Of a stretch of DNA of 64,000 nt, positions 1 through 64,000 are shown piece after piece. Position 1 is the stretch's first letter. Every line of letters starts with the position of its first letter. The stretch is from Alphaproteobacteria bacterium (GTDB lineage: Bacteria > Pseudomonadota > Alphaproteobacteria > Micropepsales > Micropepsaceae). The position numbers and the translations under genes are program-made. The DNA is taken from assembly GCA_947473475.1 (NCBI GenBank), contig CANJBZ010000016.1, positions 20,809-84,808 on the forward strand, written 5' to 3'. A model generated the notes under the pieces. It had not been told where the DNA came from and did no database searches. It worked only from the letters and a program-made list of their open reading frames with translations.

Positions 1-107
1 TTGGGACAGATGACCTTTATGTCCGGCGGTTGAGAAAATCCGGTGGAAACATTGCCGGACGCGTAGTGCTGACGATGGCGCTTCGAAGGTCCTGCTGAAA
101 GCGACTG

Positions 108-1481
108 ATGGGTTACGACGAACCTTCTTCCAAACTTCATGGCGCGGTTTACGAGACCGAGCCGGTGGCCCCGCGCCGCCGTTCCCGGACACGGATGATT
201 ATCCTTGGCGTTGTCGCGCTGGGTGTGGGTGGCTACCTGGCCACCCATCAGGATGCGGTCACGAAATTGACCTCCATGGTTTCCGGCGGTCCGGAGGCTG
301 GGGCTGGTGGCCCTGCCGGCGGCGGCCGGGCTGGACGCGGTGGCGGCGCAGCCCCGGTTCGCATCGCAACCGCCAGGGTTGGTGACGTTCCCGTAGCCGC
401 GAACACGCTCGGCACGGTGCTGGCCAATTCCATGGTCACCATCAAATCGCAGGTCGATGGCCCGCTGGTTGAAGCCGCGTTCAAAGAAGGCCAGATGGTC
501 AAGAAGGGCGATCTGCTCTTCCGCATCGATCCGGCGCCGTTTGAAGCGGCCCTGCGGCAAGCACAGGCGACCGTCGCCCGCGATCAGGCGCAGCTTGCAA
601 GCGCCCAAGCCGATGCCGACCGCGCGGTGATGCTCTCCGAACGCGGAATCGTGTCAGCCCAGCAGCGCGATCAGCTGGTCGCCAACGCCAAGGCGCTGGC
701 AGCAACCATTGATGCGGACAAAGCCGCGGTCGAACGCTCCGCGCTAAACCTCGGTTACACCACCATTCGCGCTCCGGTAAACGGCAAGACCGGCGCTTAC
801 ATCGTTTATCCGGGCAACCAGGTCCGCGCGAACGATCAGACCGGCCTCATCACAATCGCCGAAATTCAGCCGGTGAAAATTGCCTTCAATCTACCACAAG
901 GCGACTTGCCGCTGCTGCAGGCGCGGCTGGCGGAAGGCAACCTCATGGCCGGCGTCGTCGCGCGAAGCGATGTCGCGAGCGCCCAAGCCGTCGACGATCA
1001 GCAGGAAATGCAAATTCCGGTGAAAGTGAATTTCATCGGCAATGCCGTGGACGATCGCACCGGCACCATTGAGTTGCGCGCCACCTTCGATAATCCCGAC
1101 CTCAGGCTGGTTCCCGGCGAACTCGTGGACGTCAGCATCCAGCTGGACACGCTGAAACAGGTGACCGTGCTTCCCCGCGAAGCGGTGAATGTCGGACAGA
1201 ACCAGAGTTATGTTTTTGTCCTCGATGACGAGAACAAAGCGCAGATGCGGCCGGTCAGAGTTCTGTACCAAAACCAGGTGATTACCGCTGTCGCAAACGG
1301 CGTGATTAAATCGGGCGACCGCGTGGTTATTGACGGCCAGTTGCGTTTAACGCCGGGCGCACGCACGACGATTACTCAGGCTCCCGGCGATGCAGCCATA
1401 CAAGCATCGCCTGCAGCCGCGGATAACGCTGCCGGCAATAATGCCGGTCAGGGCCGGAGAGCCGGCCGCCGCGGCGGCTAA
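108..1481 (+). CDS. RND efflux periplasmic adaptor subunit (MdtA/AcrA-like)
   Basis: N-terminal TM anchor, biotinyl-lipoyl-like 'VDGPLVEAAFKEGQMVKKGDLLFRIDPAPFEAALRQAQA' hairpin motif; followed directly by an RND permease. Confidence 0.93.
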   Translation: MGYDEPSSKLHGAVYETEPVAPRRRSRTRMIILGVVALGVGGYLATHQDAVTKLTSMVSGGPEAGAGGPAGGGRAGRGGGAAPVRIATARVGDVPVAANTLGTVLANSMVTIKSQVDGPLVEAAFKEGQMVKKGDLLFRIDPAPFEAALRQAQATVARDQAQLASAQADADRAVMLSERGIVSAQQRDQLVANAKALAATIDADKAAVERSALNLGYTTIRAPVNGKTGAYIVYPGNQVRANDQTGLITIAEIQPVKIAFNLPQGDLPLLQARLAEGNLMAGVVARSDVASAQAVDDQQEMQIPVKVNFIGNAVDDRTGTIELRATFDNPDLRLVPGELVDVSIQLDTLKQVTVLPREAVNVGQNQSYVFVLDDENKAQMRPVRVLYQNQVITAVANGVIKSGDRVVIDGQLRLTPGARTTITQAPGDAAIQASPAAADNAAGNNAGQGRRAGRRGG

Positions 1482-1505
1482 AACGGAATTTTCAGGAGAG
1501 ACGGA

Positions 1506-4500
1506 ATGCATTTCTCCGCCATTTTCATCAAACGTCCGGTCATGGCGACTCTGCTCATGGCTGCGTTCGTGCTTGCGGGATTGTTCGGGTATTCTTCGCT
1601 TCCAGTCAGTGAACTCCCCAACGTCGACTATCCGACGATTGAGGTGAACGCAGGCCTGCCCGGCGCCGATGCCGAAACGATGGCGACGGCCGTCGCGACG
1701 CCGCTGGAAAAGCAGTTTTCGCTGATCTCCGGCGTGGATTCGATGACCTCGCAGAACGCGCAAGGCCAGACGCGCGTGACCCTGCAGTTCCGGCTCGATC
1801 GCAACATCGACGCGGCCTTCCAGGATGTGCAAGCGGCAGTTTCGGCAAGCGCGCGCCAGATGCCGCGCGACATGCCCACACCGCCGAACATCCGCAAAAT
1901 CAATCCAGCCGAAGGCGCGATCCTCTTTTTGACGGCAAGCTCGCAGACGCTGCCGCTGCAGGAGGTGAACCGCTACGTCGAAGACCTCATGCTCGGAAAG
2001 CTTTCAGCCATCGAAGGCGTTGCCGCGGCGGAAATCTTCGGCCAAGCGCGTCCGGCCGTTCGCATTCAGGTCGATCCGAACGCGCTCGCATTGCGCGGCA
2101 TCGGCATTGACGAAGTCGCCAACGCAATCCAGCGCAGCAGCGTCAACATGGCCACCGGGCAGCTTGACGGCACGACGCGCGGATCGGTCATCCACACCAA
2201 CGGCCAGCTCAACAACGCCGAGGAGTTTAAGCAGCAGATTCTCGCCTATCGCAACGGAGCGCCAGTGCGTTTCGGCGACGTTGCGAACGTCATCGACGGC
2301 GTCGAGAACCCCCGCAATTACGGCGCCTGGGGCGACAAGAACGGGCTGACGCCTGCCGTTACGGTCGCCATCAACCGCCAGCCCGGCGCCAATACGGTGG
2401 CCGTGGTGGATGCCGTCAAAGCCGAGTTGCCGCAACTCCTGTCGCAATTGCCGCCGTCGATCAAGGTGGCTGTCACGCTGGACAAGAGCAGCTCGATCCG
2501 CCGGGCCGTCGACGATGTGCAGGTCACGCTGCTCATCGCGGCATTCCTCGTCATCGCGGTGATCTTCGTTTTCCTCCGTACGATATCGGCAACATTCATT
2601 CCCGCCATTGCGCTGCCTATCGCCATTATCGGCACCTTTGCCGGCATGGCGGCGCTCGGCTACAGCCTCGACAATCTTTCGTTGATGGCTTTGACGCTGT
2701 GCGTAGGCTTCGTCGTCGACGACGCCATCGTCATGCTCGAAAACATCATGCGGCACATCGAAGATGGAGAGAACCCCTATCAGGCCGCCATGACCGGCTC
2801 GAAGGAAGTGACCTTCACCATTCTGTCGATGACGATTTCGCTGATCGCGGTGTTTATTCCCGTGATCTTCATGGGCGGCATCGTCGGCCGGCTTCTGCAT
2901 GAATTCTCGATGACGATCTCGATCGCGGTGCTCGTGTCCGGCATCGTGTCCGTAACGCTTACGCCGATGCTGTGCAGCCGCCTGATCCGGTCGGCACATG
3001 ACGAGCATACCCGGAAGCACAATTGGTTCTACCGCGCGAGCGAAAGCGGCTTCGACGCGATGCAGCGCGGCTACGCCAGCAGCCTGCGCTGGGCCATGAG
3101 CCACCGGCCGGTCATTCTGGTTATCTTCTTCATCAGCATTGCCGCGACCGTGCAATTGTTCCGCGTCATACCGCAGGACTTCCTGACACCGGAAGACAGC
3201 GGGCAGATCAACGCCTTCACCGACGGCGCCAACGGCATTTCCTTCGCGGAAATGAAGCGGCACCAGGAGGAAGCGGCGCGTATTCTGCAGAACGACCCGA
3301 ACATCGAAGGCTTCATGAGTTCGGTGGGGGCGGGCGGAACGCGCGGCGGCCTGAACTCCGGCGGATTCCGCATTCAGCTCAAGCCCCGCTCACAGCGTGA
3401 ACTCACGGTGACCCAGATCATCACGGAGCTGCGCCCGAAATTTCAGCGCATTCCGGGCATCAATGTGGTGATGCAGAATCGTCCGCCTATCAATATCGGC
3501 GGTAACTTCACCCGCGCCGCCTATCAATATCAGCTGCAGTCCGTGGATTTGAACGAGCTGTATACCTGGGCCCAGAAGCTTCAGGACACGCTGGCGGCCA
3601 ACCAAACCTTCGCCGATGTAAACAGCGACCTCGATTTGTCGACTCCGTCCGTCGAAGTCTCGATCGACCGCGACCGCGCGGCAGCGCTTGGCGTGAACAC
3701 ACAGCAGATCGAAACCGCCCTGGGCGCCGCCTTTGGCGGACAGCGCGTGGCGCCGATCTATGCCCAGGCCGACCAATATTGGGTCATCCTGGAATTGCTG
3801 CCGCAATACCAGCAGGACGCGGAATCATTGAAGCGTCTGTACCTGGCGACCTCCCGCGTGGCATCTGTCTCCACTACTAATGTCGGTCAATCGATTCCGC
3901 TGACCGCCGTGACGACCATTCGCCGCGGAACGCAACCGCTCTCGATCAATCACTCCGGCCAGCTTCCAGCTGTGACGCTGTCGTTCAACCTGCCGGTCGG
4001 CGTCCCGTTGAGCGAAGCAGTTGCCGAAATGGAGCGGGTGAAGCTGGAGATCGCCTTCCCGGCCACGGTCCAGGGCAACTTTGTCGGTACGGCAAAGGCC
4101 TTCCAGGATTCGCAGAAAGGCATGGGCTTCCTGCTGATCGGCGGAATTCTGGTGGTCTATATCGTTCTGGGCATCCTGTATGAGAGCTTCATTCACCCGC
4201 TGACCATTCTGACCGCCTTGCCTTCCGCCGTCGCTGGCGCACTGGCGACGCTTTATCTCTTCCATCTCGCCTTCCAGTGGGGATGGAGAGAAACAGACAT
4301 GACACTGACCCTGTACGCTTATGTGGGCATGGTCATGTTGGTGGGCCTCGTAAAGAAGAACGCCATCATGATGGTGGACTTTGCGCTGACGAAACAGCGC
4401 AGCGAGGGGATCGAACCCGAGGTCGCAATCGTCAACGCCGCCATCATCCGCTTCCGGCCAATCATGATGACGACGATGTCGGCATTCATGGGCACCCTGC

Positions 4501-4700
4501 CGGTCGCGATCGGGTTTGGCGCCAGCAGCGAAGGACGCCAGCCTCTGGGTCTGGCGGTGTGCGGTGGCTTGGTCGTCAGCCAGGCCGTCACGCTGTACAT
4601 CACGCCGGTGCTGTATGTGTATCTCGATAAAATGGGCCAGTGGATCGGTGGCGGACGCCGCGTTGCCGTTCGGGCCCCCGCACCCGCGCCCGCCGAATAG
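1506..4700 (+). CDS. RND efflux permease (MdtB/MdtC/AcrB-like)
   Basis: 1064 aa; 'MHFSAIFIKRPVMATLLMAAFVLAGLFGYSSLPVSELPNVDYPTIEV' and 'VGFVVDDAIVMLENIMRHIEDG' typical of HAE1 RND pumps. Confidence 0.95.
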   Translation: MHFSAIFIKRPVMATLLMAAFVLAGLFGYSSLPVSELPNVDYPTIEVNAGLPGADAETMATAVATPLEKQFSLISGVDSMTSQNAQGQTRVTLQFRLDRNIDAAFQDVQAAVSASARQMPRDMPTPPNIRKINPAEGAILFLTASSQTLPLQEVNRYVEDLMLGKLSAIEGVAAAEIFGQARPAVRIQVDPNALALRGIGIDEVANAIQRSSVNMATGQLDGTTRGSVIHTNGQLNNAEEFKQQILAYRNGAPVRFGDVANVIDGVENPRNYGAWGDKNGLTPAVTVAINRQPGANTVAVVDAVKAELPQLLSQLPPSIKVAVTLDKSSSIRRAVDDVQVTLLIAAFLVIAVIFVFLRTISATFIPAIALPIAIIGTFAGMAALGYSLDNLSLMALTLCVGFVVDDAIVMLENIMRHIEDGENPYQAAMTGSKEVTFTILSMTISLIAVFIPVIFMGGIVGRLLHEFSMTISIAVLVSGIVSVTLTPMLCSRLIRSAHDEHTRKHNWFYRASESGFDAMQRGYASSLRWAMSHRPVILVIFFISIAATVQLFRVIPQDFLTPEDSGQINAFTDGANGISFAEMKRHQEEAARILQNDPNIEGFMSSVGAGGTRGGLNSGGFRIQLKPRSQRELTVTQIITELRPKFQRIPGINVVMQNRPPINIGGNFTRAAYQYQLQSVDLNELYTWAQKLQDTLAANQTFADVNSDLDLSTPSVEVSIDRDRAAALGVNTQQIETALGAAFGGQRVAPIYAQADQYWVILELLPQYQQDAESLKRLYLATSRVASVSTTNVGQSIPLTAVTTIRRGTQPLSINHSGQLPAVTLSFNLPVGVPLSEAVAEMERVKLEIAFPATVQGNFVGTAKAFQDSQKGMGFLLIGGILVVYIVLGILYESFIHPLTILTALPSAVAGALATLYLFHLAFQWGWRETDMTLTLYAYVGMVMLVGLVKKNAIMMVDFALTKQRSEGIEPEVAIVNAAIIRFRPIMMTTMSAFMGTLPVAIGFGASSEGRQPLGLAVCGGLVVSQAVTLYITPVLYVYLDKMGQWIGGGRRVAVRAPAPAPAE

Positions 4701-4718
4701 ACGTGGCCGGATAAACAT

Positions 4719-4753
4719 AAAAAAAGCCCCGCGGTAACAGCGGGGCTTTTTTA
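4719..4753. terminator. Bidirectional rho-independent terminator
   Basis: AAAAAAGCCCCGC-ggtaaca-GCGGGGCTTTTTT between convergent genes. Confidence 0.9.
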
Positions 4754-4769
4754 TGGCTGAAGCCGTGGA

Positions 4770-5882
4770 TCAGATTTTCAGCAGATGGTTGTCGAACGCG
4801 ACAGGCACATTCCAGCGCGATTGGGCGGCAAATCCAGACGTACTCGCCCGAAGCTTCACGACGTCACCAAGGCCGGAGGTCACGTAGAAGCAGCCTGCTT
4901 CCGCGTCGGCGGCCAAGCCGCACACGTCGGTCAACGCGAAACCGCCAAGCCAGAGTCCGTCCTGCATCGACCAAAGACCCACCATTCCGCCCTTGGGACT
5001 CGTGGAGGCAACGAACTGCCCCGACGTGTCGATGCCGACCGAGCCGACATAGCTGCGCAGCATGCCCGCATCCCCCGATGGCAACGGCAGAAGCTCCAAC
5101 TGTTCGCCGGCGCGCAACACCGCCATCAACGGCCGTAATTCCGCGCGATCCTGATCCTGGATGCCGATGGCCACCGTCTCGCCGTCCGGCGCCAACGCCA
5201 TGTGCCGAAGCGACAGGGACTTCATTCCTGCACCGAGCTGATGCCGCCGGATGAGACCGCCTGTCTTTCCCTCCAGCTCCAAAACACAGCTTTCGATATT
5301 CCCGGCGTTGATCGGCGGCCCCTTGATGTCCGCCGCTTTGGCGATCCCGCCCACCGCAACGACAAGTCGTTCACCACCGCCGGCGAAGAGAAGATCGTGC
5401 GGCTCGATACCGACAGCAATTGTGCTCTGCGCGACGCCGGTCCTCAGGTCGCGGAAAACGACGACGCCGTCGCCTGTTTCAGCATCGATTTCGCTGGTCA
5501 CCAGCGTGCGGCCGTCCGGGTGAACCGCCGCATGACCGGCGAAACGGTGGCCGGTAATCGGCGAAAACGTCCGGGCATGGGCGCGTGGCTGCTGCGGATC
5601 GACAATCGCGGCAAAGCTGCCCGGCCGGCGTCCGACCAGCAGAATATTTCCGTCCGGCAAACGCGACAGCGCATGCGCCCGCGCGGGGAGCGCAAAGCCG
5701 GTCAGCGCCTCCGCATCCAGGATGACGCCGCCGTCGGTTTCGCCGATGCGCGCGGCGCTGATGAGCGAAACGGCAGGCACGCGTGCGGCTTCGCTGCTGC
5801 GGACAGAGGCAAATGCGCCGAGAAGCGCACCACCCGCGCCGGCAAACAAACCACGCCGGTGAACTCTGGCTTCAATCGCCAT
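4770..5882 (-). CDS. DUF1513 domain-containing protein (beta-propeller-like, Tat/Sec exported)
   Basis: 'MAIEARVHRRGLFAGAGGALLGAFASV' signal; 'GHAAVHPDGRTLVTSEIDAETGDGVVVFRD'; start trimmed to CAT at 5880-5882, overlapping the upstream imelysin stop. Confidence 0.8.
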   Translation of the reverse strand: MAIEARVHRRGLFAGAGGALLGAFASVRSSEAARVPAVSLISAARIGETDGGVILDAEALTGFALPARAHALSRLPDGNILLVGRRPGSFAAIVDPQQPRAHARTFSPITGHRFAGHAAVHPDGRTLVTSEIDAETGDGVVVFRDLRTGVAQSTIAVGIEPHDLLFAGGGERLVVAVGGIAKAADIKGPPINAGNIESCVLELEGKTGGLIRRHQLGAGMKSLSLRHMALAPDGETVAIGIQDQDRAELRPLMAVLRAGEQLELLPLPSGDAGMLRSYVGSVGIDTSGQFVASTSPKGGMVGLWSMQDGLWLGGFALTDVCGLAADAEAGCFYVTSGLGDVVKLRASTSGFAAQSRWNVPVAFDNHLLKI

Positions 5883-6960
5883 CGAGACTGTTGAACCCCA
5901 AAGTGACTCCCACATCGCCAGGAAGCGTGGCGGCAATTTCCGTTTGCACGGCTTTGATCGCCGCGCGGCCCGCATCGACGCGCGCGCGGCGTTTCGGATC
6001 GGCGGCGGCCTCGCCAAGATCGGCCGGCATCGCATCGACAGCTTTGGCGGCGTTCGCGAAAAGCTGATCGAATTTGGTCCTATGCGCCACCGGAGCTCCG
6101 GCGGCAAACACTTTTTCCAAGGCCTGCGCGGAGGTGAGATTAAGCTTCAGATTGCGCTGCGAACGCTGGCTGCGCCAGGCCTCCGCGGATTTTGGTTTGG
6201 CCGCGTCCGCGTTAGCGCCCAATACCGGCAGCAGCTTGACGTCGTGCATCAGCTTGAAGCCTGCGACCAAATCGGTCAGCAACAGGCGCGCAGCTTCGGG
6301 CGCATCGGCGAACAGGCTCTTCCAGCCCTTGTTGGCGGCAATTGCGGCGCGCACACCATCGGGCGCGGTCCAGTCGGCCAACAGGTCACGTGCGATCACG
6401 TTCAGATTGTGCGCGATCCCGGCGCCAACTTGGGTCCGCCATTGGCCATCGCGGCCCGCTGCTTTCAATGCCGCTGCGGGATTGTCGCCGTCATACAGCA
6501 AGCGTTCGAGCGCGGTGAGCCCCTGCCCCGCGACGCTGTCATGCGCCATCGATTCCGGCGTTAGATCTTTCGGGTTCTTGGAACTCAGCAATTGGTCGAG
6601 CGCGCGCTGCGTGGCGTTGCGCGCTTCCGGCCAATAGGCGAAACGGTCGTAGCGTAAGAACAGCGTGACCGGGCCGGTCTTGACGATCTGCGCGTTGGCC
6701 CAGGCATCGGCCACTGCGTTGTACGCCGTACGAAGCGATTGAAAGTCGCCGCTCTCGCGTTTCGCTGCAAATGCCGTCCAGGCTTTTTCCTGCACCTCCG
6801 TCGCTTGCACCAGCGCGCGATAGGTCGGGATGACAAACTGATCCACGACGGCAAGCACCGTCTTCCCCGCCTGCACGGCTTTGGGATCGGGCTTCGCAGC
6901 CACAGCCGGGCCGGGCGCGGCTGCCAGAAGAAGCAGGGACTTGCGAGAGAACAACGCCAT
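5872..6960 (-). CDS. Imelysin family protein (peptidase M75-like)
   Basis: Signal peptide; 'AYNAVADAWANAQIVKTGPV', 'GLTALERLLYD' imelysin-like motifs. Confidence 0.85.
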   Translation of the reverse strand: MALFSRKSLLLLAAAPGPAVAAKPDPKAVQAGKTVLAVVDQFVIPTYRALVQATEVQEKAWTAFAAKRESGDFQSLRTAYNAVADAWANAQIVKTGPVTLFLRYDRFAYWPEARNATQRALDQLLSSKNPKDLTPESMAHDSVAGQGLTALERLLYDGDNPAAALKAAGRDGQWRTQVGAGIAHNLNVIARDLLADWTAPDGVRAAIAANKGWKSLFADAPEAARLLLTDLVAGFKLMHDVKLLPVLGANADAAKPKSAEAWRSQRSQRNLKLNLTSAQALEKVFAAGAPVAHRTKFDQLFANAAKAVDAMPADLGEAAADPKRRARVDAGRAAIKAVQTEIAATLPGDVGVTLGFNSLDGD

Positions 6961-6968
6961 GCTTTCCT

Positions 6969-8141
6969 TTATAACCCGCTCACAAAGGCCACAAGCGCGG
7001 CCCTATCGGAGGCCGGTAGCGCCCGGAAGCGGCCCCGTGCGGACAGTGCCTCCCCTTCATGCCATTCGATGGCTTCCGCGACATCGCGCGCCCGCCCGTC
7101 ATGGAGAAGCCCGCCAAGCCTGAGACTTGTCGCCACATCCCAAAGCGGCGCCGTGCGCCAGAACCAGGGTTCGCCGGGGCCTTCCTCAATGGCGTCCCCC
7201 AAATCCGCGCCCATATCGTGCAGCAAAAGGTCCGTGTAGGCGCGCACCGGAGTGCCGTCGGCAAGATGCAGGGTCTTGTGGCACGCCTCGCACCCGGTCG
7301 CGGCGAAGAGTTTCTCGCCCGGAGCCGCCTTCGGCGGCTGAGGAGCGGGCAAGGACGCCACATAGCCCGCAATCAAATCGAACAGCGCATCCGGCACTTC
7401 CGGTTGGCCGCTTTCCGCGCCGTGCGGCCCCGCCCGGCAGGCGCGCTCGGCCACCGTGCAATCACCCCAGGCGTCCGAACGAAGCTTGGTGGAAAGCCCG
7501 ATGTCGCGCGAAAATGCCGCTGCAATCTGCGAGGGAAGATCGGGCGATGCGGCCTTCCAGCCAAAACGGCCGAGTGTGCGCTTGCCGTCCTTCATGATCC
7601 AAGGAACGTGTCCGGCAACGCCGTCATGGTTGGCGTCTTCCGAGTCGGCATTCTTCAGGATTTCACTGTCGGGAACACGGGAGAGGAGTCCAATGCCATT
7701 CAGCGGCGGCGCACGGCGGGGAGAAATCCGGGTATCGCGGTGAAGCGGACCGTAGCCAAGTTTCGCAGGCTTCACCGATAGGACGCGCAATCCATCCTTG
7801 TCGCTCCAGCCGATTTCGGGGCTGGCTTCCGGCACTTGCCCCGCAACGCCTCTGGTCTGCAATTGCGCGCCATAAACGGCATCGGTTTCGCCCCGCCCAT
7901 TGCCAAGACGCAGCACGAGTCCAGGCGGCAGGCTCTCTTGATCGGACGTCGCCTTAGGATTGAGCGCATGACAGCTCGCGCAGGACGTCGCGTCATAGAG
8001 CGGACCCAAGCCGTCGTCGGATTTCGTGGATGACGGCGCGGAAATCCAATTGCGCTCGAACAGCCGCTTACCCATCGCAACGTCAAGCGACGGCGCCGCA
8101 ATGGCGGCTGTGGTGATCGCGAGGGCAGCAGATGCGAGCAC
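6969..8141 (-). CDS. Di-haem oxidoreductase family (DUF1111) protein
   Basis: Two CxxCH motifs (CASCHAL, CEACHKTL), 'DGLGPLYDATSCASCH', 'PPLNGIGLLSRVPDSEIL'. Start uncertain: ORF runs upstream through an intergenic repeat; GTG at 8141 is the first start outside the repeat. Confidence 0.8.
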   Translation of the reverse strand: MLASAALAITTAAIAAPSLDVAMGKRLFERNWISAPSSTKSDDGLGPLYDATSCASCHALNPKATSDQESLPPGLVLRLGNGRGETDAVYGAQLQTRGVAGQVPEASPEIGWSDKDGLRVLSVKPAKLGYGPLHRDTRISPRRAPPLNGIGLLSRVPDSEILKNADSEDANHDGVAGHVPWIMKDGKRTLGRFGWKAASPDLPSQIAAAFSRDIGLSTKLRSDAWGDCTVAERACRAGPHGAESGQPEVPDALFDLIAGYVASLPAPQPPKAAPGEKLFAATGCEACHKTLHLADGTPVRAYTDLLLHDMGADLGDAIEEGPGEPWFWRTAPLWDVATSLRLGGLLHDGRARDVAEAIEWHEGEALSARGRFRALPASDRAALVAFVSGL

Positions 8142-8148
8142 AGTAACT

Positions 8149-8280
8149 ACCCTCCCCTTGAGGGAGGGTCGAAATTCATCGAGCGAAGCGAAGAGGAATT
8201 TCGGGGAGGGGATTACCCTCCGCATTGTCCCCTCCCCGAAGACGCTTCGCGTCTTCGGCCCTTCCTCAAGGGGAGGGTTG
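8149..8280. repeat. Intergenic palindromic repeat family A, copy 1
   Basis: ACCCTCCCCTTGAGGGAGGG ... CCTTCCTCAAGGGGAGGGT inverted ends; related copy at 24694-24867. Confidence 0.85.
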
Positions 8281-8284
8281 GATT

Positions 8285-9727
8285 TTAAGTTACGCGGAAC
8301 CATCCCATCATCCCTGTGTCTTGGTGTTCGATGATGTGGCAGTGGATCATCCAATTGCCGGGATTGTCGGCGACGAACGCAATTTCGACGCGCTCCTCGG
8401 GCAGCACCAGAACCGTGTCGGCCCAATGTTCGGGCCGCTTCAGCTTGGTTGACGACAAAACTTTGAACGTGTGTCCATGCACGTGCATCGGATGCACATG
8501 CGGCGTGGTGTTGGTGAGTTGCAGACGCACCGTCGTTCCGCGCGCCAACGTCATAAGCGGCGGCGGCAAACGCTCATGGCCGTTCTGCGGCCAGGGCTTC
8601 CCGTCAATTGCCCACAAGGTCCGCGTTGTGGAGCAGAGCGAATCCAGCATGTTGATGGTGCGCCCATCGGGGAGAACGATCGGCGGCAGATCGGGATAAT
8701 CGCTGGCCGTTGCCGATGCAGACAGTTTCAGTTCGTGCCGTTCCGCTGTGCCCAAATCGGGCGCTGCCAGCCGCGACGGTGACAGCGATGCCGCCGCTTT
8801 GGCGCCGGACACCGCTCCGCCCGCGACAAGAGTGGCGAGAACAACGGGCTCCTGCGCGAAGAAATCGACGAGCTGAACCTTGCCGCCGGCGGCGGGCGTG
8901 CGCAGCGACAGGTCCATCCGCATGGCCGGTCCGAGACGCCAAGTGTCGAGCACAAACCCGTCAAAGACATTGCCGTCGATGGCCACAACGCGCGCCTCTG
9001 CGCCTTGCACGCCGATGTCGCCGACGCGCGTGGAATCGACGTTCAAAACCCGAAAGCGAATATTCGCATTGGCAGGGACCGAAATTTCCGGCGATGCCAA
9101 TCCATTGGCTGTGCGCAAGGTTCCAAAGGTGCCGCCGCGGCCCGCACCTTCCACGGTAAGAAACGGCAGCAGTTTGCCGGTTTTATCGACGCGCCAATCC
9201 TTCAGTACACAGACCACATCGTCGTCGAACGTGCCCGTTTCGTCTTCGACGATCAGCACGCCCGCAAGGCCACGACCCAATTGTTCGACGGTGTTGCAGT
9301 GCGGGTGGAAGAAAAATGTCCCGGCATCGGGCGGTGTGAAGCGATAGGAGAAGCTTTCCCCAGGCTGTACCGGCATCTGCGTCACATAAGGCACGCCGTC
9401 CATGGCGTTGGGCCCGCGCACGCCATGCCAATGAATGGAGGTGTGTTCTTTAAGACGATTGACCAGCGTCACATCCATGCTTTCGCCGTGGCGCAGGCGA
9501 TAAACCGGAAACGGCTCCTCGCCATACAGCCAAAGCGGCGTCGATCCCATTGCACCGGGAAGCGTGAACGCCCGCTCCTGCGCGGTCAGCGTCACTGGCA
9601 TTCCGCCGATCCGCGTCTCGCGCAGACGACCACCTGCCTGCGCCGTGCCTTGCGCGCAGCCACCCAGCTGCATGGCCAGCAATGCACCGCCGCCCGCCAG
9701 AACGGCGCGACGGTTGTAAAGGTTCAT
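8285..9727 (-). CDS. Multicopper oxidase family protein
   Basis: 'SIHWHGVR', 'FFFHPHCNTVEQLGRGLAG', 'HVHPMHVHGHTFKVL', 'NWMIHCHIIEHQDTGMMGWF' copper motifs; Tat-like leader. Confidence 0.92.
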   Translation of the reverse strand: MNLYNRRAVLAGGGALLAMQLGGCAQGTAQAGGRLRETRIGGMPVTLTAQERAFTLPGAMGSTPLWLYGEEPFPVYRLRHGESMDVTLVNRLKEHTSIHWHGVRGPNAMDGVPYVTQMPVQPGESFSYRFTPPDAGTFFFHPHCNTVEQLGRGLAGVLIVEDETGTFDDDVVCVLKDWRVDKTGKLLPFLTVEGAGRGGTFGTLRTANGLASPEISVPANANIRFRVLNVDSTRVGDIGVQGAEARVVAIDGNVFDGFVLDTWRLGPAMRMDLSLRTPAAGGKVQLVDFFAQEPVVLATLVAGGAVSGAKAAASLSPSRLAAPDLGTAERHELKLSASATASDYPDLPPIVLPDGRTINMLDSLCSTTRTLWAIDGKPWPQNGHERLPPPLMTLARGTTVRLQLTNTTPHVHPMHVHGHTFKVLSSTKLKRPEHWADTVLVLPEERVEIAFVADNPGNWMIHCHIIEHQDTGMMGWFRVT

Positions 9728-10995
9728 CGCGTTACAGCCGAGGGATTGTCCAGGCTGTCGGAGCCTTCGAGCGAAATCTTCAGGCCCAGCGCCGCGACCA
9801 CCGCTTCATCCGCGCGGGTCTGTGCGATCAAAGCGTCAATCGCATCCTGTACCATCTTGTTGCCGGCGGCGTTTCCGCTGCCGATCATCTGGTCATAGGC
9901 CATCTTCCCGGAATCGCCGGTGTCCTTGATGAGTTTCACCTTGGCCAGGGTGTCGGCGATCCGGTCGTCCATGCGCTTGGCGACGGCTATGTTCTTGCCC
10001 ATCGCGTAGTCGCGGAAGCTCGGCCCCTGCACGACGGTTCCGTCCACGCGCACATAGCGGCCACGCCACACATTGGCGATGCCGAGTTCGTCATAATAGT
10101 GAGAATTGTGCGTGTTGTCGGAAAAGCAGTCTTGCTCCTCTTCCGGATCGTGCAGGATCAGGCCGAGCTTCATGCGCTCGCCGGCCATCTCGCCATACGA
10201 CAGCGAGCCGATGCCCGTCAGGATGGTGGACAGACCGCCGTCGAGGCCTTTGCCGGCGAGTTGCGCGCGCGCTTTACCGCCGGGCGCCCAATCGGCCGCC
10301 ATCACGCCCAAATCCTCGACCAGCAGATCGGTGACGGCTTTCAGGTACTGCGCACGGCGCTCGCAATTGCCGCGCGTGCAGGCCTTCACATTGTAATCGG
10401 AAGCCGGGCGCTCACCCGCGCCGGGGCCAGTGCCGTGGAGATCCTGTCCCCACAGAAGAAATTCAATCGCATGATAGCCGGTCGCGACATTGGCCTCGAC
10501 GCCCTGCGCCTGCTGCAACTGTTTCAGCAGATTCTTGTCGATGGTCGCCGCATTCACCTGCTTCGAGCCGATGCGGATTTGCTTCGCGGCGATGACGTTC
10601 AACGTATAGAGCGGATTGTCGTCGGACGTTTTTCCATAGGACGCGGCGACATAATCGATCAGCCCCTCGTCCAGCGGCCAGGAGTTCACCTCGCCTTCCC
10701 AGTCGTCGACAACGGCGTTGCCAAAGCGAAAGGCTTCCGTCTGAAGGTAGGGCGCCCGCGCGGCCCTCCAGGCATTGCGCGCCGTCACCAACTTCGCCTG
10801 GGTCGGGTCGGCCAGGAATGCGTTCACTGCGGACTGGAGCGCCTTGCCGGTCGAAAACGCGTCGCCAAAACTTGCCTGCGCGATATCGCCATAGGTCTTC
10901 AGCACCTCGTCCGCCTTCGGCGGCGCTATGGAGGCAGCCAGAGCCACGCCGGAAAGCAGGGCGCAGCCAAAGGACATCGCAAGGATCGCACGCAT
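9724..10995 (-). CDS. Imelysin family protein (second copy in operon)
   Basis: 423 aa with signal; 'ARNAWRAARAPYLQTEAFRFGN', 'YHAIEFLLWGQDL', 'GERPASDY' motifs; ATGA overlap with downstream multicopper oxidase. Confidence 0.9.
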   Translation of the reverse strand: MRAILAMSFGCALLSGVALAASIAPPKADEVLKTYGDIAQASFGDAFSTGKALQSAVNAFLADPTQAKLVTARNAWRAARAPYLQTEAFRFGNAVVDDWEGEVNSWPLDEGLIDYVAASYGKTSDDNPLYTLNVIAAKQIRIGSKQVNAATIDKNLLKQLQQAQGVEANVATGYHAIEFLLWGQDLHGTGPGAGERPASDYNVKACTRGNCERRAQYLKAVTDLLVEDLGVMAADWAPGGKARAQLAGKGLDGGLSTILTGIGSLSYGEMAGERMKLGLILHDPEEEQDCFSDNTHNSHYYDELGIANVWRGRYVRVDGTVVQGPSFRDYAMGKNIAVAKRMDDRIADTLAKVKLIKDTGDSGKMAYDQMIGSGNAAGNKMVQDAIDALIAQTRADEAVVAALGLKISLEGSDSLDNPSAVTR

Positions 10996-11010
10996 GAAAA
11001 AGGCCCTTTG

Positions 11011-11113
11011 CTAGAGCGCAATCCGGCGAAGTGGATGCCGGTTCGCCGTAGATTGCGCGGCAAACCAAGGAATCTAGACACGATCCGATTCATTTTGATC
11101 GGATCGTGTCTAG
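11011..11113 (-). repeat. Two-hairpin dispersed repeat, copy 1
   Basis: CTAGACACGATCCGAT/ATCGGATCGTGTCTAG hairpin plus GCGCAATC..CGGCGAA/TTCGCCG..GATTGCGC hairpin; inverted relative to copy at 56085. Confidence 0.9.
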
Positions 11114-11237
11114 GCTTTTATGGGAACCATATATGCGACTGATTTGCAAGTGCAGGTTGGCTTACAAGCGATTTAGCCTTTGACGCGACGCCCAAACGGC
11201 TGGACAAAAGGCCAAGCGCCAAAGGGGCATATCCATC

Positions 11238-11879
11238 ATGAAGCTCTACAATTTCCACGCCAGCAGCACCTCCTACCGCACCAGAATTGTGCTCAACCTG
11301 AAGGGCCTTCAATACGAGTACATACCTATCCGGCTGGATAAGCAGGAACACCTGTCGCCGGCCTATGGCGAGGTCAACCCGATGCGGGGCGTGCCCACGC
11401 TCGAAGTGGACGGCGTGCGGCTTTATCAATCCTCGGCGATCATCGAATATCTTGAAGAGGTGTTTCCGGACCCGCCGGTGCTGCCGAAGGACCCCGTTGG
11501 ACGCGCCCATGTGCGGGCCATCTGCGCGATCGTCGGCGCGGACATGCACGCGGTGAACAATCTGCGGATCCGCAACTTCGTCCGCGATACCTATAAACAG
11601 GACGCGGATGGCGTAACGGCGTGGATTTCGCTTTGGAACAAGGCAGGATTCGAGGCCATTGAGGCGATGCTGCGCGCCGACAAGAACCGGAACGGTTTTT
11701 GTTACGGCTCGACACCGACGATGGCGGATGCCTTCCTGATCTCGCACGTATTTTCGGCGGTGCGCTTTAAGACGGACATGACGCCGTATACGGAAATTCG
11801 CGCCGTCGTCGACAATTGCAACGCGCTCAAACCCTTTGCCGACGCCCATCCCAGTAACCAGCCTGACGCCGGGGGCTAA
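11238..11879 (+). CDS. maiA: Glutathione S-transferase family / maleylacetoacetate isomerase-like
   Basis: 'MKLYNFHASSTSYRTRIVLNLKGL...YGEVNPMRGVPTLEVDG...LYQSSAIIEYLEE' typical MaiA N-terminus. Confidence 0.75.
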   Translation: MKLYNFHASSTSYRTRIVLNLKGLQYEYIPIRLDKQEHLSPAYGEVNPMRGVPTLEVDGVRLYQSSAIIEYLEEVFPDPPVLPKDPVGRAHVRAICAIVGADMHAVNNLRIRNFVRDTYKQDADGVTAWISLWNKAGFEAIEAMLRADKNRNGFCYGSTPTMADAFLISHVFSAVRFKTDMTPYTEIRAVVDNCNALKPFADAHPSNQPDAGG

Positions 11880-12379
11880 GCCACGTCCGCCGCGCGGGCG
11901 CCCGTTGGGGCGGGAAGCGGGATACCGGGCTCGAATTTTGACGTGCGGATGGCGAGCGCGGTTTTCACGCTGGCCACGTTTCGCGCGGCTGTGAGTTTTT
12001 CGGTCACGAAGGTCTGAAACTCAGTCAGGTCGCGCGCCACGCACAGAAGGATAAAGTCGACCTCGCCCGAGAGCATGTGGCAGGTGCGCACCTGCGGCCA
12101 GGCGCGAGCCTGCTCTTCGAACGCCCTGAGATCGGGCTCCGCCTGGCTGGAAAGGCCCACAAACGCGAATGCCGTGACCTCAAAGCCCAGCGCCTTTGCC
12201 TCCAGGTCGGCATGGTAGCCTTTGATGTAACCGGCTTTTTCAAGCGCGCGGACCCGCCTTAGGCAAGGCGGCGCGGTGATACCGACCCGTTGCGCCAATT
12301 CCACATTGGTCATGCGTCCGTCGGCCTGGAGTTCGGCCAGGATTTGGCGATCAATGGTATCGAGTCGATGACGAGCCAT
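11876..12379 (-). CDS. Lrp/AsnC family transcriptional regulator
   Basis: 'LDTIDRQILAELQADGRMTNVELAQRVGITAPPCLRRVRALEKAGYIKGYHA'. Confidence 0.93.
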   Translation of the reverse strand: MARHRLDTIDRQILAELQADGRMTNVELAQRVGITAPPCLRRVRALEKAGYIKGYHADLEAKALGFEVTAFAFVGLSSQAEPDLRAFEEQARAWPQVRTCHMLSGEVDFILLCVARDLTEFQTFVTEKLTAARNVASVKTALAIRTSKFEPGIPLPAPTGARAADVA

Positions 12380-12534
12380 GCCAACCCCCGGGGTGAGCTA
12401 TGGTTATGCTAAACGGAACGCCCTTTTAGCAATAATGTTTCCTTATACAGCAGATGTGAGCAAAGAAAACGCGCGCTTGACCTCGCGCACCCATATTCCG
12501 ATATGAGGTGGCCAGCCAAACTTGCGGAACCGTC

Positions 12535-13479
12535 ATGTCCGAATCCCTGCACGCCAAAGTCCTGATTCTAGGAAGCGGACCAGCCGGTTGCACGGCCGCC
12601 ATCTACGCCGCCCGCGCCATGCTGGAACCCGTCATGCTCGCCGGCCTGCAACCCGGCGGGCAGCTGACCATCACCACGGAGGTCGAGAACTACCCCGGCT
12701 TCAAAGAAGCAATCCAAGGCCCCTGGCTCATGGAGCAGATGCAGGCGCAGGCCGAGCATGTCGGAACGCGGTCAGAATACGACCTGATCTCCAGCGCAGA
12801 TCTCGCGCAACGGCCCTTTGTGCTGCACGGCGATTCGGGCAAACGGTACACGGCCGACACCGTTATCATCGCCACCGGCGCGCAGGCGAAATGGCTGGGG
12901 CTGCCGAGCGAAGAGCAGTTCAAGGGTTTCGGGGTCTCGGCCTGCGCGACCTGTGACGGCTTCTTCTTCAAGGGCAAGAAAGTCGTCGTGGTCGGCGGCG
13001 GGAATACCGCTGTCGAGGAAGCGCTATACCTGACCAATTTTGCCAGCGAGGTAACACTGGTTCACCGCCGCGACTCGTTGCGCGCCGACAAGACCAATCA
13101 GATGCGCCTTGCGAACCATCCCAAGACGCGGATCGTCTGGGACAGCGCCATCGAGGAAGTTCTTGGCGCGGGCGACCCCAAGACCGTTTCGGGCGTGCGC
13201 GTGCGCAATCTGAAGACAGGGGCCATCGATACGATTCCGGCGGACGGCTTGTTCGTCGCCATCGGGCATACGCCGGCGACCCAGATATTCCGTGGACAGA
13301 TCGATATGGACGAAGAGGGCTACATCCGCACGGCGCCCGATTCCACCAAGACAAACATTCCGGGCGTGTTCGCGGCCGGCGATGTGAAAGACAAAGTGTT
13401 TCGCCAGGCTGTTACAGCTGCGGGGATGGGCTGCATGGCGGCGCTGGAAGCCGAACGCTTCCTCGCCGGAGGCCATTGA
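12535..13479 (+). CDS. trxB: Thioredoxin-disulfide reductase
   Basis: 'ILGSGPAGCTAAIYAARA', 'CATCDGFFFKGKKVVVVGGGNTAVEEALYL'; ATG at 12535 (alternative GTG 12508). Confidence 0.95.
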   Translation: MSESLHAKVLILGSGPAGCTAAIYAARAMLEPVMLAGLQPGGQLTITTEVENYPGFKEAIQGPWLMEQMQAQAEHVGTRSEYDLISSADLAQRPFVLHGDSGKRYTADTVIIATGAQAKWLGLPSEEQFKGFGVSACATCDGFFFKGKKVVVVGGGNTAVEEALYLTNFASEVTLVHRRDSLRADKTNQMRLANHPKTRIVWDSAIEEVLGAGDPKTVSGVRVRNLKTGAIDTIPADGLFVAIGHTPATQIFRGQIDMDEEGYIRTAPDSTKTNIPGVFAAGDVKDKVFRQAVTAAGMGCMAALEAERFLAGGH

Positions 13480-13597
13480 TTCGTGGCCAGATAACGCCCT
13501 CTCGGGGGTGTGCTTGCTTTATAGGTGCGTTGCACACAGCAAAACGGCCCTCGCTGTGAGACGCGGGCCGCTGCAAACACGATAGGTTCAAATCAGC

Positions 13598-14173
13598 TCA
13601 ATACCAGCTCGGCCATTTTGGATCGGGCGGATAGACGGGTTTCGCGGGGACGAAGCCGTCTTTGTTGGGCATCTGCACCTTCAACAGCGTCTTTTCGTCC
13701 ATGACGTCGTTTTCTTTGATGATGCCGTTTTCGTAATAGATGTAGGCGGTGAGTGCATAGACTTCGTTCGGCGTCAGCGTTCCGGGATTGCTGGCCGGCA
13801 TGGCGCGGTTGATGTAGTCCCAGGTGATCGTTGGGTAGGGATAATAGCTGGGGCCGTTCATTTCCTGGCCGTAGAAGCTGCCTTTGTAGGGTTCGCCCGG
13901 CTTGCCCACCATTAGACGGCGCACGATGCCGTTGCGGCCGGTTTTGCCGTGGCAGACTTCGCAGCGCTTCACGAACAGTTCCGCGCCCTCTTTTACCGTG
14001 CCATGTCCGACAGGAAGCTCTTTGCCTTCCGGGCCGATCATCCGGTCGAAGCGCTGGATTTCGGCTTGCGCAAGCGGTTTGCCGACATTGGGATAGGCGC
14101 GCTCTGCAGCCATCGCTGCCGGAACAGCCGCCATCGCCACGGCTGCGAGGAGGAGTTTAGACAAACATTGCAT
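13598..14173 (-). CDS. c-type cytochrome (SoxD-like, partner of adjacent sulfite dehydrogenase)
   Basis: Signal peptide, 'FVKRCEVCHGKTG'; overlaps the molybdenum enzyme gene. Confidence 0.8.
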   Translation of the reverse strand: MQCLSKLLLAAVAMAAVPAAMAAERAYPNVGKPLAQAEIQRFDRMIGPEGKELPVGHGTVKEGAELFVKRCEVCHGKTGRNGIVRRLMVGKPGEPYKGSFYGQEMNGPSYYPYPTITWDYINRAMPASNPGTLTPNEVYALTAYIYYENGIIKENDVMDEKTLLKVQMPNKDGFVPAKPVYPPDPKWPSWY

Positions 14174-15401
14174 CGCGGAGGCTCCCGTCGCGGTTTACTT
14201 TCCACGGCTGAATGGCGGTCATGTGAATGGCGCGCGGCTTGTCGAGCTTTTTCCAATCGCCTATCGGAATGGCCCAGTGCTGGCTCAATTCGGCGATTGA
14301 GAGTTGCACGTCGCCCGTTTCATCGGTGGCGCGGGATTGGATCATGGCTTCCTGGCCGTTCCAGTCCCAATCGAAGGTGAAGCGCGTGTGCGCCTTGGAA
14401 TGCACCGGGCCCTGAATTTTCGCTTCGCGATAATTCTTGCCGCCATCCGCGGAAATTTCGACTTTCGTTATCCGTCCGGCGCCGGACCAGGCAAGGCCTG
14501 TAATCTGATTGTAGCCGCGGCGCACTTCCAAGCCTGCGGACGGGCGCGTGATGACCGACTTCACAGCCCATTGGTAGTGATACCAGCGCGACTTGCCGCC
14601 CAGGTCGTTGCGCGGGACCGAGTGGTTCATGCTCTCGTTCCACGTCATGTAGGGCTGATCGACGACTTTTAGGTGCCGCAGATATTTGACGTTGAACGGC
14701 CCTTCCCAGCCCGGCACGATCAGGCGGATGGGGTAGCCCTGCTCGCGGCGCAGCGGTTCGCCGTTCTGGTTATAGGCGACGAAGCAATCGTCCATCGCCT
14801 TTTGCATCGGCAGCGTGTGCGAGAACTTGCCCGGATCGCCGCCTTCATTGACCATCCAGGTGCCGCCGCTTTTCACGCCGGCTTCCTTCAGCAGGACGGA
14901 CAGCGGTACGCCGGCCCATTCGCTGCAGCTGGCCATGCCGTGAATGTATTGCACCGGCAGGCCCATGTTCGGATCGTCCGCGTCATGGATCGCGGGCGAA
15001 CTGTTGGCGTGGCATTCGACGAAATGGACGCGCGCCACCGACGGAAGCCGTTTCAGGTCTTCCATGGTGAACTCCAACGGACGGTCCACCATGCCGTGGA
15101 TGGTCAGCGTGTGTTCGTCGGCGTTGATTTCCGGCAGCTCCGAAGAATGCTGCTGCATGAAATGCAGCGCCGCCGGCGTGATGATGCCGGCATAGTCCTG
15201 GAGCGGCGTGTAATGCGTCATATGGTCGATGGTGTAGCGCGCGCCGCGGCGTGGCAGCTCATCGAACACATGGGTAGATTGCACCTGGCCTTGCGCTTTG
15301 GCCGGCATGTCTTTGGCGACCAACCCTGCGCCCGCAGCCACTCCCGCCACGGCGGCGGTCTGCGTCAGAAACCGTCTGCGGCTCGGTGTTTTGGCATCCA
15401 T
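14157..15401 (-). CDS. Sulfite dehydrogenase molybdopterin subunit (SoxC/SorA-like)
   Basis: Tat leader 'SRRRFLTQTAAVAGVAAGAG'; 'LPSVARVHFVECHANS' moco-Cys region; 'GWEGPFNVKYLRHLKVVDQPYMTWNE'. Confidence 0.87.
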   Translation of the reverse strand: MDAKTPSRRRFLTQTAAVAGVAAGAGLVAKDMPAKAQGQVQSTHVFDELPRRGARYTIDHMTHYTPLQDYAGIITPAALHFMQQHSSELPEINADEHTLTIHGMVDRPLEFTMEDLKRLPSVARVHFVECHANSSPAIHDADDPNMGLPVQYIHGMASCSEWAGVPLSVLLKEAGVKSGGTWMVNEGGDPGKFSHTLPMQKAMDDCFVAYNQNGEPLRREQGYPIRLIVPGWEGPFNVKYLRHLKVVDQPYMTWNESMNHSVPRNDLGGKSRWYHYQWAVKSVITRPSAGLEVRRGYNQITGLAWSGAGRITKVEISADGGKNYREAKIQGPVHSKAHTRFTFDWDWNGQEAMIQSRATDETGDVQLSIAELSQHWAIPIGDWKKLDKPRAIHMTAIQPWKVNRDGSLRDAMFV

Positions 15402-15488
15402 GATTTTGCCTCCTCTAAAATCCGCTAATCCCGTCTGCTTCATCTTGGCCTGATTAAACCCGGCCAATTTTTATGTCTGTGCGGCGGG

Positions 15489-16091
15489 TCAGAGCCCGGC
15501 GAGATACTTTGCCATCGCGTCGCGGTCGGCGGCCGAAAGCCCCTTCATGATCTGCACCATGTCGGCGTTGTTAGCGCGTTCGCCATCGGCAAAGCGGCGC
15601 ATTTCCTCGACCAGATATTCATAGTTCTGGCCGGCGAGCCTGGGCGTGGACATGCCTTCGGCCTGTGCGGCGCCCATGAAATTCTGCTGGTGGCAGCTTT
15701 GGCACACGGCAACACCGCGCGGCGCGGCGGCGGCGGCCACTTGCGTGACTTTGGCCGGCCAGTTGCGCTTGGCGAACAGAGCGGAGGCGGCGGTCTTTTC
15801 CTCCGCCGTCATGGCCTTGGCCATCCATTCCATCACTTCGACCTTGCGCGCGCCCGTGTCGAAATCGTGGATCTGCTTCAGCACATAATCTTCGCGCTGA
15901 CCGGCGATGATGGGAATGGTGGGAGCGCGCGGCACGCCATTTTCACCGTGACAGGCAGCGCAGACGCGCATGCGCGCGTTGAACTCGCGGGGCATGCCGT
16001 TACCTCCGCCTTCCGCGGCATAGGCGGGAACGGCGAGCGCTGCGGTCAGAGCCAAAGCGGCGGCGAGGCTGAATATGCGAGTTGAGATCAT
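15489..16091 (-). CDS. Di-haem cytochrome c (cytochrome c4-like)
   Basis: CAACHGENG and CQSCHQQN motifs, signal peptide. Confidence 0.85.
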   Translation of the reverse strand: MISTRIFSLAAALALTAALAVPAYAAEGGGNGMPREFNARMRVCAACHGENGVPRAPTIPIIAGQREDYVLKQIHDFDTGARKVEVMEWMAKAMTAEEKTAASALFAKRNWPAKVTQVAAAAAPRGVAVCQSCHQQNFMGAAQAEGMSTPRLAGQNYEYLVEEMRRFADGERANNADMVQIMKGLSAADRDAMAKYLAGL

Positions 16092-16350
16092 GCGTTAGGC
16101 TGCCCTGATTGGGGGTGCAGGCACGATGCGAAGAACGCCAGGAACGATACGTTAAGAGGATGACACCATGCCGCACTCAGCGCGATTCCGCAAGACAACT
16201 TCGGCTCTGGCCTGGGCCTGGCGGCGCTCATCGGGCATCGCGGGGGGGATCTGATTTGCTCAGATGCTGCTTGTGCAATGGGACCAAAGTGGTCCGAGCG
16301 CGTAGCCACAAGCGGGTCCGCACGAATGGGCCATTCAAACGAGGCTTCCA

Positions 16351-17415
16351 ATGAACAAGATTGTATCGGCAACGACAATGAAAGCGCTTGTTTATCTGGC
16401 CCCAGGCAAGAAGTCCTTGGAGGAGCGGCCTAAGCCGGACCTCACGGCGCCCACCGATGCCATCGTCAAAATAACGAAAACCACCATTTGTGGCACCGAC
16501 CTGCACATCCTCAAAGGAGACGTTCCCAGTTGCCAGCCGGGGCGCATTTTGGGCCATGAGGGCGTCGGCATCGTCGATAAGGTTGGCTCCGCGGTCACGA
16601 TGTTTAAGCCGGGAGATCATGTTCTGATCTCCTGCGTGAGCGCCTGCGGGAAATGCGTCTACTGCCGTAAGCAGATGTACTCACACTGTACGACAGGCGG
16701 TTGGATTCTCGGCAATACCATCGACGGCACACAGGCGGAATTCGTCCGCATTCCGCATGCGGATAACAGCCTCTATCCCATACCCGACGGCGCGGACGAA
16801 GAAGCCCTGGTGATGCTCAGCGACATTCTGCCGACCGGCTTCGAGTGCGGTGTGCTCAACGGCAAAGTTCAGCCGGGCAGTACGGTGGCCATCGTCGGCT
16901 CGGGACCGATCGGGCAGGCCGCGCTTCTCACGGCGCAGTTCTATTCACCGGCCGAGATCATCATGATCGACCTGGACAACAATCGTCTGGAAGTGGCCAA
17001 GCGCTTCGGCGCCACAACGACCGTCAACAGCGCCGACGGCAAAGCCGCGGAGACGGTCATGGCGATGACGGAAAAGCGCGGCGTCGATACCGCCATTGAA
17101 GCGGTTGGCATTCCGGCGACTTTCGAGCTTTGCCAGCAGATCATTGCTCCGGGCGGGACGATTGCGAACATCGGCGTGCATGGAAAGAAGGTCGATCTCC
17201 ATCTGGAGAGCCTGTGGGACCGCAACATTTCCATCACGACGCGGCTGGTCGACACCGCCACCATCCCGATGCTGTTCAAGACGGTTTCGTCTCGCAAGAT
17301 CGATCCCAAGCTGCTGATCACGCATCGCTTCAAGCTCGACAACATCCTCGATGCCTACGAGACTTTCGGCAACGCCGCCAAGACCAAAGCGCTGAAAGTC
17401 ATCATCGAGGCTTGA
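16351..17415 (+). CDS. Zinc-dependent alcohol dehydrogenase family protein
   Basis: 'TTICGTDLHILKGDVPSCQPGRILGHEGVG', four-Cys structural Zn loop 'CGKCVYCRKQMYSHC', 'GSGPIGQAALL'. Confidence 0.92.
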   Translation: MNKIVSATTMKALVYLAPGKKSLEERPKPDLTAPTDAIVKITKTTICGTDLHILKGDVPSCQPGRILGHEGVGIVDKVGSAVTMFKPGDHVLISCVSACGKCVYCRKQMYSHCTTGGWILGNTIDGTQAEFVRIPHADNSLYPIPDGADEEALVMLSDILPTGFECGVLNGKVQPGSTVAIVGSGPIGQAALLTAQFYSPAEIIMIDLDNNRLEVAKRFGATTTVNSADGKAAETVMAMTEKRGVDTAIEAVGIPATFELCQQIIAPGGTIANIGVHGKKVDLHLESLWDRNISITTRLVDTATIPMLFKTVSSRKIDPKLLITHRFKLDNILDAYETFGNAAKTKALKVIIEA

Positions 17416-17788
17416 ACGCCGTTTAAGCATTCAGCACGATGACTTCTTACGGCTGTTTCTTTGTTCGGCTGAGAGCCGTTTCTCCGTCCCGGTCATAAGA
17501 CCGTCGAGCGCCGCGCGGAGGCGCAGTCAAGGCTGGCCGTCAGGCCACCGCGAAGCGGCGCGAACGCGGCCTTGACGGCGCCGGGTACGGCGCAATGCTG
17601 CAAGGCCGGGCGTGACAGAGCTTGAACAGCTGGCTGCTAGTTCGCATAAACTTGCTTAGGCGCTGAGCGCGAGCCGGCTCTGGCGGCATACCCGAAGCGC
17701 CGATGGTTCGGACAAGGCGAGACACCCGCCTCCGCAACCGCCTTTTCCGCTACCGCACAGACATCACCTTCCCGCACGCGGGGGAGTG

Positions 17789-19201
17789 TTATTGCCGCAA
17801 ATGATCCGCCAGCACCCGCGCCACCGATTCGGAAATGCGCTTGGCATAGGGCACATGCAGGAATTCGTTGGGGCCGTGAGCGTTTGAGCCCGGCCCCAAC
17901 ACGCCCGTGATCAGGAACTGCGTTTTCGGGAATTTTTCGCCGAGCATTCCCATAAAGGGGATGCTGCCGCCTTCGCCCATATAGGCGGGCTCGTGCCCGA
18001 AGGCGGCGCGGCCCGCGCGGGCAACGGAGTCTTCCAGCCAAGGGGCCAGGTCCGGCGCATTCCATCCGGTCGAAACGAAACGATCCGCCTCGAATTCGAT
18101 CACCGCGCCATAGGGCGGATTGTCGGTCAGCGCCCGGCGCATCATTCCGATGGCATCGCCGTGGAGTGTCGGCGGTAAGCGCAGCGACAGTTTCAGCATC
18201 GTCGAGGGCAACAGCACGTTTCCGGCATTGGCCGGCGCGGGCAACCCTTCCGCGCCGACAATGGCGAGCTGCGGCCGCCACGTGCGGTTCAGGATCAATT
18301 CCGCCGGATCGGCCGCCATTGGCCGTGTGCCGCCGGCCCAGGGGAATTTGGAATGCACCGCCTGGCCCAAAATCGCAGCGGCGGCTTTTGCCTGGGCCAA
18401 GCGCGAAGGCGGAATTTCGACGTAAAGCCCTTCAGGCAGAATTTCGCCCGTCGCCGGATTTTCAAACCGCGACAACAGCTCGCGCGCAATGCGGAAGCTG
18501 GACGGTACGATGCCCGAAGCGTCCCCCGAATGCACCCCCTCTGTCAGTACACGAACGGTCAGCGTTGCCGTGGCGACGCCGCGGAGCGAAGTCGTCAGCC
18601 AGAGGCGGTCATAGTCGCCGCAGCCGGAATCCAGACACACCACCAATCCCGGCTGTCCGATGCGCGCTGCCAGATGATCGACATAAAACGGCAGATCGTA
18701 GCTGCCGGATTCTTCGCACGCCTCGATCAGAATGACACAGCGAGCATGAGGAATATTCTGATCGTGCAGCGCCAGAATCGCCGTCAGCGCGCCGTAAATG
18801 GCATAGCCGTCATCCGCACCGCCGCGGCCGTAGAGCTTGTCGCCGCGCATCACCGGCGTCCACGGCCCCAGGCCGTCCTGCCAGCCTGTGAATTCCGGCT
18901 GTTTGTCCAAATGGCCGTAGAGCAGGACCGGCTCGTTACCCTGCCCCGGAATTTCAATGAAGATCACGGGCGTCCGGTTCGGAAGCTGCACCACTTCCAG
19001 CGTCGCGCCGGGAATGCGCGCGAGATGTGCTCGCGCCCAGTTCGCCATCAGCGCGACGGCGGCATCCATGTGCCCGTGCGCCACCCAATCCTTGTCGAAG
19101 GCGGGCGATTTGTTGGGAATGCGGATGTAGTCGATCAGCGAGGGAACGACGCTGTCGTCCCACATTGTATCGACGAATTGCTTCAGCTGGGCGTCATCCA
19201 C
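17789..19201 (-). CDS. M20 family metallopeptidase (dipeptidase)
   Basis: 'PVLLYGHLDKQPE', 'LYGRGGADDGYAIYG', 'EACEESGS'; GTG start at 19201 abuts the upstream gene. Confidence 0.87.
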   Translation of the reverse strand: MDDAQLKQFVDTMWDDSVVPSLIDYIRIPNKSPAFDKDWVAHGHMDAAVALMANWARAHLARIPGATLEVVQLPNRTPVIFIEIPGQGNEPVLLYGHLDKQPEFTGWQDGLGPWTPVMRGDKLYGRGGADDGYAIYGALTAILALHDQNIPHARCVILIEACEESGSYDLPFYVDHLAARIGQPGLVVCLDSGCGDYDRLWLTTSLRGVATATLTVRVLTEGVHSGDASGIVPSSFRIARELLSRFENPATGEILPEGLYVEIPPSRLAQAKAAAAILGQAVHSKFPWAGGTRPMAADPAELILNRTWRPQLAIVGAEGLPAPANAGNVLLPSTMLKLSLRLPPTLHGDAIGMMRRALTDNPPYGAVIEFEADRFVSTGWNAPDLAPWLEDSVARAGRAAFGHEPAYMGEGGSIPFMGMLGEKFPKTQFLITGVLGPGSNAHGPNEFLHVPYAKRISESVARVLADHLRQ

Positions 19202-19203
19202 GT

Positions 19204-20193
19204 TCAGTCGCCTTCTGTATCGATTTCGGGAAGTTGTGCCGCATTGTAGCGCGGTCCCGAAACCGTTTGAGGGTTGACCAGCGCCTCCATCTTTTCCATC
19301 GCGCAGGGCTTCAGCTTTACGTCCGCCGCACGCGCATTGTCCGCCAAATGATCCAGCCGCGTAGTCGCAGGGATCGGGATGATATGCGGGGCCTTGTGCA
19401 GCAGCCAGGCGAGGCAAAGCTGCGCCATGGTGCAATCGTTTTCGCGCGCGATTTGCGCAAAACCATCCAGCAGTTCCAGGTTCTTCTGGAAGTGGGGCGC
19501 CTGAAACCGCGGCATCGCCAGCCGGATATCCTTGGGCGGCAATTGCACGGGATCGCGGATATCGCCGGTCAAGAACGCGCGCGCCAGCGGACTGAACGCG
19601 ACAAAGGCGACGCCCAGCTCGCGGCAGGCATCCAGCACCGCGATTTCCGGGTTGCGTGTCCACAGCGAATATTCGCTCTGCATCGCCGCAATCGGATGCA
19701 CGGCATGCGCTTTCCGCAAAGTGGCCGCCGATACTTCGGAAAGACCGATGGCGCGGACCTTACCGGACTTCACCATGTCGGCCAGGGCGCCGATGCTGTC
19801 CTCGATGGGAACGCGCTTGTCCCAACGATGCAGGTAATACAGATCGATCACGTCGGTCTGCAGGCGTTTCAGACTGTCTTCGAGATTCTGCTTCAGCACG
19901 GCGGGATGGCCGTCGATCTCCTTGCCGCCGGAAGCGCCGCGGAACATGCCGCATTTGCTGGCCAGGAAGAACTCACGGCGGCGATGCTTCAGCGTGTTGC
20001 CGAGCAGCGTTTCGTTGGCCCCGAAGCCATACAACGACGCCGTATCGAAATGCGTGTAGCCGAAATCAAGCGCCTTCAGCAGAACATCGGCGGCGGCTTT
20101 CGGATCGGGCGGATTGCCATAGGCGTGCGACAGCACCATGCAGCCGAGCCCAATGGCGGAGACGTCGAACGAACCGATTTTGCGCGTTTGCAT
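19204..20193 (-). CDS. Aldo/keto reductase
   Basis: 'MQTRKIGSFDVSAIGLGCM', 'DFGYTHFDTASLYG', 'DVIDLYYLHRWD'. Confidence 0.93.
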   Translation of the reverse strand: MQTRKIGSFDVSAIGLGCMVLSHAYGNPPDPKAAADVLLKALDFGYTHFDTASLYGFGANETLLGNTLKHRRREFFLASKCGMFRGASGGKEIDGHPAVLKQNLEDSLKRLQTDVIDLYYLHRWDKRVPIEDSIGALADMVKSGKVRAIGLSEVSAATLRKAHAVHPIAAMQSEYSLWTRNPEIAVLDACRELGVAFVAFSPLARAFLTGDIRDPVQLPPKDIRLAMPRFQAPHFQKNLELLDGFAQIARENDCTMAQLCLAWLLHKAPHIIPIPATTRLDHLADNARAADVKLKPCAMEKMEALVNPQTVSGPRYNAAQLPEIDTEGD

Positions 20194-20232
20194 GCGTTCA
20201 CCATTCAAGAATTGCAGAGGCGGTTGGCGCCA

Positions 20233-20291
20233 GCCCCCCTCCACCGCTTCGCGGCCCCCCTCCCCCGTAACAACGGGGGAGGAAAGGAGCG
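20233..20291. repeat. Intergenic palindromic repeat family C, copy 1
   Basis: CCCCCTCCCCCGTAACAACGGGGGAGG plus CCACCGCTTCGCGG; related to 35985-36112. Confidence 0.75.
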
Positions 20292-20295
20292 AGCG

Positions 20296-21252
20296 TCACA
20301 TCACGCATTCGCGGTTGGGGTCGATCATCTTTTCCAGTTTGCCGAGCACGTGCATGCAGGGAAGCACCTGCTCCAGGCTGGAATTGGGTTCGCGCTTTTC
20401 CCGGATGGCAGCGATGAATTCGCGGTCTTCCAGTTCGATCCCGTCCATGGACACATCGACCTTGGACAAATCGATGGGGTTGTTCTTCCCGTCCGCCAGA
20501 TCGTCGTAATAGGCTTGATAGGTGGCGTTGTCGCAGATGTAGCGGAAGAATGAGCCGATGGGGCCGTCATTGTTGAACGACAGCGACAGCGTCAGCATGG
20601 CGCCCGACGGCACTCGCATCAGAATGCCCATGTCCATGGCGATGCCGAGATCGGGATGGCGCGGCCCTTGGACGGCGTAGCATTCCCTGGTGATCTCGCC
20701 CGTCTGGTAGTGGAACAGATCCACCGTGTGCGCGGCGTGGTGCCACAACAGATGATCCGTCCAACTGCGCGGCTTACCGGCGGCGTTCATGTTGGTGCGG
20801 CGGAAGAAATAGGTCTGCACATCCATCTGCTGAATTTTGATCTCGCCCTTTTCGATGCGGCGACGAACGAATTGATGGCTGGGATTGAAGCGGCGTACAT
20901 GGCCGCCCATCGCGACAACGCCGGTTTCCTTGGCGATTTTCGTCAGTGCTTCGGCATCCTCGACAGTGTCGGCAACCGGAATTTCGATCAGCACGTGCTT
21001 GCCGGCGCGCATCACCAGTTCGCCCTGAGCACGGTGCATTTGCGTCGGCGTCGCCAGGATCACCGCATCGGCACGCGCAATTCCCTCACCAAGATCGTTC
21101 CCCCAATGCTTGATCCCATATTTCTGCGCGACTTCTTCGGTGCCCTTCGGATTGCCGCCAATCAGCGACACCACTTCCACGTCCGGAATGCGCTTTAAGG
21201 CATCCAAATGCTTCTGACCGAAGGCGCCTTGTCCCGCGACACAAATCTTCAT
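20296..21252 (-). CDS. ligC: 4-carboxy-2-hydroxymuconate-6-semialdehyde dehydrogenase (Gfo/Idh/MocA family)
   Basis: 'MKICVAGQGAFGQKHLDALKRIPDVEVVSLIGG', position directly after ligAB. Confidence 0.88.
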   Translation of the reverse strand: MKICVAGQGAFGQKHLDALKRIPDVEVVSLIGGNPKGTEEVAQKYGIKHWGNDLGEGIARADAVILATPTQMHRAQGELVMRAGKHVLIEIPVADTVEDAEALTKIAKETGVVAMGGHVRRFNPSHQFVRRRIEKGEIKIQQMDVQTYFFRRTNMNAAGKPRSWTDHLLWHHAAHTVDLFHYQTGEITRECYAVQGPRHPDLGIAMDMGILMRVPSGAMLTLSLSFNNDGPIGSFFRYICDNATYQAYYDDLADGKNNPIDLSKVDVSMDGIELEDREFIAAIREKREPNSSLEQVLPCMHVLGKLEKMIDPNRECVM

Positions 21253-21271
21253 CGTCAAACCTCTTCCCGTC

Positions 21272-22508
<1,237 letters not shown>

Positions 22509-22511
22509 GGC

Positions 22512-23393
22512 TCAGGTCCAATACAGCCGCATGGGATTATCGACGAGCAGCTTCTTCTGCAGCGCCGGTGTGGTCGCGATCTTCGGGATCACATCAACCA
22601 GGATTCCGTCATCCGGCGCTTCGACCGGCATGTTGGGGTGGGGCCAGTCGGTGCCCCACAGCACGCGGTCGGGATAGCGTTCCACCAGCGTTTTCCCGAA
22701 CGGCACGACATCGTCATAGGGCGCGCCGGCAACGGTAAGACGTTCGGGCCCCGAGACTTTGGTCCAGATGTTTGTGTGCTTGTCGGCGAGGCGCAGATAC
22801 CGCTGAAATTCGGGATGATCGACGCCCTTCTTCACGTCGGGGCGGCCCATGTGATCGACCAGTACCGCCGTGGGAAGCGAGGTGAAGAAATCCTCAAGCT
22901 CCGGCAGATCGGGCATCTCGAAATAGACCACGATATGCCACCCCAAGGGCGCAATCCGCGCGGCGATCCGCTCCAGCACGTCGCGCGGCGTGAAATCGAC
23001 CAGGCGCTTCACGAAATTGAAGCGCACGCCTTTCACGCCGGCTTCGTTCATGGCCTTCAATTCGGCGTCGGTGACCTCTTCGCCGATCACCGCGATGCCA
23101 CGCGCCTTGTTGTTGGAATTGACAAGCGCGTCGATCAGCGCGGCGTTATCCTTGCCGTGGCAACTCGCTTGCACGATGACGTTTTTATCGAAGCCCAGAA
23201 AATCCCGCAGCTCGAACAGCTTTTCCTTGGGCGCATCGACAGGCGTGTATTTGCGCTCCGGCGCGTACGGGAATTTGCCCGGCGGGCCGAACACGTGACA
23301 ATGCGCGTCCACGCTTCCCGCTGGCGCCTTAAACTTCGGCTTCGACGGGTTCGGATGGAAAGGAATATAGGGCGGGTTGGTGTTCTTGTTCAC
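22512..23393 (-). CDS. ligI: 2-pyrone-4,6-dicarboxylate hydrolase (amidohydrolase family)
   Basis: 'AGSVDAHCHVFGPPGKFPYAPERKYTP', 'LWGTDWPHPNMP'. Confidence 0.93.
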   Translation of the reverse strand: MNKNTNPPYIPFHPNPSKPKFKAPAGSVDAHCHVFGPPGKFPYAPERKYTPVDAPKEKLFELRDFLGFDKNVIVQASCHGKDNAALIDALVNSNNKARGIAVIGEEVTDAELKAMNEAGVKGVRFNFVKRLVDFTPRDVLERIAARIAPLGWHIVVYFEMPDLPELEDFFTSLPTAVLVDHMGRPDVKKGVDHPEFQRYLRLADKHTNIWTKVSGPERLTVAGAPYDDVVPFGKTLVERYPDRVLWGTDWPHPNMPVEAPDDGILVDVIPKIATTPALQKKLLVDNPMRLYWT

Positions 23394-23402
23394 GCGTGCT
23401 CC

Positions 23403-24686
23403 TCATTCGGCCGGTTTGGGTGCGGCCGTCGCCCAGGGCGCGCCGACGCCGACTTGTGCATATAGACGGTCGGTTGCCAGCGCTCTATCCCATTTGGCGA
23501 CGAGGATTGTGGCAACACAATTTCCCACCACATTGACGAAGGTCAAAGCTTCCGCCAATAGCCGGTGAATTCCGAGCACCAAAGCGATGCTGGCCACCGG
23601 GATCGAGCCGACCGAGGCGATGGTTCCCGCCAAAACAACGAAAGCGGCCCCGGCCACGCCTGCTGCCCCTTTCGAGGTGAGCAGCGCCACCGCCACCAGG
23701 ACGATCTGCTGCTCCAGCGAGAGCGGCGTGTTGGTCGCCTGCGCCAGAAACACCGACGCCGTAGCAAGGTAAAGGCATGTTCCGTCGAGATTGAAGGAAT
23801 AGCCTGTTGGGATCACAAGCCCGACGACGGATTCTTCGCAGCCCAAGGCCTGCAGCTTTTGCACGAGCCGCGGCAGCACCGTCTCCGATGAGGTGGTGGC
23901 CGCCACGATCAGCAGTTCCTCACGGATGTAATAGAGCAACTTGAAGATGCTTACGCCCATGGCGCGGGCGACACCGCCCAGGACGATAAAGGCGAAGGCA
24001 AAGCACACGACGTAGAATTCGAGAATCAAATTGCCGAGCGACAGCAGCGACGCCGCGCCAAAGCGCCCAACGGTGAAGGCAATCGCACCGAATGCGCCCA
24101 ACGGCGCCACCCACATGATGAAGCCGACAATGCGGAAGAAAATCTGCGAGAGACGCCCGATGAGATCGAGAACGGGCCGCGCCGGTTCACCAACAAGCGC
24201 CAACGCAAAGGCGAACAGCACCGATACGAAGAGCACCTGAAGGACGTCGCCTTGGACAAAGGCCGATGCGAGCGTCGCTGGGATGATGTGCAGCAGGAAT
24301 TCCGCCGCGGTCTGATGCTGCGCCGCCGTTGTGTAGGTTTTGACCGCGCTGGCGTCGAGCGCCGCCGGATCGACATTCATGCCAACGCCAGGCTGCCAGA
24401 GGTTGACGGCCACCAGCGCGAAGACAAGCGCCGCCAGCGTGATGACCTCGAACCAAATCAGCGCCTTCAGCGCGACGCGCCCGACCCGCCGCATGTCGTT
24501 CATCGAGGCGATGCCATGCACGACCGTGCAGAAGATCACCGGCCCGATGATCATGCGGATCAGATTGACGAAAGCATCGCCCAGCGGCTGCATCTGCGCG
24601 CCAAGCGTGGGCCGCACATACCCCAGCACCGCACCCGCAGCCATCGCCACCAGCACCTGAAACCATAGCTGCCGGATGAGGCGCAT
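23403..24686 (-). CDS. Dicarboxylate/amino acid:cation symporter (DctA/GltP-like)
   Basis: 'PLGDAFVNLIRMIIGPVIFCTVVHGIASM', 'GYSFNLDGTCLYLATASVFLAQ', 'LTSKGAAGVAGAAFVVLAGT'. Confidence 0.93.
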   Translation of the reverse strand: MRLIRQLWFQVLVAMAAGAVLGYVRPTLGAQMQPLGDAFVNLIRMIIGPVIFCTVVHGIASMNDMRRVGRVALKALIWFEVITLAALVFALVAVNLWQPGVGMNVDPAALDASAVKTYTTAAQHQTAAEFLLHIIPATLASAFVQGDVLQVLFVSVLFAFALALVGEPARPVLDLIGRLSQIFFRIVGFIMWVAPLGAFGAIAFTVGRFGAASLLSLGNLILEFYVVCFAFAFIVLGGVARAMGVSIFKLLYYIREELLIVAATTSSETVLPRLVQKLQALGCEESVVGLVIPTGYSFNLDGTCLYLATASVFLAQATNTPLSLEQQIVLVAVALLTSKGAAGVAGAAFVVLAGTIASVGSIPVASIALVLGIHRLLAEALTFVNVVGNCVATILVAKWDRALATDRLYAQVGVGAPWATAAPKPAE

Positions 24687-24693
24687 TGGCTAA

Positions 24694-24867
24694 ACCCTCC
24701 CCTTGAGGGTCGTAGGGCGAAAAGAAAAAGGTCCAGTGGACCTTTTTCCGCCCGAAGCTCGAAGACGCGAAGCGGCTTCGGGGAGGGGACTTAGCCGGCA
24801 ACACTCCCCTCCCCGAAATTTTTCTTCCGAAAAATTTCGACCCTCCCTCAAGGGGAGGGTGGGAGTG
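24694..24867. repeat. Intergenic palindromic repeat family A, copy 2
   Basis: ACCCTCCCCTTGAGGG ... CCCTCAAGGGGAGGGT with internal nested palindromes (AAAAAGGTCCAGTGGACCTTTTT; GAAATTTTTCTTCCGAAAAATTTC). Confidence 0.85.
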
Positions 24868-24883
24868 GTATGCGCCAATATTG

Positions 24884-25918
24884 TCACTTCTTCGCCGCCG
24901 CGATCTTGTCGAGCTTGGCACCGACGCGGGGATAGACCTTGCGGGCGTTGCCTTCGAAGATCTTCTGCTTGTCAGCGGCGGACAGCGCCGTTGCATCGAC
25001 ATAGCGCTTGGTATCGTCATAGGGATTGCCGGTCGTCGGATCATCGCCCTTCACCGCGCCCAGCATTTCCGATGCAAACAGGATGTTGTCGGGCGAAACG
25101 AGCTTCGTCAGCAGATCGATGCCGGGCTGATGATAAACGCAGGTGTCGAAATAGACGTTGTTGCGCATCATCTCATCCAGCGGCGGCCGGTTCATGTTCT
25201 GCGCCAGACCGCGATAGCGGCCCCAGTGATAGGGCGCCGCGCCGCCGCCATGCGGAACGATCAGCTTCAGTTCGGGGAAATCCTTAAACAGATCGCCCTG
25301 GATGAATTGCATGAACGCGGTCGTATCGGCGTTGATGTAATGCGCGCCGGTGGTGTGGAAGTTCGGATTACAGGACATGCTGACATGCACCATCGCCGGC
25401 ACCTGCAGCTCGCACAGCTTTTCGTAGAACTTGTACCAGAAGCGGTCGGTCAACGGCGGCGCCGTCCAATTGCCGCCGGACGGATCGGGGTTGAGATTGC
25501 AGCCGACAAAGCCAAGCTCATTGACGCAACGCTCCAGCTCCTCAATGCAATTCTCCGGCGACACGCCGGGGCTTTGCGGCAACTGGCAGACGCCAATGAA
25601 ATTGTTCGGAAACAGATTGCAAACGCGGTGGATGCAATCGTTGGACAGACGCGACCATTCCAGGCTCGTCTTGGCATCGCCGACGTGATGGCCCATGCCC
25701 GACGCACGCGGGGAGAACAGCGTCACGTCGGTGCCGCGTTCGCGCTGAATGCGGAGCTGATTGCCTTCCACGCTGGCGCGGAAATCATCGTCGCTGATCT
25801 TCATCGAAGCCGGCGATGGCGCACCCGCCGGATCGTTCAATGCGGCGATCTGCTTCTGCCGGAAATCCATCAGCGGCTTCGGCTCGGTCGTGTAATGGCC
25901 GTGGCAATCGACAATCAT
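24884..25918 (-). CDS. ligJ: 4-oxalomesaconate hydratase-like amidohydrolase
   Basis: 'MIVDCHGHYTTEPKPLMDFR', 'FSPRASGMGHHVGD', 'LIVPHGGGAAPYHWGR'; in the PCA 4,5-cleavage cluster. Confidence 0.87.
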   Translation of the reverse strand: MIVDCHGHYTTEPKPLMDFRQKQIAALNDPAGAPSPASMKISDDDFRASVEGNQLRIQRERGTDVTLFSPRASGMGHHVGDAKTSLEWSRLSNDCIHRVCNLFPNNFIGVCQLPQSPGVSPENCIEELERCVNELGFVGCNLNPDPSGGNWTAPPLTDRFWYKFYEKLCELQVPAMVHVSMSCNPNFHTTGAHYINADTTAFMQFIQGDLFKDFPELKLIVPHGGGAAPYHWGRYRGLAQNMNRPPLDEMMRNNVYFDTCVYHQPGIDLLTKLVSPDNILFASEMLGAVKGDDPTTGNPYDDTKRYVDATALSAADKQKIFEGNARKVYPRVGAKLDKIAAAKK

Positions 25919-25931
25919 GCGTGTCCCCTTT

Positions 25932-26840
25932 TTACTCGGCCGCCTTGGCCGCCGCGTTTTCGTTTTCGAGATTTCTGCGAATGGCGTCGAGCATGCCGCC
26001 AAGATCGTTGCTGTAAGCGAGCGCGTTTTTGTGCCCTGCCGACCAATCCTCGCGCTCCGCCGTCGCCAGCGCCATCAAGGGTGTGATCCCGGCTTCCGCC
26101 ACGGTCTTGGCCGACTCGCGCATTTCTTCGGCGCGGCGGGTGCCATGCTCCAAGGTGCGTGAAACGAAGTAGCGGGCGAGTTTTTCCCAATCGCCGACTG
26201 GCAGTAGGTCCGACAGTGACTCCAGCACCGTCTTATCGACGCCGTAATAGCGCGCGGCCAGCATGGATTCGCAGAGCAGCGCTTCCACGCCTTTGATCAT
26301 CACGCTGCGGCACATCTTGGTAGCCGACGCTTGGCCGACCATGTCGGAAAACGGTTTGACGCCAGTAAATCCCAGCGGACGCGCGCGCTCCGCAAATTCG
26401 TGGGCGTGGGGGCCACCCAGCAGCATGGCGGATGCCACGCGCTTGGGCGCAATCGGCATCATGACAGCAGCTTCGACATAGCGGCCGCCGGTCTTTTCAA
26501 CGATGGCCGCGCACGCCTGTTTCATGCCCGGCGAAACCGAATTCACGTCCATATAGAAAGCGCCGCGTGGCAGATGCGGCGCCGCACTCTCGGCGGCTTC
26601 CAAATCGGAGGCAGCGGTCACCGCAGCAATAACCAGCTCCGCGTCCTTCACCGCTTCGGCGGCGCTTCTGACGGCGCGCACTTGCACCTTGGACACCGCG
26701 CGTGACGGCAAGCTGCCGGGATTGGCAAAAAGAATGTCATACGCCGTCACGGCCGCCCCGGCGGCGAGCAAATCGGCGCCGAGGGTCTGGCCCACTTCGC
26801 CAAACCCGATCAGCGCGACTCGCGAGAAAGGGGCAGCCAT
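25932..26840 (-). CDS. NAD(P)-dependent oxidoreductase with DUF1932 (6PGDH-like)
   Basis: 'VALIGFGEVGQTLGADLLAAGAAVTAYD', 'FYMDVNSVSPGMKQACAAIVEKTGGRYVEAAVM'. Confidence 0.85.
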   Translation of the reverse strand: MAAPFSRVALIGFGEVGQTLGADLLAAGAAVTAYDILFANPGSLPSRAVSKVQVRAVRSAAEAVKDAELVIAAVTAASDLEAAESAAPHLPRGAFYMDVNSVSPGMKQACAAIVEKTGGRYVEAAVMMPIAPKRVASAMLLGGPHAHEFAERARPLGFTGVKPFSDMVGQASATKMCRSVMIKGVEALLCESMLAARYYGVDKTVLESLSDLLPVGDWEKLARYFVSRTLEHGTRRAEEMRESAKTVAEAGITPLMALATAEREDWSAGHKNALAYSNDLGGMLDAIRRNLENENAAAKAAE

Positions 26841-26849
26841 TGCGGCGGC

Positions 26850-27539
26850 TCAATCTTCCGGCGGGTTGTCGAGCCACTGCAGGCCGCGCTCGGCCAGCTT
26901 GGCGCGCATATTGTTCACGTCCAGGCTGAGTTCGCCGTTCAGATAACGCTGGCGGCTTTTGGCCTCTTTCTCTTCACGTTCCACGGACATGCGCAGGACG
27001 TCAGCGGCTTCCTTGCGGCGCACGACCACGATGCCGTCGTCATCGGCCACGATTAGATCGCCCGGATTGATGAGCTGACCGGCGCAGACGATCGGGATGT
27101 TCACATTGCCGACGGTCTCTTTCACCGTGCCTTGCGCGAACACCGCTTTCGACCAAACCGGGAATTGCATCTTGGTCAGTTCCATGACGTCGCGGCAGCC
27201 GGCTTCCAGAACCAGACCCAACACGCCGCGCGTCTGAAGCTGCGTCGCGATAAGCTCGCCGAAATAGCCGTCCTCGCAGGGGCTGGTCGGCGCGGCGACC
27301 AGGATGTCGCCCTTTTTGCACTGCTCGACCGCCGCATGGAGCATCCAGTTGTCGCCCGGCGCCATCTCGCAGGTGACCGCCGTGCCGACGATGTGGCAGG
27401 GGCGGTAGATCGGCCGCATATAGGAGGCGAGCAGGCCCTTGCGTCCTTGCGCCTCGTGTACGGTCGCGACACCGATGCCCTTGTAGCCCGCGACCACCGC
27501 GGAATCGGTCCTTTGGATGTTACGGACGACGACGTTCAC
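26850..27539 (-). CDS. ligK: 4-carboxy-4-hydroxy-2-oxoadipate aldolase/oxaloacetate decarboxylase (RraA-like fold)
   Basis: 'VNVVVRNIQRTDSAVVAGYKGIGVATVHEAQGRKGLL', 'APGDNWMLHAAVEQCKKGDILV', 'GDLIVADDDGIVVV'; GTG start with upstream AAGGGAGA. Confidence 0.92.
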   Translation of the reverse strand: MNVVVRNIQRTDSAVVAGYKGIGVATVHEAQGRKGLLASYMRPIYRPCHIVGTAVTCEMAPGDNWMLHAAVEQCKKGDILVAAPTSPCEDGYFGELIATQLQTRGVLGLVLEAGCRDVMELTKMQFPVWSKAVFAQGTVKETVGNVNIPIVCAGQLINPGDLIVADDDGIVVVRRKEAADVLRMSVEREEKEAKSRQRYLNGELSLDVNNMRAKLAERGLQWLDNPPED

Positions 27540-27709
27540 GCGAATTCTCCCTTTGATTATAAAGACTTGCCTCAGAACCGAGCGGCCGGGCGGATTTGCG
27601 GACATTCATAGGCCCGCCGGGTGCGAAGCTCAATAGAGTTCGCTTGCCGCAGCCATTGCCGGAGCGCCAAGGCCGGTGCCATACAGTCGGCAAACAATGA
27701 GGGACAGAC

Positions 27710-28486
27710 ATGGCGTTCATCGAAGCCAACGGGGTCAGTTTTCATTACCGGCTCGAAGGGGCAAGCGGCCCAACGGTCATCTTCCTGCACGAAATCGGCG
27801 GCTCGCTGGATTCGTGGGACGGGCTTGTGCCGGATTTGGCGAAGCGGTTTCGCGTATTCCGCTATGACCAGCGCGGCTTCGGACTGACCGAAAAGACGCG
27901 GGCCCAGTATTCGGCCAGCGATCTGGTCGACGATTTGCAGGCGCTGATCGGCGCGCTCAACTTGACCCCGCCGTTTCATGTGGTGTCGCTGGCGGCGTCC
28001 AGCATGCAAGCCCTGACCTTCTACAAGCGCGCGCCGGAAAGCATCGGCTCGCTGGTGTTCTGCAATCCCGCGCCGGGGGTCGATCCTTCGCGTGCCGATG
28101 CGCTCAACAGCGTGGCGGCCAAAGCGGAAGGCGAAGGCATTCGCGCGATTATTCCGGGCATGCTGGACAAATCCTATCCGCCGGAATTGTCGGACCGTGC
28201 CACCTATGACGCCTATCGCGGACGCTATATGGCCAACGATCCGGTCGGCTTCGGCAACGCCTTTCGCATGATGGCGAAGACCAATCTGATCGATCTGCTG
28301 GAAACCGTGAAGGCGCCCAGTTTGGTGATCGCGGGACGGCAGGATTACATCCGCGCCGTCGCGGTGACCGAAGGGATTGCGAAGAAAATTCCCGGCGCGC
28401 GGTTCGAAATTATCGATGCTGGGCATTTCATGCCGACCACATCGCCCGGTGCGCTTCTCGCACTGCTGCAGGATTTCTGGAAGTAA
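27710..28486 (+). CDS. Alpha/beta hydrolase (3-oxoadipate enol-lactonase-like)
   Basis: 'VIFLHEIGGSLDSWDGLVPDLAKRFRVFRYDQRGFG'. Confidence 0.85.
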   Translation: MAFIEANGVSFHYRLEGASGPTVIFLHEIGGSLDSWDGLVPDLAKRFRVFRYDQRGFGLTEKTRAQYSASDLVDDLQALIGALNLTPPFHVVSLAASSMQALTFYKRAPESIGSLVFCNPAPGVDPSRADALNSVAAKAEGEGIRAIIPGMLDKSYPPELSDRATYDAYRGRYMANDPVGFGNAFRMMAKTNLIDLLETVKAPSLVIAGRQDYIRAVAVTEGIAKKIPGARFEIIDAGHFMPTTSPGALLALLQDFWK

Positions 28487-28487
28487 A

Positions 28488-28588
28488 AGAGAAACCACAA
28501 ACGACACGAAGGAAACACAAAGATCACTAAGGAATCGCGGGCCTCTTTGTGACCTTCGTGTCTCCTTTGTGATCTTTGTGGTTCCCCT
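28488..28588. repeat. Long imperfect hairpin repeat (family D), copy 1
   Basis: AACCACAAACGACACGAAGG...CTTTGTGACCTTCGTGTCTCCTTTGTGATCTTTGTGGTT. Confidence 0.85.
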
Positions 28589-28604
28589 TTTTTGAGGGAA
28601 AGCC

Positions 28605-29387
28605 ATGAACATCAAAGCCAACGGAATTTCATTCAATTGTGAGATCAACGGCCGCGAGGGCGCGCCTTGGGTGGTGTTCTCCAATTCGCTGATGACCGAT
28701 CTGTCCATGTGGGACGATCAGGCGGCGGCGCTGGCGAGCGATTTCCGCGTGCTGCGCTATGACCAACGTGGCCATGGCGGCACCGATGCGCCGGAAGGCG
28801 CGTACAGCTTCGACACGCTGGCATCGGATGTGATCGCGCTGTTCGATGCGCTGGACATCAAGCGCGCGCATTTCGTCGGACTGTCGATGGGCGGCATGAC
28901 CGCCGTTGCACTGGCGGAGCAATATCCCGATCGCGTCGACCGTGTTGTGCCCTGCGATTGCGGGCCGGCGTCGACGCCGCAATCGGCGCAGCAATGGGAC
29001 GAACGCATCGCGCTCGCGAAGGCGCAAGGCATGGAAGCGCTTGTCGAGCCGACCGTCGGCCGCTGGTATCCGCCGGAATTTGCCGCCACGAACAAAGCGG
29101 TCGTCGACAAGGTGCGGCAGATGATCCGTACGACGCCGCTGAACGGCTTTATCGGCTGCGCGTCGGCGCTGTCGAATTTCGACCTGCGTCCCGGACTTGG
29201 CGGGATTAAGAACCGCACGCTTTTCATCTGCGGCTCGAAGGATGCAACGCTGGGCGGCACCAAGGCGCTGAATGCGGGCGTGGCGGGATCGACACTGATC
29301 GAGATTCCAGGTGCGGGGCACATCTCGAACACGGAAAATCCAGCGCTGTTCACACAGTCTGTGCGCGAATTTTTGCTGGCGCCCTAA
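28605..29387 (+). CDS. pcaD: 3-oxoadipate enol-lactonase (PcaD-like alpha/beta hydrolase)
   Basis: 'WVVFSNSLMTDLSMWDDQAAALASDFRVLRYDQRGHGGTDAPEG', 'AHFVGLSMGGMTAVALAEQYPDRVDRVVPCD'. Confidence 0.85.
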   Translation: MNIKANGISFNCEINGREGAPWVVFSNSLMTDLSMWDDQAAALASDFRVLRYDQRGHGGTDAPEGAYSFDTLASDVIALFDALDIKRAHFVGLSMGGMTAVALAEQYPDRVDRVVPCDCGPASTPQSAQQWDERIALAKAQGMEALVEPTVGRWYPPEFAATNKAVVDKVRQMIRTTPLNGFIGCASALSNFDLRPGLGGIKNRTLFICGSKDATLGGTKALNAGVAGSTLIEIPGAGHISNTENPALFTQSVREFLLAP

Positions 29388-29395
29388 TCCCCGAC

Positions 29396-29423
29396 TGTCA
29401 TGGCCGCGATCGCGGCCATGACA
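29396..29423. terminator. 28-bp perfect palindrome between convergent genes
   Basis: TGTCATGGCCGCGATCGCGGCCATGACA. Confidence 0.55.
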
Positions 29424-29447
29424 ATTGAGGAGGCTGGCGACTGCCGG

Positions 29448-30392
29448 TTACCCCTTCGCCAAATAGGCTTCAAGCTGCTCGAACGAGCCGGCGAAGCCTT
29501 GCTGCATAGACGGGCGCAAATCCACGAAGGCCTTCATCTGCGTCTCGGTTGCTTCCGCCGGACACGCGACCAACGTCAGCCGCGTCTTGCCGTTTTCCTC
29601 CGTCAGCGTCAGCACATTGCCGAGTTCGAGCGGAAAATCCGGTAGCCACGGATTGGGCGCCAAGTCGCCATGCTCATCCGCGAAGGAACTCACGTAAGAC
29701 AGCCGCTCCGGGGCCGAGATTTCGCCATAGACGAACCGCCCCCACATCAACTGTCCATTGGGCAGTTTCATGCTGTAGTGGAAATGCCCGCCAGGCCTCA
29801 GCTCCTGTTTCAAAATTCCGACTTCGAAATTCTTCGGCCCCCACCACTGCGCCAGCGCTTCAGCATCCGTCCACGCCTTCCACACCAGCGCGCGCGGCGC
29901 ATCGAGCAATCGCGTGACAACGAAATCCGGCATGCCGGCCAGATGTTCAACCAGATGGCTGATCGTCTGGTTCAAACCTTCGGTCGCGCCTATTTTTTCG
30001 ACGACGAAATCGCGATAGGCCTTGGTCTTGAACAATGACCGCATGGTCAGCTTCGTGTTGCCACCAACATTTTCGAATGTCGCCGTGACGTGGAATTGCT
30101 CAGTATCCTTGTCATCGCCGTGCCAATAGACGAGGCGCGAAGGCCGATCGACTTCAATGAACGTGACGATGTTCGGCCAATCGGTTCCATCCGGCCCATG
30201 CATGATGAAACGCCAGACGCCGCCGGGGCGCACATCCATTTCGTGAATGGTGTTGGTAAACCCGTTCGGTCCCCACCATTGCGCGACATGCTTCGGATCG
30301 GTCCACGCCTTCCAGACAAGCTCGCGCGGCACATCCAACAAACGCTCCGTCGCGATCTCACGGTCGGCAGTGCACTCATCTTTTCCGGCCAT
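29448..30392 (-). CDS. SRPBCC/AHSA1 family protein with two tandem AHSA1 domains
   Basis: Two copies of 'R(L)LDVPRELVWKAWTDPKHVAQWWGP' / 'RLLDAPRALVWKAWTDAEALAQWWGP'. Confidence 0.9.
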   Translation of the reverse strand: MAGKDECTADREIATERLLDVPRELVWKAWTDPKHVAQWWGPNGFTNTIHEMDVRPGGVWRFIMHGPDGTDWPNIVTFIEVDRPSRLVYWHGDDKDTEQFHVTATFENVGGNTKLTMRSLFKTKAYRDFVVEKIGATEGLNQTISHLVEHLAGMPDFVVTRLLDAPRALVWKAWTDAEALAQWWGPKNFEVGILKQELRPGGHFHYSMKLPNGQLMWGRFVYGEISAPERLSYVSSFADEHGDLAPNPWLPDFPLELGNVLTLTEENGKTRLTLVACPAEATETQMKAFVDLRPSMQQGFAGSFEQLEAYLAKG

Positions 30393-30723
30393 GTTTTTTC
30401 TCCTTGCTTTGCAATTGGCGCAGATAGTCTTCCAGCCGGTCGAGGCGCTCCTCCCACATCCGGCGATAATCGGCGAGCCACGTATCCACTTCCTGCAGCG
30501 CGCGCGGCTCGATACGGCACGGACGCCATTGCGCCTCGCGGCTGCGCGAAATCAGCCCGGCGCGCTCCAGCACTTTGAGGTGCTTGGAAACGGCCGGCAG
30601 GCTCATCTCGAACGGCTCCGCCAGCTCCTTTACCGAGCTCTCACCCAGCGCAAGCCGCGCGAGAATGGCGCGCCGCGTGGGATCGGCGAGGGCGGAAAAG
30701 GTGTCGCTCAGACGGTCGGCCAT
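30376..30723 (-). CDS. ArsR/SmtB family HTH regulator
   Basis: 'LSDTFSALADPTRRAILARLALGESSVKELAEPFEMSLPAVSKHLKVLERAGLI'. Confidence 0.93.
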   Translation of the reverse strand: MADRLSDTFSALADPTRRAILARLALGESSVKELAEPFEMSLPAVSKHLKVLERAGLISRSREAQWRPCRIEPRALQEVDTWLADYRRMWEERLDRLEDYLRQLQSKEKKHGRKR

Positions 30724-30884
30724 CTTTAACCGTTCGGTTAATTAACTTGTTGGTTTAATAAAACCGGGTGCACGCCCTGTCAAGGCACGCGCAGGAAATC
30801 ACGCGGAGTTTGATTCACGTCAAAAGCGAAAGGACGCGCAAACGTGAAGATGCGCGCACCAGATTTCGACACAGGGAGAAAACG

Positions 30885-32102
30885 ATGGATGCTCGTCTTG
30901 CGGACAAGAAGCCGGCGGGACCACGCGTAAACGCGCGTGAGGTTATGGAGTCGCTGAACAGCGATGCCGCGAAGCTGAATTTCTGGCTGCGCACCGAACT
31001 GAACGGACCGTCGCAGAAGTCTTGGTTTACCGATACGAGCGGCACCGGCGGCGGCGCGAAACTGACGGGCGGCCGCGTTTCGGCGAACCAGCATAAGGCA
31101 TTGCCGTGCCATTGGCGCTGGCAGGATTACGGCCCCTATCTGAACAGGCTCTCCAAGATTGCCGCCGACGCGGACATCTCGCCCATCGAATTCGCCGACC
31201 GTCAAAGCATTCTGCTCGTCAATCCGGGCCTTGGCGGGCGTCTGCAGATCACCAGCACGATGCGCACGGCAATTTCCGTATACGTCCCAAATGATAAAGC
31301 GCCGGCGCACATTCATTCCGCCAACGCCAGCCGCACCATTCTCACCGACAAGGGCGGCTACACCAACGTCGAAGGTGAGCGCTGCGAGTGCAAACGCGGC
31401 GACATCATCTGGACGCCGAACGGCACGTGGCACGATCACGGCAACGCCGACGATGAACCGGTGATCTGGATCGACATGCTGGATTGGCCGCTGTTCGAAT
31501 ACCTGGACATCGCGTGGGTAGACATGGATTACCCCGCCGCCGCCAAGACCACCGATACGGTCCAGCCGAACCGCCACAGCGACGGATATTCCACGCGGCT
31601 CTATGGCGCCGGTGGCTTGATGCCGGCCTTCGTCACGCACACGCGCGGCTGGGGCCAGGATCCGACGCCGCTGATCCACTTCCGGGGCGAGGATGTGCGT
31701 GAAGCGCTGAACCGGCTGCGGAACGAGGCTGGCGATCCGTATGAAGGCATCTCTATGCAGTTCATCAATCCGGCAACGGGCAAACCCGTCTACCGCACGA
31801 TGGATTACCGCGCGCAGTTGCTCCGTCCCGGCGAACAGACCCTGCAGAAGCGCGAGACGTCCAACACCTTCGTGATCGTCATGGACGGCGAGGGCTACAC
31901 CGAAGTCGGCGACCAGCGCTTCGCTTGGTCCAAGAACGACGTGATGGTGATGCCGAACTTCCTGTGGCGCCGCCATGTGAACACCGGCAAGACCGATGCG
32001 GTGCTGTACACCGTTTCGGATGCCGCCCTGATGCGCAATCTTGGCCAGTACCGCGCACAGGGAAAGCTCGCCGACGGTTCGGTCCAACAGATCGTAGCCT
32101 GA
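30885..32102 (+). CDS. Bicupin dioxygenase, gentisate 1,2-dioxygenase-like (paralog 1)
   Basis: 'APAHIHSANASRTILTDKGGYTNVEGERCECKRGDIIWTPNGTWHDHGN' first-cupin metal motif. Confidence 0.82.
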   Translation: MDARLADKKPAGPRVNAREVMESLNSDAAKLNFWLRTELNGPSQKSWFTDTSGTGGGAKLTGGRVSANQHKALPCHWRWQDYGPYLNRLSKIAADADISPIEFADRQSILLVNPGLGGRLQITSTMRTAISVYVPNDKAPAHIHSANASRTILTDKGGYTNVEGERCECKRGDIIWTPNGTWHDHGNADDEPVIWIDMLDWPLFEYLDIAWVDMDYPAAAKTTDTVQPNRHSDGYSTRLYGAGGLMPAFVTHTRGWGQDPTPLIHFRGEDVREALNRLRNEAGDPYEGISMQFINPATGKPVYRTMDYRAQLLRPGEQTLQKRETSNTFVIVMDGEGYTEVGDQRFAWSKNDVMVMPNFLWRRHVNTGKTDAVLYTVSDAALMRNLGQYRAQGKLADGSVQQIVA

Positions 32103-32256
32103 GGCGTTTTTGCGGGGAGGCAGCAGCGTCCGTGGTCCGGCGCCGCTGCCTTTTCCGTTAACATATTACATTCGTTAAACAATTCCGCGCGTTGCAAAGC
32201 CGCCTAGCCGCGCTATACCTTCGTCGGAAAACGCCCTTAGACCTAAGGAGAGTCCG

Positions 32257-33456
32257 ATGCCGGTGGCCACCCAAGATCAGAAAAAGCTCAGCGCGGCCGA
32301 GTTGATGGACGAAATGAACGCCGACGTGGGCAAGCTGCATGCCTGGATTCGCACCCAGGCCAATGCGCCGGCACAACGGGCGTGGTTTGCCGACACAAGC
32401 GAAGCGACGGGCGAACTCGCGAAGGGCCGCGTCGCCGCCAATCAGATGAAGATGCAGGCGCATCGCTGGCGCTGGCGGGAGATTTATCCGTTCCTGTCCA
32501 AGATCGGCGAGATCGCGCGCAGCGCCGACATAAAGCCGATCGAGACGACCGACCGCCAGGGCATTCTGCTGACCAATCCGGGTCTCGGCGGGCGCTTGCA
32601 GGTCACCAACTCGATCCGCTGCGCCATCGCCATCTACAATCCCGGCGACATTGCGCCCGCGCACGTCCACAGCCCGAACGCCAGCCGCACGATCCTGTCC
32701 GACAAGGGCGGCTACACCAATGTCGAAGGCGAGCGTTGCGAATGCCGCCGCGGCGATATCGTGTTTACGCCAAACGGCACCTGGCACGATCACGGCAACG
32801 AAGACAGCGAGCCGATGATCTGGATCGACATGCTCGATTGGCCGCTGATGGAATATCTGGATTGCGTCTGGGTCGATCAGAACTATGTCGATGCCAACCG
32901 CGGCAATGCGAAATCGCAACCAGCCATCCATTCCGATGGACACTCAACGCGCATGTATGGCCATGGCGGTTTGAAGCCGGTCTTCACCTCAAACCAGCGC
33001 GGCTGGGGCAACAACGCCATGCCGCATGTTCACTTCAAGGGTGTGGACATCCGTCAGGCGCTGCATGATCTGCGCGGCGAGAATGGCGATCCGTTCGAAG
33101 GCATCAAAATGCAGTTCACCAATCCGGTGACGGCAGGCCCCGTGTTCGCGACACTGGATTATTGCTGCCAGTTGTTGCGCCCCGGCGAAGAGCTGCTGAT
33201 GAAGCGCGAGACCTGCTCGACCTTCATCGTGGTGATGGAAGGCCAGGGCTTCACCGAAATCGGCGGCAAGCGCTTCGACTGGGAGAAGAACGACATCATG
33301 GCGGTGCCGAACTTCCAGTGGCGTCGTCACGTCAACACCGGCACGAGCGATGCGGTTCTCTACACGGTGTCGGACGCCGCCGTGCTGCGCGCCATCGGCC
33401 AATACCGCTCGCAAGGCAAAAACACCGACGGCACCGTCAGCCAGATCGTGCAGTAG
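32257..33456 (+). CDS. Bicupin dioxygenase, gentisate 1,2-dioxygenase-like (paralog 2)
   Basis: 'APAHVHSPNASRTILSDKGGYTNVEGERCECRRGDIVFTPNGTWHDHGN'; colinear with paralog 1. Confidence 0.82.
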   Translation: MPVATQDQKKLSAAELMDEMNADVGKLHAWIRTQANAPAQRAWFADTSEATGELAKGRVAANQMKMQAHRWRWREIYPFLSKIGEIARSADIKPIETTDRQGILLTNPGLGGRLQVTNSIRCAIAIYNPGDIAPAHVHSPNASRTILSDKGGYTNVEGERCECRRGDIVFTPNGTWHDHGNEDSEPMIWIDMLDWPLMEYLDCVWVDQNYVDANRGNAKSQPAIHSDGHSTRMYGHGGLKPVFTSNQRGWGNNAMPHVHFKGVDIRQALHDLRGENGDPFEGIKMQFTNPVTAGPVFATLDYCCQLLRPGEELLMKRETCSTFIVVMEGQGFTEIGGKRFDWEKNDIMAVPNFQWRRHVNTGTSDAVLYTVSDAAVLRAIGQYRSQGKNTDGTVSQIVQ

Positions 33457-33463
33457 CTGAAAT

Positions 33464-33546
33464 TCCCTCTCCCCTTGCGGGAGAGGGCGGCGCGCCCGCA
33501 CTTGCGCTTTCGCAAGTGCGCCTTGGCGCGCCGGGCAAGGGGTGAG
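33464..33546 (+). repeat. Intergenic palindromic repeat family B, copy 1
   Basis: CCCTCTCCCCTTGCGGGAGAGGG...CGCACTTGCG-CTTT-CGCAAGTGCG...CCGGGCAAGGGGTGAG. Confidence 0.88.
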
Positions 33547-33563
33547 TTTTTTCGGCGCTCCGC

Positions 33564-34046
33564 CTACTTCGTATCAAACCGGATCAGGAACGCGCGGAAG
33601 CCTTTGATGTCCTTGAAGCCGTGCGGCACGCCCGGCGGAATATACAGCACATCGCCAGCCTTTAACGGCTGCTCGGTTCCACCTTCAATGGACGTGCCAG
33701 CGGCATCGTCGTTGTTGGGCCGCTTCTTGACGTCGAGCAGCTTGCCGCCGGTTACAGCCGTGGCGCTGCCTTCGCTGACCAGCCAGATGTCCAGCGAGTT
33801 CGCGTGCAGCAGCGGCGGATCGGTCGGCTTCACAATGCGGACGTTGATGCTGTAGGCGCCGCCTTCCAGAACGCGCTTGTTCAGCGCCTGCCGCGCCTCC
33901 AAATCTTTCCAGATGCTCTGAAAGTCAGAGTTTGGGAAATAGGTCGCCTTGTCTTTAGCCGGCACAGGAGCCGCGCCTTGCTGTGCAAAAGCGCTCGCGC
34001 TCAACAACGCCACTGCTGCTACCGCTGCAATTCCGAAAATGCGCAT
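33564..34046 (-). CDS. Secreted cupin domain-containing protein
   Basis: Signal 'MRIFGIAAVAAVALLSASAFAQ'; 'LKAGDVLYIPPGVPHGFKDI'. Confidence 0.82.
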   Translation of the reverse strand: MRIFGIAAVAAVALLSASAFAQQGAAPVPAKDKATYFPNSDFQSIWKDLEARQALNKRVLEGGAYSINVRIVKPTDPPLLHANSLDIWLVSEGSATAVTGGKLLDVKKRPNNDDAAGTSIEGGTEQPLKAGDVLYIPPGVPHGFKDIKGFRAFLIRFDTK

Positions 34047-34141
34047 GTGATCCCCGCCCCGAAATGTGTTTTCTCAATGGAGTAAGGCGCGTTTCGCGCG
34101 TTTGGGCAAGAGTACACGAACGATCGGCTGGGTAGTAAAAA

Positions 34142-34228
34142 TCACCCCTCACCCGGCGCGCCAAAGCGCACTTGCGAAAGCGCAAGTGCGGGCGCGACGC
34201 CCTCTCCCGCAAGGGGAGAGGGGAGTGA
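34142..34228 (-). repeat. Intergenic palindromic repeat family B, copy 2 (inverted)
   Basis: CACCCCTCACCCGGCGCGCC...CGCACTTGCGAAAGCGCAAGTGCG...CCCTCTCCCGCAAGGGGAGAGGG. Confidence 0.88.
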
Positions 34229-35077
34229 TTATGCCTCGTCGATGATGCGGTTACGCAGCGTGCCAATACTGGAAATTTCGACTTCCAGCACGTCGCCGTT
34301 TTTCATCCAGACTTGCGGATTGCGTTTGGCGCCGATGCCTTCGGGCGTGCCGGTGGCAATGATGTCGCCCGGCGCAAGCGGCGTGAAGGTGGAGCAGTAT
34401 TCGATCAGCGCGGGGATATCGTGCATCAGCATGTCGACGCCGGAATGCTGCATCTGCTGGCCGTTCAGCCGCGTCGTCAGCGTCAGCTTGGACGGATCGG
34501 GAATTTCGTCCGCCGTCACCATCCACGGGCCAAGCGGCGATGTCGCCGGGAAGTTCTTTCCCGTGACCAGCGAGACCTTGATGAAATCGCGCACGCTGCC
34601 GTCGCAGAAGCAAGTGTAACCGGCAACGTGAGACAGCGCGTCTTTCGCCGGAATGGCGCGGCCACCCTTGCCGATCACCACGACAAGCTCGCCTTCAAAG
34701 TCCAATTGCTTGGACGCCTTGGGCCGCCACATCTCGCCGTCATGGGCAACAAGACAGTCGGTGAATTTGGTGAAGATGTTCGGTCTTTCCGCCACCGCGC
34801 CGCCATGCTCGGCGGCGTGGCTGCGGTAATTGATCCCGACACAGAGAATTTTGCCGGGATCGGTGATGACCGGCAGATATTTTAGACCGTCCAGGCTCAT
34901 ATCCGGCTCAGCACCGGCCGCAAGATTCAGCAATTCGTCCAGCAGCCCCTCTTCCGCCAGCGCGTCTTTCAGCGTGATGGAACGGCCTTCGATACGATCC
35001 GACAGCGTGACGGCGCCATTGCCTTCGACACGCCCAAACGCCGGACGTCCGTTTACGAGGTAGCTGGCAAGCTTCAT
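34229..35077 (-). CDS. Fumarylacetoacetate hydrolase family protein
   Basis: 'KILCVGINYRSHAAEHG', 'RPNIFTKFTDCLVAHDG', 'LDFEGELVVVIGKGGR', 'GDIIATGTPEGIGA'. Confidence 0.93.
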   Translation of the reverse strand: MKLASYLVNGRPAFGRVEGNGAVTLSDRIEGRSITLKDALAEEGLLDELLNLAAGAEPDMSLDGLKYLPVITDPGKILCVGINYRSHAAEHGGAVAERPNIFTKFTDCLVAHDGEMWRPKASKQLDFEGELVVVIGKGGRAIPAKDALSHVAGYTCFCDGSVRDFIKVSLVTGKNFPATSPLGPWMVTADEIPDPSKLTLTTRLNGQQMQHSGVDMLMHDIPALIEYCSTFTPLAPGDIIATGTPEGIGAKRNPQVWMKNGDVLEVEISSIGTLRNRIIDEA

Positions 35078-35931
35078 TTCTTTTTGCCCTTTGCTTTCGC
35101 TTTGGCTTTCACGGCCGGCTTGGCCTTCTTCGCGGGCTTCGCCTTTGTCTTCGCGATCTTGGCGCCCTTCTTCGACACCGCGGTCGGCGCGTCGGGACGC
35201 GTCACCATATCACCCACGCCAGCCTTGTTGGCCCAATAATGCCAGGCGCGCCAGGTTTCGACCGAATAGGGCGAGTAGCCGCGATTGCGCGCGTCGATCT
35301 CGCCTTGATGCAGATACTTCACTTCGCCGCCAAGCTGCCGTGCGCGGTACAGCGCCCGTGCGTTGCGGGGCAGATAGACCGACATGCGCACCACTTCGAT
35401 CAGCGAGCGCGCCGCGGCGGCAAAGCCGTGACCACGCATCAACGCGACGTTGTTGTCGCCGAGCGTCTTGGCCAGATCCTGACCTTGCGCCACGTTGGTG
35501 ACCAGCAGATTGGTGTCGCCAAAATTGTCCTGGATATCCCAGGTCGGGACGTTGGCGCCGATGAAGCTGCCCGAATGGATGACAGGCCTCAGCGGCGTGC
35601 CATCGGTCAGGCCGAAGGGCAGGATATCTTCCGCATGCGCGTGCACGACCGCCACCACATCGGGGCGCGATTCCAGAATGCCGCCATGGATGAAGCGCTC
35701 CAGATACGGCGCGGGCCCGCCCTTCTTCACCGGCTCGCCATCGAGGGTGAATTCCATGATATCCGCCGCCGTGATGAATTCCGGCGCCAGCGAGCGCGCG
35801 AGAAAGAACCGCGTCGGATCGTCGGGATGGCGCACGCTGACGTGGCCATAGGCGTCCACCACATCCTCATTGGCGAGAATGCGATTGGCGATGACAAGAT
35901 CGTTGATGAGGCTCTTTATGTTCGACGGCAT
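35074..35931 (-). CDS. Class II aldolase/adducin family protein with Lys/Ala-rich C-terminal tail
   Basis: 'GHVSVRHPDDPTRFFLARS', 'VVAVVHAHAEDILPFG', 'NNVALMRGHGFAA'; tail KKGAKIAKTKAKPAKKAKPAVKAKAKAKGKKK. Confidence 0.9.
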   Translation of the reverse strand: MPSNIKSLINDLVIANRILANEDVVDAYGHVSVRHPDDPTRFFLARSLAPEFITAADIMEFTLDGEPVKKGGPAPYLERFIHGGILESRPDVVAVVHAHAEDILPFGLTDGTPLRPVIHSGSFIGANVPTWDIQDNFGDTNLLVTNVAQGQDLAKTLGDNNVALMRGHGFAAAARSLIEVVRMSVYLPRNARALYRARQLGGEVKYLHQGEIDARNRGYSPYSVETWRAWHYWANKAGVGDMVTRPDAPTAVSKKGAKIAKTKAKPAKKAKPAVKAKAKAKGKKK

Positions 35932-35984
35932 GCTTTTCTCCCGGGACGTTCTATCTTTGACTCAGAATTGTGCGGATGGGGCGC

Positions 35985-36112
35985 GCCCCCTCCGTCTCGC
36001 CGCTTCGCGGCGATCCACCTTCCCCGTAACAACGGGGGAGGAAAACAGAGGCGCACCCTTTTCCTCCCCCGTCGTTACGGGGGAGGGGGACCGCGAAGCG
36101 GTGGAGGGGGCG
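35985..36112. repeat. Intergenic palindromic repeat family C, copy 2
   Basis: GCCCCCTCC...CCCCGTAACAACGGGGGAGG...CCTCCCCCGTCGTTACGGGGGAGG...GGAGGGGGC. Confidence 0.8.
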
Positions 36113-36120
36113 CTGGCGCA

Positions 36121-37119
36121 TCAGAACCAGCTATCGACTTCGCCGTAGTTCTGGACGAACAGGTCGTCCACCTTCGGCTTTTCGGCGATCAAATGCTGGT
36201 CGTGCAAATAGGTGACGAGGGCTTCCAGCGTGGGGCGATTTTTCTTGACGCCATACGGCCAGGGATCGCCGCCGAATACGTCGTAAATCTCGTCGATGTC
36301 GCGCATCAGCCACGGCGTCATGTAACGCAGGGCGCGCAGATTATACATTTTCTTCAGCGCAATGCGTTTGGACTTCTCGAAGGCATTGTACAGGCTGGTG
36401 GCGATGAAGGGATAACGCTCGTACAGATCGCGCTTGATCGCGATCAGATGCATGATCGGATAGATGCGCGTCTTTGCGTAATATTGCTTTTCCAGCTCGA
36501 CATAATCGGGGAACAGGCGCGCGATATCGGGATTGTGGCGGATGGATTCCGGCAGACTGGTGCCCAGCGTCGCGTCTACGAAATTTTCTTCGATCAGATC
36601 GCTGAGCGAGCGGCCCTTTGGCGCATATTCCAGTTCCATCGGCTTCAGCAGCGGCAACACGTGCGGATCGCCGTGGCTGCCGGCGTGATTGACCGCGCCC
36701 TGCACCCAATGGATTTTCTCGACGTCCACGCCGTATTCGTGCTGCAGCAGGCCGCGAATAAAAATCGCCGCGGTCATCGTGTACAGCGGGACGCCGACCC
36801 GCTTGCCTTCCAAATCTTTTGGCGACTTGATTCCCGACTTTTTGTTGATGGCGATGAAGCCATGCCGGAAGCAGCGCGACGGAAACACCGGCAGCGCCAC
36901 AAACGGGCACTGCTTGTTGGCGAAACGCTGGACAAATTCGGACGAGGAATATTCCGCAACGTCGAATTCCTGCCCGCCGGACATGCGGTCGAAAATCGGT
37001 CGCGGCTCTTCGATCGGCATGAAGTTCAAATCGATGCCGTCCGGCTTCACTTCGCCGGTGTAGAGCGGCTGCACGCGGTCATAGAGCGCGCAGGCAAAAC
37101 TGAGCTGCAGATTTCCCAC
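36121..37119 (-). CDS. 4,5-dihydroxyphthalate decarboxylase-like (Pht5-like, NMT1/substrate-binding fold)
   Basis: 'LQLSFACALYDRVQPLYTGEVKPDGIDLNFMPIEEPRPIFDRM', 'GKRVGVPLYTMTAAIFIRGLLQHEYGVDVEKIHWVQGAVN'; GTG start at 37119 preceded by AAGGTGGGG. Confidence 0.75.
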   Translation of the reverse strand: MGNLQLSFACALYDRVQPLYTGEVKPDGIDLNFMPIEEPRPIFDRMSGGQEFDVAEYSSSEFVQRFANKQCPFVALPVFPSRCFRHGFIAINKKSGIKSPKDLEGKRVGVPLYTMTAAIFIRGLLQHEYGVDVEKIHWVQGAVNHAGSHGDPHVLPLLKPMELEYAPKGRSLSDLIEENFVDATLGTSLPESIRHNPDIARLFPDYVELEKQYYAKTRIYPIMHLIAIKRDLYERYPFIATSLYNAFEKSKRIALKKMYNLRALRYMTPWLMRDIDEIYDVFGGDPWPYGVKKNRPTLEALVTYLHDQHLIAEKPKVDDLFVQNYGEVDSWF

Positions 37120-37156
37120 TGTCCCCACCTTGCTATGTCGAAAAAGCAACGAGCTT

Positions 37157-38032
37157 CTACGTCTCGTCGACGACCGTATTCCGTAAAACGCCGAGCTCCG
37201 GCACTTCCACTTCCAGCACGTCGCCCGGCTTCAGCCATGCGGGCGGCGTCTGATGTCCGCCGGCGCCGACCGGCGTTCCCGTAAAGATCAGATCGCCCGG
37301 CTTCAGTGTCGCAAACTGCGTGATGTAATTCAGCAGCCAGGAGAAATCCCAGGTCAGCCGTTCGGTGTTGTCGTCCTGACGCAGCTCGCCGTTCACCCGC
37401 GTCATCAAGTGCAGCGGCGCGCCGGGGTTCACCTCATCGGCCGGCACGATCCACGGGCCCAGACTGCCGGAGGCGTCGAAATTCTTGCCCTGTGTGACGT
37501 TGAGGCTGCCGTGACGCAGCCAGTCGCGCAACGTGCCTTCATTGCCGAGCGTCATTCCCCACAGCATGGACAGCGCCTGGTCACGCGGGACGTTCCGCCC
37601 GCCTTTGCCGACCACCAGGACGATCTCGCCCTCATAGTCGAATTTCTCGGATGCTTTGGGGCGGACCAGCGCCTGGTTGTGGCCGACCAGCGAGTCCGGG
37701 AAGCGGACGAACAGGTTGGGATATTTCGGCTTCTCGCGGCCGTCTTTGTATTCAGCCGAGCGCTCCGGGTAATTGATGCCGACGCAGACGATCTTTTCTG
37801 GAAACAGGACGGGGCGCAGGAATTCGATCTCGTCCAGCCGGTAATCGGCGAAGGGAAAGGCGCTTGCCGCCCGGGCGTCCTTCAGCCCCGCCTCGCCCGC
37901 CTGGATCAGCGACAGCAGCGAGGCATATTTGCCCCCGAGCCGCCCGCCCAAATCCACCATTCCGGCGCCGGTTACCGCCCCGAAGCTGGTGCGGCCATGA
38001 ATGCTGAAGCTGGTCAGTCGTGTGGCTGTCAT
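37157..38032 (-). CDS. Fumarylacetoacetate hydrolase family protein (second copy)
   Basis: 'KIVCVGINYPERSAEYKDG', 'YEGEIVLVVGKGGRNVP', 'GDLIFTGTPVGAGGHQTPP'. Confidence 0.93.
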   Translation of the reverse strand: MTATRLTSFSIHGRTSFGAVTGAGMVDLGGRLGGKYASLLSLIQAGEAGLKDARAASAFPFADYRLDEIEFLRPVLFPEKIVCVGINYPERSAEYKDGREKPKYPNLFVRFPDSLVGHNQALVRPKASEKFDYEGEIVLVVGKGGRNVPRDQALSMLWGMTLGNEGTLRDWLRHGSLNVTQGKNFDASGSLGPWIVPADEVNPGAPLHLMTRVNGELRQDDNTERLTWDFSWLLNYITQFATLKPGDLIFTGTPVGAGGHQTPPAWLKPGDVLEVEVPELGVLRNTVVDET

Positions 38033-38159
38033 AGCGCGAAACTAGCGCCTAAAACCCCAGCGTCAAGGCACGTTTAGCCATCACGCAAGCCTCAATTTGA
38101 CGCGCGGGCGGCGATGGCTATTCTGCCCCGCAAATTCATCCCCTGAAGGAAAACGACAG

Positions 38160-39380
38160 ATGCATGACGTAGCAGCAAAGGTCCATTGGCACGAACCCAG
38201 CGGCGGCAAGCGCGCCGGCTTTGGCAAATGGGGCCGGGTGAAGACGCCCTATGACGTTTTCATGGAATCCGAGGGCATTCCCTGCTTCCGCGACATCGGC
38301 ATCTCCAAGGTCCAGAACCTGCCGCTGGCGCCCTGGAAACGCCTGGGCGGCCGTGGAACCTATATCCAGCTCTATGGGACCGAGTCCAAATGGGGTGGCT
38401 ACCTCGTCGAAGTGCCTGGCCGGGGCGCGCTGAACCCGGAAAAGCACCTGTTCGAGAAGATCTATTTTGTGGTCGAAGGCCGCGGTTCGACGGAAGTCTG
38501 GCTGGAAGGCGATACCAAGCGCCACACCTTCGAATGGCAGCAGGGCTCGCTGTTCTCCATTCCGCTGAACGCCTACCACCGCATCGTGAATGCGGCCTCG
38601 GCCCCGGCGCTACTGCTGGCCGGCACGACCGCCCCAGTGACCATGAACGCACTGCAGTCGGTGGATGCGATCTTCAATAACCCCATGCAGTTCCGCGACC
38701 GCTTCTCGGGCGCCGACGATTTCTACAAATATAACGACGATGTCGAGCCCGATCCCGTGCGCGGCCTAGCCATGCGCCGCACCAATTTCGTGCCGGATGC
38801 GGTGAATTGCGATCTGCCGCTCGACAACCGCCGCTCGCCGGGCTTCCGCCGCGTCGAGCCGTTCATGACCGGCAACTCGTTCTATTTCTGGATCGGCCAG
38901 CACGAAAATGGCCGCTATTCCAAGGCGCATGCCCATACGTCCGCCGCGGTGCTCATCTGCATCAAGGGCAAGGGTTACACCCATACTTGGCCCGAACGCC
39001 TGGGCGTGTCGCCCTGGAAGGACGGCAACCAGGATCAGATCAAGCGCATCGACTATGAACCCGTCGGCATTATCTCGGCCGCACCGGGCGGCGCGCGCTG
39101 GTATCACCAGCACTTCGGCGTATCCAAAGACCCGCTGCGCCTGATGGCATGGTTTGGCCCGCACAATCCGGGCCGCGAGCCGGGCCCGCCGGGCGAACAG
39201 CATATCGACTACACCGGCATGGACATCACCGAAGGCGGCACCGCCATCCCCTATTGGATGGAAGACCCGCAGGTGAAAAAGGACTGGCAAGCCAAGATCG
39301 CCGAAAACAGCGTGCCAAGCCGCATGCTGCCGGAGTTCTACGACCCGAACTTCAAAGGCGAACTGCCGAAGGGGGTCTAA
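38160..39380 (+). CDS. Large bicupin protein
   Basis: 'EKIYFVVEGRGSTEVW...GSLFSIPLNAYHRIVN' and 'SKAHAHTSAAVLICIKGKGYTHTWPE'. Confidence 0.82.
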   Translation: MHDVAAKVHWHEPSGGKRAGFGKWGRVKTPYDVFMESEGIPCFRDIGISKVQNLPLAPWKRLGGRGTYIQLYGTESKWGGYLVEVPGRGALNPEKHLFEKIYFVVEGRGSTEVWLEGDTKRHTFEWQQGSLFSIPLNAYHRIVNAASAPALLLAGTTAPVTMNALQSVDAIFNNPMQFRDRFSGADDFYKYNDDVEPDPVRGLAMRRTNFVPDAVNCDLPLDNRRSPGFRRVEPFMTGNSFYFWIGQHENGRYSKAHAHTSAAVLICIKGKGYTHTWPERLGVSPWKDGNQDQIKRIDYEPVGIISAAPGGARWYHQHFGVSKDPLRLMAWFGPHNPGREPGPPGEQHIDYTGMDITEGGTAIPYWMEDPQVKKDWQAKIAENSVPSRMLPEFYDPNFKGELPKGV

Positions 39381-39391
39381 GGCCCTAAAAG

Positions 39392-39478
39392 GGGTTTCAC
39401 CAAGGACACGAAGGAAGCACGAAGCACACGAAGCAGCTTTGTGACCTTCGTGTCTTCTTGGTGTCCTTGGTGGTTCCT
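39392..39478. repeat. Long imperfect hairpin repeat (family D), copy 2
   Basis: GGTTTCACCAAGGACACGAAGGAAGCACGAAG...CTTTGTGACCTTCGTGTCTTCTTGGTGTCCTTGGTGGTTCC. Confidence 0.85.
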
Positions 39479-39496
39479 CTTTTTATTGAGGGCGCA

Positions 39497-40606
39497 ATGA
39501 CTCTCTTCATCAACAATGACGATGTCGCCAAGGTGCTGACGATGGAGGACACCATCGCGGCGCTGGAAGCGTCTTATGCCGGTCTCGCGACCAAAGAAAC
39601 CGTTTGCCGGCCGCGCATCGACATTCGTATTCCAACCAGTGACCCCGCCAAGAATTATCAATTCGGCAGCATGGAAGGCGGCTCGACCGCTGGATATTTC
39701 GCGGTCCGCATGAAGTCGGATATCGTCTACGAAAGCGAATACAACGGCGTTCGCACGCAGGAAAAATACTGTACCAAGCCGGGCCTCTATTGCGGGCTTG
39801 TCTTTTTGACGTCCATCGAAACGGGCGAGCCGCTCGCGCTCATCAATGACGGTATCTTGCAGCACATGCGCGTCGGCGGCGACGGCGGTATCGGCACGAA
39901 ATATATGGCGCGCGCCGACGCCAGCGTTGTCGGCATGCTCGGCTCGGGCGGCATGGCCCATTCGCACATGCAGTCACTGACGGCGGTGCGCAACATCAAG
40001 CGGTTGCAGATATTCAGCCCGACCAAAGCCAACCGCGAACGCTTCGGCCATGAAGTCGCCGAGGAATTCGGCATCGAAGTGAAAGTCTGCGAGCGGCCCG
40101 AAGAAATTTACGAAGGCGCGGACATCGTGGCCGCGCTGACGGATTCCGCGGTGCCGGTGTTGGATGGCACGCGGCTCGCGAAGGGCACGCATGTGATCAA
40201 TATCGGCGGCTCTGGCGTGCCAGACGATGAGACGCTCAGGCGCGTGGACCTCTATCTGCGGCTCGGCGATTCACCAGCGCCGACGAGTAATCCGGGCCTC
40301 CTGATCGACGACGAACATATCGGCTGGGAAGCGCGTCCGGCTGCGCCCAAGCATGGCGATGGACGCAAGAGCCGCGGGCGCGGCCATGGCGTGCTGCTGC
40401 CGGAAAAGCGCATTTCTCTGGCCGACATTTTCGCTGGGCGCAGCAAAGGGCGGACCTCGCCGGATCAGATCACCTATTCCGAGCGCGGAAATATCCAGGG
40501 CGCACAGTTTTTTGCCGTGGCTGGCAAAGTCTACGAAAAGGCCAAGGCGGCCGGATTGGGCCGTGAAATTCCGACGGAGTGGTTTCTGCAGACGATTAGA
40601 AACTGA
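39497..40606 (+). CDS. Ornithine cyclodeaminase family protein (TynB-like)
   Basis: 'DVAKVLTMEDTIAALEASYAGLA', 'GMLGSGGMAHSHMQSLTAVRNIKRLQIFSPTKANRERFG'. Confidence 0.88.
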   Translation: MTLFINNDDVAKVLTMEDTIAALEASYAGLATKETVCRPRIDIRIPTSDPAKNYQFGSMEGGSTAGYFAVRMKSDIVYESEYNGVRTQEKYCTKPGLYCGLVFLTSIETGEPLALINDGILQHMRVGGDGGIGTKYMARADASVVGMLGSGGMAHSHMQSLTAVRNIKRLQIFSPTKANRERFGHEVAEEFGIEVKVCERPEEIYEGADIVAALTDSAVPVLDGTRLAKGTHVINIGGSGVPDDETLRRVDLYLRLGDSPAPTSNPGLLIDDEHIGWEARPAAPKHGDGRKSRGRGHGVLLPEKRISLADIFAGRSKGRTSPDQITYSERGNIQGAQFFAVAGKVYEKAKAAGLGREIPTEWFLQTIRN

Positions 40607-40681
40607 TCACCTTCGCGAAGGCGTTCTCGTTTCCGCCAAGCTCCGATTGACACGCTCGCATGGCTGCTGAGACTAGCCGTC

Positions 40682-41764
40682 ATGCGAGCGAAAATCCTCC
40701 GCTTCTCTATGTGCCTGTTTGCGACGCTGCTGCCAACGTTGGCGCGAGCCGCAACGCCCGCATTCGATCCGGCACAGCTTTCGCGCGCGGTCGAACAAAT
40801 CGGCGCTTTTCAGCGCGCCCATGCATTGATCGTCGCGCGCGATGGCAAGCCGCTGGTGGAGCGGGTTTTCCGTGGGCCATCGCTCGATACGCCGGTCAAC
40901 GTCAAATCCGCGTCGAAAACGATTGTCGATGCGCTGATCGGCATCGCCATCGACAAGAAGATGATCGCGAGTACCGATTCTCCGATCCTGCCGCTGCTCA
41001 AGGCGCGCGCGCCCGCGGGGCTTTCGCCGAAGGTCGGCGCCATCACGGTCGACCATCTGTTGTCGATGCGGGCCGGTCTCGAGCGCACGTCCGGGCGGCT
41101 CTATTACGGCCGCTGGGTGGCCAGTCCAAATTGGATACAGGCCGCGCTGTCGCGTCCGTTCGCCGATGAGCCCGGCGGCATGATGCTGTATTCGACGGGC
41201 AACACGCATTTGTTGTCGGCGATCCTGACCGACATATCGGGGCGCACGACTCTGGACCTGGCGCGCGAATGGCTTGGCAAGCCGCTGGATATGGCCATTC
41301 CCGCCTGGACGCGCGATCCGCAAGGCGTCTATTTCGGCGGCAACGAGATGGCGGTCAGTCCTCGTGCGCTGCTGCGTTTCGGGGAAATGTTCCGCAATGG
41401 CGGCATGCACCAAGGCACGCGCGTTTTGCCCGAAAGCTGGGTGCGCGCCTCATGGACCGCACGCACACATGACCGCCATGACGATGGTTACGGCTATGGC
41501 TGGTTCATCACCGAGGCGCACGGCCAGCGTATTTATTACGCCTGGGGCTTCGGAGGGCAGATGCTTTACGTCGTGCCGTCACTGGCGATGACGATTGTGG
41601 TCACGTCCGATTCATCGGCCAATTTCATCGAGACCGATTATCACTGCGCGCTGCAAACCATCATCGGCGACGGCTTTGTTCCCACCGCGATGAACCAGCG
41701 TTTCAACGAACCCTCAATCGCCTCCATACACGGCTGCAACGTCGTGCAAGGATTCGCGCCATAA
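40682..41764 (+). CDS. Serine hydrolase (beta-lactamase class C family)
   Basis: 'NVKSASKTIVDALIGIAIDK' SxxK motif; 'GYGYGWFI'. Confidence 0.88.
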   Translation: MRAKILRFSMCLFATLLPTLARAATPAFDPAQLSRAVEQIGAFQRAHALIVARDGKPLVERVFRGPSLDTPVNVKSASKTIVDALIGIAIDKKMIASTDSPILPLLKARAPAGLSPKVGAITVDHLLSMRAGLERTSGRLYYGRWVASPNWIQAALSRPFADEPGGMMLYSTGNTHLLSAILTDISGRTTLDLAREWLGKPLDMAIPAWTRDPQGVYFGGNEMAVSPRALLRFGEMFRNGGMHQGTRVLPESWVRASWTARTHDRHDDGYGYGWFITEAHGQRIYYAWGFGGQMLYVVPSLAMTIVVTSDSSANFIETDYHCALQTIIGDGFVPTAMNQRFNEPSIASIHGCNVVQGFAP

Positions 41765-41806
41765 TTCCCTCTCCCCTTTTCGGGGAGAGGGTTAGGGTGA
41801 GGGGGC
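41765..41806 (+). repeat. Partial copy of repeat family B
   Basis: TCCCTCTCCCCTTTTCGGGGAGAGGGTTAGGGTGAGGG. Confidence 0.7.
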
Positions 41807-41889
41807 GGTCTCTCTGCCGCACGATCTTTTCGCCGCGCAGACGCGCGGCGGCTGGGTGGCCGGGGCAAGCCCGGCCATGGTGAGTGGGA

Positions 41890-42366
41890 TCACCCCACGG
41901 CTTGCAGCACGGTATCGCCGCGTTTTACCGGCTCGGCGGCGACCAGCACGAAGGCAATAACGCATGCCTCGGTCCCGCGGTTGATCCAATTGTGTACCGT
42001 GCCGCGCTGCACCAAAACATCGCCCTGCTTCAGATGTACCGATGTGCCGTCCATCTCCATGTCGATCTCGCCGGAGATGACAACCGCGTAATCGATTGAG
42101 TCGGTACGATGGTTGCGGGGCGACACGCCCGGCTCATAGCGCACGATGCGAAACACCGTGCCGCCGGGATCGGTCGAAGCGACCGGGCGCAAGCCGCCGT
42201 CTTCTGAACCGGCATTGTCGGTTGGGAACGATCCCGTTGACCACACCACGCAACTGTGGTGCCTTTCGCGGCCCGAGCGCACATTCCTGCACGCCTCATC
42301 GAACAGCACGATGGGCTTGCCATTCTCGTCATGACCGGTAACGACACGTCTGATTTTCAGGGACAT
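41890..42366 (-). CDS. Cupin domain-containing protein
   Basis: 'DYAVVISGEIDMEMDGTSVHLKQGDVLVQRGTVHNWINRG'. Confidence 0.88.
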   Translation of the reverse strand: MSLKIRRVVTGHDENGKPIVLFDEACRNVRSGRERHHSCVVWSTGSFPTDNAGSEDGGLRPVASTDPGGTVFRIVRYEPGVSPRNHRTDSIDYAVVISGEIDMEMDGTSVHLKQGDVLVQRGTVHNWINRGTEACVIAFVLVAAEPVKRGDTVLQAVG

Positions 42367-42461
42367 CGCTGGATTCCATTGCGCAATAGGTGCCCGTTTC
42401 TTCTATTGTGCTCCGGGCTATCGCGCAAAGGTGTCACGCGAAGGCGCAAGGAAGGTGCCGG

Positions 42462-42737
42462 ATGAATTTCAGGATCGATCATCGTACACTGAAGGGCATG
42501 CCTTGGCCTTCCCCCTTTTCGCAGCGGCACAGAAGGCACACGTCCGAACCCGTGGCCATTCCAGCGGCAGCCGTGATCGCCGTCGCCGTGGCCGCCTTTG
42601 CCATAGGCGCGTTGGCGATCGGTAGCCTCGCGATCGGACGCATGGCGATAGGCCGCGCGCGCATCAAGAAACTGACCATCGACGAACTGAACGTGCGGCG
42701 GCTAAACGGAATCGAACAAGTCACACCAATGGAATAA
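42462..42737 (+). CDS. Hypothetical small membrane protein with AIG repeats
   Basis: 'AFAIGALAIGSLAIGRMAIGRARIKKLTIDELNVRRL'; ATG 42462 preceded by AGGAAGGTG. Confidence 0.65.
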   Translation: MNFRIDHRTLKGMPWPSPFSQRHRRHTSEPVAIPAAAVIAVAVAAFAIGALAIGSLAIGRMAIGRARIKKLTIDELNVRRLNGIEQVTPME

Positions 42738-42751
42738 CCGGGGGATACCAC

Positions 42752-43786
42752 ATGGAACGGCGTACATTTCTAAAGGCTGCGGCAGGGACTGTCGCGGCGG
42801 CGGCGCTTGCACCGGCCGCGCACGCGGATGAGCTGCCATTGGGGCCGCTCCCCGGTACGCGCTACCCCGATCCGCGCGTAGAAGTGCTCAGTCCCAAGTT
42901 CAAGTACAAGATCGGCAACGCCTTCATCGAACGCGTCGCGACCGGCTGCCGTTGGGCGGAAGGGCCGGTGTATGTGCGCGACGGCGGCTATTTGCTGTGG
43001 AGCGACATTCCGAACAACCGCATCATGCGCTGGAGCGAAGACGACGGCCATGTCAGCGTGTTCCGCTCTCCGTCGAACAATTCCAACGGCAACACGCGCG
43101 ACCGCGAAGGCCGCCTGCTCACCTGCGAGCATGACACGCGCCGCGTCACACGCACGGAGCATGACAGCACCATCACCGTGCTGATGGACAAATTTAACGG
43201 CAAGCCGCTGAACGCGCCGAACGACGTGGTGGTTTCGGCCGATGGCGCCGTGTGGTTCACCGATCCGGGTTTCGGCATTTTCGGCAATTACGAAGGCCAC
43301 AAGGCCGAGCCCGAACTGCCGCCGAACGTTTACCGTCTGGATCCCAAGACCGGCCAGGCGACGGTGGTTTTTGCGCCCGATGCCGGACGTCCCAACGGAC
43401 TTGCGTTCTCACCCGACGAAAAGAAGCTGTACGTCATTCTGATGGCGTTCCCAGGCAACCGGCCGGCGGAAATTCGCGTTTTCGATGTGGCGGGTGGCAG
43501 CCTGACAAACGGCAAAGTGTTCGCGAACGATTTCACGCGCGGCAATACCGACGGCTTGCGCGTCGATATGGACGGCAATGTCTGGTGCAGCATGGGCAAT
43601 GGCGATGCGGCGGAAGACGGCGTGCGTTGCTACGCGCCGACGGGCGAATTGATCGGCAAAATCCATCTGCCGGAAACCTGCGCCAATCTCTGCTTCGGCG
43701 GCAAGAAGCGGAACCGCCTGTTCATGACGGCCAGCACTTCGATTTACTCCGTATACGTCGAAACCGTCGGCGCCATGGTGCCGTAA
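42752..43786 (+). CDS. SMP-30/gluconolactonase/LRE family protein
   Basis: 'MERRTFLKAAAGTVAAAAL' Tat-like leader; 'WAEGPVYVRDGGYLLWSDIPNNRIMRW', 'APNDVVVSADGAVWFTDPGFGI'. Confidence 0.92.
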   Translation: MERRTFLKAAAGTVAAAALAPAAHADELPLGPLPGTRYPDPRVEVLSPKFKYKIGNAFIERVATGCRWAEGPVYVRDGGYLLWSDIPNNRIMRWSEDDGHVSVFRSPSNNSNGNTRDREGRLLTCEHDTRRVTRTEHDSTITVLMDKFNGKPLNAPNDVVVSADGAVWFTDPGFGIFGNYEGHKAEPELPPNVYRLDPKTGQATVVFAPDAGRPNGLAFSPDEKKLYVILMAFPGNRPAEIRVFDVAGGSLTNGKVFANDFTRGNTDGLRVDMDGNVWCSMGNGDAAEDGVRCYAPTGELIGKIHLPETCANLCFGGKKRNRLFMTASTSIYSVYVETVGAMVP

Positions 43787-43810
43787 TCTTCCCTGGCGCT
43801 TGCTCCGCTT

Positions 43811-43903
43811 GTCATCCCGGCCGAGCGGAGCGAGAGCTGGGCCCCACGGCGCCTCAGTCCCGGTGGGTCCCGGATAGCCGCTGACGCGGCCTCCGGGATG
43901 ACA
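43811..43903. repeat. Intergenic inverted repeat (family E)
   Basis: TGTCATCCCGG ... CCGGGATGACA inverted ends between convergent genes. Confidence 0.7.
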
Positions 43904-43911
43904 CCCCAACA

Positions 43912-44820
43912 TCAGAACCGATTAAATCGCCCGTAGAAGCCGCCGGCGATGTCGCAGTGTTCTGAATACTCATTCTGGCCGGGTCGCATGACCTGCGGTC
44001 CATTCAGCGGATTGCCGCCCGCCGCCGCTTTGGTCAGCAATTCTTTCTTCAGCGGCGGCCGGTTGGCGAATTTGGTCGGCGGATCGATACCGGAAACTTC
44101 AAGAATCAGCTTGTGGCGCATCGCCTGACCGAAATCCTTGAAGCTGCGTACCACAACGACGAACGAGCCGCGGCCGCCCGCGACGCAGGCCTGATAATAC
44201 TTGTCGAGATCGGGATAATAGCCGTTGGCGTTGTCGTCCATGATGGGCAGGCCGTTGACGACAATGCCCTGCGCGATCACGCGGTCATGCACTTCGCGCA
44301 TCGGATTGCCGTCATTGTTCGGCCCATCGCCCGACACGTCGATCACCCGCCGCGTGGCAACGATATCGCCTGCACTGGCTTCGATCAGCGTCGATCCGAG
44401 TTCGAGCGCGCTGCTTACTGAGGTACGCCGTCCCGGCGTACGCGGCAGAGCGCGAATCGCCTCGGAGAACTCCAGCGCGCTTTTCTTGTCGCGGATGATG
44501 TGCCAATCGAGAACGACCTTGTCGTATTCTGGACTGGAGAAGTCGATCATCGCGACAGCGATACGTCCGAGCGCGCCGCTCTGGATCGACTTAATCACAT
44601 CGGGATCGGCAAAGGCGTCGGCCGTGCCTTGGCGCTGCAGGTCCGCTTCTTCGTCATTGATGCTGCCCGACACGTCGGTGGCGAGGATCAGCTTCAAATC
44701 GACCTGTTGCGCGGCGGGGGCCGACAACGACGAGGAGGCAGACAACGCCAGCACCGACCCGGCCACCAGGGCGGCGCGCACAGCGCCGCGAGAAACATTT
44801 CGAGCCGCGCTGTTTTTCAT
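43912..44820 (-). CDS. DUF1194 (VWA-like) secreted protein
   Basis: 'VDLKLILATDVSGSINDEEADLQRQGTADAFADPDVIKSIQSG', 'RRVIDVSGDGPNNDG'. Confidence 0.88.
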   Translation of the reverse strand: MKNSAARNVSRGAVRAALVAGSVLALSASSSLSAPAAQQVDLKLILATDVSGSINDEEADLQRQGTADAFADPDVIKSIQSGALGRIAVAMIDFSSPEYDKVVLDWHIIRDKKSALEFSEAIRALPRTPGRRTSVSSALELGSTLIEASAGDIVATRRVIDVSGDGPNNDGNPMREVHDRVIAQGIVVNGLPIMDDNANGYYPDLDKYYQACVAGGRGSFVVVVRSFKDFGQAMRHKLILEVSGIDPPTKFANRPPLKKELLTKAAAGGNPLNGPQVMRPGQNEYSEHCDIAGGFYGRFNRF

Positions 44821-44938
44821 GGCGTAAGACCTCCCGCGTTTGACGAAAAGTACCTTTTCCGAAGCCTAGCATAACGCGCGAGATGAAGGTCCGCTTCTAA
44901 CCTCTGTGTCATCTCCTGGGGCAATTTCCCCAGCGCCG

Positions 44939-45589
44939 CTAGAATTTCACCATCGTACTGCGGGTCAGAGTGACCGCGCTCGTCACGATCACCGGGCCGC
45001 CTTTGGCCAGATGAAACGCCGCATATTGCTCATGATAGGGGCTGTCGCCTGCCGAGCAATCGACCGGCACGATGACCTTGTAGCCCCGCTGCGCCGCAGC
45101 CGATGCCGTGCCGACCGTCGCGCCCTGGAAGGAATTGCCGCAGATAATCACGGTCTTGATCCCGGCCTGGCGCAGGGTCGCCTGCAGCGTCGAACCCATG
45201 AATTTGTCGGGACCGCCTTGACGGTACCACTCGCCCACGCGCGGTTTGATGCCAGGGTCCATGATGTCGTCGGGGGTGGCTTTGCCGTCCGAACCGACGA
45301 GGCTGTACCAGACGATCATGTTCTTGGCCCGCGCGGCATCGTGCAGCCGCTTCATGTTCGGGACCTTCTCGACGCAACTCGGACGCGCGCCACAACCCTG
45401 TTTCATGATGTCGAGAAACAGAAGCGCCGTGGTCGCCGGATCGACCGTGACGTCCTTCAATTCCGGCGCGGGTGGCGCGGCGGCTTTTCCCCAATCGGCG
45501 ATAATGTCGGCAGCCCCGGCCGGCACAGCGGTGAGCATCGCTACGGCAAACGCACCGCCAACAGCAGCTACGGTTTTCGCAATGTGCAT
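44939..45589 (-). CDS. Isochorismatase/cysteine hydrolase family protein, exported
   Basis: Signal peptide; 'TALLFLDIMKQGC', 'TLRQAGIKTVIICGNSFQGATVGTASAAAQRGYKVIVPVDC'. Confidence 0.85.
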   Translation of the reverse strand: MHIAKTVAAVGGAFAVAMLTAVPAGAADIIADWGKAAAPPAPELKDVTVDPATTALLFLDIMKQGCGARPSCVEKVPNMKRLHDAARAKNMIVWYSLVGSDGKATPDDIMDPGIKPRVGEWYRQGGPDKFMGSTLQATLRQAGIKTVIICGNSFQGATVGTASAAAQRGYKVIVPVDCSAGDSPYHEQYAAFHLAKGGPVIVTSAVTLTRSTMVKF

Positions 45590-45686
45590 GAGGTCCCTCC
45601 CAGGATTCGCGCGTCTACACTTGAGAAAGCATAGAACCATCAGGCGAACCGCGCCACCGAAGAGGAGGATGCTGTGGCCGTGTCCT

Positions 45687-46010
45687 CTATACCAGGCCCA
45701 GGAAAATCAGCACCGCCCGGTCCATACGCACGACATCTTCCGCGCTTAGCGCGCCTACTCTTTTTCCAAGTTTATCCCTGGAAACCGTCACGATCTTGTC
45801 GATCATCAGCCGAGACGCAGATCGCAAACCGTTCTCATCGCCCGGTTGGATAACCGGCCGGAAAAATTCGGCATCCGTGGGATCGCTGGTAAACGGGCAA
45901 ACTGTGATGGATGCGGTCTTATCGAAGTGATCGGATTGGACGACGACCGCTGGCCGCGGCTTACCACCATAGCCGCCGGCAGAAACCGTCCAAATCTCCG
46001 CCCGTTTCAT
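45687..46010 (-). CDS. PemK/MazF-type toxin
   Basis: 'MKRAEIWTVSAGGYGGKPRPAVVVQSDHFDKTASITVCPFTSD', 'SRLMIDKIVTVSRDKLGKRVGAL'. Confidence 0.92.
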   Translation of the reverse strand: MKRAEIWTVSAGGYGGKPRPAVVVQSDHFDKTASITVCPFTSDPTDAEFFRPVIQPGDENGLRSASRLMIDKIVTVSRDKLGKRVGALSAEDVVRMDRAVLIFLGLV

Positions 46011-46231
46011 TCGTCATTCAAAGCCGAAACAGAATCGATAAACGCCTGGTCTTCCGCGGCGCCAGCGCTTCTTGCCACGGCGGCCGCCTGTCTGTGCGCC
46101 TCAGAGCGAAACGCCTCTGTGCGCGTATCGAGCACCCAGATTTGCACCGGACGCAAACCTTGCGCGCGCAACCTGTCGCGGTAATTCTGAACTTTTTCGC
46201 GAATGCTGCGCTTACGCCTGGAAACGCTCAT
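46007..46231 (-). CDS. MazE-like antitoxin (DUF3018-type)
   Basis: 'REKVQNYRDRLRAQGLRPVQIWVLDTRTEAFRSEAHRQAAAVARS'; ATGA overlap with toxin. Confidence 0.87.
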   Translation of the reverse strand: MSVSRRKRSIREKVQNYRDRLRAQGLRPVQIWVLDTRTEAFRSEAHRQAAAVARSAGAAEDQAFIDSVSALNDE

Positions 46232-46285
46232 GACAACCACCGGTTACATGTAACCTAAGGGTTAGACTCACAATTTTCAAGACAG

Positions 46286-47080
46286 CTACTGCGCGTAGGG
46301 CGGATAGCCTGACTTTTTCTGTTCCGCTTCCAGCAACCGGAGCATAGCGGGCCATTCCAGGACGCCATAGGGGCGGCGCGTTTCGGGGCGGTACAGAACC
46401 GCCGTGCGCGCCAGAACGTCTTCGGGCGGCACGATCAAATCGGCGCCCGCCGCCATGGCGTCTACTTGCGAGCGGCAGGCCATTTCGAGCTGGTACATGG
46501 TGTTGAACGCCTGCGCGATAGTTGGGCCACACGTCAACAGCCCGTGGTTTTTCAGCACCAGCGCGTCGTGGGGGCCGAGATTTTCCACCAGCCGGATGCG
46601 TTCATCCAGATTGATCGCCGGGCCTTCATAGGAGTGATAGCCGATGTGGTTATGAAAACGGATCGCGGTTTGATTCAGCGGCAACAGCCCGCATTTCATC
46701 GCGGATACCGCCATGCCGGCCCGGGTGTGCGTGTGGATGATGCACTTCACATCGGGGCGCGCTTTGTGAATGGCGCCGTGGATCACATAGCCCGATTTGT
46801 TGATGCCGTAGTCGGTATCGGGCTTGGAGATGATGTTGCCTTCGACATCGATCTTGGCCAGCGAAGACGCGGTGATCTCCTTGTAAAGAAGACCGTACAG
46901 ATTGATCAGAAGATAATCCGTACCCGGAATACGCGTGGTGATGTGGTTGTAGATCAGATCGGTCATGCCGAAATGATCTACAAGGCGATAGCAGGCCGCG
47001 AGCGCAACCCGGGCCTGCCATTCCTCAGGACTGACGTCACCCTGAACCGTTCTGAAGTCCGTGGTGTAGTTCATCGCCAC
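46286..47080 (-). CDS. Class II aldolase/adducin family protein
   Basis: 'HFGMTDLIYNHITTRIPG', 'CIIHTHTRAGMAVSAM', 'DALVLKNHGLLTCG'. Confidence 0.92.
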   Translation of the reverse strand: MAMNYTTDFRTVQGDVSPEEWQARVALAACYRLVDHFGMTDLIYNHITTRIPGTDYLLINLYGLLYKEITASSLAKIDVEGNIISKPDTDYGINKSGYVIHGAIHKARPDVKCIIHTHTRAGMAVSAMKCGLLPLNQTAIRFHNHIGYHSYEGPAINLDERIRLVENLGPHDALVLKNHGLLTCGPTIAQAFNTMYQLEMACRSQVDAMAAGADLIVPPEDVLARTAVLYRPETRRPYGVLEWPAMLRLLEAEQKKSGYPPYAQ

Positions 47081-47087
47081 CTCTTCC

Positions 47088-48182
47088 TCAGCGCGGCGCG
47101 TAGGTTTTGCTGAAGCCGTTACGCTGATTGGTGACGGTGAAGGTGCCGTCGGCCTGCGCCGAAAGCTTGATCCAATAGGCCTTTCCGTTATGCGCCGGCG
47201 CGGGCTGGATGCCGGGCGCGTTGGGCGCCGGGGCTTTCATCGGCTCGACCGCCATCACCGGCGACTCGTCGTCCGTGCGGTTGGCGATGAACATGCCCGG
47301 CGTCGTGTATTCTTGGCCCGACAGCAGCGAGAAATGGATCTGCCACAAATCCTCGAAACCCGGCGAGGAATGGATCGACATCATGGCGAAGGGCTCGCCG
47401 CCTTTGCGGGTGCCATTGTTCATGATGCCGACGCGCGGACGCAGCGCATGGTCCATCACCGGCGAATTGGACGAATCCTGACCGTGATGCAGGCCCAGCA
47501 GCACATCGACCGGCGGCAGCGTCGTGTTCGGGCACATCAGCTTGAATTCCATATTGCGCGTCAGATCGCCCAGATGCGCGGTGCGGAATTTGCCGAAGGT
47601 GATGTAGCTCGCCACCGACATGGGATCTTCCATGTTGTTGTCGATCGGCTGAAAGTTCGCGCATTCGGGATTGGGCTTCCCTGCTCCCGAAAGCGCCTTG
47701 GTGATCTCGCCCGCCGCAGCGACGATGGTCCAATCCACGCCCTTCAGCGGAATCTTCATGCCCGGCTTGGCGACCGTGTGTTTCGTGCCAGCATACAGCT
47801 TGGGATAAACGTCGCGCTCCCAATCGGCGCCCACGCCCGGCTGTGTGTTTGGACCGTGGTCGATGAATTCCTTGATTGGGATTTGCTTGGCGACTTCCTG
47901 CATGCCGCCGAAATGATCGCCGTGGTAATGCGTCAAAATCAGGTGATCGATCTGGGTCAGGCCCGCATCCCGCACGGCATCCATGATGCGTCCGGCATCA
48001 CGTACCGCGCCATTGGCATTGCCCGTATCGATGAGCACGGACTCGCCGGATGGCGTGACGAACAAGGTTCCATTCCCGCCTTCCACATCGGTGACATAAA
48101 TGTCGAATGTCGTGCGGTTCTGCGCGGCCGTGGCGGCCGCCGGTATCATCAAAGCCATCAAGCAAGCGATCGATGCGCGCAT
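47088..48182 (-). CDS. Secreted MBL-fold metallohydrolase (ComEC C-terminal-like)
   Basis: Signal peptide; 'LILTHYHGDHFGGMQEV', 'GNGTLFVTPSGESVLIDTGNAN'. Confidence 0.88.
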   Translation of the reverse strand: MRASIACLMALMIPAAATAAQNRTTFDIYVTDVEGGNGTLFVTPSGESVLIDTGNANGAVRDAGRIMDAVRDAGLTQIDHLILTHYHGDHFGGMQEVAKQIPIKEFIDHGPNTQPGVGADWERDVYPKLYAGTKHTVAKPGMKIPLKGVDWTIVAAAGEITKALSGAGKPNPECANFQPIDNNMEDPMSVASYITFGKFRTAHLGDLTRNMEFKLMCPNTTLPPVDVLLGLHHGQDSSNSPVMDHALRPRVGIMNNGTRKGGEPFAMMSIHSSPGFEDLWQIHFSLLSGQEYTTPGMFIANRTDDESPVMAVEPMKAPAPNAPGIQPAPAHNGKAYWIKLSAQADGTFTVTNQRNGFSKTYAPR

Positions 48183-48440
48183 GTGCGTGCTCCCCTCCCT
48201 GGAATCAGTCCAAACTGTCGCAGGCATCTTAAATCAGGTCGTTTCGGGAAAGAAGTGTATGGCCAAGCGAGGTTTTTGCCTGGCGGGAGGTCAGCGTATA
48301 ATGCGGCACCCGCAATTTTCGTGGGAACGCCCAGGACCTTCGCCCGTTGTCCGTCACCGGAGGGCCCGTCCACAGGGGCCGCATAACCGAATGCCTCGCA
48401 CGGGACACATCGCACCAGTGCAGGTCAAAGGAGACCTTCA

Positions 48441-49010
48441 ATGATTAAGCTGAAAACATTTGTAACCTCTGCCGCGCTCGCTCTTGCCACGGCGATGCCC
48501 ATGACCACGATCACCTTCGCACCCGCCGTTGCCGCGGCAAACGCGGACGATCTCAACAAAGACGCCAATAATGCCTTGCAGATGCTCTATCGGACCAACC
48601 CTGCCGCGCAGGCGATTGGGAAGCAGGCCAAAGCGGTCCTGATCTTCCCCAATATCGTCAAAGCCGGACTGGTCTTTGGCGGCGCCTATGGCGAGGGCGT
48701 CTTGGAACGGGGCGGCCGTCCCGTGGACTATTTCAACTCTTTCGCAGGTTCGTGGGGCCTTCAAGCCGGCGTGCAGTCCTATGGCTATGCCCTGTTCCTG
48801 ATGAACGATAAGGCCATCGACTATCTGAACAAGTCGCAGGGCTGGGAAATTGGCGTCGGCCCGACGGTGGTTGTGGTCAATGAAGGTGTGGCCAAAAACA
48901 TCTCCAGCACCACGCTGAAGGACGATTCCTACGCCTTCATCTTCGACCAGAAGGGTCTGATGGCGGGCGTCAGCATTGAAGGGACGAAGATTTCCCATAT
49001 CAAACGCTGA
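48441..49010 (+). CDS. Lipid-binding SYLF domain (Ysc84-like) protein
   Basis: 'AKAVLIFPNIVKAGLVFGGAYGEGVL'. Confidence 0.88.
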   Translation: MIKLKTFVTSAALALATAMPMTTITFAPAVAAANADDLNKDANNALQMLYRTNPAAQAIGKQAKAVLIFPNIVKAGLVFGGAYGEGVLERGGRPVDYFNSFAGSWGLQAGVQSYGYALFLMNDKAIDYLNKSQGWEIGVGPTVVVVNEGVAKNISSTTLKDDSYAFIFDQKGLMAGVSIEGTKISHIKR

Positions 49011-49032
49011 TCCGGCATATGTCGAAATAACA

Positions 49033-49066
49033 AAAGGCCCCGTCCGCCAATGCGGACGAGGCCTTT
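49033..49066. terminator. Rho-independent terminator (bidirectional)
   Basis: AAAGGCCCCGTCCGC-caat-GCGGACGAGGCCTTT. Confidence 0.85.
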
Positions 49067-49093
49067 CGCTTAAAACGAAAAACGCCTGAAGGC

Positions 49094-49465
49094 TTAGTCG
49101 AATTCCTTCGGCTGGCCGCCCGGCGTGGTCAAGAAGCCGAGAAGGCAGTTGTTGCTGCCGTCTTTGGCGACATGGCACTTGACGTTAATTTCGTCGCCGA
49201 CTTTCACGGTGTCTTTCTTCCAGCCACCGCGGGTCAGAGCCGCCGGGCTACCGCCTTCGAGCGCGTACTGAATCGTCTCGCCCTTGGCGTCTTTCATATC
49301 GATGTAAACCCACACATGCGGGTTCAGCCACTGCAGTTCCGTGACCTTACCCTTGATGTCGGTCCACTTGATGGCTTCGTAGTTAGCGTGGGAATGATGG
49401 GCCGACGCCGGAATGATCGCTGCCAACGCCATGGCGGCCGCAAGGCCAAAAGTCTTAAACTGCAT
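49094..49465 (-). CDS. DUF6152-like secreted protein
   Basis: Signal; 'AHHSHANYEAIKWTDIKGKVTELQWLNPHVWVYIDMKDAKG'. Confidence 0.8.
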   Translation of the reverse strand: MQFKTFGLAAAMALAAIIPASAHHSHANYEAIKWTDIKGKVTELQWLNPHVWVYIDMKDAKGETIQYALEGGSPAALTRGGWKKDTVKVGDEINVKCHVAKDGSNNCLLGFLTTPGGQPKEFD

Positions 49466-49592
49466 GTCAGGGGCTCCCTAAATTTATCGGCTAAGTATAG
49501 CCGGTCAGAACGCCGAGGAAAACGGGTCGGCGCATCCCTTGCGTCATTTTAACCTACCGTGCGCGCCCGCATCGGCCGGAAACCTTACTTCC

Positions 49593-50012
49593 TCACTTTT
49601 TCGTGCCCGGGCAGAGGTCCAGGACCACTTCGGGCCAGCCAAGCACCGGTTCGCCCAGCGGCATCAGGTGCAGCTTGTCGCCCGCCTGCGGCTCTACCAG
49701 GAACATCATCTTGTCGGTCGCCGGATTGACGACCTGGCCTTCGCGCGCGCCCGCCAGAATCAGGGTGCCATCTACGGTCTTGCCCTGATTGACGACGGTC
49801 AATTTCATGCCCGCTTCGCCGCGGACCGATTTGTTCATCTCGCCCGATTTCAAATAGGCGGCGTCGCAGCTACCGCCTTGCGGCGCCTTCCAATTGCCGG
49901 ACACCGCTTTCGCGGTGTTGTCGGCTTCGCCCTGATTTTGCTGGGCAAAAACGGCAGAACCGCTTCCCACAGCCAAAATCACAGCAAGCGCTAATGTTGT
50001 CCTCAAGCCCAT
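49593..50012 (-). CDS. Hypothetical secreted protein
   Basis: Signal 'MGLRTTLALAVILAVGSGSAVFAQ'; no confident family. Confidence 0.65.
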   Translation of the reverse strand: MGLRTTLALAVILAVGSGSAVFAQQNQGEADNTAKAVSGNWKAPQGGSCDAAYLKSGEMNKSVRGEAGMKLTVVNQGKTVDGTLILAGAREGQVVNPATDKMMFLVEPQAGDKLHLMPLGEPVLGWPEVVLDLCPGTKK

Positions 50013-50114
50013 TGGGCCACTCCTCCCGGTGTTCAATCCCAGTTCGTATTATAGCGTTGTGCCCGGTCGCTGCCAACGCGCTCGCGCAGCTTTGAATTTG
50101 TAGAAGCCCGGCGG

Positions 50115-50705
50115 CTACTTCGGCGGCTCCAGGGTCTGGATCGGTTCGACCGCATTCGGATACCAGAAGGTACGGTGGCAGGCCTCACAGGCCGCGTCGA
50201 GATCCTCGCCGAGTTTGTCCATTCCGGCGATATCGCGCTTGTCGATCGCCTTAAGCATATCGGAGCCCACATCGTGGAGCCGGCGGGCAAAGCCAATGAA
50301 AGCCGTCCAGTTTGTCTCGATAGCCTTTTGAATTTTCTGGGGATCGTCCTCCCCGCCCTTCTCTTCCCTGTCCAGTTCGCGCGTGGCAACCTGACGGCCC
50401 TCCATGCGCAGCAGGTTCGTCGCCTCGATAAGAATCAGGGCATTACGCCGCACCGCGGTCCATTCGGCCTCGGTATGGGGGGTCTTGTCGTGTAGGCCGG
50501 TTTTGTCCGAGACGAAGCCGGTCGAAGCCCACAGGAAATCGGCGGCGGGGTCGACTTCCGCATCCATGATGTCCTGAATGGTAGCGGTAATCTGGAACGG
50601 CGATTCGGCGGGTTTAGCCTCTGCCTGTGGCGCAGGCGTCTCTTTCGAACACGCCGCAGCGGCAAGGGCTAGTGCAGCCAGTGGAAGCAAATAGAGGGGT
50701 CGCAT
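50115..50705 (-). CDS. Lipoprotein with c-type haem motif (cytochrome c'-like)
   Basis: Lipobox 'LAAAACSKE'; C-terminal 'ACEACHRTFWYPNAV'. Confidence 0.75.
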   Translation of the reverse strand: MRPLYLLPLAALALAAAACSKETPAPQAEAKPAESPFQITATIQDIMDAEVDPAADFLWASTGFVSDKTGLHDKTPHTEAEWTAVRRNALILIEATNLLRMEGRQVATRELDREEKGGEDDPQKIQKAIETNWTAFIGFARRLHDVGSDMLKAIDKRDIAGMDKLGEDLDAACEACHRTFWYPNAVEPIQTLEPPK

Positions 50706-50853
50706 GTCCGGTCACTCTTTAGCACTGCCACGGATACGCGGCGGCGCGGAAATTCCCTACACCATGCTCCCTTCTGCGAAAAGCGCCCGTTGAGCAATCG
50801 CTGGGATTCGCCGCAAAGCGGCTGTTTGACGCTGGCCTGCCCGAATCGGGGAA

Positions 50854-51030
50854 TTACGCCGCGGCGACGGCCAACTGGAGATAGGTGTCGTTGTCTTGCT
50901 CGACCGCGCACCGCAGCATGTCGTGGGCTTGCTTTTGGCCGACGAGATCACTCAATTCGGACATCGCTTCGGGATAGGTGGCTTCGCCGCTCAAGTACCG
51001 GACGACAATGTCGCGGATCGTGTCTGCCAT
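50854..51030 (-). CDS. Small hypothetical protein (58 aa)
   Basis: MADTIRDIVVRYLSGEATYPEAMSELSDLVGQKQAHDMLRCAVEQDNDTYLQLAVAAA; GGAG 6 nt before ATG; absent from the ORF track because it is short. Confidence 0.5.
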   Translation of the reverse strand: MADTIRDIVVRYLSGEATYPEAMSELSDLVGQKQAHDMLRCAVEQDNDTYLQLAVAAA

Positions 51031-51176
51031 TTTTCAACTCCGTTACAACGAAGAGCTTCAACGGCATCGTTAGGCTCCTCTGGTTAACGGTAAGGAAATT
51101 CCGCGGAAATCGTTTCCCGGGAAGACTCCCTATTGCGATGCAAGAAGGTTTTGCGCGCGCCGGATATACGGCAGGT

Positions 51177-51809
51177 TCACTTGGTACCGGCTTGTATCCC
51201 GTCGAGGTTGCCGTATTCGCCGGGCGGGACGAGCGTATAGAAGCCACTCATCTTCAAATGCACGGTGACCGGCTTGCCGCCCTGATTTTGAAGGTACCAG
51301 CCATGCACGCCCTCAAAGGGGGCGATCAGCGAGCCTGACGATTTCACGCCGGTCTTCTGCTCGTACTCGGCAATTTTGGCTTTTTCCCCTTCCGGGCGCG
51401 GCCAGGTTTCGCCGTGAAAATCGTAATAGAACCAATCGGGATTTTCGAAGCCTTCGACGTCCCAGGAATAGACCAGGGAATCGCCCGGCTTCATTTGCAC
51501 CTTGTATTCCAGCTCCCCGTCGGGCGGCAGCGGGATGTCGATCATGTCGCTGCGGTAGGCGGACACGGCGGCGCGCGCGGCCGATCCGCCACCGGCTGCG
51601 GCGGGCGCAACCGCGGCCACCGTAACAGGCTCGGCGGCGGCAATTTTGTTCAGCCCCGTGAGCTGGCCGAAACCGGTCGGGTCGTAGCCATATTCCGCCG
51701 GCAGGAAGAACAAGAACGTTATGGCCGTCGCCACGATGGCCGCCCCGAGGGTGAGCGCAATAAGGCGGCGCGGCGCAACATTAATCGATGCAGACGTGTC
51801 CATGGTCAT
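51177..51809 (-). CDS. Transmembrane-anchored protein accompanying HupE
   Basis: Single N-terminal TM; 'YKVQMKPGDSLVYSWDVEG...WFYYDFHGE'; directly abuts hupE. Confidence 0.7.
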   Translation of the reverse strand: MTMDTSASINVAPRRLIALTLGAAIVATAITFLFFLPAEYGYDPTGFGQLTGLNKIAAAEPVTVAAVAPAAAGGGSAARAAVSAYRSDMIDIPLPPDGELEYKVQMKPGDSLVYSWDVEGFENPDWFYYDFHGETWPRPEGEKAKIAEYEQKTGVKSSGSLIAPFEGVHGWYLQNQGGKPVTVHLKMSGFYTLVPPGEYGNLDGIQAGTK

Positions 51810-52526
51810 TTAGAAGCGTCCGTTCGTGAAGTAGCCCGCAAGCTGGTACTCGATCAGGGCAAAGCCGCCGACCATGATCAGCACATTGGCAAGCACCGCG
51901 TTTCTGGTGAAGCTCGGCGTTTTCCGCCAGGCGATGATAAGGGCCAGGATGACGGACAAAGCCAGAAGCTGCCCGATTTCGACCCCGACATTGAACGAAA
52001 TCATGTTCGCCAGCAGCCCGTCCGGCGACATCCTCAGCGCCTGAAGCTTGGTCGCCAAGCCAAACCCGTGGACGAGGCCAAAGCCGAGTACGGCGGCTTT
52101 TGTATTGGGCTGAAATCCGAAAAGGGACTGAAAGCCGCCCAGATTGTCGAACGCCTTGTAGACAACCGAAAGGCCGATCAGCGCATCGACGAGGAAGGAA
52201 TTGACGTTCAGCCCAAACAGCACGCCCGCCAGAAGGGTGATGCTGTGCCCGATGCTGAACATGGTCACGTAGAGGGCTACGTGGCGCAGCCGGTAGAGGA
52301 AAAATACGACCCCCAGGATGAATAGGAGATGGTCGTAGCCGGTGACCATGTGCTTGGCGCCCAGATACATGAAAGGGAGTATCTGCGGACCCGTGCTGGC
52401 CGCCACGAAGGCGGCATCCTTCCCGCCAATGCCATGGGCCCAGGCGGTCGGCGCCAGAACCACCAGCGCAACAAACAGCAGCAGCCAGCAAAATCCCGCC
52501 CAAAACCGCCGGGGAGTATGTTTCAT
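51810..52526 (-). CDS. HupE/UreJ family protein
   Basis: 'GYDHLLFILGVVFFLYRLRHVALYVTMFSIGHSITLLAGVLFGLNVNSFLVDALIGLSVVYKAFDNLGG'. Confidence 0.9.
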   Translation of the reverse strand: MKHTPRRFWAGFCWLLLFVALVVLAPTAWAHGIGGKDAAFVAASTGPQILPFMYLGAKHMVTGYDHLLFILGVVFFLYRLRHVALYVTMFSIGHSITLLAGVLFGLNVNSFLVDALIGLSVVYKAFDNLGGFQSLFGFQPNTKAAVLGFGLVHGFGLATKLQALRMSPDGLLANMISFNVGVEIGQLLALSVILALIIAWRKTPSFTRNAVLANVLIMVGGFALIEYQLAGYFTNGRF

Positions 52527-52683
52527 GGAACCCATCGCGTATGCCCTGCACCTCGCGACCATTATACGCAGGCCCGGTCGCAATCCTGTCAAAAAATTTA
52601 GCGGAGGCCCGATACCCGAGGGTTACTGCCCCTAACAGCCTAGCGTCGAGCTCGGAACCCGAAAGCCGAAAGCCGAAAGCACG

Positions 52684-53457
52684 TTAAAGGGAAACCCGGC
52701 CCGCCGTCAGCATATGCAGCAGCGCCGACACATGATCCTCGACGAACAGCCAATCGCGCACATTCTCACCCGTGCCGTACACGGGCAGGTTTTGGCCGTG
52801 CAGCGCCGACAAGATCATGGTCGGAATCATTTTTTCCGGAAATTGGTACGGCCCATAATTGTTGGAGCAATTGCTGATAATCACCGGAAGGCCATAGGTC
52901 TTCCCCCAGGCCCGTACCAAATGATCGGATGCCGCTTTGCTCGCGGAATAGGGCGAATTCGGACGATGCTGCGATTGTTCCGTAAACGGCGCGTCTTCAA
53001 GGCCAAGCGCGCCGTAGACTTCGTCCGTTGAGATGTGCAGGACGCGAAATCGATCCCGGCTTTCTTCCGGCAGCGAGCGCATATACCGCAGGCTCGCTTC
53101 CAACACCACGTAGGTACCGAGTATGTTGGTGTGAATGAACTCGGCCGGACCGTCGATGGATCGATCGACATGACTTTCGGCGGCGAGCTGGACGACGGCA
53201 TCCGGCCCGAAGCGGAAAAGTGCCTGTTCTAGAGCCGTGCTGTCGGCGACATCGATTCGCGTAAACTGATAGCCAGGCAGATGCGCCACCTCCGCCACGG
53301 TGGACGGGCAACCGGCATAGGTGAGCTTATCGATATTGAGAACATGTGCCTGGCAGTCTCGCACTAAAGTCCGGACCAGGGCCGAACCGATGAAACCGCA
53401 TCCGCCCGTCACCAGAACTTTGCGATTGCGAAGCGCCGAACCGTTTGCGTAACCCAT
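52684..53457 (-). pseudogene. C-terminally truncated dTDP-glucose 4,6-dehydratase (RmlB-like)
   Basis: 'KVLVTGGCGFIGSALVRTLV', 'DEVYGAL', 'YSASKAASDHLVRAWGKTYGLP', stops at 'VEDHVSALLHMLTAGRVSL*' before the C-terminal domain; 257 aa where about 340-355 is usual. Confidence 0.75.
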
Positions 53458-53549
53458 CCCCGACCCACTCGAACGAGGGCCGCATACTGCATAGAAGGGT
53501 AAAAGCGGGCAATGGCGGGCCCGCTACCGGTCTTCAAAAACTACGATCT

Positions 53550-54488
53550 TCAAAAATCCGGCGTATTCGCCCTCGGAATCGGGTCGAGATTCTGCTGAAA
53601 GCGGTCCTCGCCGCCGTCATCGGCGCAAATCGATTCTTCATAGGCGAGCTTCGTGCGGCGCCACGTTTCCTTCAGCGCCAGCGGGCCGTTGAAGGCGCCG
53701 GTGTCTTCAACCGAGATCGCCGCCGTCAGCGTTCTGCCGTCCGGCGACATGCTGTAGCGCTCGACCACATGCAGTTTGTCCGTGTGCGGCGTACCGAAGC
53801 TGTCGAAGTCGTGGTACTTGCCTGCCGCAATCCCGATCGTATCCACAACCAGCGTGTCGCCGTTTTCGTAATGGCCAATGGATTCGCCGGACCAGGATGG
53901 CTTCACGTTCGCGGAGTGCTTATCGGTGAGATAGATGTGGCGCACGAGCCCTTGGCGTTGCCAGAACATCGTCACCTTCTTCGGGGTCTGCAGAAAATAG
54001 ACCGGCTCCAGAAACAGCAATTGGGCCGGCACGCCGCCTGGATAACAGCGTGACTGCGCGCGGAATTCCAGCTCCTGCACTTTCTCGAAGGCAGAACGGT
54101 CCTTCAGCAGCGCCGCATTGCGCTTCTCCAACTCCGCCGCCGCCCAGGGTTGCAGGATCGGGTCCTTCGCATCGGCAATCGGTATCTGATACGTGCCTGG
54201 CTTTACCCGCACCTGCCCGCCATTTTGAATCTGGCTCGTATAAGGAAAAGCCGGATCGATCCCGATGGGACCATGCGCAGCGCCATCCGGTTGCAGCGTA
54301 AAGTCCCAGAAGTTCACCTGCCATGAACTGTCCGGCGCCGGCGTGAAATTTGGAACGTCGTCCGCCGCCCTGGCGCCGGTCCACAAGGATGCGGCCAGCG
54401 CGGCGGTTGCAACGGCCAAACAAGCAGTCTGCCTCACGATCACGAACCAACTCCGCGGAAAATGGAAGCGGAGAATACAACGGCGCAT
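53550..54488 (-). CDS. Conserved hypothetical exported protein
   Basis: Signal 'FVIVRQTACLAVATAALAASLWTGARA'; 'IYLTDKHSANVKPSWSGESIGHYENGDTLVVDTIG'; start trimmed. Confidence 0.7.
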   Translation of the reverse strand: MRRCILRFHFPRSWFVIVRQTACLAVATAALAASLWTGARAADDVPNFTPAPDSSWQVNFWDFTLQPDGAAHGPIGIDPAFPYTSQIQNGGQVRVKPGTYQIPIADAKDPILQPWAAAELEKRNAALLKDRSAFEKVQELEFRAQSRCYPGGVPAQLLFLEPVYFLQTPKKVTMFWQRQGLVRHIYLTDKHSANVKPSWSGESIGHYENGDTLVVDTIGIAAGKYHDFDSFGTPHTDKLHVVERYSMSPDGRTLTAAISVEDTGAFNGPLALKETWRRTKLAYEESICADDGGEDRFQQNLDPIPRANTPDF

Positions 54489-54681
54489 ACGCCATGCAAC
54501 CGGCTGTATCCCGCGAAAAGGGCTTGAGGGCCAACAGGCACCCCAGCGCGTACAGCCACTACACGGCGATTGCCGCGCGGCATTGTTGCACGTGAGCCAA
54601 ACGGCATTCAGTATAGAATAGCAGCAAAGGCGCACGGGGGCGTGCGCCGCGCACCTCATCGGATAGGACGGCGGACGGTAC

Positions 54682-56088
54682 ATGAAAATTTGTTCTTGGA
54701 TCGCAACGCTGACGTTTATCGCATTGCCCGCCACGTCATTTGCACAAGCACCGAAGGATACGGCGGCGTTTCGGGACCTCTACAAAGAACTGGTGGAGAT
54801 CAACACCACGCAATCGGCTGGCGACTGCACCATCGCCGCTCGGGCCATGGCGGCACATTTGCGCAAAGCCGGTTTGCCCGATGGCGACATCCGCATCGTT
54901 GTTCCGCCCGGTCACCCCAAACGCGGAAATCTGGTTGCTATTCTGCACGGCACGGGCGGCGCAAAGCCCCTCCTTTTGCTCGCCCATATCGATGTGGTCG
55001 AAGCACGGCGCGAGGATTGGACGCGCGATCCATTCAAGCTGTTTGAGGAGAACGGCTTTTTTTACGCGCGCGGCGCCGCTGACGATAAAGCGATGGCCGC
55101 CATCTTCACCGACCTGCTGGTCCGCTACAAACAGGAGGGCTACCGGCCCAAGCGCGACATCAAGCTGGCGCTCACCTGCGGCGAGGAAACGCCCGACGAT
55201 TACGACGGCGCACGCTATCTCGTCGAGCAGGAACGCGCGCTAATCGACGCCGAGTTTGCCATCAACGAAAACGGCAGCGGCGTGCTCGGCAAGGATGGGA
55301 AGAAGCTCGCCATCACCATGCAGGCCGGCCAGAAGGTGCAGCAACACTTTCAGCTCGAAGCCGCCGGCCCTGGCGGAAACAGTTCGGGTCCACCACGTGA
55401 CACCCCGATCAATGCGCTGGCAGAGGCGCTTGGAAAGATCGCCGCATTCGATTTTCCGCTGAATATAAGCGCAAGTTCGAGGGCCTATCTGGAAGGTATG
55501 TCGAAAATCGAAACCGGTGAAATCGCCGGGCTGATGCAGGCAATGCTTAGCGGTGCGCCTAGTCCGGCCGCCGCCGCGCGCCTCAAGGAACTCGATCCGC
55601 GCGTAAATGCCATGCTGCGGACGACATGTGCCGCCGTTCGCGTGAACGGGGGAGAAGCCGACAGCGCATTGCCGCGGCGGGCTACAGCAATGCTCGATTG
55701 CCACATGATCCCCGGCGAAACCATCGCCGATACCGAGAAGACTTTGCAGCGGGCTGTCGCGAACCCAAAGGTTGCGATGACGCGGGTCGGCGATCCAGGC
55801 CTGCCTTCACCGCCGCCGCCGATCGGTGAAAAAATACTTGCCCCCGCGCGCCAAGTCGCCGCGAAAATGTGGCCCGGCGTGCCGCTTATTCCCTATCAGG
55901 TGAACGGCGCCGACGACGGACGTTTTCTCACGCCCGCAGGCATTCCGACCTATGGCCTGTCCGGCCTTTTCCGCGAACCCGGCGGCGACGGCAGCCACGG
56001 CCTGAACGAGCGCATCCTCGTGAAGTCCCTCTACGACGGCCGCGATTTTCTCTATGCGGTCGTAAAGCTCTACGCCGAAGCTCCCTAG
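54682..56088 (+). CDS. M20/M25/M40 family peptidase, exported
   Basis: 'KPLLLLAHIDVVEARREDWTRDPF', 'FYARGAADDKAMAAIF', 'TCGEETPDDYDGARYL'. Confidence 0.92.
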   Translation: MKICSWIATLTFIALPATSFAQAPKDTAAFRDLYKELVEINTTQSAGDCTIAARAMAAHLRKAGLPDGDIRIVVPPGHPKRGNLVAILHGTGGAKPLLLLAHIDVVEARREDWTRDPFKLFEENGFFYARGAADDKAMAAIFTDLLVRYKQEGYRPKRDIKLALTCGEETPDDYDGARYLVEQERALIDAEFAINENGSGVLGKDGKKLAITMQAGQKVQQHFQLEAAGPGGNSSGPPRDTPINALAEALGKIAAFDFPLNISASSRAYLEGMSKIETGEIAGLMQAMLSGAPSPAAAARLKELDPRVNAMLRTTCAAVRVNGGEADSALPRRATAMLDCHMIPGETIADTEKTLQRAVANPKVAMTRVGDPGLPSPPPPIGEKILAPARQVAAKMWPGVPLIPYQVNGADDGRFLTPAGIPTYGLSGLFREPGGDGSHGLNERILVKSLYDGRDFLYAVVKLYAEAP

Positions 56089-56189
56089 AGCATGATCCGA
56101 TCAAACTGAATCGGATCATGCTCTAGATTCCTTGGTTTGGCGCGCAATCTAACGACGAACCGGCGTCCACTTCGTCGGATTGCGCTCTA
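56085..56189 (+). repeat. Two-hairpin dispersed repeat, copy 2
   Basis: CTAGAGCATGATCCGAT/ATCGGATCATGCTCTAG hairpin plus GCGCAATC..CGACGAA/TTCGTCG..GATTGCGC hairpin; contains the TAG stop of the M20 gene. Confidence 0.9.
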
Positions 56190-56228
56190 TATCTGACCGG
56201 ACGCAGGGTTGGCCGCAGCCGGCGGCCA

Positions 56229-56690
56229 TCATCCTTCGAGTTGGTGAATCGTCATGTTGGCCTGGCGCAAACGGGAACTGAGCTCCCGGCCGAGAGCCGA
56301 CAGGATCTTAATCGCGACGTCCGGCTCGCTTGATTGCAGCGATGTAAAGCCGTCCTGGCTAAGAGCGAAGACCGTCAATGCGTCGTCGGCAGTTACGGTT
56401 GCTGAGCGCAGCCCGTGGTCGAGAATCGCCAGTTCGCCGAATACGGTTCCTGGCGTGAAGGTGACGAGGCGGATATCGCGATCGCCGGTCACCAGGTGGA
56501 CGCTGGCGCGCCCGCGCGTTACCAGAAAAAGATGCGACCCAGGGGCGCCCGCGTGGAAAATCGTGCTGCCGGCCGTAAATTCCCGGCGCTCGAGATAGGG
56601 ACGCAGGCGGTCAAGCTGATCCGGCGTGAATTCGCGCAGAAGAGACACTTGCTCCAGCGGGAGTTCAATTGGCGCGTCAGGGACGAATTG
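56229..56690 (-). pseudogene. C-terminal remnant carrying a cyclic-nucleotide-binding domain (possibly from a SulP-type fusion)
   Basis: 'LLREFTPDQLDRLRPYLERREFTAGSTIFHAGAPGSHLFLVTRGRASVHLV...GTVFGELAILDHGLRSATV'; frame stays open upstream (FVPDAPIELPLEQVSLLREF) into the integrase junction. Confidence 0.6.
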
Positions 56691-57637
56691 AGGCCGCCCG
56701 ATCCGTCACCTTCCGTTATTGCGCCGAGGCCTATATCGCCGCGCGCAAGGACGGCTGGAAAAACGCCAAGCACGCGGCGCAATGGATGGCCACGCTCGAA
56801 ACCTACGCAATGGCCATCATCGGTGACTTGCCGGTGCAGTCTGTCGATGTGGGCATGGTGCATCGCGTCCTGGAACCGATCTGGGCGAGCAAAACCGAAA
56901 CTGCCAGCCGCGTGCGGGGGCGCATCGAATCCATTTTGGATTGGGCGACGGTGCGCGAGTTTCGCACGGGCGATAATCCAGCCCGTTGGAAAGGGCATTT
57001 GGAGAACCTTTTCCCCGCCCGCTCAAAAGTCCAGAAGGTCAAACACCATCCCGCGCTGCCTTACACGCAGATGGGCGCGTTCATGGCGTCCCTCAAAGCC
57101 CAAGAAGGCAATGGGGCGCTGGCGATGCAAATCACCATCCTCACGGCCGCAAGGACACGCGAAGCCACTGAGGCCAAGTGGAAAGAGTTTGATCTGGACG
57201 CTGGGGTTTGGACGATTCCAGACACGCGGATGAAGGCAGGTCGGGAGCATCGCGTTCCATTGCCAAAGGCTGCCCAGGCAATACTGCGTGTTCGCCAGAA
57301 ATCAGGTGACAAGAGCCCATTCGTGTTTCCTGGTAGCAAGCAAGGGAAGCCCATTTCCAATATGGCGATGCTGCAAACGCTTCGCCGGATGGAACGCGAC
57401 GACCTGACGGCGCATGGTTTCCGCTCCACCTTCCGCGATTGGGCTGCTGAACAGACAGCTTTCGCGCGTGAAGTTGCGGAGGCCGCGCTGGCTCATACGA
57501 TTGGCGACAAGGTTGAAGCCGCCTACCGGCGCGGCGACCTGTTCGAGAAACGCCGCAAGCTGATGGACGCGTGGGCGACCTACTGCGGCACGGCCAAGGC
57601 TGACGGCAAGGTCATTCCGATACGGGGGAAGAAGTAG
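56669..57637 (+). CDS. Tyrosine-type site-specific integrase (P4-type), lacking the N-terminal DUF4102 arm-binding domain
   Basis: 'AAQWMATLETYAMAIIGDLPVQSVDVGMVHRVLEPIWASKTETASRVRGRIESILDWA'; catalytic 'AARTREATEAKW', 'HGFRSTFRDWAAEQT', 'AHTIGDKVEAAYRRGDL' present. Confidence 0.9.
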   Translation: MARQGRIEAARSVTFRYCAEAYIAARKDGWKNAKHAAQWMATLETYAMAIIGDLPVQSVDVGMVHRVLEPIWASKTETASRVRGRIESILDWATVREFRTGDNPARWKGHLENLFPARSKVQKVKHHPALPYTQMGAFMASLKAQEGNGALAMQITILTAARTREATEAKWKEFDLDAGVWTIPDTRMKAGREHRVPLPKAAQAILRVRQKSGDKSPFVFPGSKQGKPISNMAMLQTLRRMERDDLTAHGFRSTFRDWAAEQTAFAREVAEAALAHTIGDKVEAAYRRGDLFEKRRKLMDAWATYCGTAKADGKVIPIRGKK

Positions 57638-57641
57638 CGCC

Positions 57642-58217
57642 ATGATGAGAACCGGTAAACAGAAGCAACTTGGCGAAGTCACAACCCTTGAAGTAATGGG
57701 CTGGTTCCCAGTGTCAAAATTTGGAAAACCAGACAAAGCCCGCGTAGAAAGGTTGGCGCGAGCCATTGAAAACACGCGGCTAATGAAATCACTATTCAAT
57801 ACTGAAATCGAATTGCAAAAGTCTTCGAAAACATCCGAGAAAATTGCGCTGAATATAAGATTACTGAATAAGCTTCTTCATCGGTTAGTTGCTGAAGCGG
57901 GCCAATACGCCGACCAAGACTTAAAAAAGAAAGTCTCTAAGGCGGTTGAGGCACTGGAACCCTTCCTGCGTGGCCCACCCAAAAAACGGGGTAGTCAGGC
58001 TGAATGGGCTAATTCTGCAGTAAAGTGGTCGCAATTAGCCGCAGGATGCCTGACAAAAACTGGCAAGTCCCCGCCATCAACTAAGACAACGGATGGCCCT
58101 GTGATGGCTGTTCTAGAGAAGGCCATAAGCCGCATTTATGAGCCGAAAACAGCAGACAAAATAGGCGCAGCCCTAAGAGCCAAGAACCCATCAACCCTGA
58201 AGAATAAACAGTTTTAA
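57642..58217 (+). CDS. Hypothetical protein (accessory region)
   Basis: 191 aa uninterrupted ORF with lower GC; no family recognised. Confidence 0.6.
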   Translation: MMRTGKQKQLGEVTTLEVMGWFPVSKFGKPDKARVERLARAIENTRLMKSLFNTEIELQKSSKTSEKIALNIRLLNKLLHRLVAEAGQYADQDLKKKVSKAVEALEPFLRGPPKKRGSQAEWANSAVKWSQLAAGCLTKTGKSPPSTKTTDGPVMAVLEKAISRIYEPKTADKIGAALRAKNPSTLKNKQF

Positions 58218-58283
58218 TTCTGCCTCCCGGCGGTTCCTAGCCTCGTGTCCAGTGCGATCCGAAGACGCACATAAGGACGCGCA

Positions 58284-58484
58284 ATGACTCAAAAAACCAT
58301 CATATCAATGTCCATCCGCGACGCTTGCTCAGCGGTAGGCATCGGACGCTCGACGCTCTACGGGCTAATAAACGCTGGAAAGCTCGAAGCCCGCGCCTTG
58401 GGCGGGCGGACTGTGATCCCTGCAGCCTCGCTTGAGCAGCTTATCGCCAGCCTGCCCGCTGCCCCGATCCGGGTCCGCAAATGA
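58284..58484 (+). CDS. AlpA/excisionase-like helix-turn-helix protein
   Basis: 'SIRDACSAVGIGRSTLYGLINAGKLEARALGGRTVIPAASLEQLIASLP'. Confidence 0.88.
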   Translation: MTQKTIISMSIRDACSAVGIGRSTLYGLINAGKLEARALGGRTVIPAASLEQLIASLPAAPIRVRK

Positions 58485-59245
58485 CGCCCCCATTTGTCGC
58501 GGCCAACCGGCTCGCAGAGGCTGGCCTTCCTGTATTTTTCTGCAACGCCAAAAAGTTTCCAACCTGCAAGGGGGGCTTCAAGGCAGCGACTTCTGATCCC
58601 GATCAGCTTCTGGATCTATGGCGGCGCTCACCGGGTCCACTCATCGGCGTAGCAACCGGTGCCGCCTCAGGGATTGATGCGCTCGACATTGATCCGAAGG
58701 ATGGTGGACAACTATGGCTGGGCGATAATTACGCCAACTTGCCGGTCACGCGGTGCCACGGTACGCGCAGCGGCGGGCACCACTTTCTCTTTCAGCACCA
58801 CCCCGGTCTGCGCTGCTCGGCGTCAAAAATCGCTCCCGGCGTGGATATCAGGGCAGATGGCGGTTTTCTCCTCTGGTGGCCGGCTTTTGGGCTCGCCGTC
58901 GAGAATCGCGACACCGTTGCACCATGGCCGCTGTGGCTCATTGAATCGATCACTCCACCGCCCACCCCGCGCCCACCCGCCCCCGCTGGCGCACCGGGGC
59001 CGGGCTACGCCAGTGCCGCTCTCCGGCGAGCTACCGAAGCCGTGGGATGCGCTCGGCCTGGCACTCGAAATGAAACTCTGAATCGCGAAGCGTATTCGCT
59101 GTCACGCTTCGCCATCGGCGGGGCGCTTGATCCGCAGATTGTCGCGAATGCGTTGGCCACTGCGGCCCTTTCCGCAGGGCTTTCCGAGCGAGAAATTCGC
59201 GCCACATTAGCTAGCGCATTCCGCGCGGGAGGGATCGGGCCATGA
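58481..59245 (+). CDS. Bifunctional DNA primase/polymerase (prim-pol) N-terminal domain protein
   Basis: 'GVATGAASGIDALDIDPKDGG', 'TRSGGHHFLFQHHPGLRCSASKIAPGVDIRADGGFLLWWP'. Confidence 0.9.
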   Translation: MTPPFVAANRLAEAGLPVFFCNAKKFPTCKGGFKAATSDPDQLLDLWRRSPGPLIGVATGAASGIDALDIDPKDGGQLWLGDNYANLPVTRCHGTRSGGHHFLFQHHPGLRCSASKIAPGVDIRADGGFLLWWPAFGLAVENRDTVAPWPLWLIESITPPPTPRPPAPAGAPGPGYASAALRRATEAVGCARPGTRNETLNREAYSLSRFAIGGALDPQIVANALATAALSAGLSEREIRATLASAFRAGGIGP

Positions 59246-60324
59246 ACCACATCGACCTCGATGCGGCGCTCCGACTGGCGAGGAAAACGGTTTCGTGCAG
59301 GGCCACGGTTGAGATTGTTCGCGCGGACACCATAAGCCCAAAGAATATTAAATGGCTCTGGCAAGATTGGCTTGCTCTTGGAAAGTTTGCAGTACTCGCA
59401 GGGCCTCAGGGAACGCTTAAATCATCAGTCGCTTTTTGTTGGAGCGCGACAGTTACAATTGGCGGACTTTTTCCTGACGGCTCACAATCGCCAATTGGGT
59501 CTGTACTCATTTGGTCTGCTGAAGACGGCATTGATGACACGATTATTCCAAGATTTATGGCCAACGGTGGCGACAGAACGCGGCTATATTTCATCAATGG
59601 CGCAAAGGACGAAAAAGGGAGTACTCGGCCATTTGACCCCGCCATAGACTTCCCAATGCTAGAAAATGCTGCGGCATCCATTCCGGACTTACGTCTTATC
59701 ATAGTCGATCCAGTGGTCTCCGCCGTAGCGGGCGACTCACACAAAAACACAGAAGTCCGCCGTGGATTGCAGCCCCTTGTGGACCTTGCTGCCTCGACTG
59801 GGGCTGCCCTGCTTGGAATTACCCATGTGTCAAAGGGAACAAATGGCCGCGATCCAGTAGAGCGTGTCACTGGCAGCCTCGCTTTTACAGCTTTACCACG
59901 TTTAGTGATGATGACCGCGAAACCGGATAAACAGGATCAATCACGGCGGCTCGTTCGCGCGAAGAGTAATATTGGTCCTGATGGTGGCGGGTTTGAATTC
60001 GATACCCAGAAAGTCCTGGTAACCGACGACATTTATGCTCAGGCCATCGTATGGCGGCGGCAACTCAGCGGTACGGCGCGAGATTTGATAAATGAAGTTG
60101 AAAAACGGGATGATGAACCAACCGCCCCTGCCCGTGATGACGCCACAAAATGGCTCTTGGAATTGCTTGCCGATGAGCCTTGCAAGTCAGCAGATGTCCC
60201 AAGGCTCGCTACTGCCGCTGGGTTATCAATGCGAACGGTCAACCGGGCCAAAAGTAAATTAGGCATCATTTCGAAAAACATTGCCAGTAGTCGGTACTGG
60301 GTATTGCCGAAGGTTGCCAAATGA
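59242..60324 (+). CDS. AAA/RecA-like replicative helicase (RepA-like)
   Basis: Walker A 'AGPQGTLKSS', Walker B 'LRLIIVDPVVSAVAGDSHKNTEVRRGLQPL', 'GITHVSKGTNGRDPVERVTGSLAF'. Confidence 0.9.
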   Translation: MNHIDLDAALRLARKTVSCRATVEIVRADTISPKNIKWLWQDWLALGKFAVLAGPQGTLKSSVAFCWSATVTIGGLFPDGSQSPIGSVLIWSAEDGIDDTIIPRFMANGGDRTRLYFINGAKDEKGSTRPFDPAIDFPMLENAAASIPDLRLIIVDPVVSAVAGDSHKNTEVRRGLQPLVDLAASTGAALLGITHVSKGTNGRDPVERVTGSLAFTALPRLVMMTAKPDKQDQSRRLVRAKSNIGPDGGGFEFDTQKVLVTDDIYAQAIVWRRQLSGTARDLINEVEKRDDEPTAPARDDATKWLLELLADEPCKSADVPRLATAAGLSMRTVNRAKSKLGIISKNIASSRYWVLPKVAK

Positions 60325-60466
60325 AGATCAACATTGCCACACTAAAACGGTGGCAACCTTGGCAACATTGGCAACCTTGAACTTTAATAACGAGGTTTAG
60401 GATCAACATTGCCACATTGCCACGCATTGGTGTGTGGCAACCTTGACTAGGTGTTGGCAACCTTGA
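60310..60466. repeat. Iteron-like short direct/inverted repeats
   Basis: GGCAACCTTG at 60352, 60370, 60436, 60456; variant GGCAACATTG at 60361; GATCAACATTGCCACA at 60326 and 60401; reverse-oriented AAGGTTGCC near 60310. Confidence 0.75.
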
Positions 60467-60485
60467 TGCCTCACAAGGGGTTTCG

Positions 60486-61472
60486 ATGACTTACACGGCC
60501 CACCAGCTTCGCAACTTCATCGCCAAGAAAATGACGATGTCGCACATCTACCAGCCGGTGATGATCAGAACGCTCATCAGTAAAGGTGGTGAGGCTACGA
60601 CTCGTGAGATCGCGGCTGCGTTTCTTGGAAAAGACGAAAGCCAGCTTGAATATTACGAAGCGATCACCAAGCGGATGCCGGGAAAAGTATTGGCCTCGCA
60701 TGGCCTGGTCGAAAGAACGTCTGACGGATACCGCCTTCTAACTGACATAAGCGCCCTAACGAAAGACCAAAAAGAGGAATTGCTCCAGCTATGTGACCAA
60801 CGCGAGGCAGCTTATCTGGAGCGCCGGGGTGGTACTGCCTATGACCATCGCAGAGCTTCACTGGGGTATATTTCTGGTAGCCTTAGATACGAAGTTTTGT
60901 CGCGATCAGGCTCCCGCTGCGAACTTTGCGGTATCTCGAACCAAGAACGGGCAATAGAAATTGACCACATCCAGCCTCGAAGTCTGGGTGGAACGGACGC
61001 CCCCGAAAACCTTCAGGCCCTTTGCTACAAGTGTAATGCCAATAAAGGTGCAAGGGACAACACTGATTTAAGAGCGGTTCGTGAAGGTCACGATCACAAA
61101 CAGAATGGCTGCCTATTCTGCGAACCCAGTGGGCGGGTCATTTCTGAAAACTCTTTGGCATATGCCATCCGCGATGCCTATCCGGTAACCCCATTCCATT
61201 CCTTAGTCGTACCCAAGAGACACGCAGCTACATTCTTCGATCTGTACGAACCGGAACGTCGAGCCATGAATATGCTCCTAGATGGGGTCCGTAATGCGAT
61301 CATGTCAGAAGACAAAAGCGTTGCGGGTTTCAACGTCGGCATGAACGCTGGCGAAGCCGCAGGGCAGACAGTTTCCCACGCCCATACACATCTGATACCC
61401 CGCCGGAAGGGTAATGTTGAAAAGCCAAGAGGCGGCGTGAGGGGCGTTATTCCAGGTGCCGCGAATTACTGA
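60486..61472 (+). CDS. Fusion protein: N-terminal winged-helix-like region, HNH endonuclease, C-terminal HIT domain
   Basis: HNH 'RYEVLSRSGSRCELCGISNQERAIEIDHIQPRSLGGTDAPENLQALCYKCNANKGARD'; HIT 'CLFCEPSGRVI...PFHSLVVPKRHAATFFDL...HAHTHLIPRRKGN'. Confidence 0.88.
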   Translation: MTYTAHQLRNFIAKKMTMSHIYQPVMIRTLISKGGEATTREIAAAFLGKDESQLEYYEAITKRMPGKVLASHGLVERTSDGYRLLTDISALTKDQKEELLQLCDQREAAYLERRGGTAYDHRRASLGYISGSLRYEVLSRSGSRCELCGISNQERAIEIDHIQPRSLGGTDAPENLQALCYKCNANKGARDNTDLRAVREGHDHKQNGCLFCEPSGRVISENSLAYAIRDAYPVTPFHSLVVPKRHAATFFDLYEPERRAMNMLLDGVRNAIMSEDKSVAGFNVGMNAGEAAGQTVSHAHTHLIPRRKGNVEKPRGGVRGVIPGAANY

Positions 61473-61609
61473 GCGCCCGCCGCAGCCATTCCCAGACTCG
61501 CCCAGCGCCATCCGCCGCCACCTATGGGCCAGCCTAGGTGCGCGGTAGCGGGAAGAATGACGAGCGAACATCTTCCTCCGGCTTACTGAGGAATCTGATG
61601 CGTCGGGAT

Positions 61610-62620
61610 TTAGTCCCGCGTTTTCCAGTCAGGGTTCGCTTCGCGCCAAGCCAAGCCGTTCCCAAGGCGACGTACAGCCATGCGCGCGTAGGCGATATGA
61701 TCTAGAACCGAGTGCTCGGTGGAGACGAGACGCAGCACTTTCTCCTGCGGCGTCGGCGCCGCTTCGGCTTCATGCAGCGCGCCCTGCAAGTCCCGGTCGG
61801 GATGCGTCCCCTGCGGCGTCGCCTCGCCCCGCCGCGAGGCAAGGCGCCCCCACAACGCCCCCGTGGGGAAGGAAGTGTCTGCGATTTCGAGCCACTTCTG
61901 CGACGCTGTTATGTTGCCGAGGAGCCCATCCGCTCCGCGGGCGCGTCGCTCTGCGATTCGCGCAAAGTAGCCGTCACGCTCATCGCCCCAGAAAGCATCG
62001 GGGTCGTGCGCCTCGGCTTCTGTTCTGGCGCCGGCCCAGTTTCCTACTGCGAGCCAGTATCGATAGAGCTCGTGGTGCACTTCATTTGCCTGGTTGCGAT
62101 CGCCGATACGGTCCGCAGCTGCGATAGCCGCTTTCACGTCACCCGCCGCAGCGCGTGCTATGGCGAACTCAAACCATACGGACCGGCGCCGCCACGCGGA
62201 CGCGCTTTCGGGGAGCTTACTCAAAGCCCCCTCGATGTCGCCGAGGCGTGCCTGCATTAGTACAATCTCTTCGAGGTTTGCCCCGCGCTCCTCGCCGTCC
62301 TCGATGGAAGCCGCGATTTCGAGTGCATGCGCTATCACTCCGCGCCAGCGCGCCTCCTCTAACGTGTATAGCGCCGCCAACTGCTCGCGCAATCCGGCCG
62401 GCGGCTGAGACGCGGCGGCGAGATAGGCCTCAAAGTACGCGATCGCGCTCAAGAAATGGTCCGCCTGCGCGTGTGCACGGCCGAGATTGACGAGCACAGC
62501 CGGATCGTCGCGCGCCGTCTCCACGCCACGTTCGAAACCCGGCTGCGCCACGGAAGGCGACGCCACAACGGTGAGCAAAAGGCCGAAAAGGACAAGACCC
62601 AGCCTGTGCATCTTATGCAC
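61610..62620 (-). CDS. Secreted TPR-like repeat protein
   Basis: Signal 'LGLVLFGLLLTVVASPSVAQ'; Ala-rich helical repeats 'DDPAVLVNLGRAHAQADHFLSAIAYFEAYLAA'. Confidence 0.65.
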   Translation of the reverse strand: MHKMHRLGLVLFGLLLTVVASPSVAQPGFERGVETARDDPAVLVNLGRAHAQADHFLSAIAYFEAYLAAASQPPAGLREQLAALYTLEEARWRGVIAHALEIAASIEDGEERGANLEEIVLMQARLGDIEGALSKLPESASAWRRRSVWFEFAIARAAAGDVKAAIAAADRIGDRNQANEVHHELYRYWLAVGNWAGARTEAEAHDPDAFWGDERDGYFARIAERRARGADGLLGNITASQKWLEIADTSFPTGALWGRLASRRGEATPQGTHPDRDLQGALHEAEAAPTPQEKVLRLVSTEHSVLDHIAYARMAVRRLGNGLAWREANPDWKTRD

Positions 62621-62933
62621 GGACCCCCATTCCCTAGTTCACTGCCAGGATCGCACCGGATCAGGTCTGACGGCAACACCGCCGACTACGTCTCCATCCC
62701 CAGCCCCGCGCCATCTGCCCGCCCGGCTAGGCAGGACTCAGCCGGGGCGAATGGCAGCCAGCGGAGTCCGCAGAGTCTGTGGCGGGCTACCGGAGGCGCT
62801 AGGCCTTACCTACGATCTTGAATCACAACGTCAGGGCGCGTTTCGAGATTGGGGCGCTTTAATTCTGGGTCGCTAGCGGACAGGCAGCAGAAAATGACAA
62901 CCGAAGGCGTCTAGAAAACTCGGGGCTATTCAT

Positions 62934-63182
62934 TCACGCCATCCACCGCACGACACCGACTATGTCGATGATCGCAAAAACACCTTGCAGCACGAGCAAC
63001 GCAGAATCTCGCTGCGCTGCTGCTGCCGCTGTCCAAAGTACCGATGAAATCAGAAATAGCACAAACCCGTAACCGACAAAGCCGACGTTGAGCGCGATGA
63101 GACCGGCGCCAGCGATCCCAGCGATGGTGCCAATCCATTTGGTGGCGCGTAGAGGGAGAGGCTCAAAAGGTTTGTGCATCAT
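62934..63182 (-). CDS. Small hypothetical membrane protein
   Basis: 'WIGTIAGIAGAGLIALNVGFVGYGFVLFLISSVLWTAAAAAQRDSALLVLQGVFAIIDIVGVVRWM'; start uncertain (ORF opens at 63251). Confidence 0.55.
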   Translation of the reverse strand: MMHKPFEPLPLRATKWIGTIAGIAGAGLIALNVGFVGYGFVLFLISSVLWTAAAAAQRDSALLVLQGVFAIIDIVGVVRWMA

Positions 63183-63478
63183 ATACGCCTTTTCTGTGGG
63201 CCACCGGGCGTCATGAATCGCGCCGGGCGTGTTTTCTAAGGGAACTATCACCCACCACGCCAGACCGTACCCACCGGGTACCCCCCAGATTCCGTTGATG
63301 GTACCTAGCCCAGCCCTTACTTATTAATTTGCTCGGCCAATCCGGTGTGCTGGGGATGGGGTGTGTGGCTGGGAACTTCACGGTGGAGCTAATAGGAAAA
63401 CGCCCGCCAGCGGGGTCGCTAGAGTCCCTGTCGACCTAAGCGCGCCAACCTCTTAGATTCGTACTTGCCAGCGCATAC

Positions 63479-63493
63479 GTTCTCTATATGTTC
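63479..63493 (+). promoter_or_regulatory. Putative alphaproteobacterial LexA (SOS) box
   Basis: GTTC-TCTATAT-GTTC, exact GTTC-N7-GTTC spacing, directly upstream of umuD. Confidence 0.75.
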
Positions 63494-63506
63494 CCATCCC
63501 TTTCGT

Positions 63507-63896
63507 ATGGGGTCAAGGGTGTCTGGAGGCGAATATAACGGCGGGAATACAACGGGCTTCGCGTCACCAGCAGGCGATAGCCTCGAAGGCACGATAGACC
63601 TTTCGGCGGTTCTCGATCTGCGTAATCCGAGCCGCTACCCCGTCAGGGTTCGCGGTGACGCCCTGAACCAGCGCGGCATCAGGCATGGCGACATCCTGAT
63701 CGCTGACGCTGCTGCGCCCCCTATGGCCGGTCGTGTTGTTGTGGCGATGGTCCATGGCGACGTTGTTGTCTGTGAACTCGCCTACAAAGACGCCCAATGG
63801 TGGCTACAGCCATCACGCAGTACTCCGGCTGTCTGTGTGGGTGATGACGTCGAAGTCTGGGCGACCGTGTCTGGCCTTGTACGCACGGACGTCTAA
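63507..63896 (+). CDS. umuD: UmuD-like (S24/LexA-type) protein with non-canonical active site
   Basis: 'GFASPAGDSLEGTIDLSAVLDLRNPSRYPVRVRGDALNQRGIRHGDILIAD' aligns with UmuD; followed by umuC. Start uncertain (ORF opens at 63465 but overlaps the LexA box). Confidence 0.8.
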   Translation: MGSRVSGGEYNGGNTTGFASPAGDSLEGTIDLSAVLDLRNPSRYPVRVRGDALNQRGIRHGDILIADAAAPPMAGRVVVAMVHGDVVVCELAYKDAQWWLQPSRSTPAVCVGDDVEVWATVSGLVRTDV

Positions 63897-63898
63897 CC

Positions 63899-64000
63899 AT
63901 GAAGCCCGTCTACGGTCTGATAGATGCCAATTCCTTCTATTGCTCATGCGAGCGGGTGTTCCAGCCACGCCTGCGGCGGCTGCCCGTAGTAGTCCTGAGC
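63899..64000 (+). CDS. umuC: UmuC-like Y-family DNA polymerase, 5' end only (runs off window)
   Basis: ATG at 63899: 'MKPVYGLIDANSFYCSCERVFQPRLRRLPVVVLS'. Confidence 0.85.
   Translation, partial: MKPVYGLIDANSFYCSCERVFQPRLRRLPVVVLS

Follow-up and report, generated by a model that had tools for sequence, protein, structure and literature searches.

The window, that is, the whole stretch of 64,000 nucleotides analysed here, carries at 60486–61472 of its forward strand an open frame with an ATG start and a TGA stop, encoding a protein of 328 aa. Pfam recognised two domains in this protein, both over the curated cut-offs: an HNH nuclease domain (PF01844, E=3.1e-13, residues 145–190) and a HIT domain (PF01230, E=1.7e-17, residues 217–308). 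No full-length NCBIfam or PADLOC model was found for it. A previous reading of this DNA from its letters (the sequence-only reading) had described a three-part fusion with a complete zinc-type HNH and a complete HIT domain, and both domains were indeed recovered in one ORF, for which AlphaFold2 predicted three domains. Upstream of the fusion gene lie, in this order, a tyrosine integrase, an uncharacterised ORF, a small HTH ORF, a PrimPol protein, an AAA_25 protein and, closest to it, a cluster of repeats (Table 1).

Table 1. Features of the fusion gene and of its island (window positions).
Feature	Position	Strand	Basis or remark
Tyrosine integrase	56669..57637	+	Pfam and NCBIfam; as read, without N-terminal arm-binding region
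Prim-Pol domain protein	58481..59245	+	Pfam
AAA_25 helicase-like protein, island replication module	59242..60324	+	Pfam
Short direct repeats, TGGCAACCTTG-like, iteron-like, between helicase and fusion gene	60310..60465	.	
N-terminal domain, residues 1–92, winged-helix-like	60486..60761	+	AlphaFold and conservation
Long helix, residues 93–119, linking N-terminal domain to HNH	60762..60842	+	AlphaFold
HNH nuclease domain, residues 131–195	60876..61070	+	Pfam; key residues invariant in 80/80
HIT domain, residues 206–328	61101..61469	+	Pfam, Foldseek, conservation, HIT tree
Histidine triad H298-A-H300-T-H302	61377..61391	+	Sequence and conservation
Stretch 90% identical to the start of a same-genus contig (G003:C92)	61372..61517	.	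Likely right island edge

The same-genus contig starts inside a copy of the 3' end of the fusion gene, and its similarity to the window ends at 61517, 45 bp beyond the stop codon, with unrelated sequence after it. This break is good evidence that a mobile unit has its right edge here and that the fusion gene is its last cargo, and it supports the cargo position behind the PrimPol and AAA_25 block with its repeats that the sequence-only reading proposed. The left edge looks rearranged. In the region 56229–57637, the integrase as read begins exactly where a cNMP-binding gene fragment of opposite orientation starts, and its match to PRK09692 runs from position 101 onward; since the N-terminal arm region is missing from it as read, the window copy of the island may no longer be mobile. 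Close to it, a fragment of ~105 bp with inverted-repeat character (56085–56190) corresponds to a dispersed repeat, with several more copies of 97–99% identity on further contigs of this genome and less similar ones in relatives. Direct repeats that could serve as attachment sites were sought on both sides of the island, at 17 nt and allowing up to 2 mismatches, and none was detected.

Pfam analysis of the neighbours revealed no defence gene adjoining the fusion gene in the window. The replication module was considered as a possible part of an HNH-HIT system and rejected: the PrimPol gene found no match among the other loci described below, and the AAA_25 helicase only a weak one (27% over 116 residues), so the module appears to be local.

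Conservation and predicted structure

Homologues spanning nearly the entire protein were sought in 399 genomes of the same phylum, in a one-genome-per-species scan and in viral contigs, and were found at no fewer than about 93 non-duplicate other loci, from bacteria to archaea, with identities of 46–62%. The same-phylum sample provided the full fusion in four further genomes (48–52% identity), one of them with an additional broken copy. The one-genome-per-species scan yielded 208 relatives, and the best 80 of these 208 were kept; they belong to Pseudomonadota, Bacteroidota, Planctomycetota, Acidobacteriota, Nitrospirota, Actinomycetota and Melainabacteria among the bacteria, and to Nitrososphaerota and a euryarchaeote among the archaea. 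Viral contigs contributed 14 more full-length loci, several of them duplicating genome loci.

The HNH domain presents the features of its superfamily, a Cys4 zinc site (C145, C148, C180, C183) and a D-H ... N ... N catalytic set (D160-H161, N175, N184), all of them invariant in the 80 aligned proteins. In the HIT domain, which shows the HxHxH triad, the upstream histidine and the fold of its superfamily (Pfam, Foldseek) and carries a C-terminal PRGGVR, residues C209, C212, H238, H246, H298, H302, G316, G317 and R319 were also found in 80/80 proteins, and H300, the presumed nucleophile, was kept in 78/80, with two homologues lacking it. At the level of sequence, both predicted active sites are thus shown to be under strong constraint. 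The retention of H300 favours catalysis over mere ligand binding, and argues for a HIT domain that would be catalytic. In addition, positions Y22-Q23-P24, D50 and Y56-Y57 of the N-terminal domain were invariant in the same alignment.

Modelling of the whole protein with AlphaFold2 on the 80-sequence alignment (mean pLDDT 86.3, pTM 0.60) gave the N-terminal domain, the long helix, HNH and HIT in this order, with a relative placement of the domains that is uncertain because of the low pTM. Foldseek matched the C-terminal part to solved HIT proteins with E values down to 3e-8, including Ap4A phosphorylase and Fhit. Because the HIT domain dominated these matches, the N-terminal domain was also modelled and compared in isolation (pLDDT 88.7, pTM 0.84). 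Its element order, H-E-H-H-H-E-E, is winged-helix-like, in agreement with that part of the sequence-only reading, which had called it winged-helix-like; its best match in the PDB was not significant (E=0.17), and no accepted Pfam family was found in a search with 48 such domains, all matches being weak and scattered. Many of the top Foldseek matches were winged-helix proteins (MarR, RuvB, LexA, MotA and linker histones), which together with the E value makes a winged-helix fold plausible but not proven. The best Pfam match was to HaeII (E=5e-4, in 4/48 members), and no DpnI-type wH match at E<=1 appeared among the matches listed for the 48 domains. This domain was not detected in other architectures, either in the 399 genomes or in the viral contigs.

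Two unusual arrangements were also detected among the homologues. At one locus (L141:9197-10990), the HNH-HIT protein is preceded by a GIY-YIG_2 domain in one in-frame ORF of 598 aa, an arrangement that could be a nuclease-nuclease-HIT fusion or the stop-less read-through of two genes. One contig (G108:C19; L059, L060, L061) bears an intact HNH-HIT gene and a second copy with TGA stops, both adjoining a ParB-N6/N4 methylase gene, and the same genome has a stand-alone HIT of the subfamily.

Neighbourhoods and spread of the family

The surroundings of the fusion gene were compared in 95 non-duplicate loci by clustering of neighbour ORFs and by a map of markers, in which HNH_2 nucleases, McrB/McrC, the Schlafen group 3 helicase (PDC-S41 in PADLOC), GIY-YIG or GIY-YIG-like proteins and cytosine methylases were counted as restriction-type. 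Such a gene was located within 500 bp of the fusion gene in 29/95 loci, a count that is partly circular because the marker families were chosen from recurrent neighbours, compared with 2 loci at distances of 5 kb or more and with 1/26 control loci. These adjacent genes were often co-directional, with gaps of 0–40 bp. Unselected PADLOC models gave a milder contrast, of about twofold, counted as families matched and not as genes: 215 families for the 143 adjacent genes vs 113 for the 143 distant genes taken from these loci. Genes of Dnd, DISARM and type I restriction are still present in the distant set, which is to be expected where islands are extended. The neighbourhoods of the homologues were not of a housekeeping kind, and the leaning towards defence suggested by the sequence-only reading agrees with the restriction-type genes found next to the family.

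Neither the neighbour clusters nor the marker map revealed a fixed operon partner, partners being variable. Among the neighbour clusters and the matches listed, no signal-synthase gene recurred near the family. At eight loci (L092, L102, L103, L126, L129, L152, L155 and L161), all of them in Rhodobacterales-type islands, a small GIY-YIG-like gene follows the fusion gene directly, several of these arrangements being downstream of a serine recombinase. Eight of the adjacent GIY-YIG-like genes in the restriction-type count were assigned by the motif GVYAIW...LIYCGMSG only, with a representative lacking any Pfam match. HNH-HIT followed by this small gene is a recurrent arrangement, and the pair is worth testing.

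The 27 fused HITs sampled for a HIT-domain tree formed one clade (99/93), with the stand-alone HITs of the PRGGVR subfamily outside it and the housekeeping HITs, including one from the genome of the window, in a separate clade (100/100). In the tree of whole proteins, phyla were intermixed across supported forks, with deep starred splits; Pseudomonadota required 11 changes, 6 of them forced by starred branches, in a count where binning and paralogy also split groups. The clade of sampled fused HITs points to one old fusion event, after which the family probably spread horizontally. Searches by tblastn against 50,697 phage and 72,556 plasmid records found no match covering 80% of the fusion protein; it therefore seems to travel on chromosomal islands and prophage-like elements.

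Proposed role and comparison with known systems

From its genomic association, the HNH-HIT family probably has a role in defence. The explanation that we favour, still tentatively, is that of a stand-alone, island-borne anti-invader (restriction-like) nuclease, in which one polypeptide would bear two catalytic domains. The winged-helix-like N-terminus, together with the long helix, would place the protein on DNA, perhaps by reading a mark or a structure on it, and the HNH domain would nick or cut the bound DNA. The HIT domain would then attack a nucleotidyl-phosphate group through H300 as nucleophile, the likeliest substrate being a nucleotidylated DNA end, such as the AppDNA intermediate of a ligase, and would thereby oppose the resealing of HNH nicks in the invading DNA. 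Nucleotidylated ends are a first guess for the substrate, made by analogy with aprataxin, a HIT protein that acts on DNA ends. HITs of the PRGGVR subfamily were repeatedly found with DNA nucleases, namely in the HNH fusion, in a PLD-SF2 helicase-DUF3427 fusion (L064) and beside an HNH gene in a Polaromonas plasmid. This recurrent pairing suggests that HIT chemistry has a use where DNA is broken, which favours an action on nucleotidylated ends, against the religation of nicks. A further proposal, to which we give somewhat less credence, is a new class of single-gene defence nuclease that couples HNH nicking with a HIT nucleotidyl hydrolase in the same chain. The latter would either remove adenylate from ligase intermediates, keeping nicks in the invading DNA open, or sense a nucleotide signal and use it up, serving as a built-in timer.

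The main rival of the DNA-end reading is a nucleotide-gated nuclease, in which the HIT domain would bind a nucleotidyl or dinucleotide signal, either Ap4A/Ap3A-like or an immune messenger, and hydrolyse it slowly; binding would free the HNH domain and hydrolysis would set a timer. Ring-nuclease domains are timers of this kind for some CRISPR effectors, and a HIT motif of the type GQT..HxHxHLIPR, as in this protein, occurs in Fhit-like dinucleotide hydrolases. The solved relatives, Ap4A phosphorylase and Fhit, point in the same direction, as does the HIT gene thsC of some Thoeris systems, for which an action on the signal was proposed (PMC8565338). However, the ThsC model of PADLOC matched the fusion protein only as a generic HIT, and the lack of a recurring signal synthase in the neighbour clusters weakens the case for a dedicated messenger, though not for a general dinucleotide, so that the signal would need to be a general metabolite. 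We regard such gating as rather unlikely on balance.

An enzyme serving the element itself, with HNH acting in the homing, excision or replication of the island, HIT repairing the nucleotidylated ends left by that step, and no role in defence, is improbable. Its position at island ends or beside a recombinase (serine or tyrosine, within 6 kb of the fusion gene in 31/95 loci) and, in the window, after a replication module would fit this reading; however, the types of recombinase and replication genes vary by locus and are absent near most of them, the window PrimPol and helicase are unmatched and weakly matched, respectively, elsewhere, and many loci have a restriction-type nuclease or helicase as the closest neighbour. 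Slightly more improbable still is a host DNA-repair enzyme, an aprataxin-like HIT joined to a structure-specific HNH for cleaning abortive ligations or damaged ends. A HIT with an intact triad, on the same chain as a nuclease and a DNA-binding-like domain, would suit it, but the patchy presence of the fusion (4/399 phylum genomes besides its own), its probable horizontal spread and its mobile or defence neighbourhoods are atypical of a housekeeping repair gene. As for an assembly artefact or a chance read-through of two genes, the chance is practically nil: the same full-length architecture in at least ~93 independent loci rules it out, and the homologues, which would have spoken against the sequence-only reading had they always been single-domain, are fused with a fixed architecture.

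The closest known relatives of the proposed island-borne nuclease are the wH-HNH, PUA-wH-HNH and wHTH-SRA-HNH nucleases, known or predicted to be modification-dependent restriction enzymes (PMC11037411, PMC10853773). With the wH-HNH enzymes (PMC11037411), the window protein shares a single chain with a wH-like domain and a zinc-type HNH, a stand-alone gene and a mobile or defence setting; it differs in an N-terminal domain without an accepted Pfam family, a DpnI-type wH not being among the matches listed, and in the addition of a complete HIT domain with conserved putative catalytic residues. The wHTH-SAD(SRA)-HNH nucleases of Dnd loci (PMC10853773) present a similar restriction-like architecture, with the winged-helix fold being only plausible in our case, whereas the window protein has a HIT domain, no SRA match and no adjoining Dnd genes. 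HIT, as a whole word, is absent from both papers. Regarding Septu, PtuB of PADLOC matched weakly and to the HNH region only, PtuA is missing, and the neighbour in the window is the AAA_25 protein, without PADLOC match.

The closest HIT domains, at ~50% identity, are stand-alone PRGGVR HITs from a Polaromonas plasmid and from Streptomyces phage phiSASD1 (gp4), which lack the HNH and the N-terminal domain and fall outside the fused clade. In plasmid pPNAP03 of Polaromonas naphthalenivorans (L055:3974-5441), an HNH gene begins 43 bp downstream of the HIT gene; the pair was considered as a split HNH-HIT and rejected, as this HNH has only a remote similarity to that of the window protein (E=0.011) and no such N-terminal domain. 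Another protein, of 1192 aa (L064:6370-9945, reverse strand), joins a PRGGVR-subfamily HIT to a PLD nuclease, an SF2 helicase and DUF3427. It is the sole case of a HIT-PLD join in the 399 genomes, where related PLD-helicases lack the HIT; the same HIT subfamily is fused to a DNA nuclease as in HNH-HIT, but nuclease and helicase are unrelated.

Finally, Thoeris (type II in PADLOC) also includes a HIT domain in a defence setting, but ThsC is encoded by a separate gene beside ThsA/ThsB (PMC8565338), and no SIR2 or TIR was found among the neighbours in the window. Full-text searches of open-access papers returned no description of an HNH-HIT fusion. Winged-helix/HNH restriction nucleases are known, and what appears undescribed in the open-access papers searched is a conserved HIT domain with a seemingly intact active site built into one of them. 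HNH-HIT may well be an undescribed two-enzyme defence nuclease. If its HIT domain acts on DNA ends or on a nucleotide signal, a second chemistry would be added to restriction, in one small soluble protein that lets it be assayed directly, and HNH-HIT would thus offer a concrete family for probing the role of bacterial HIT proteins in immunity, a question raised since ThsC.
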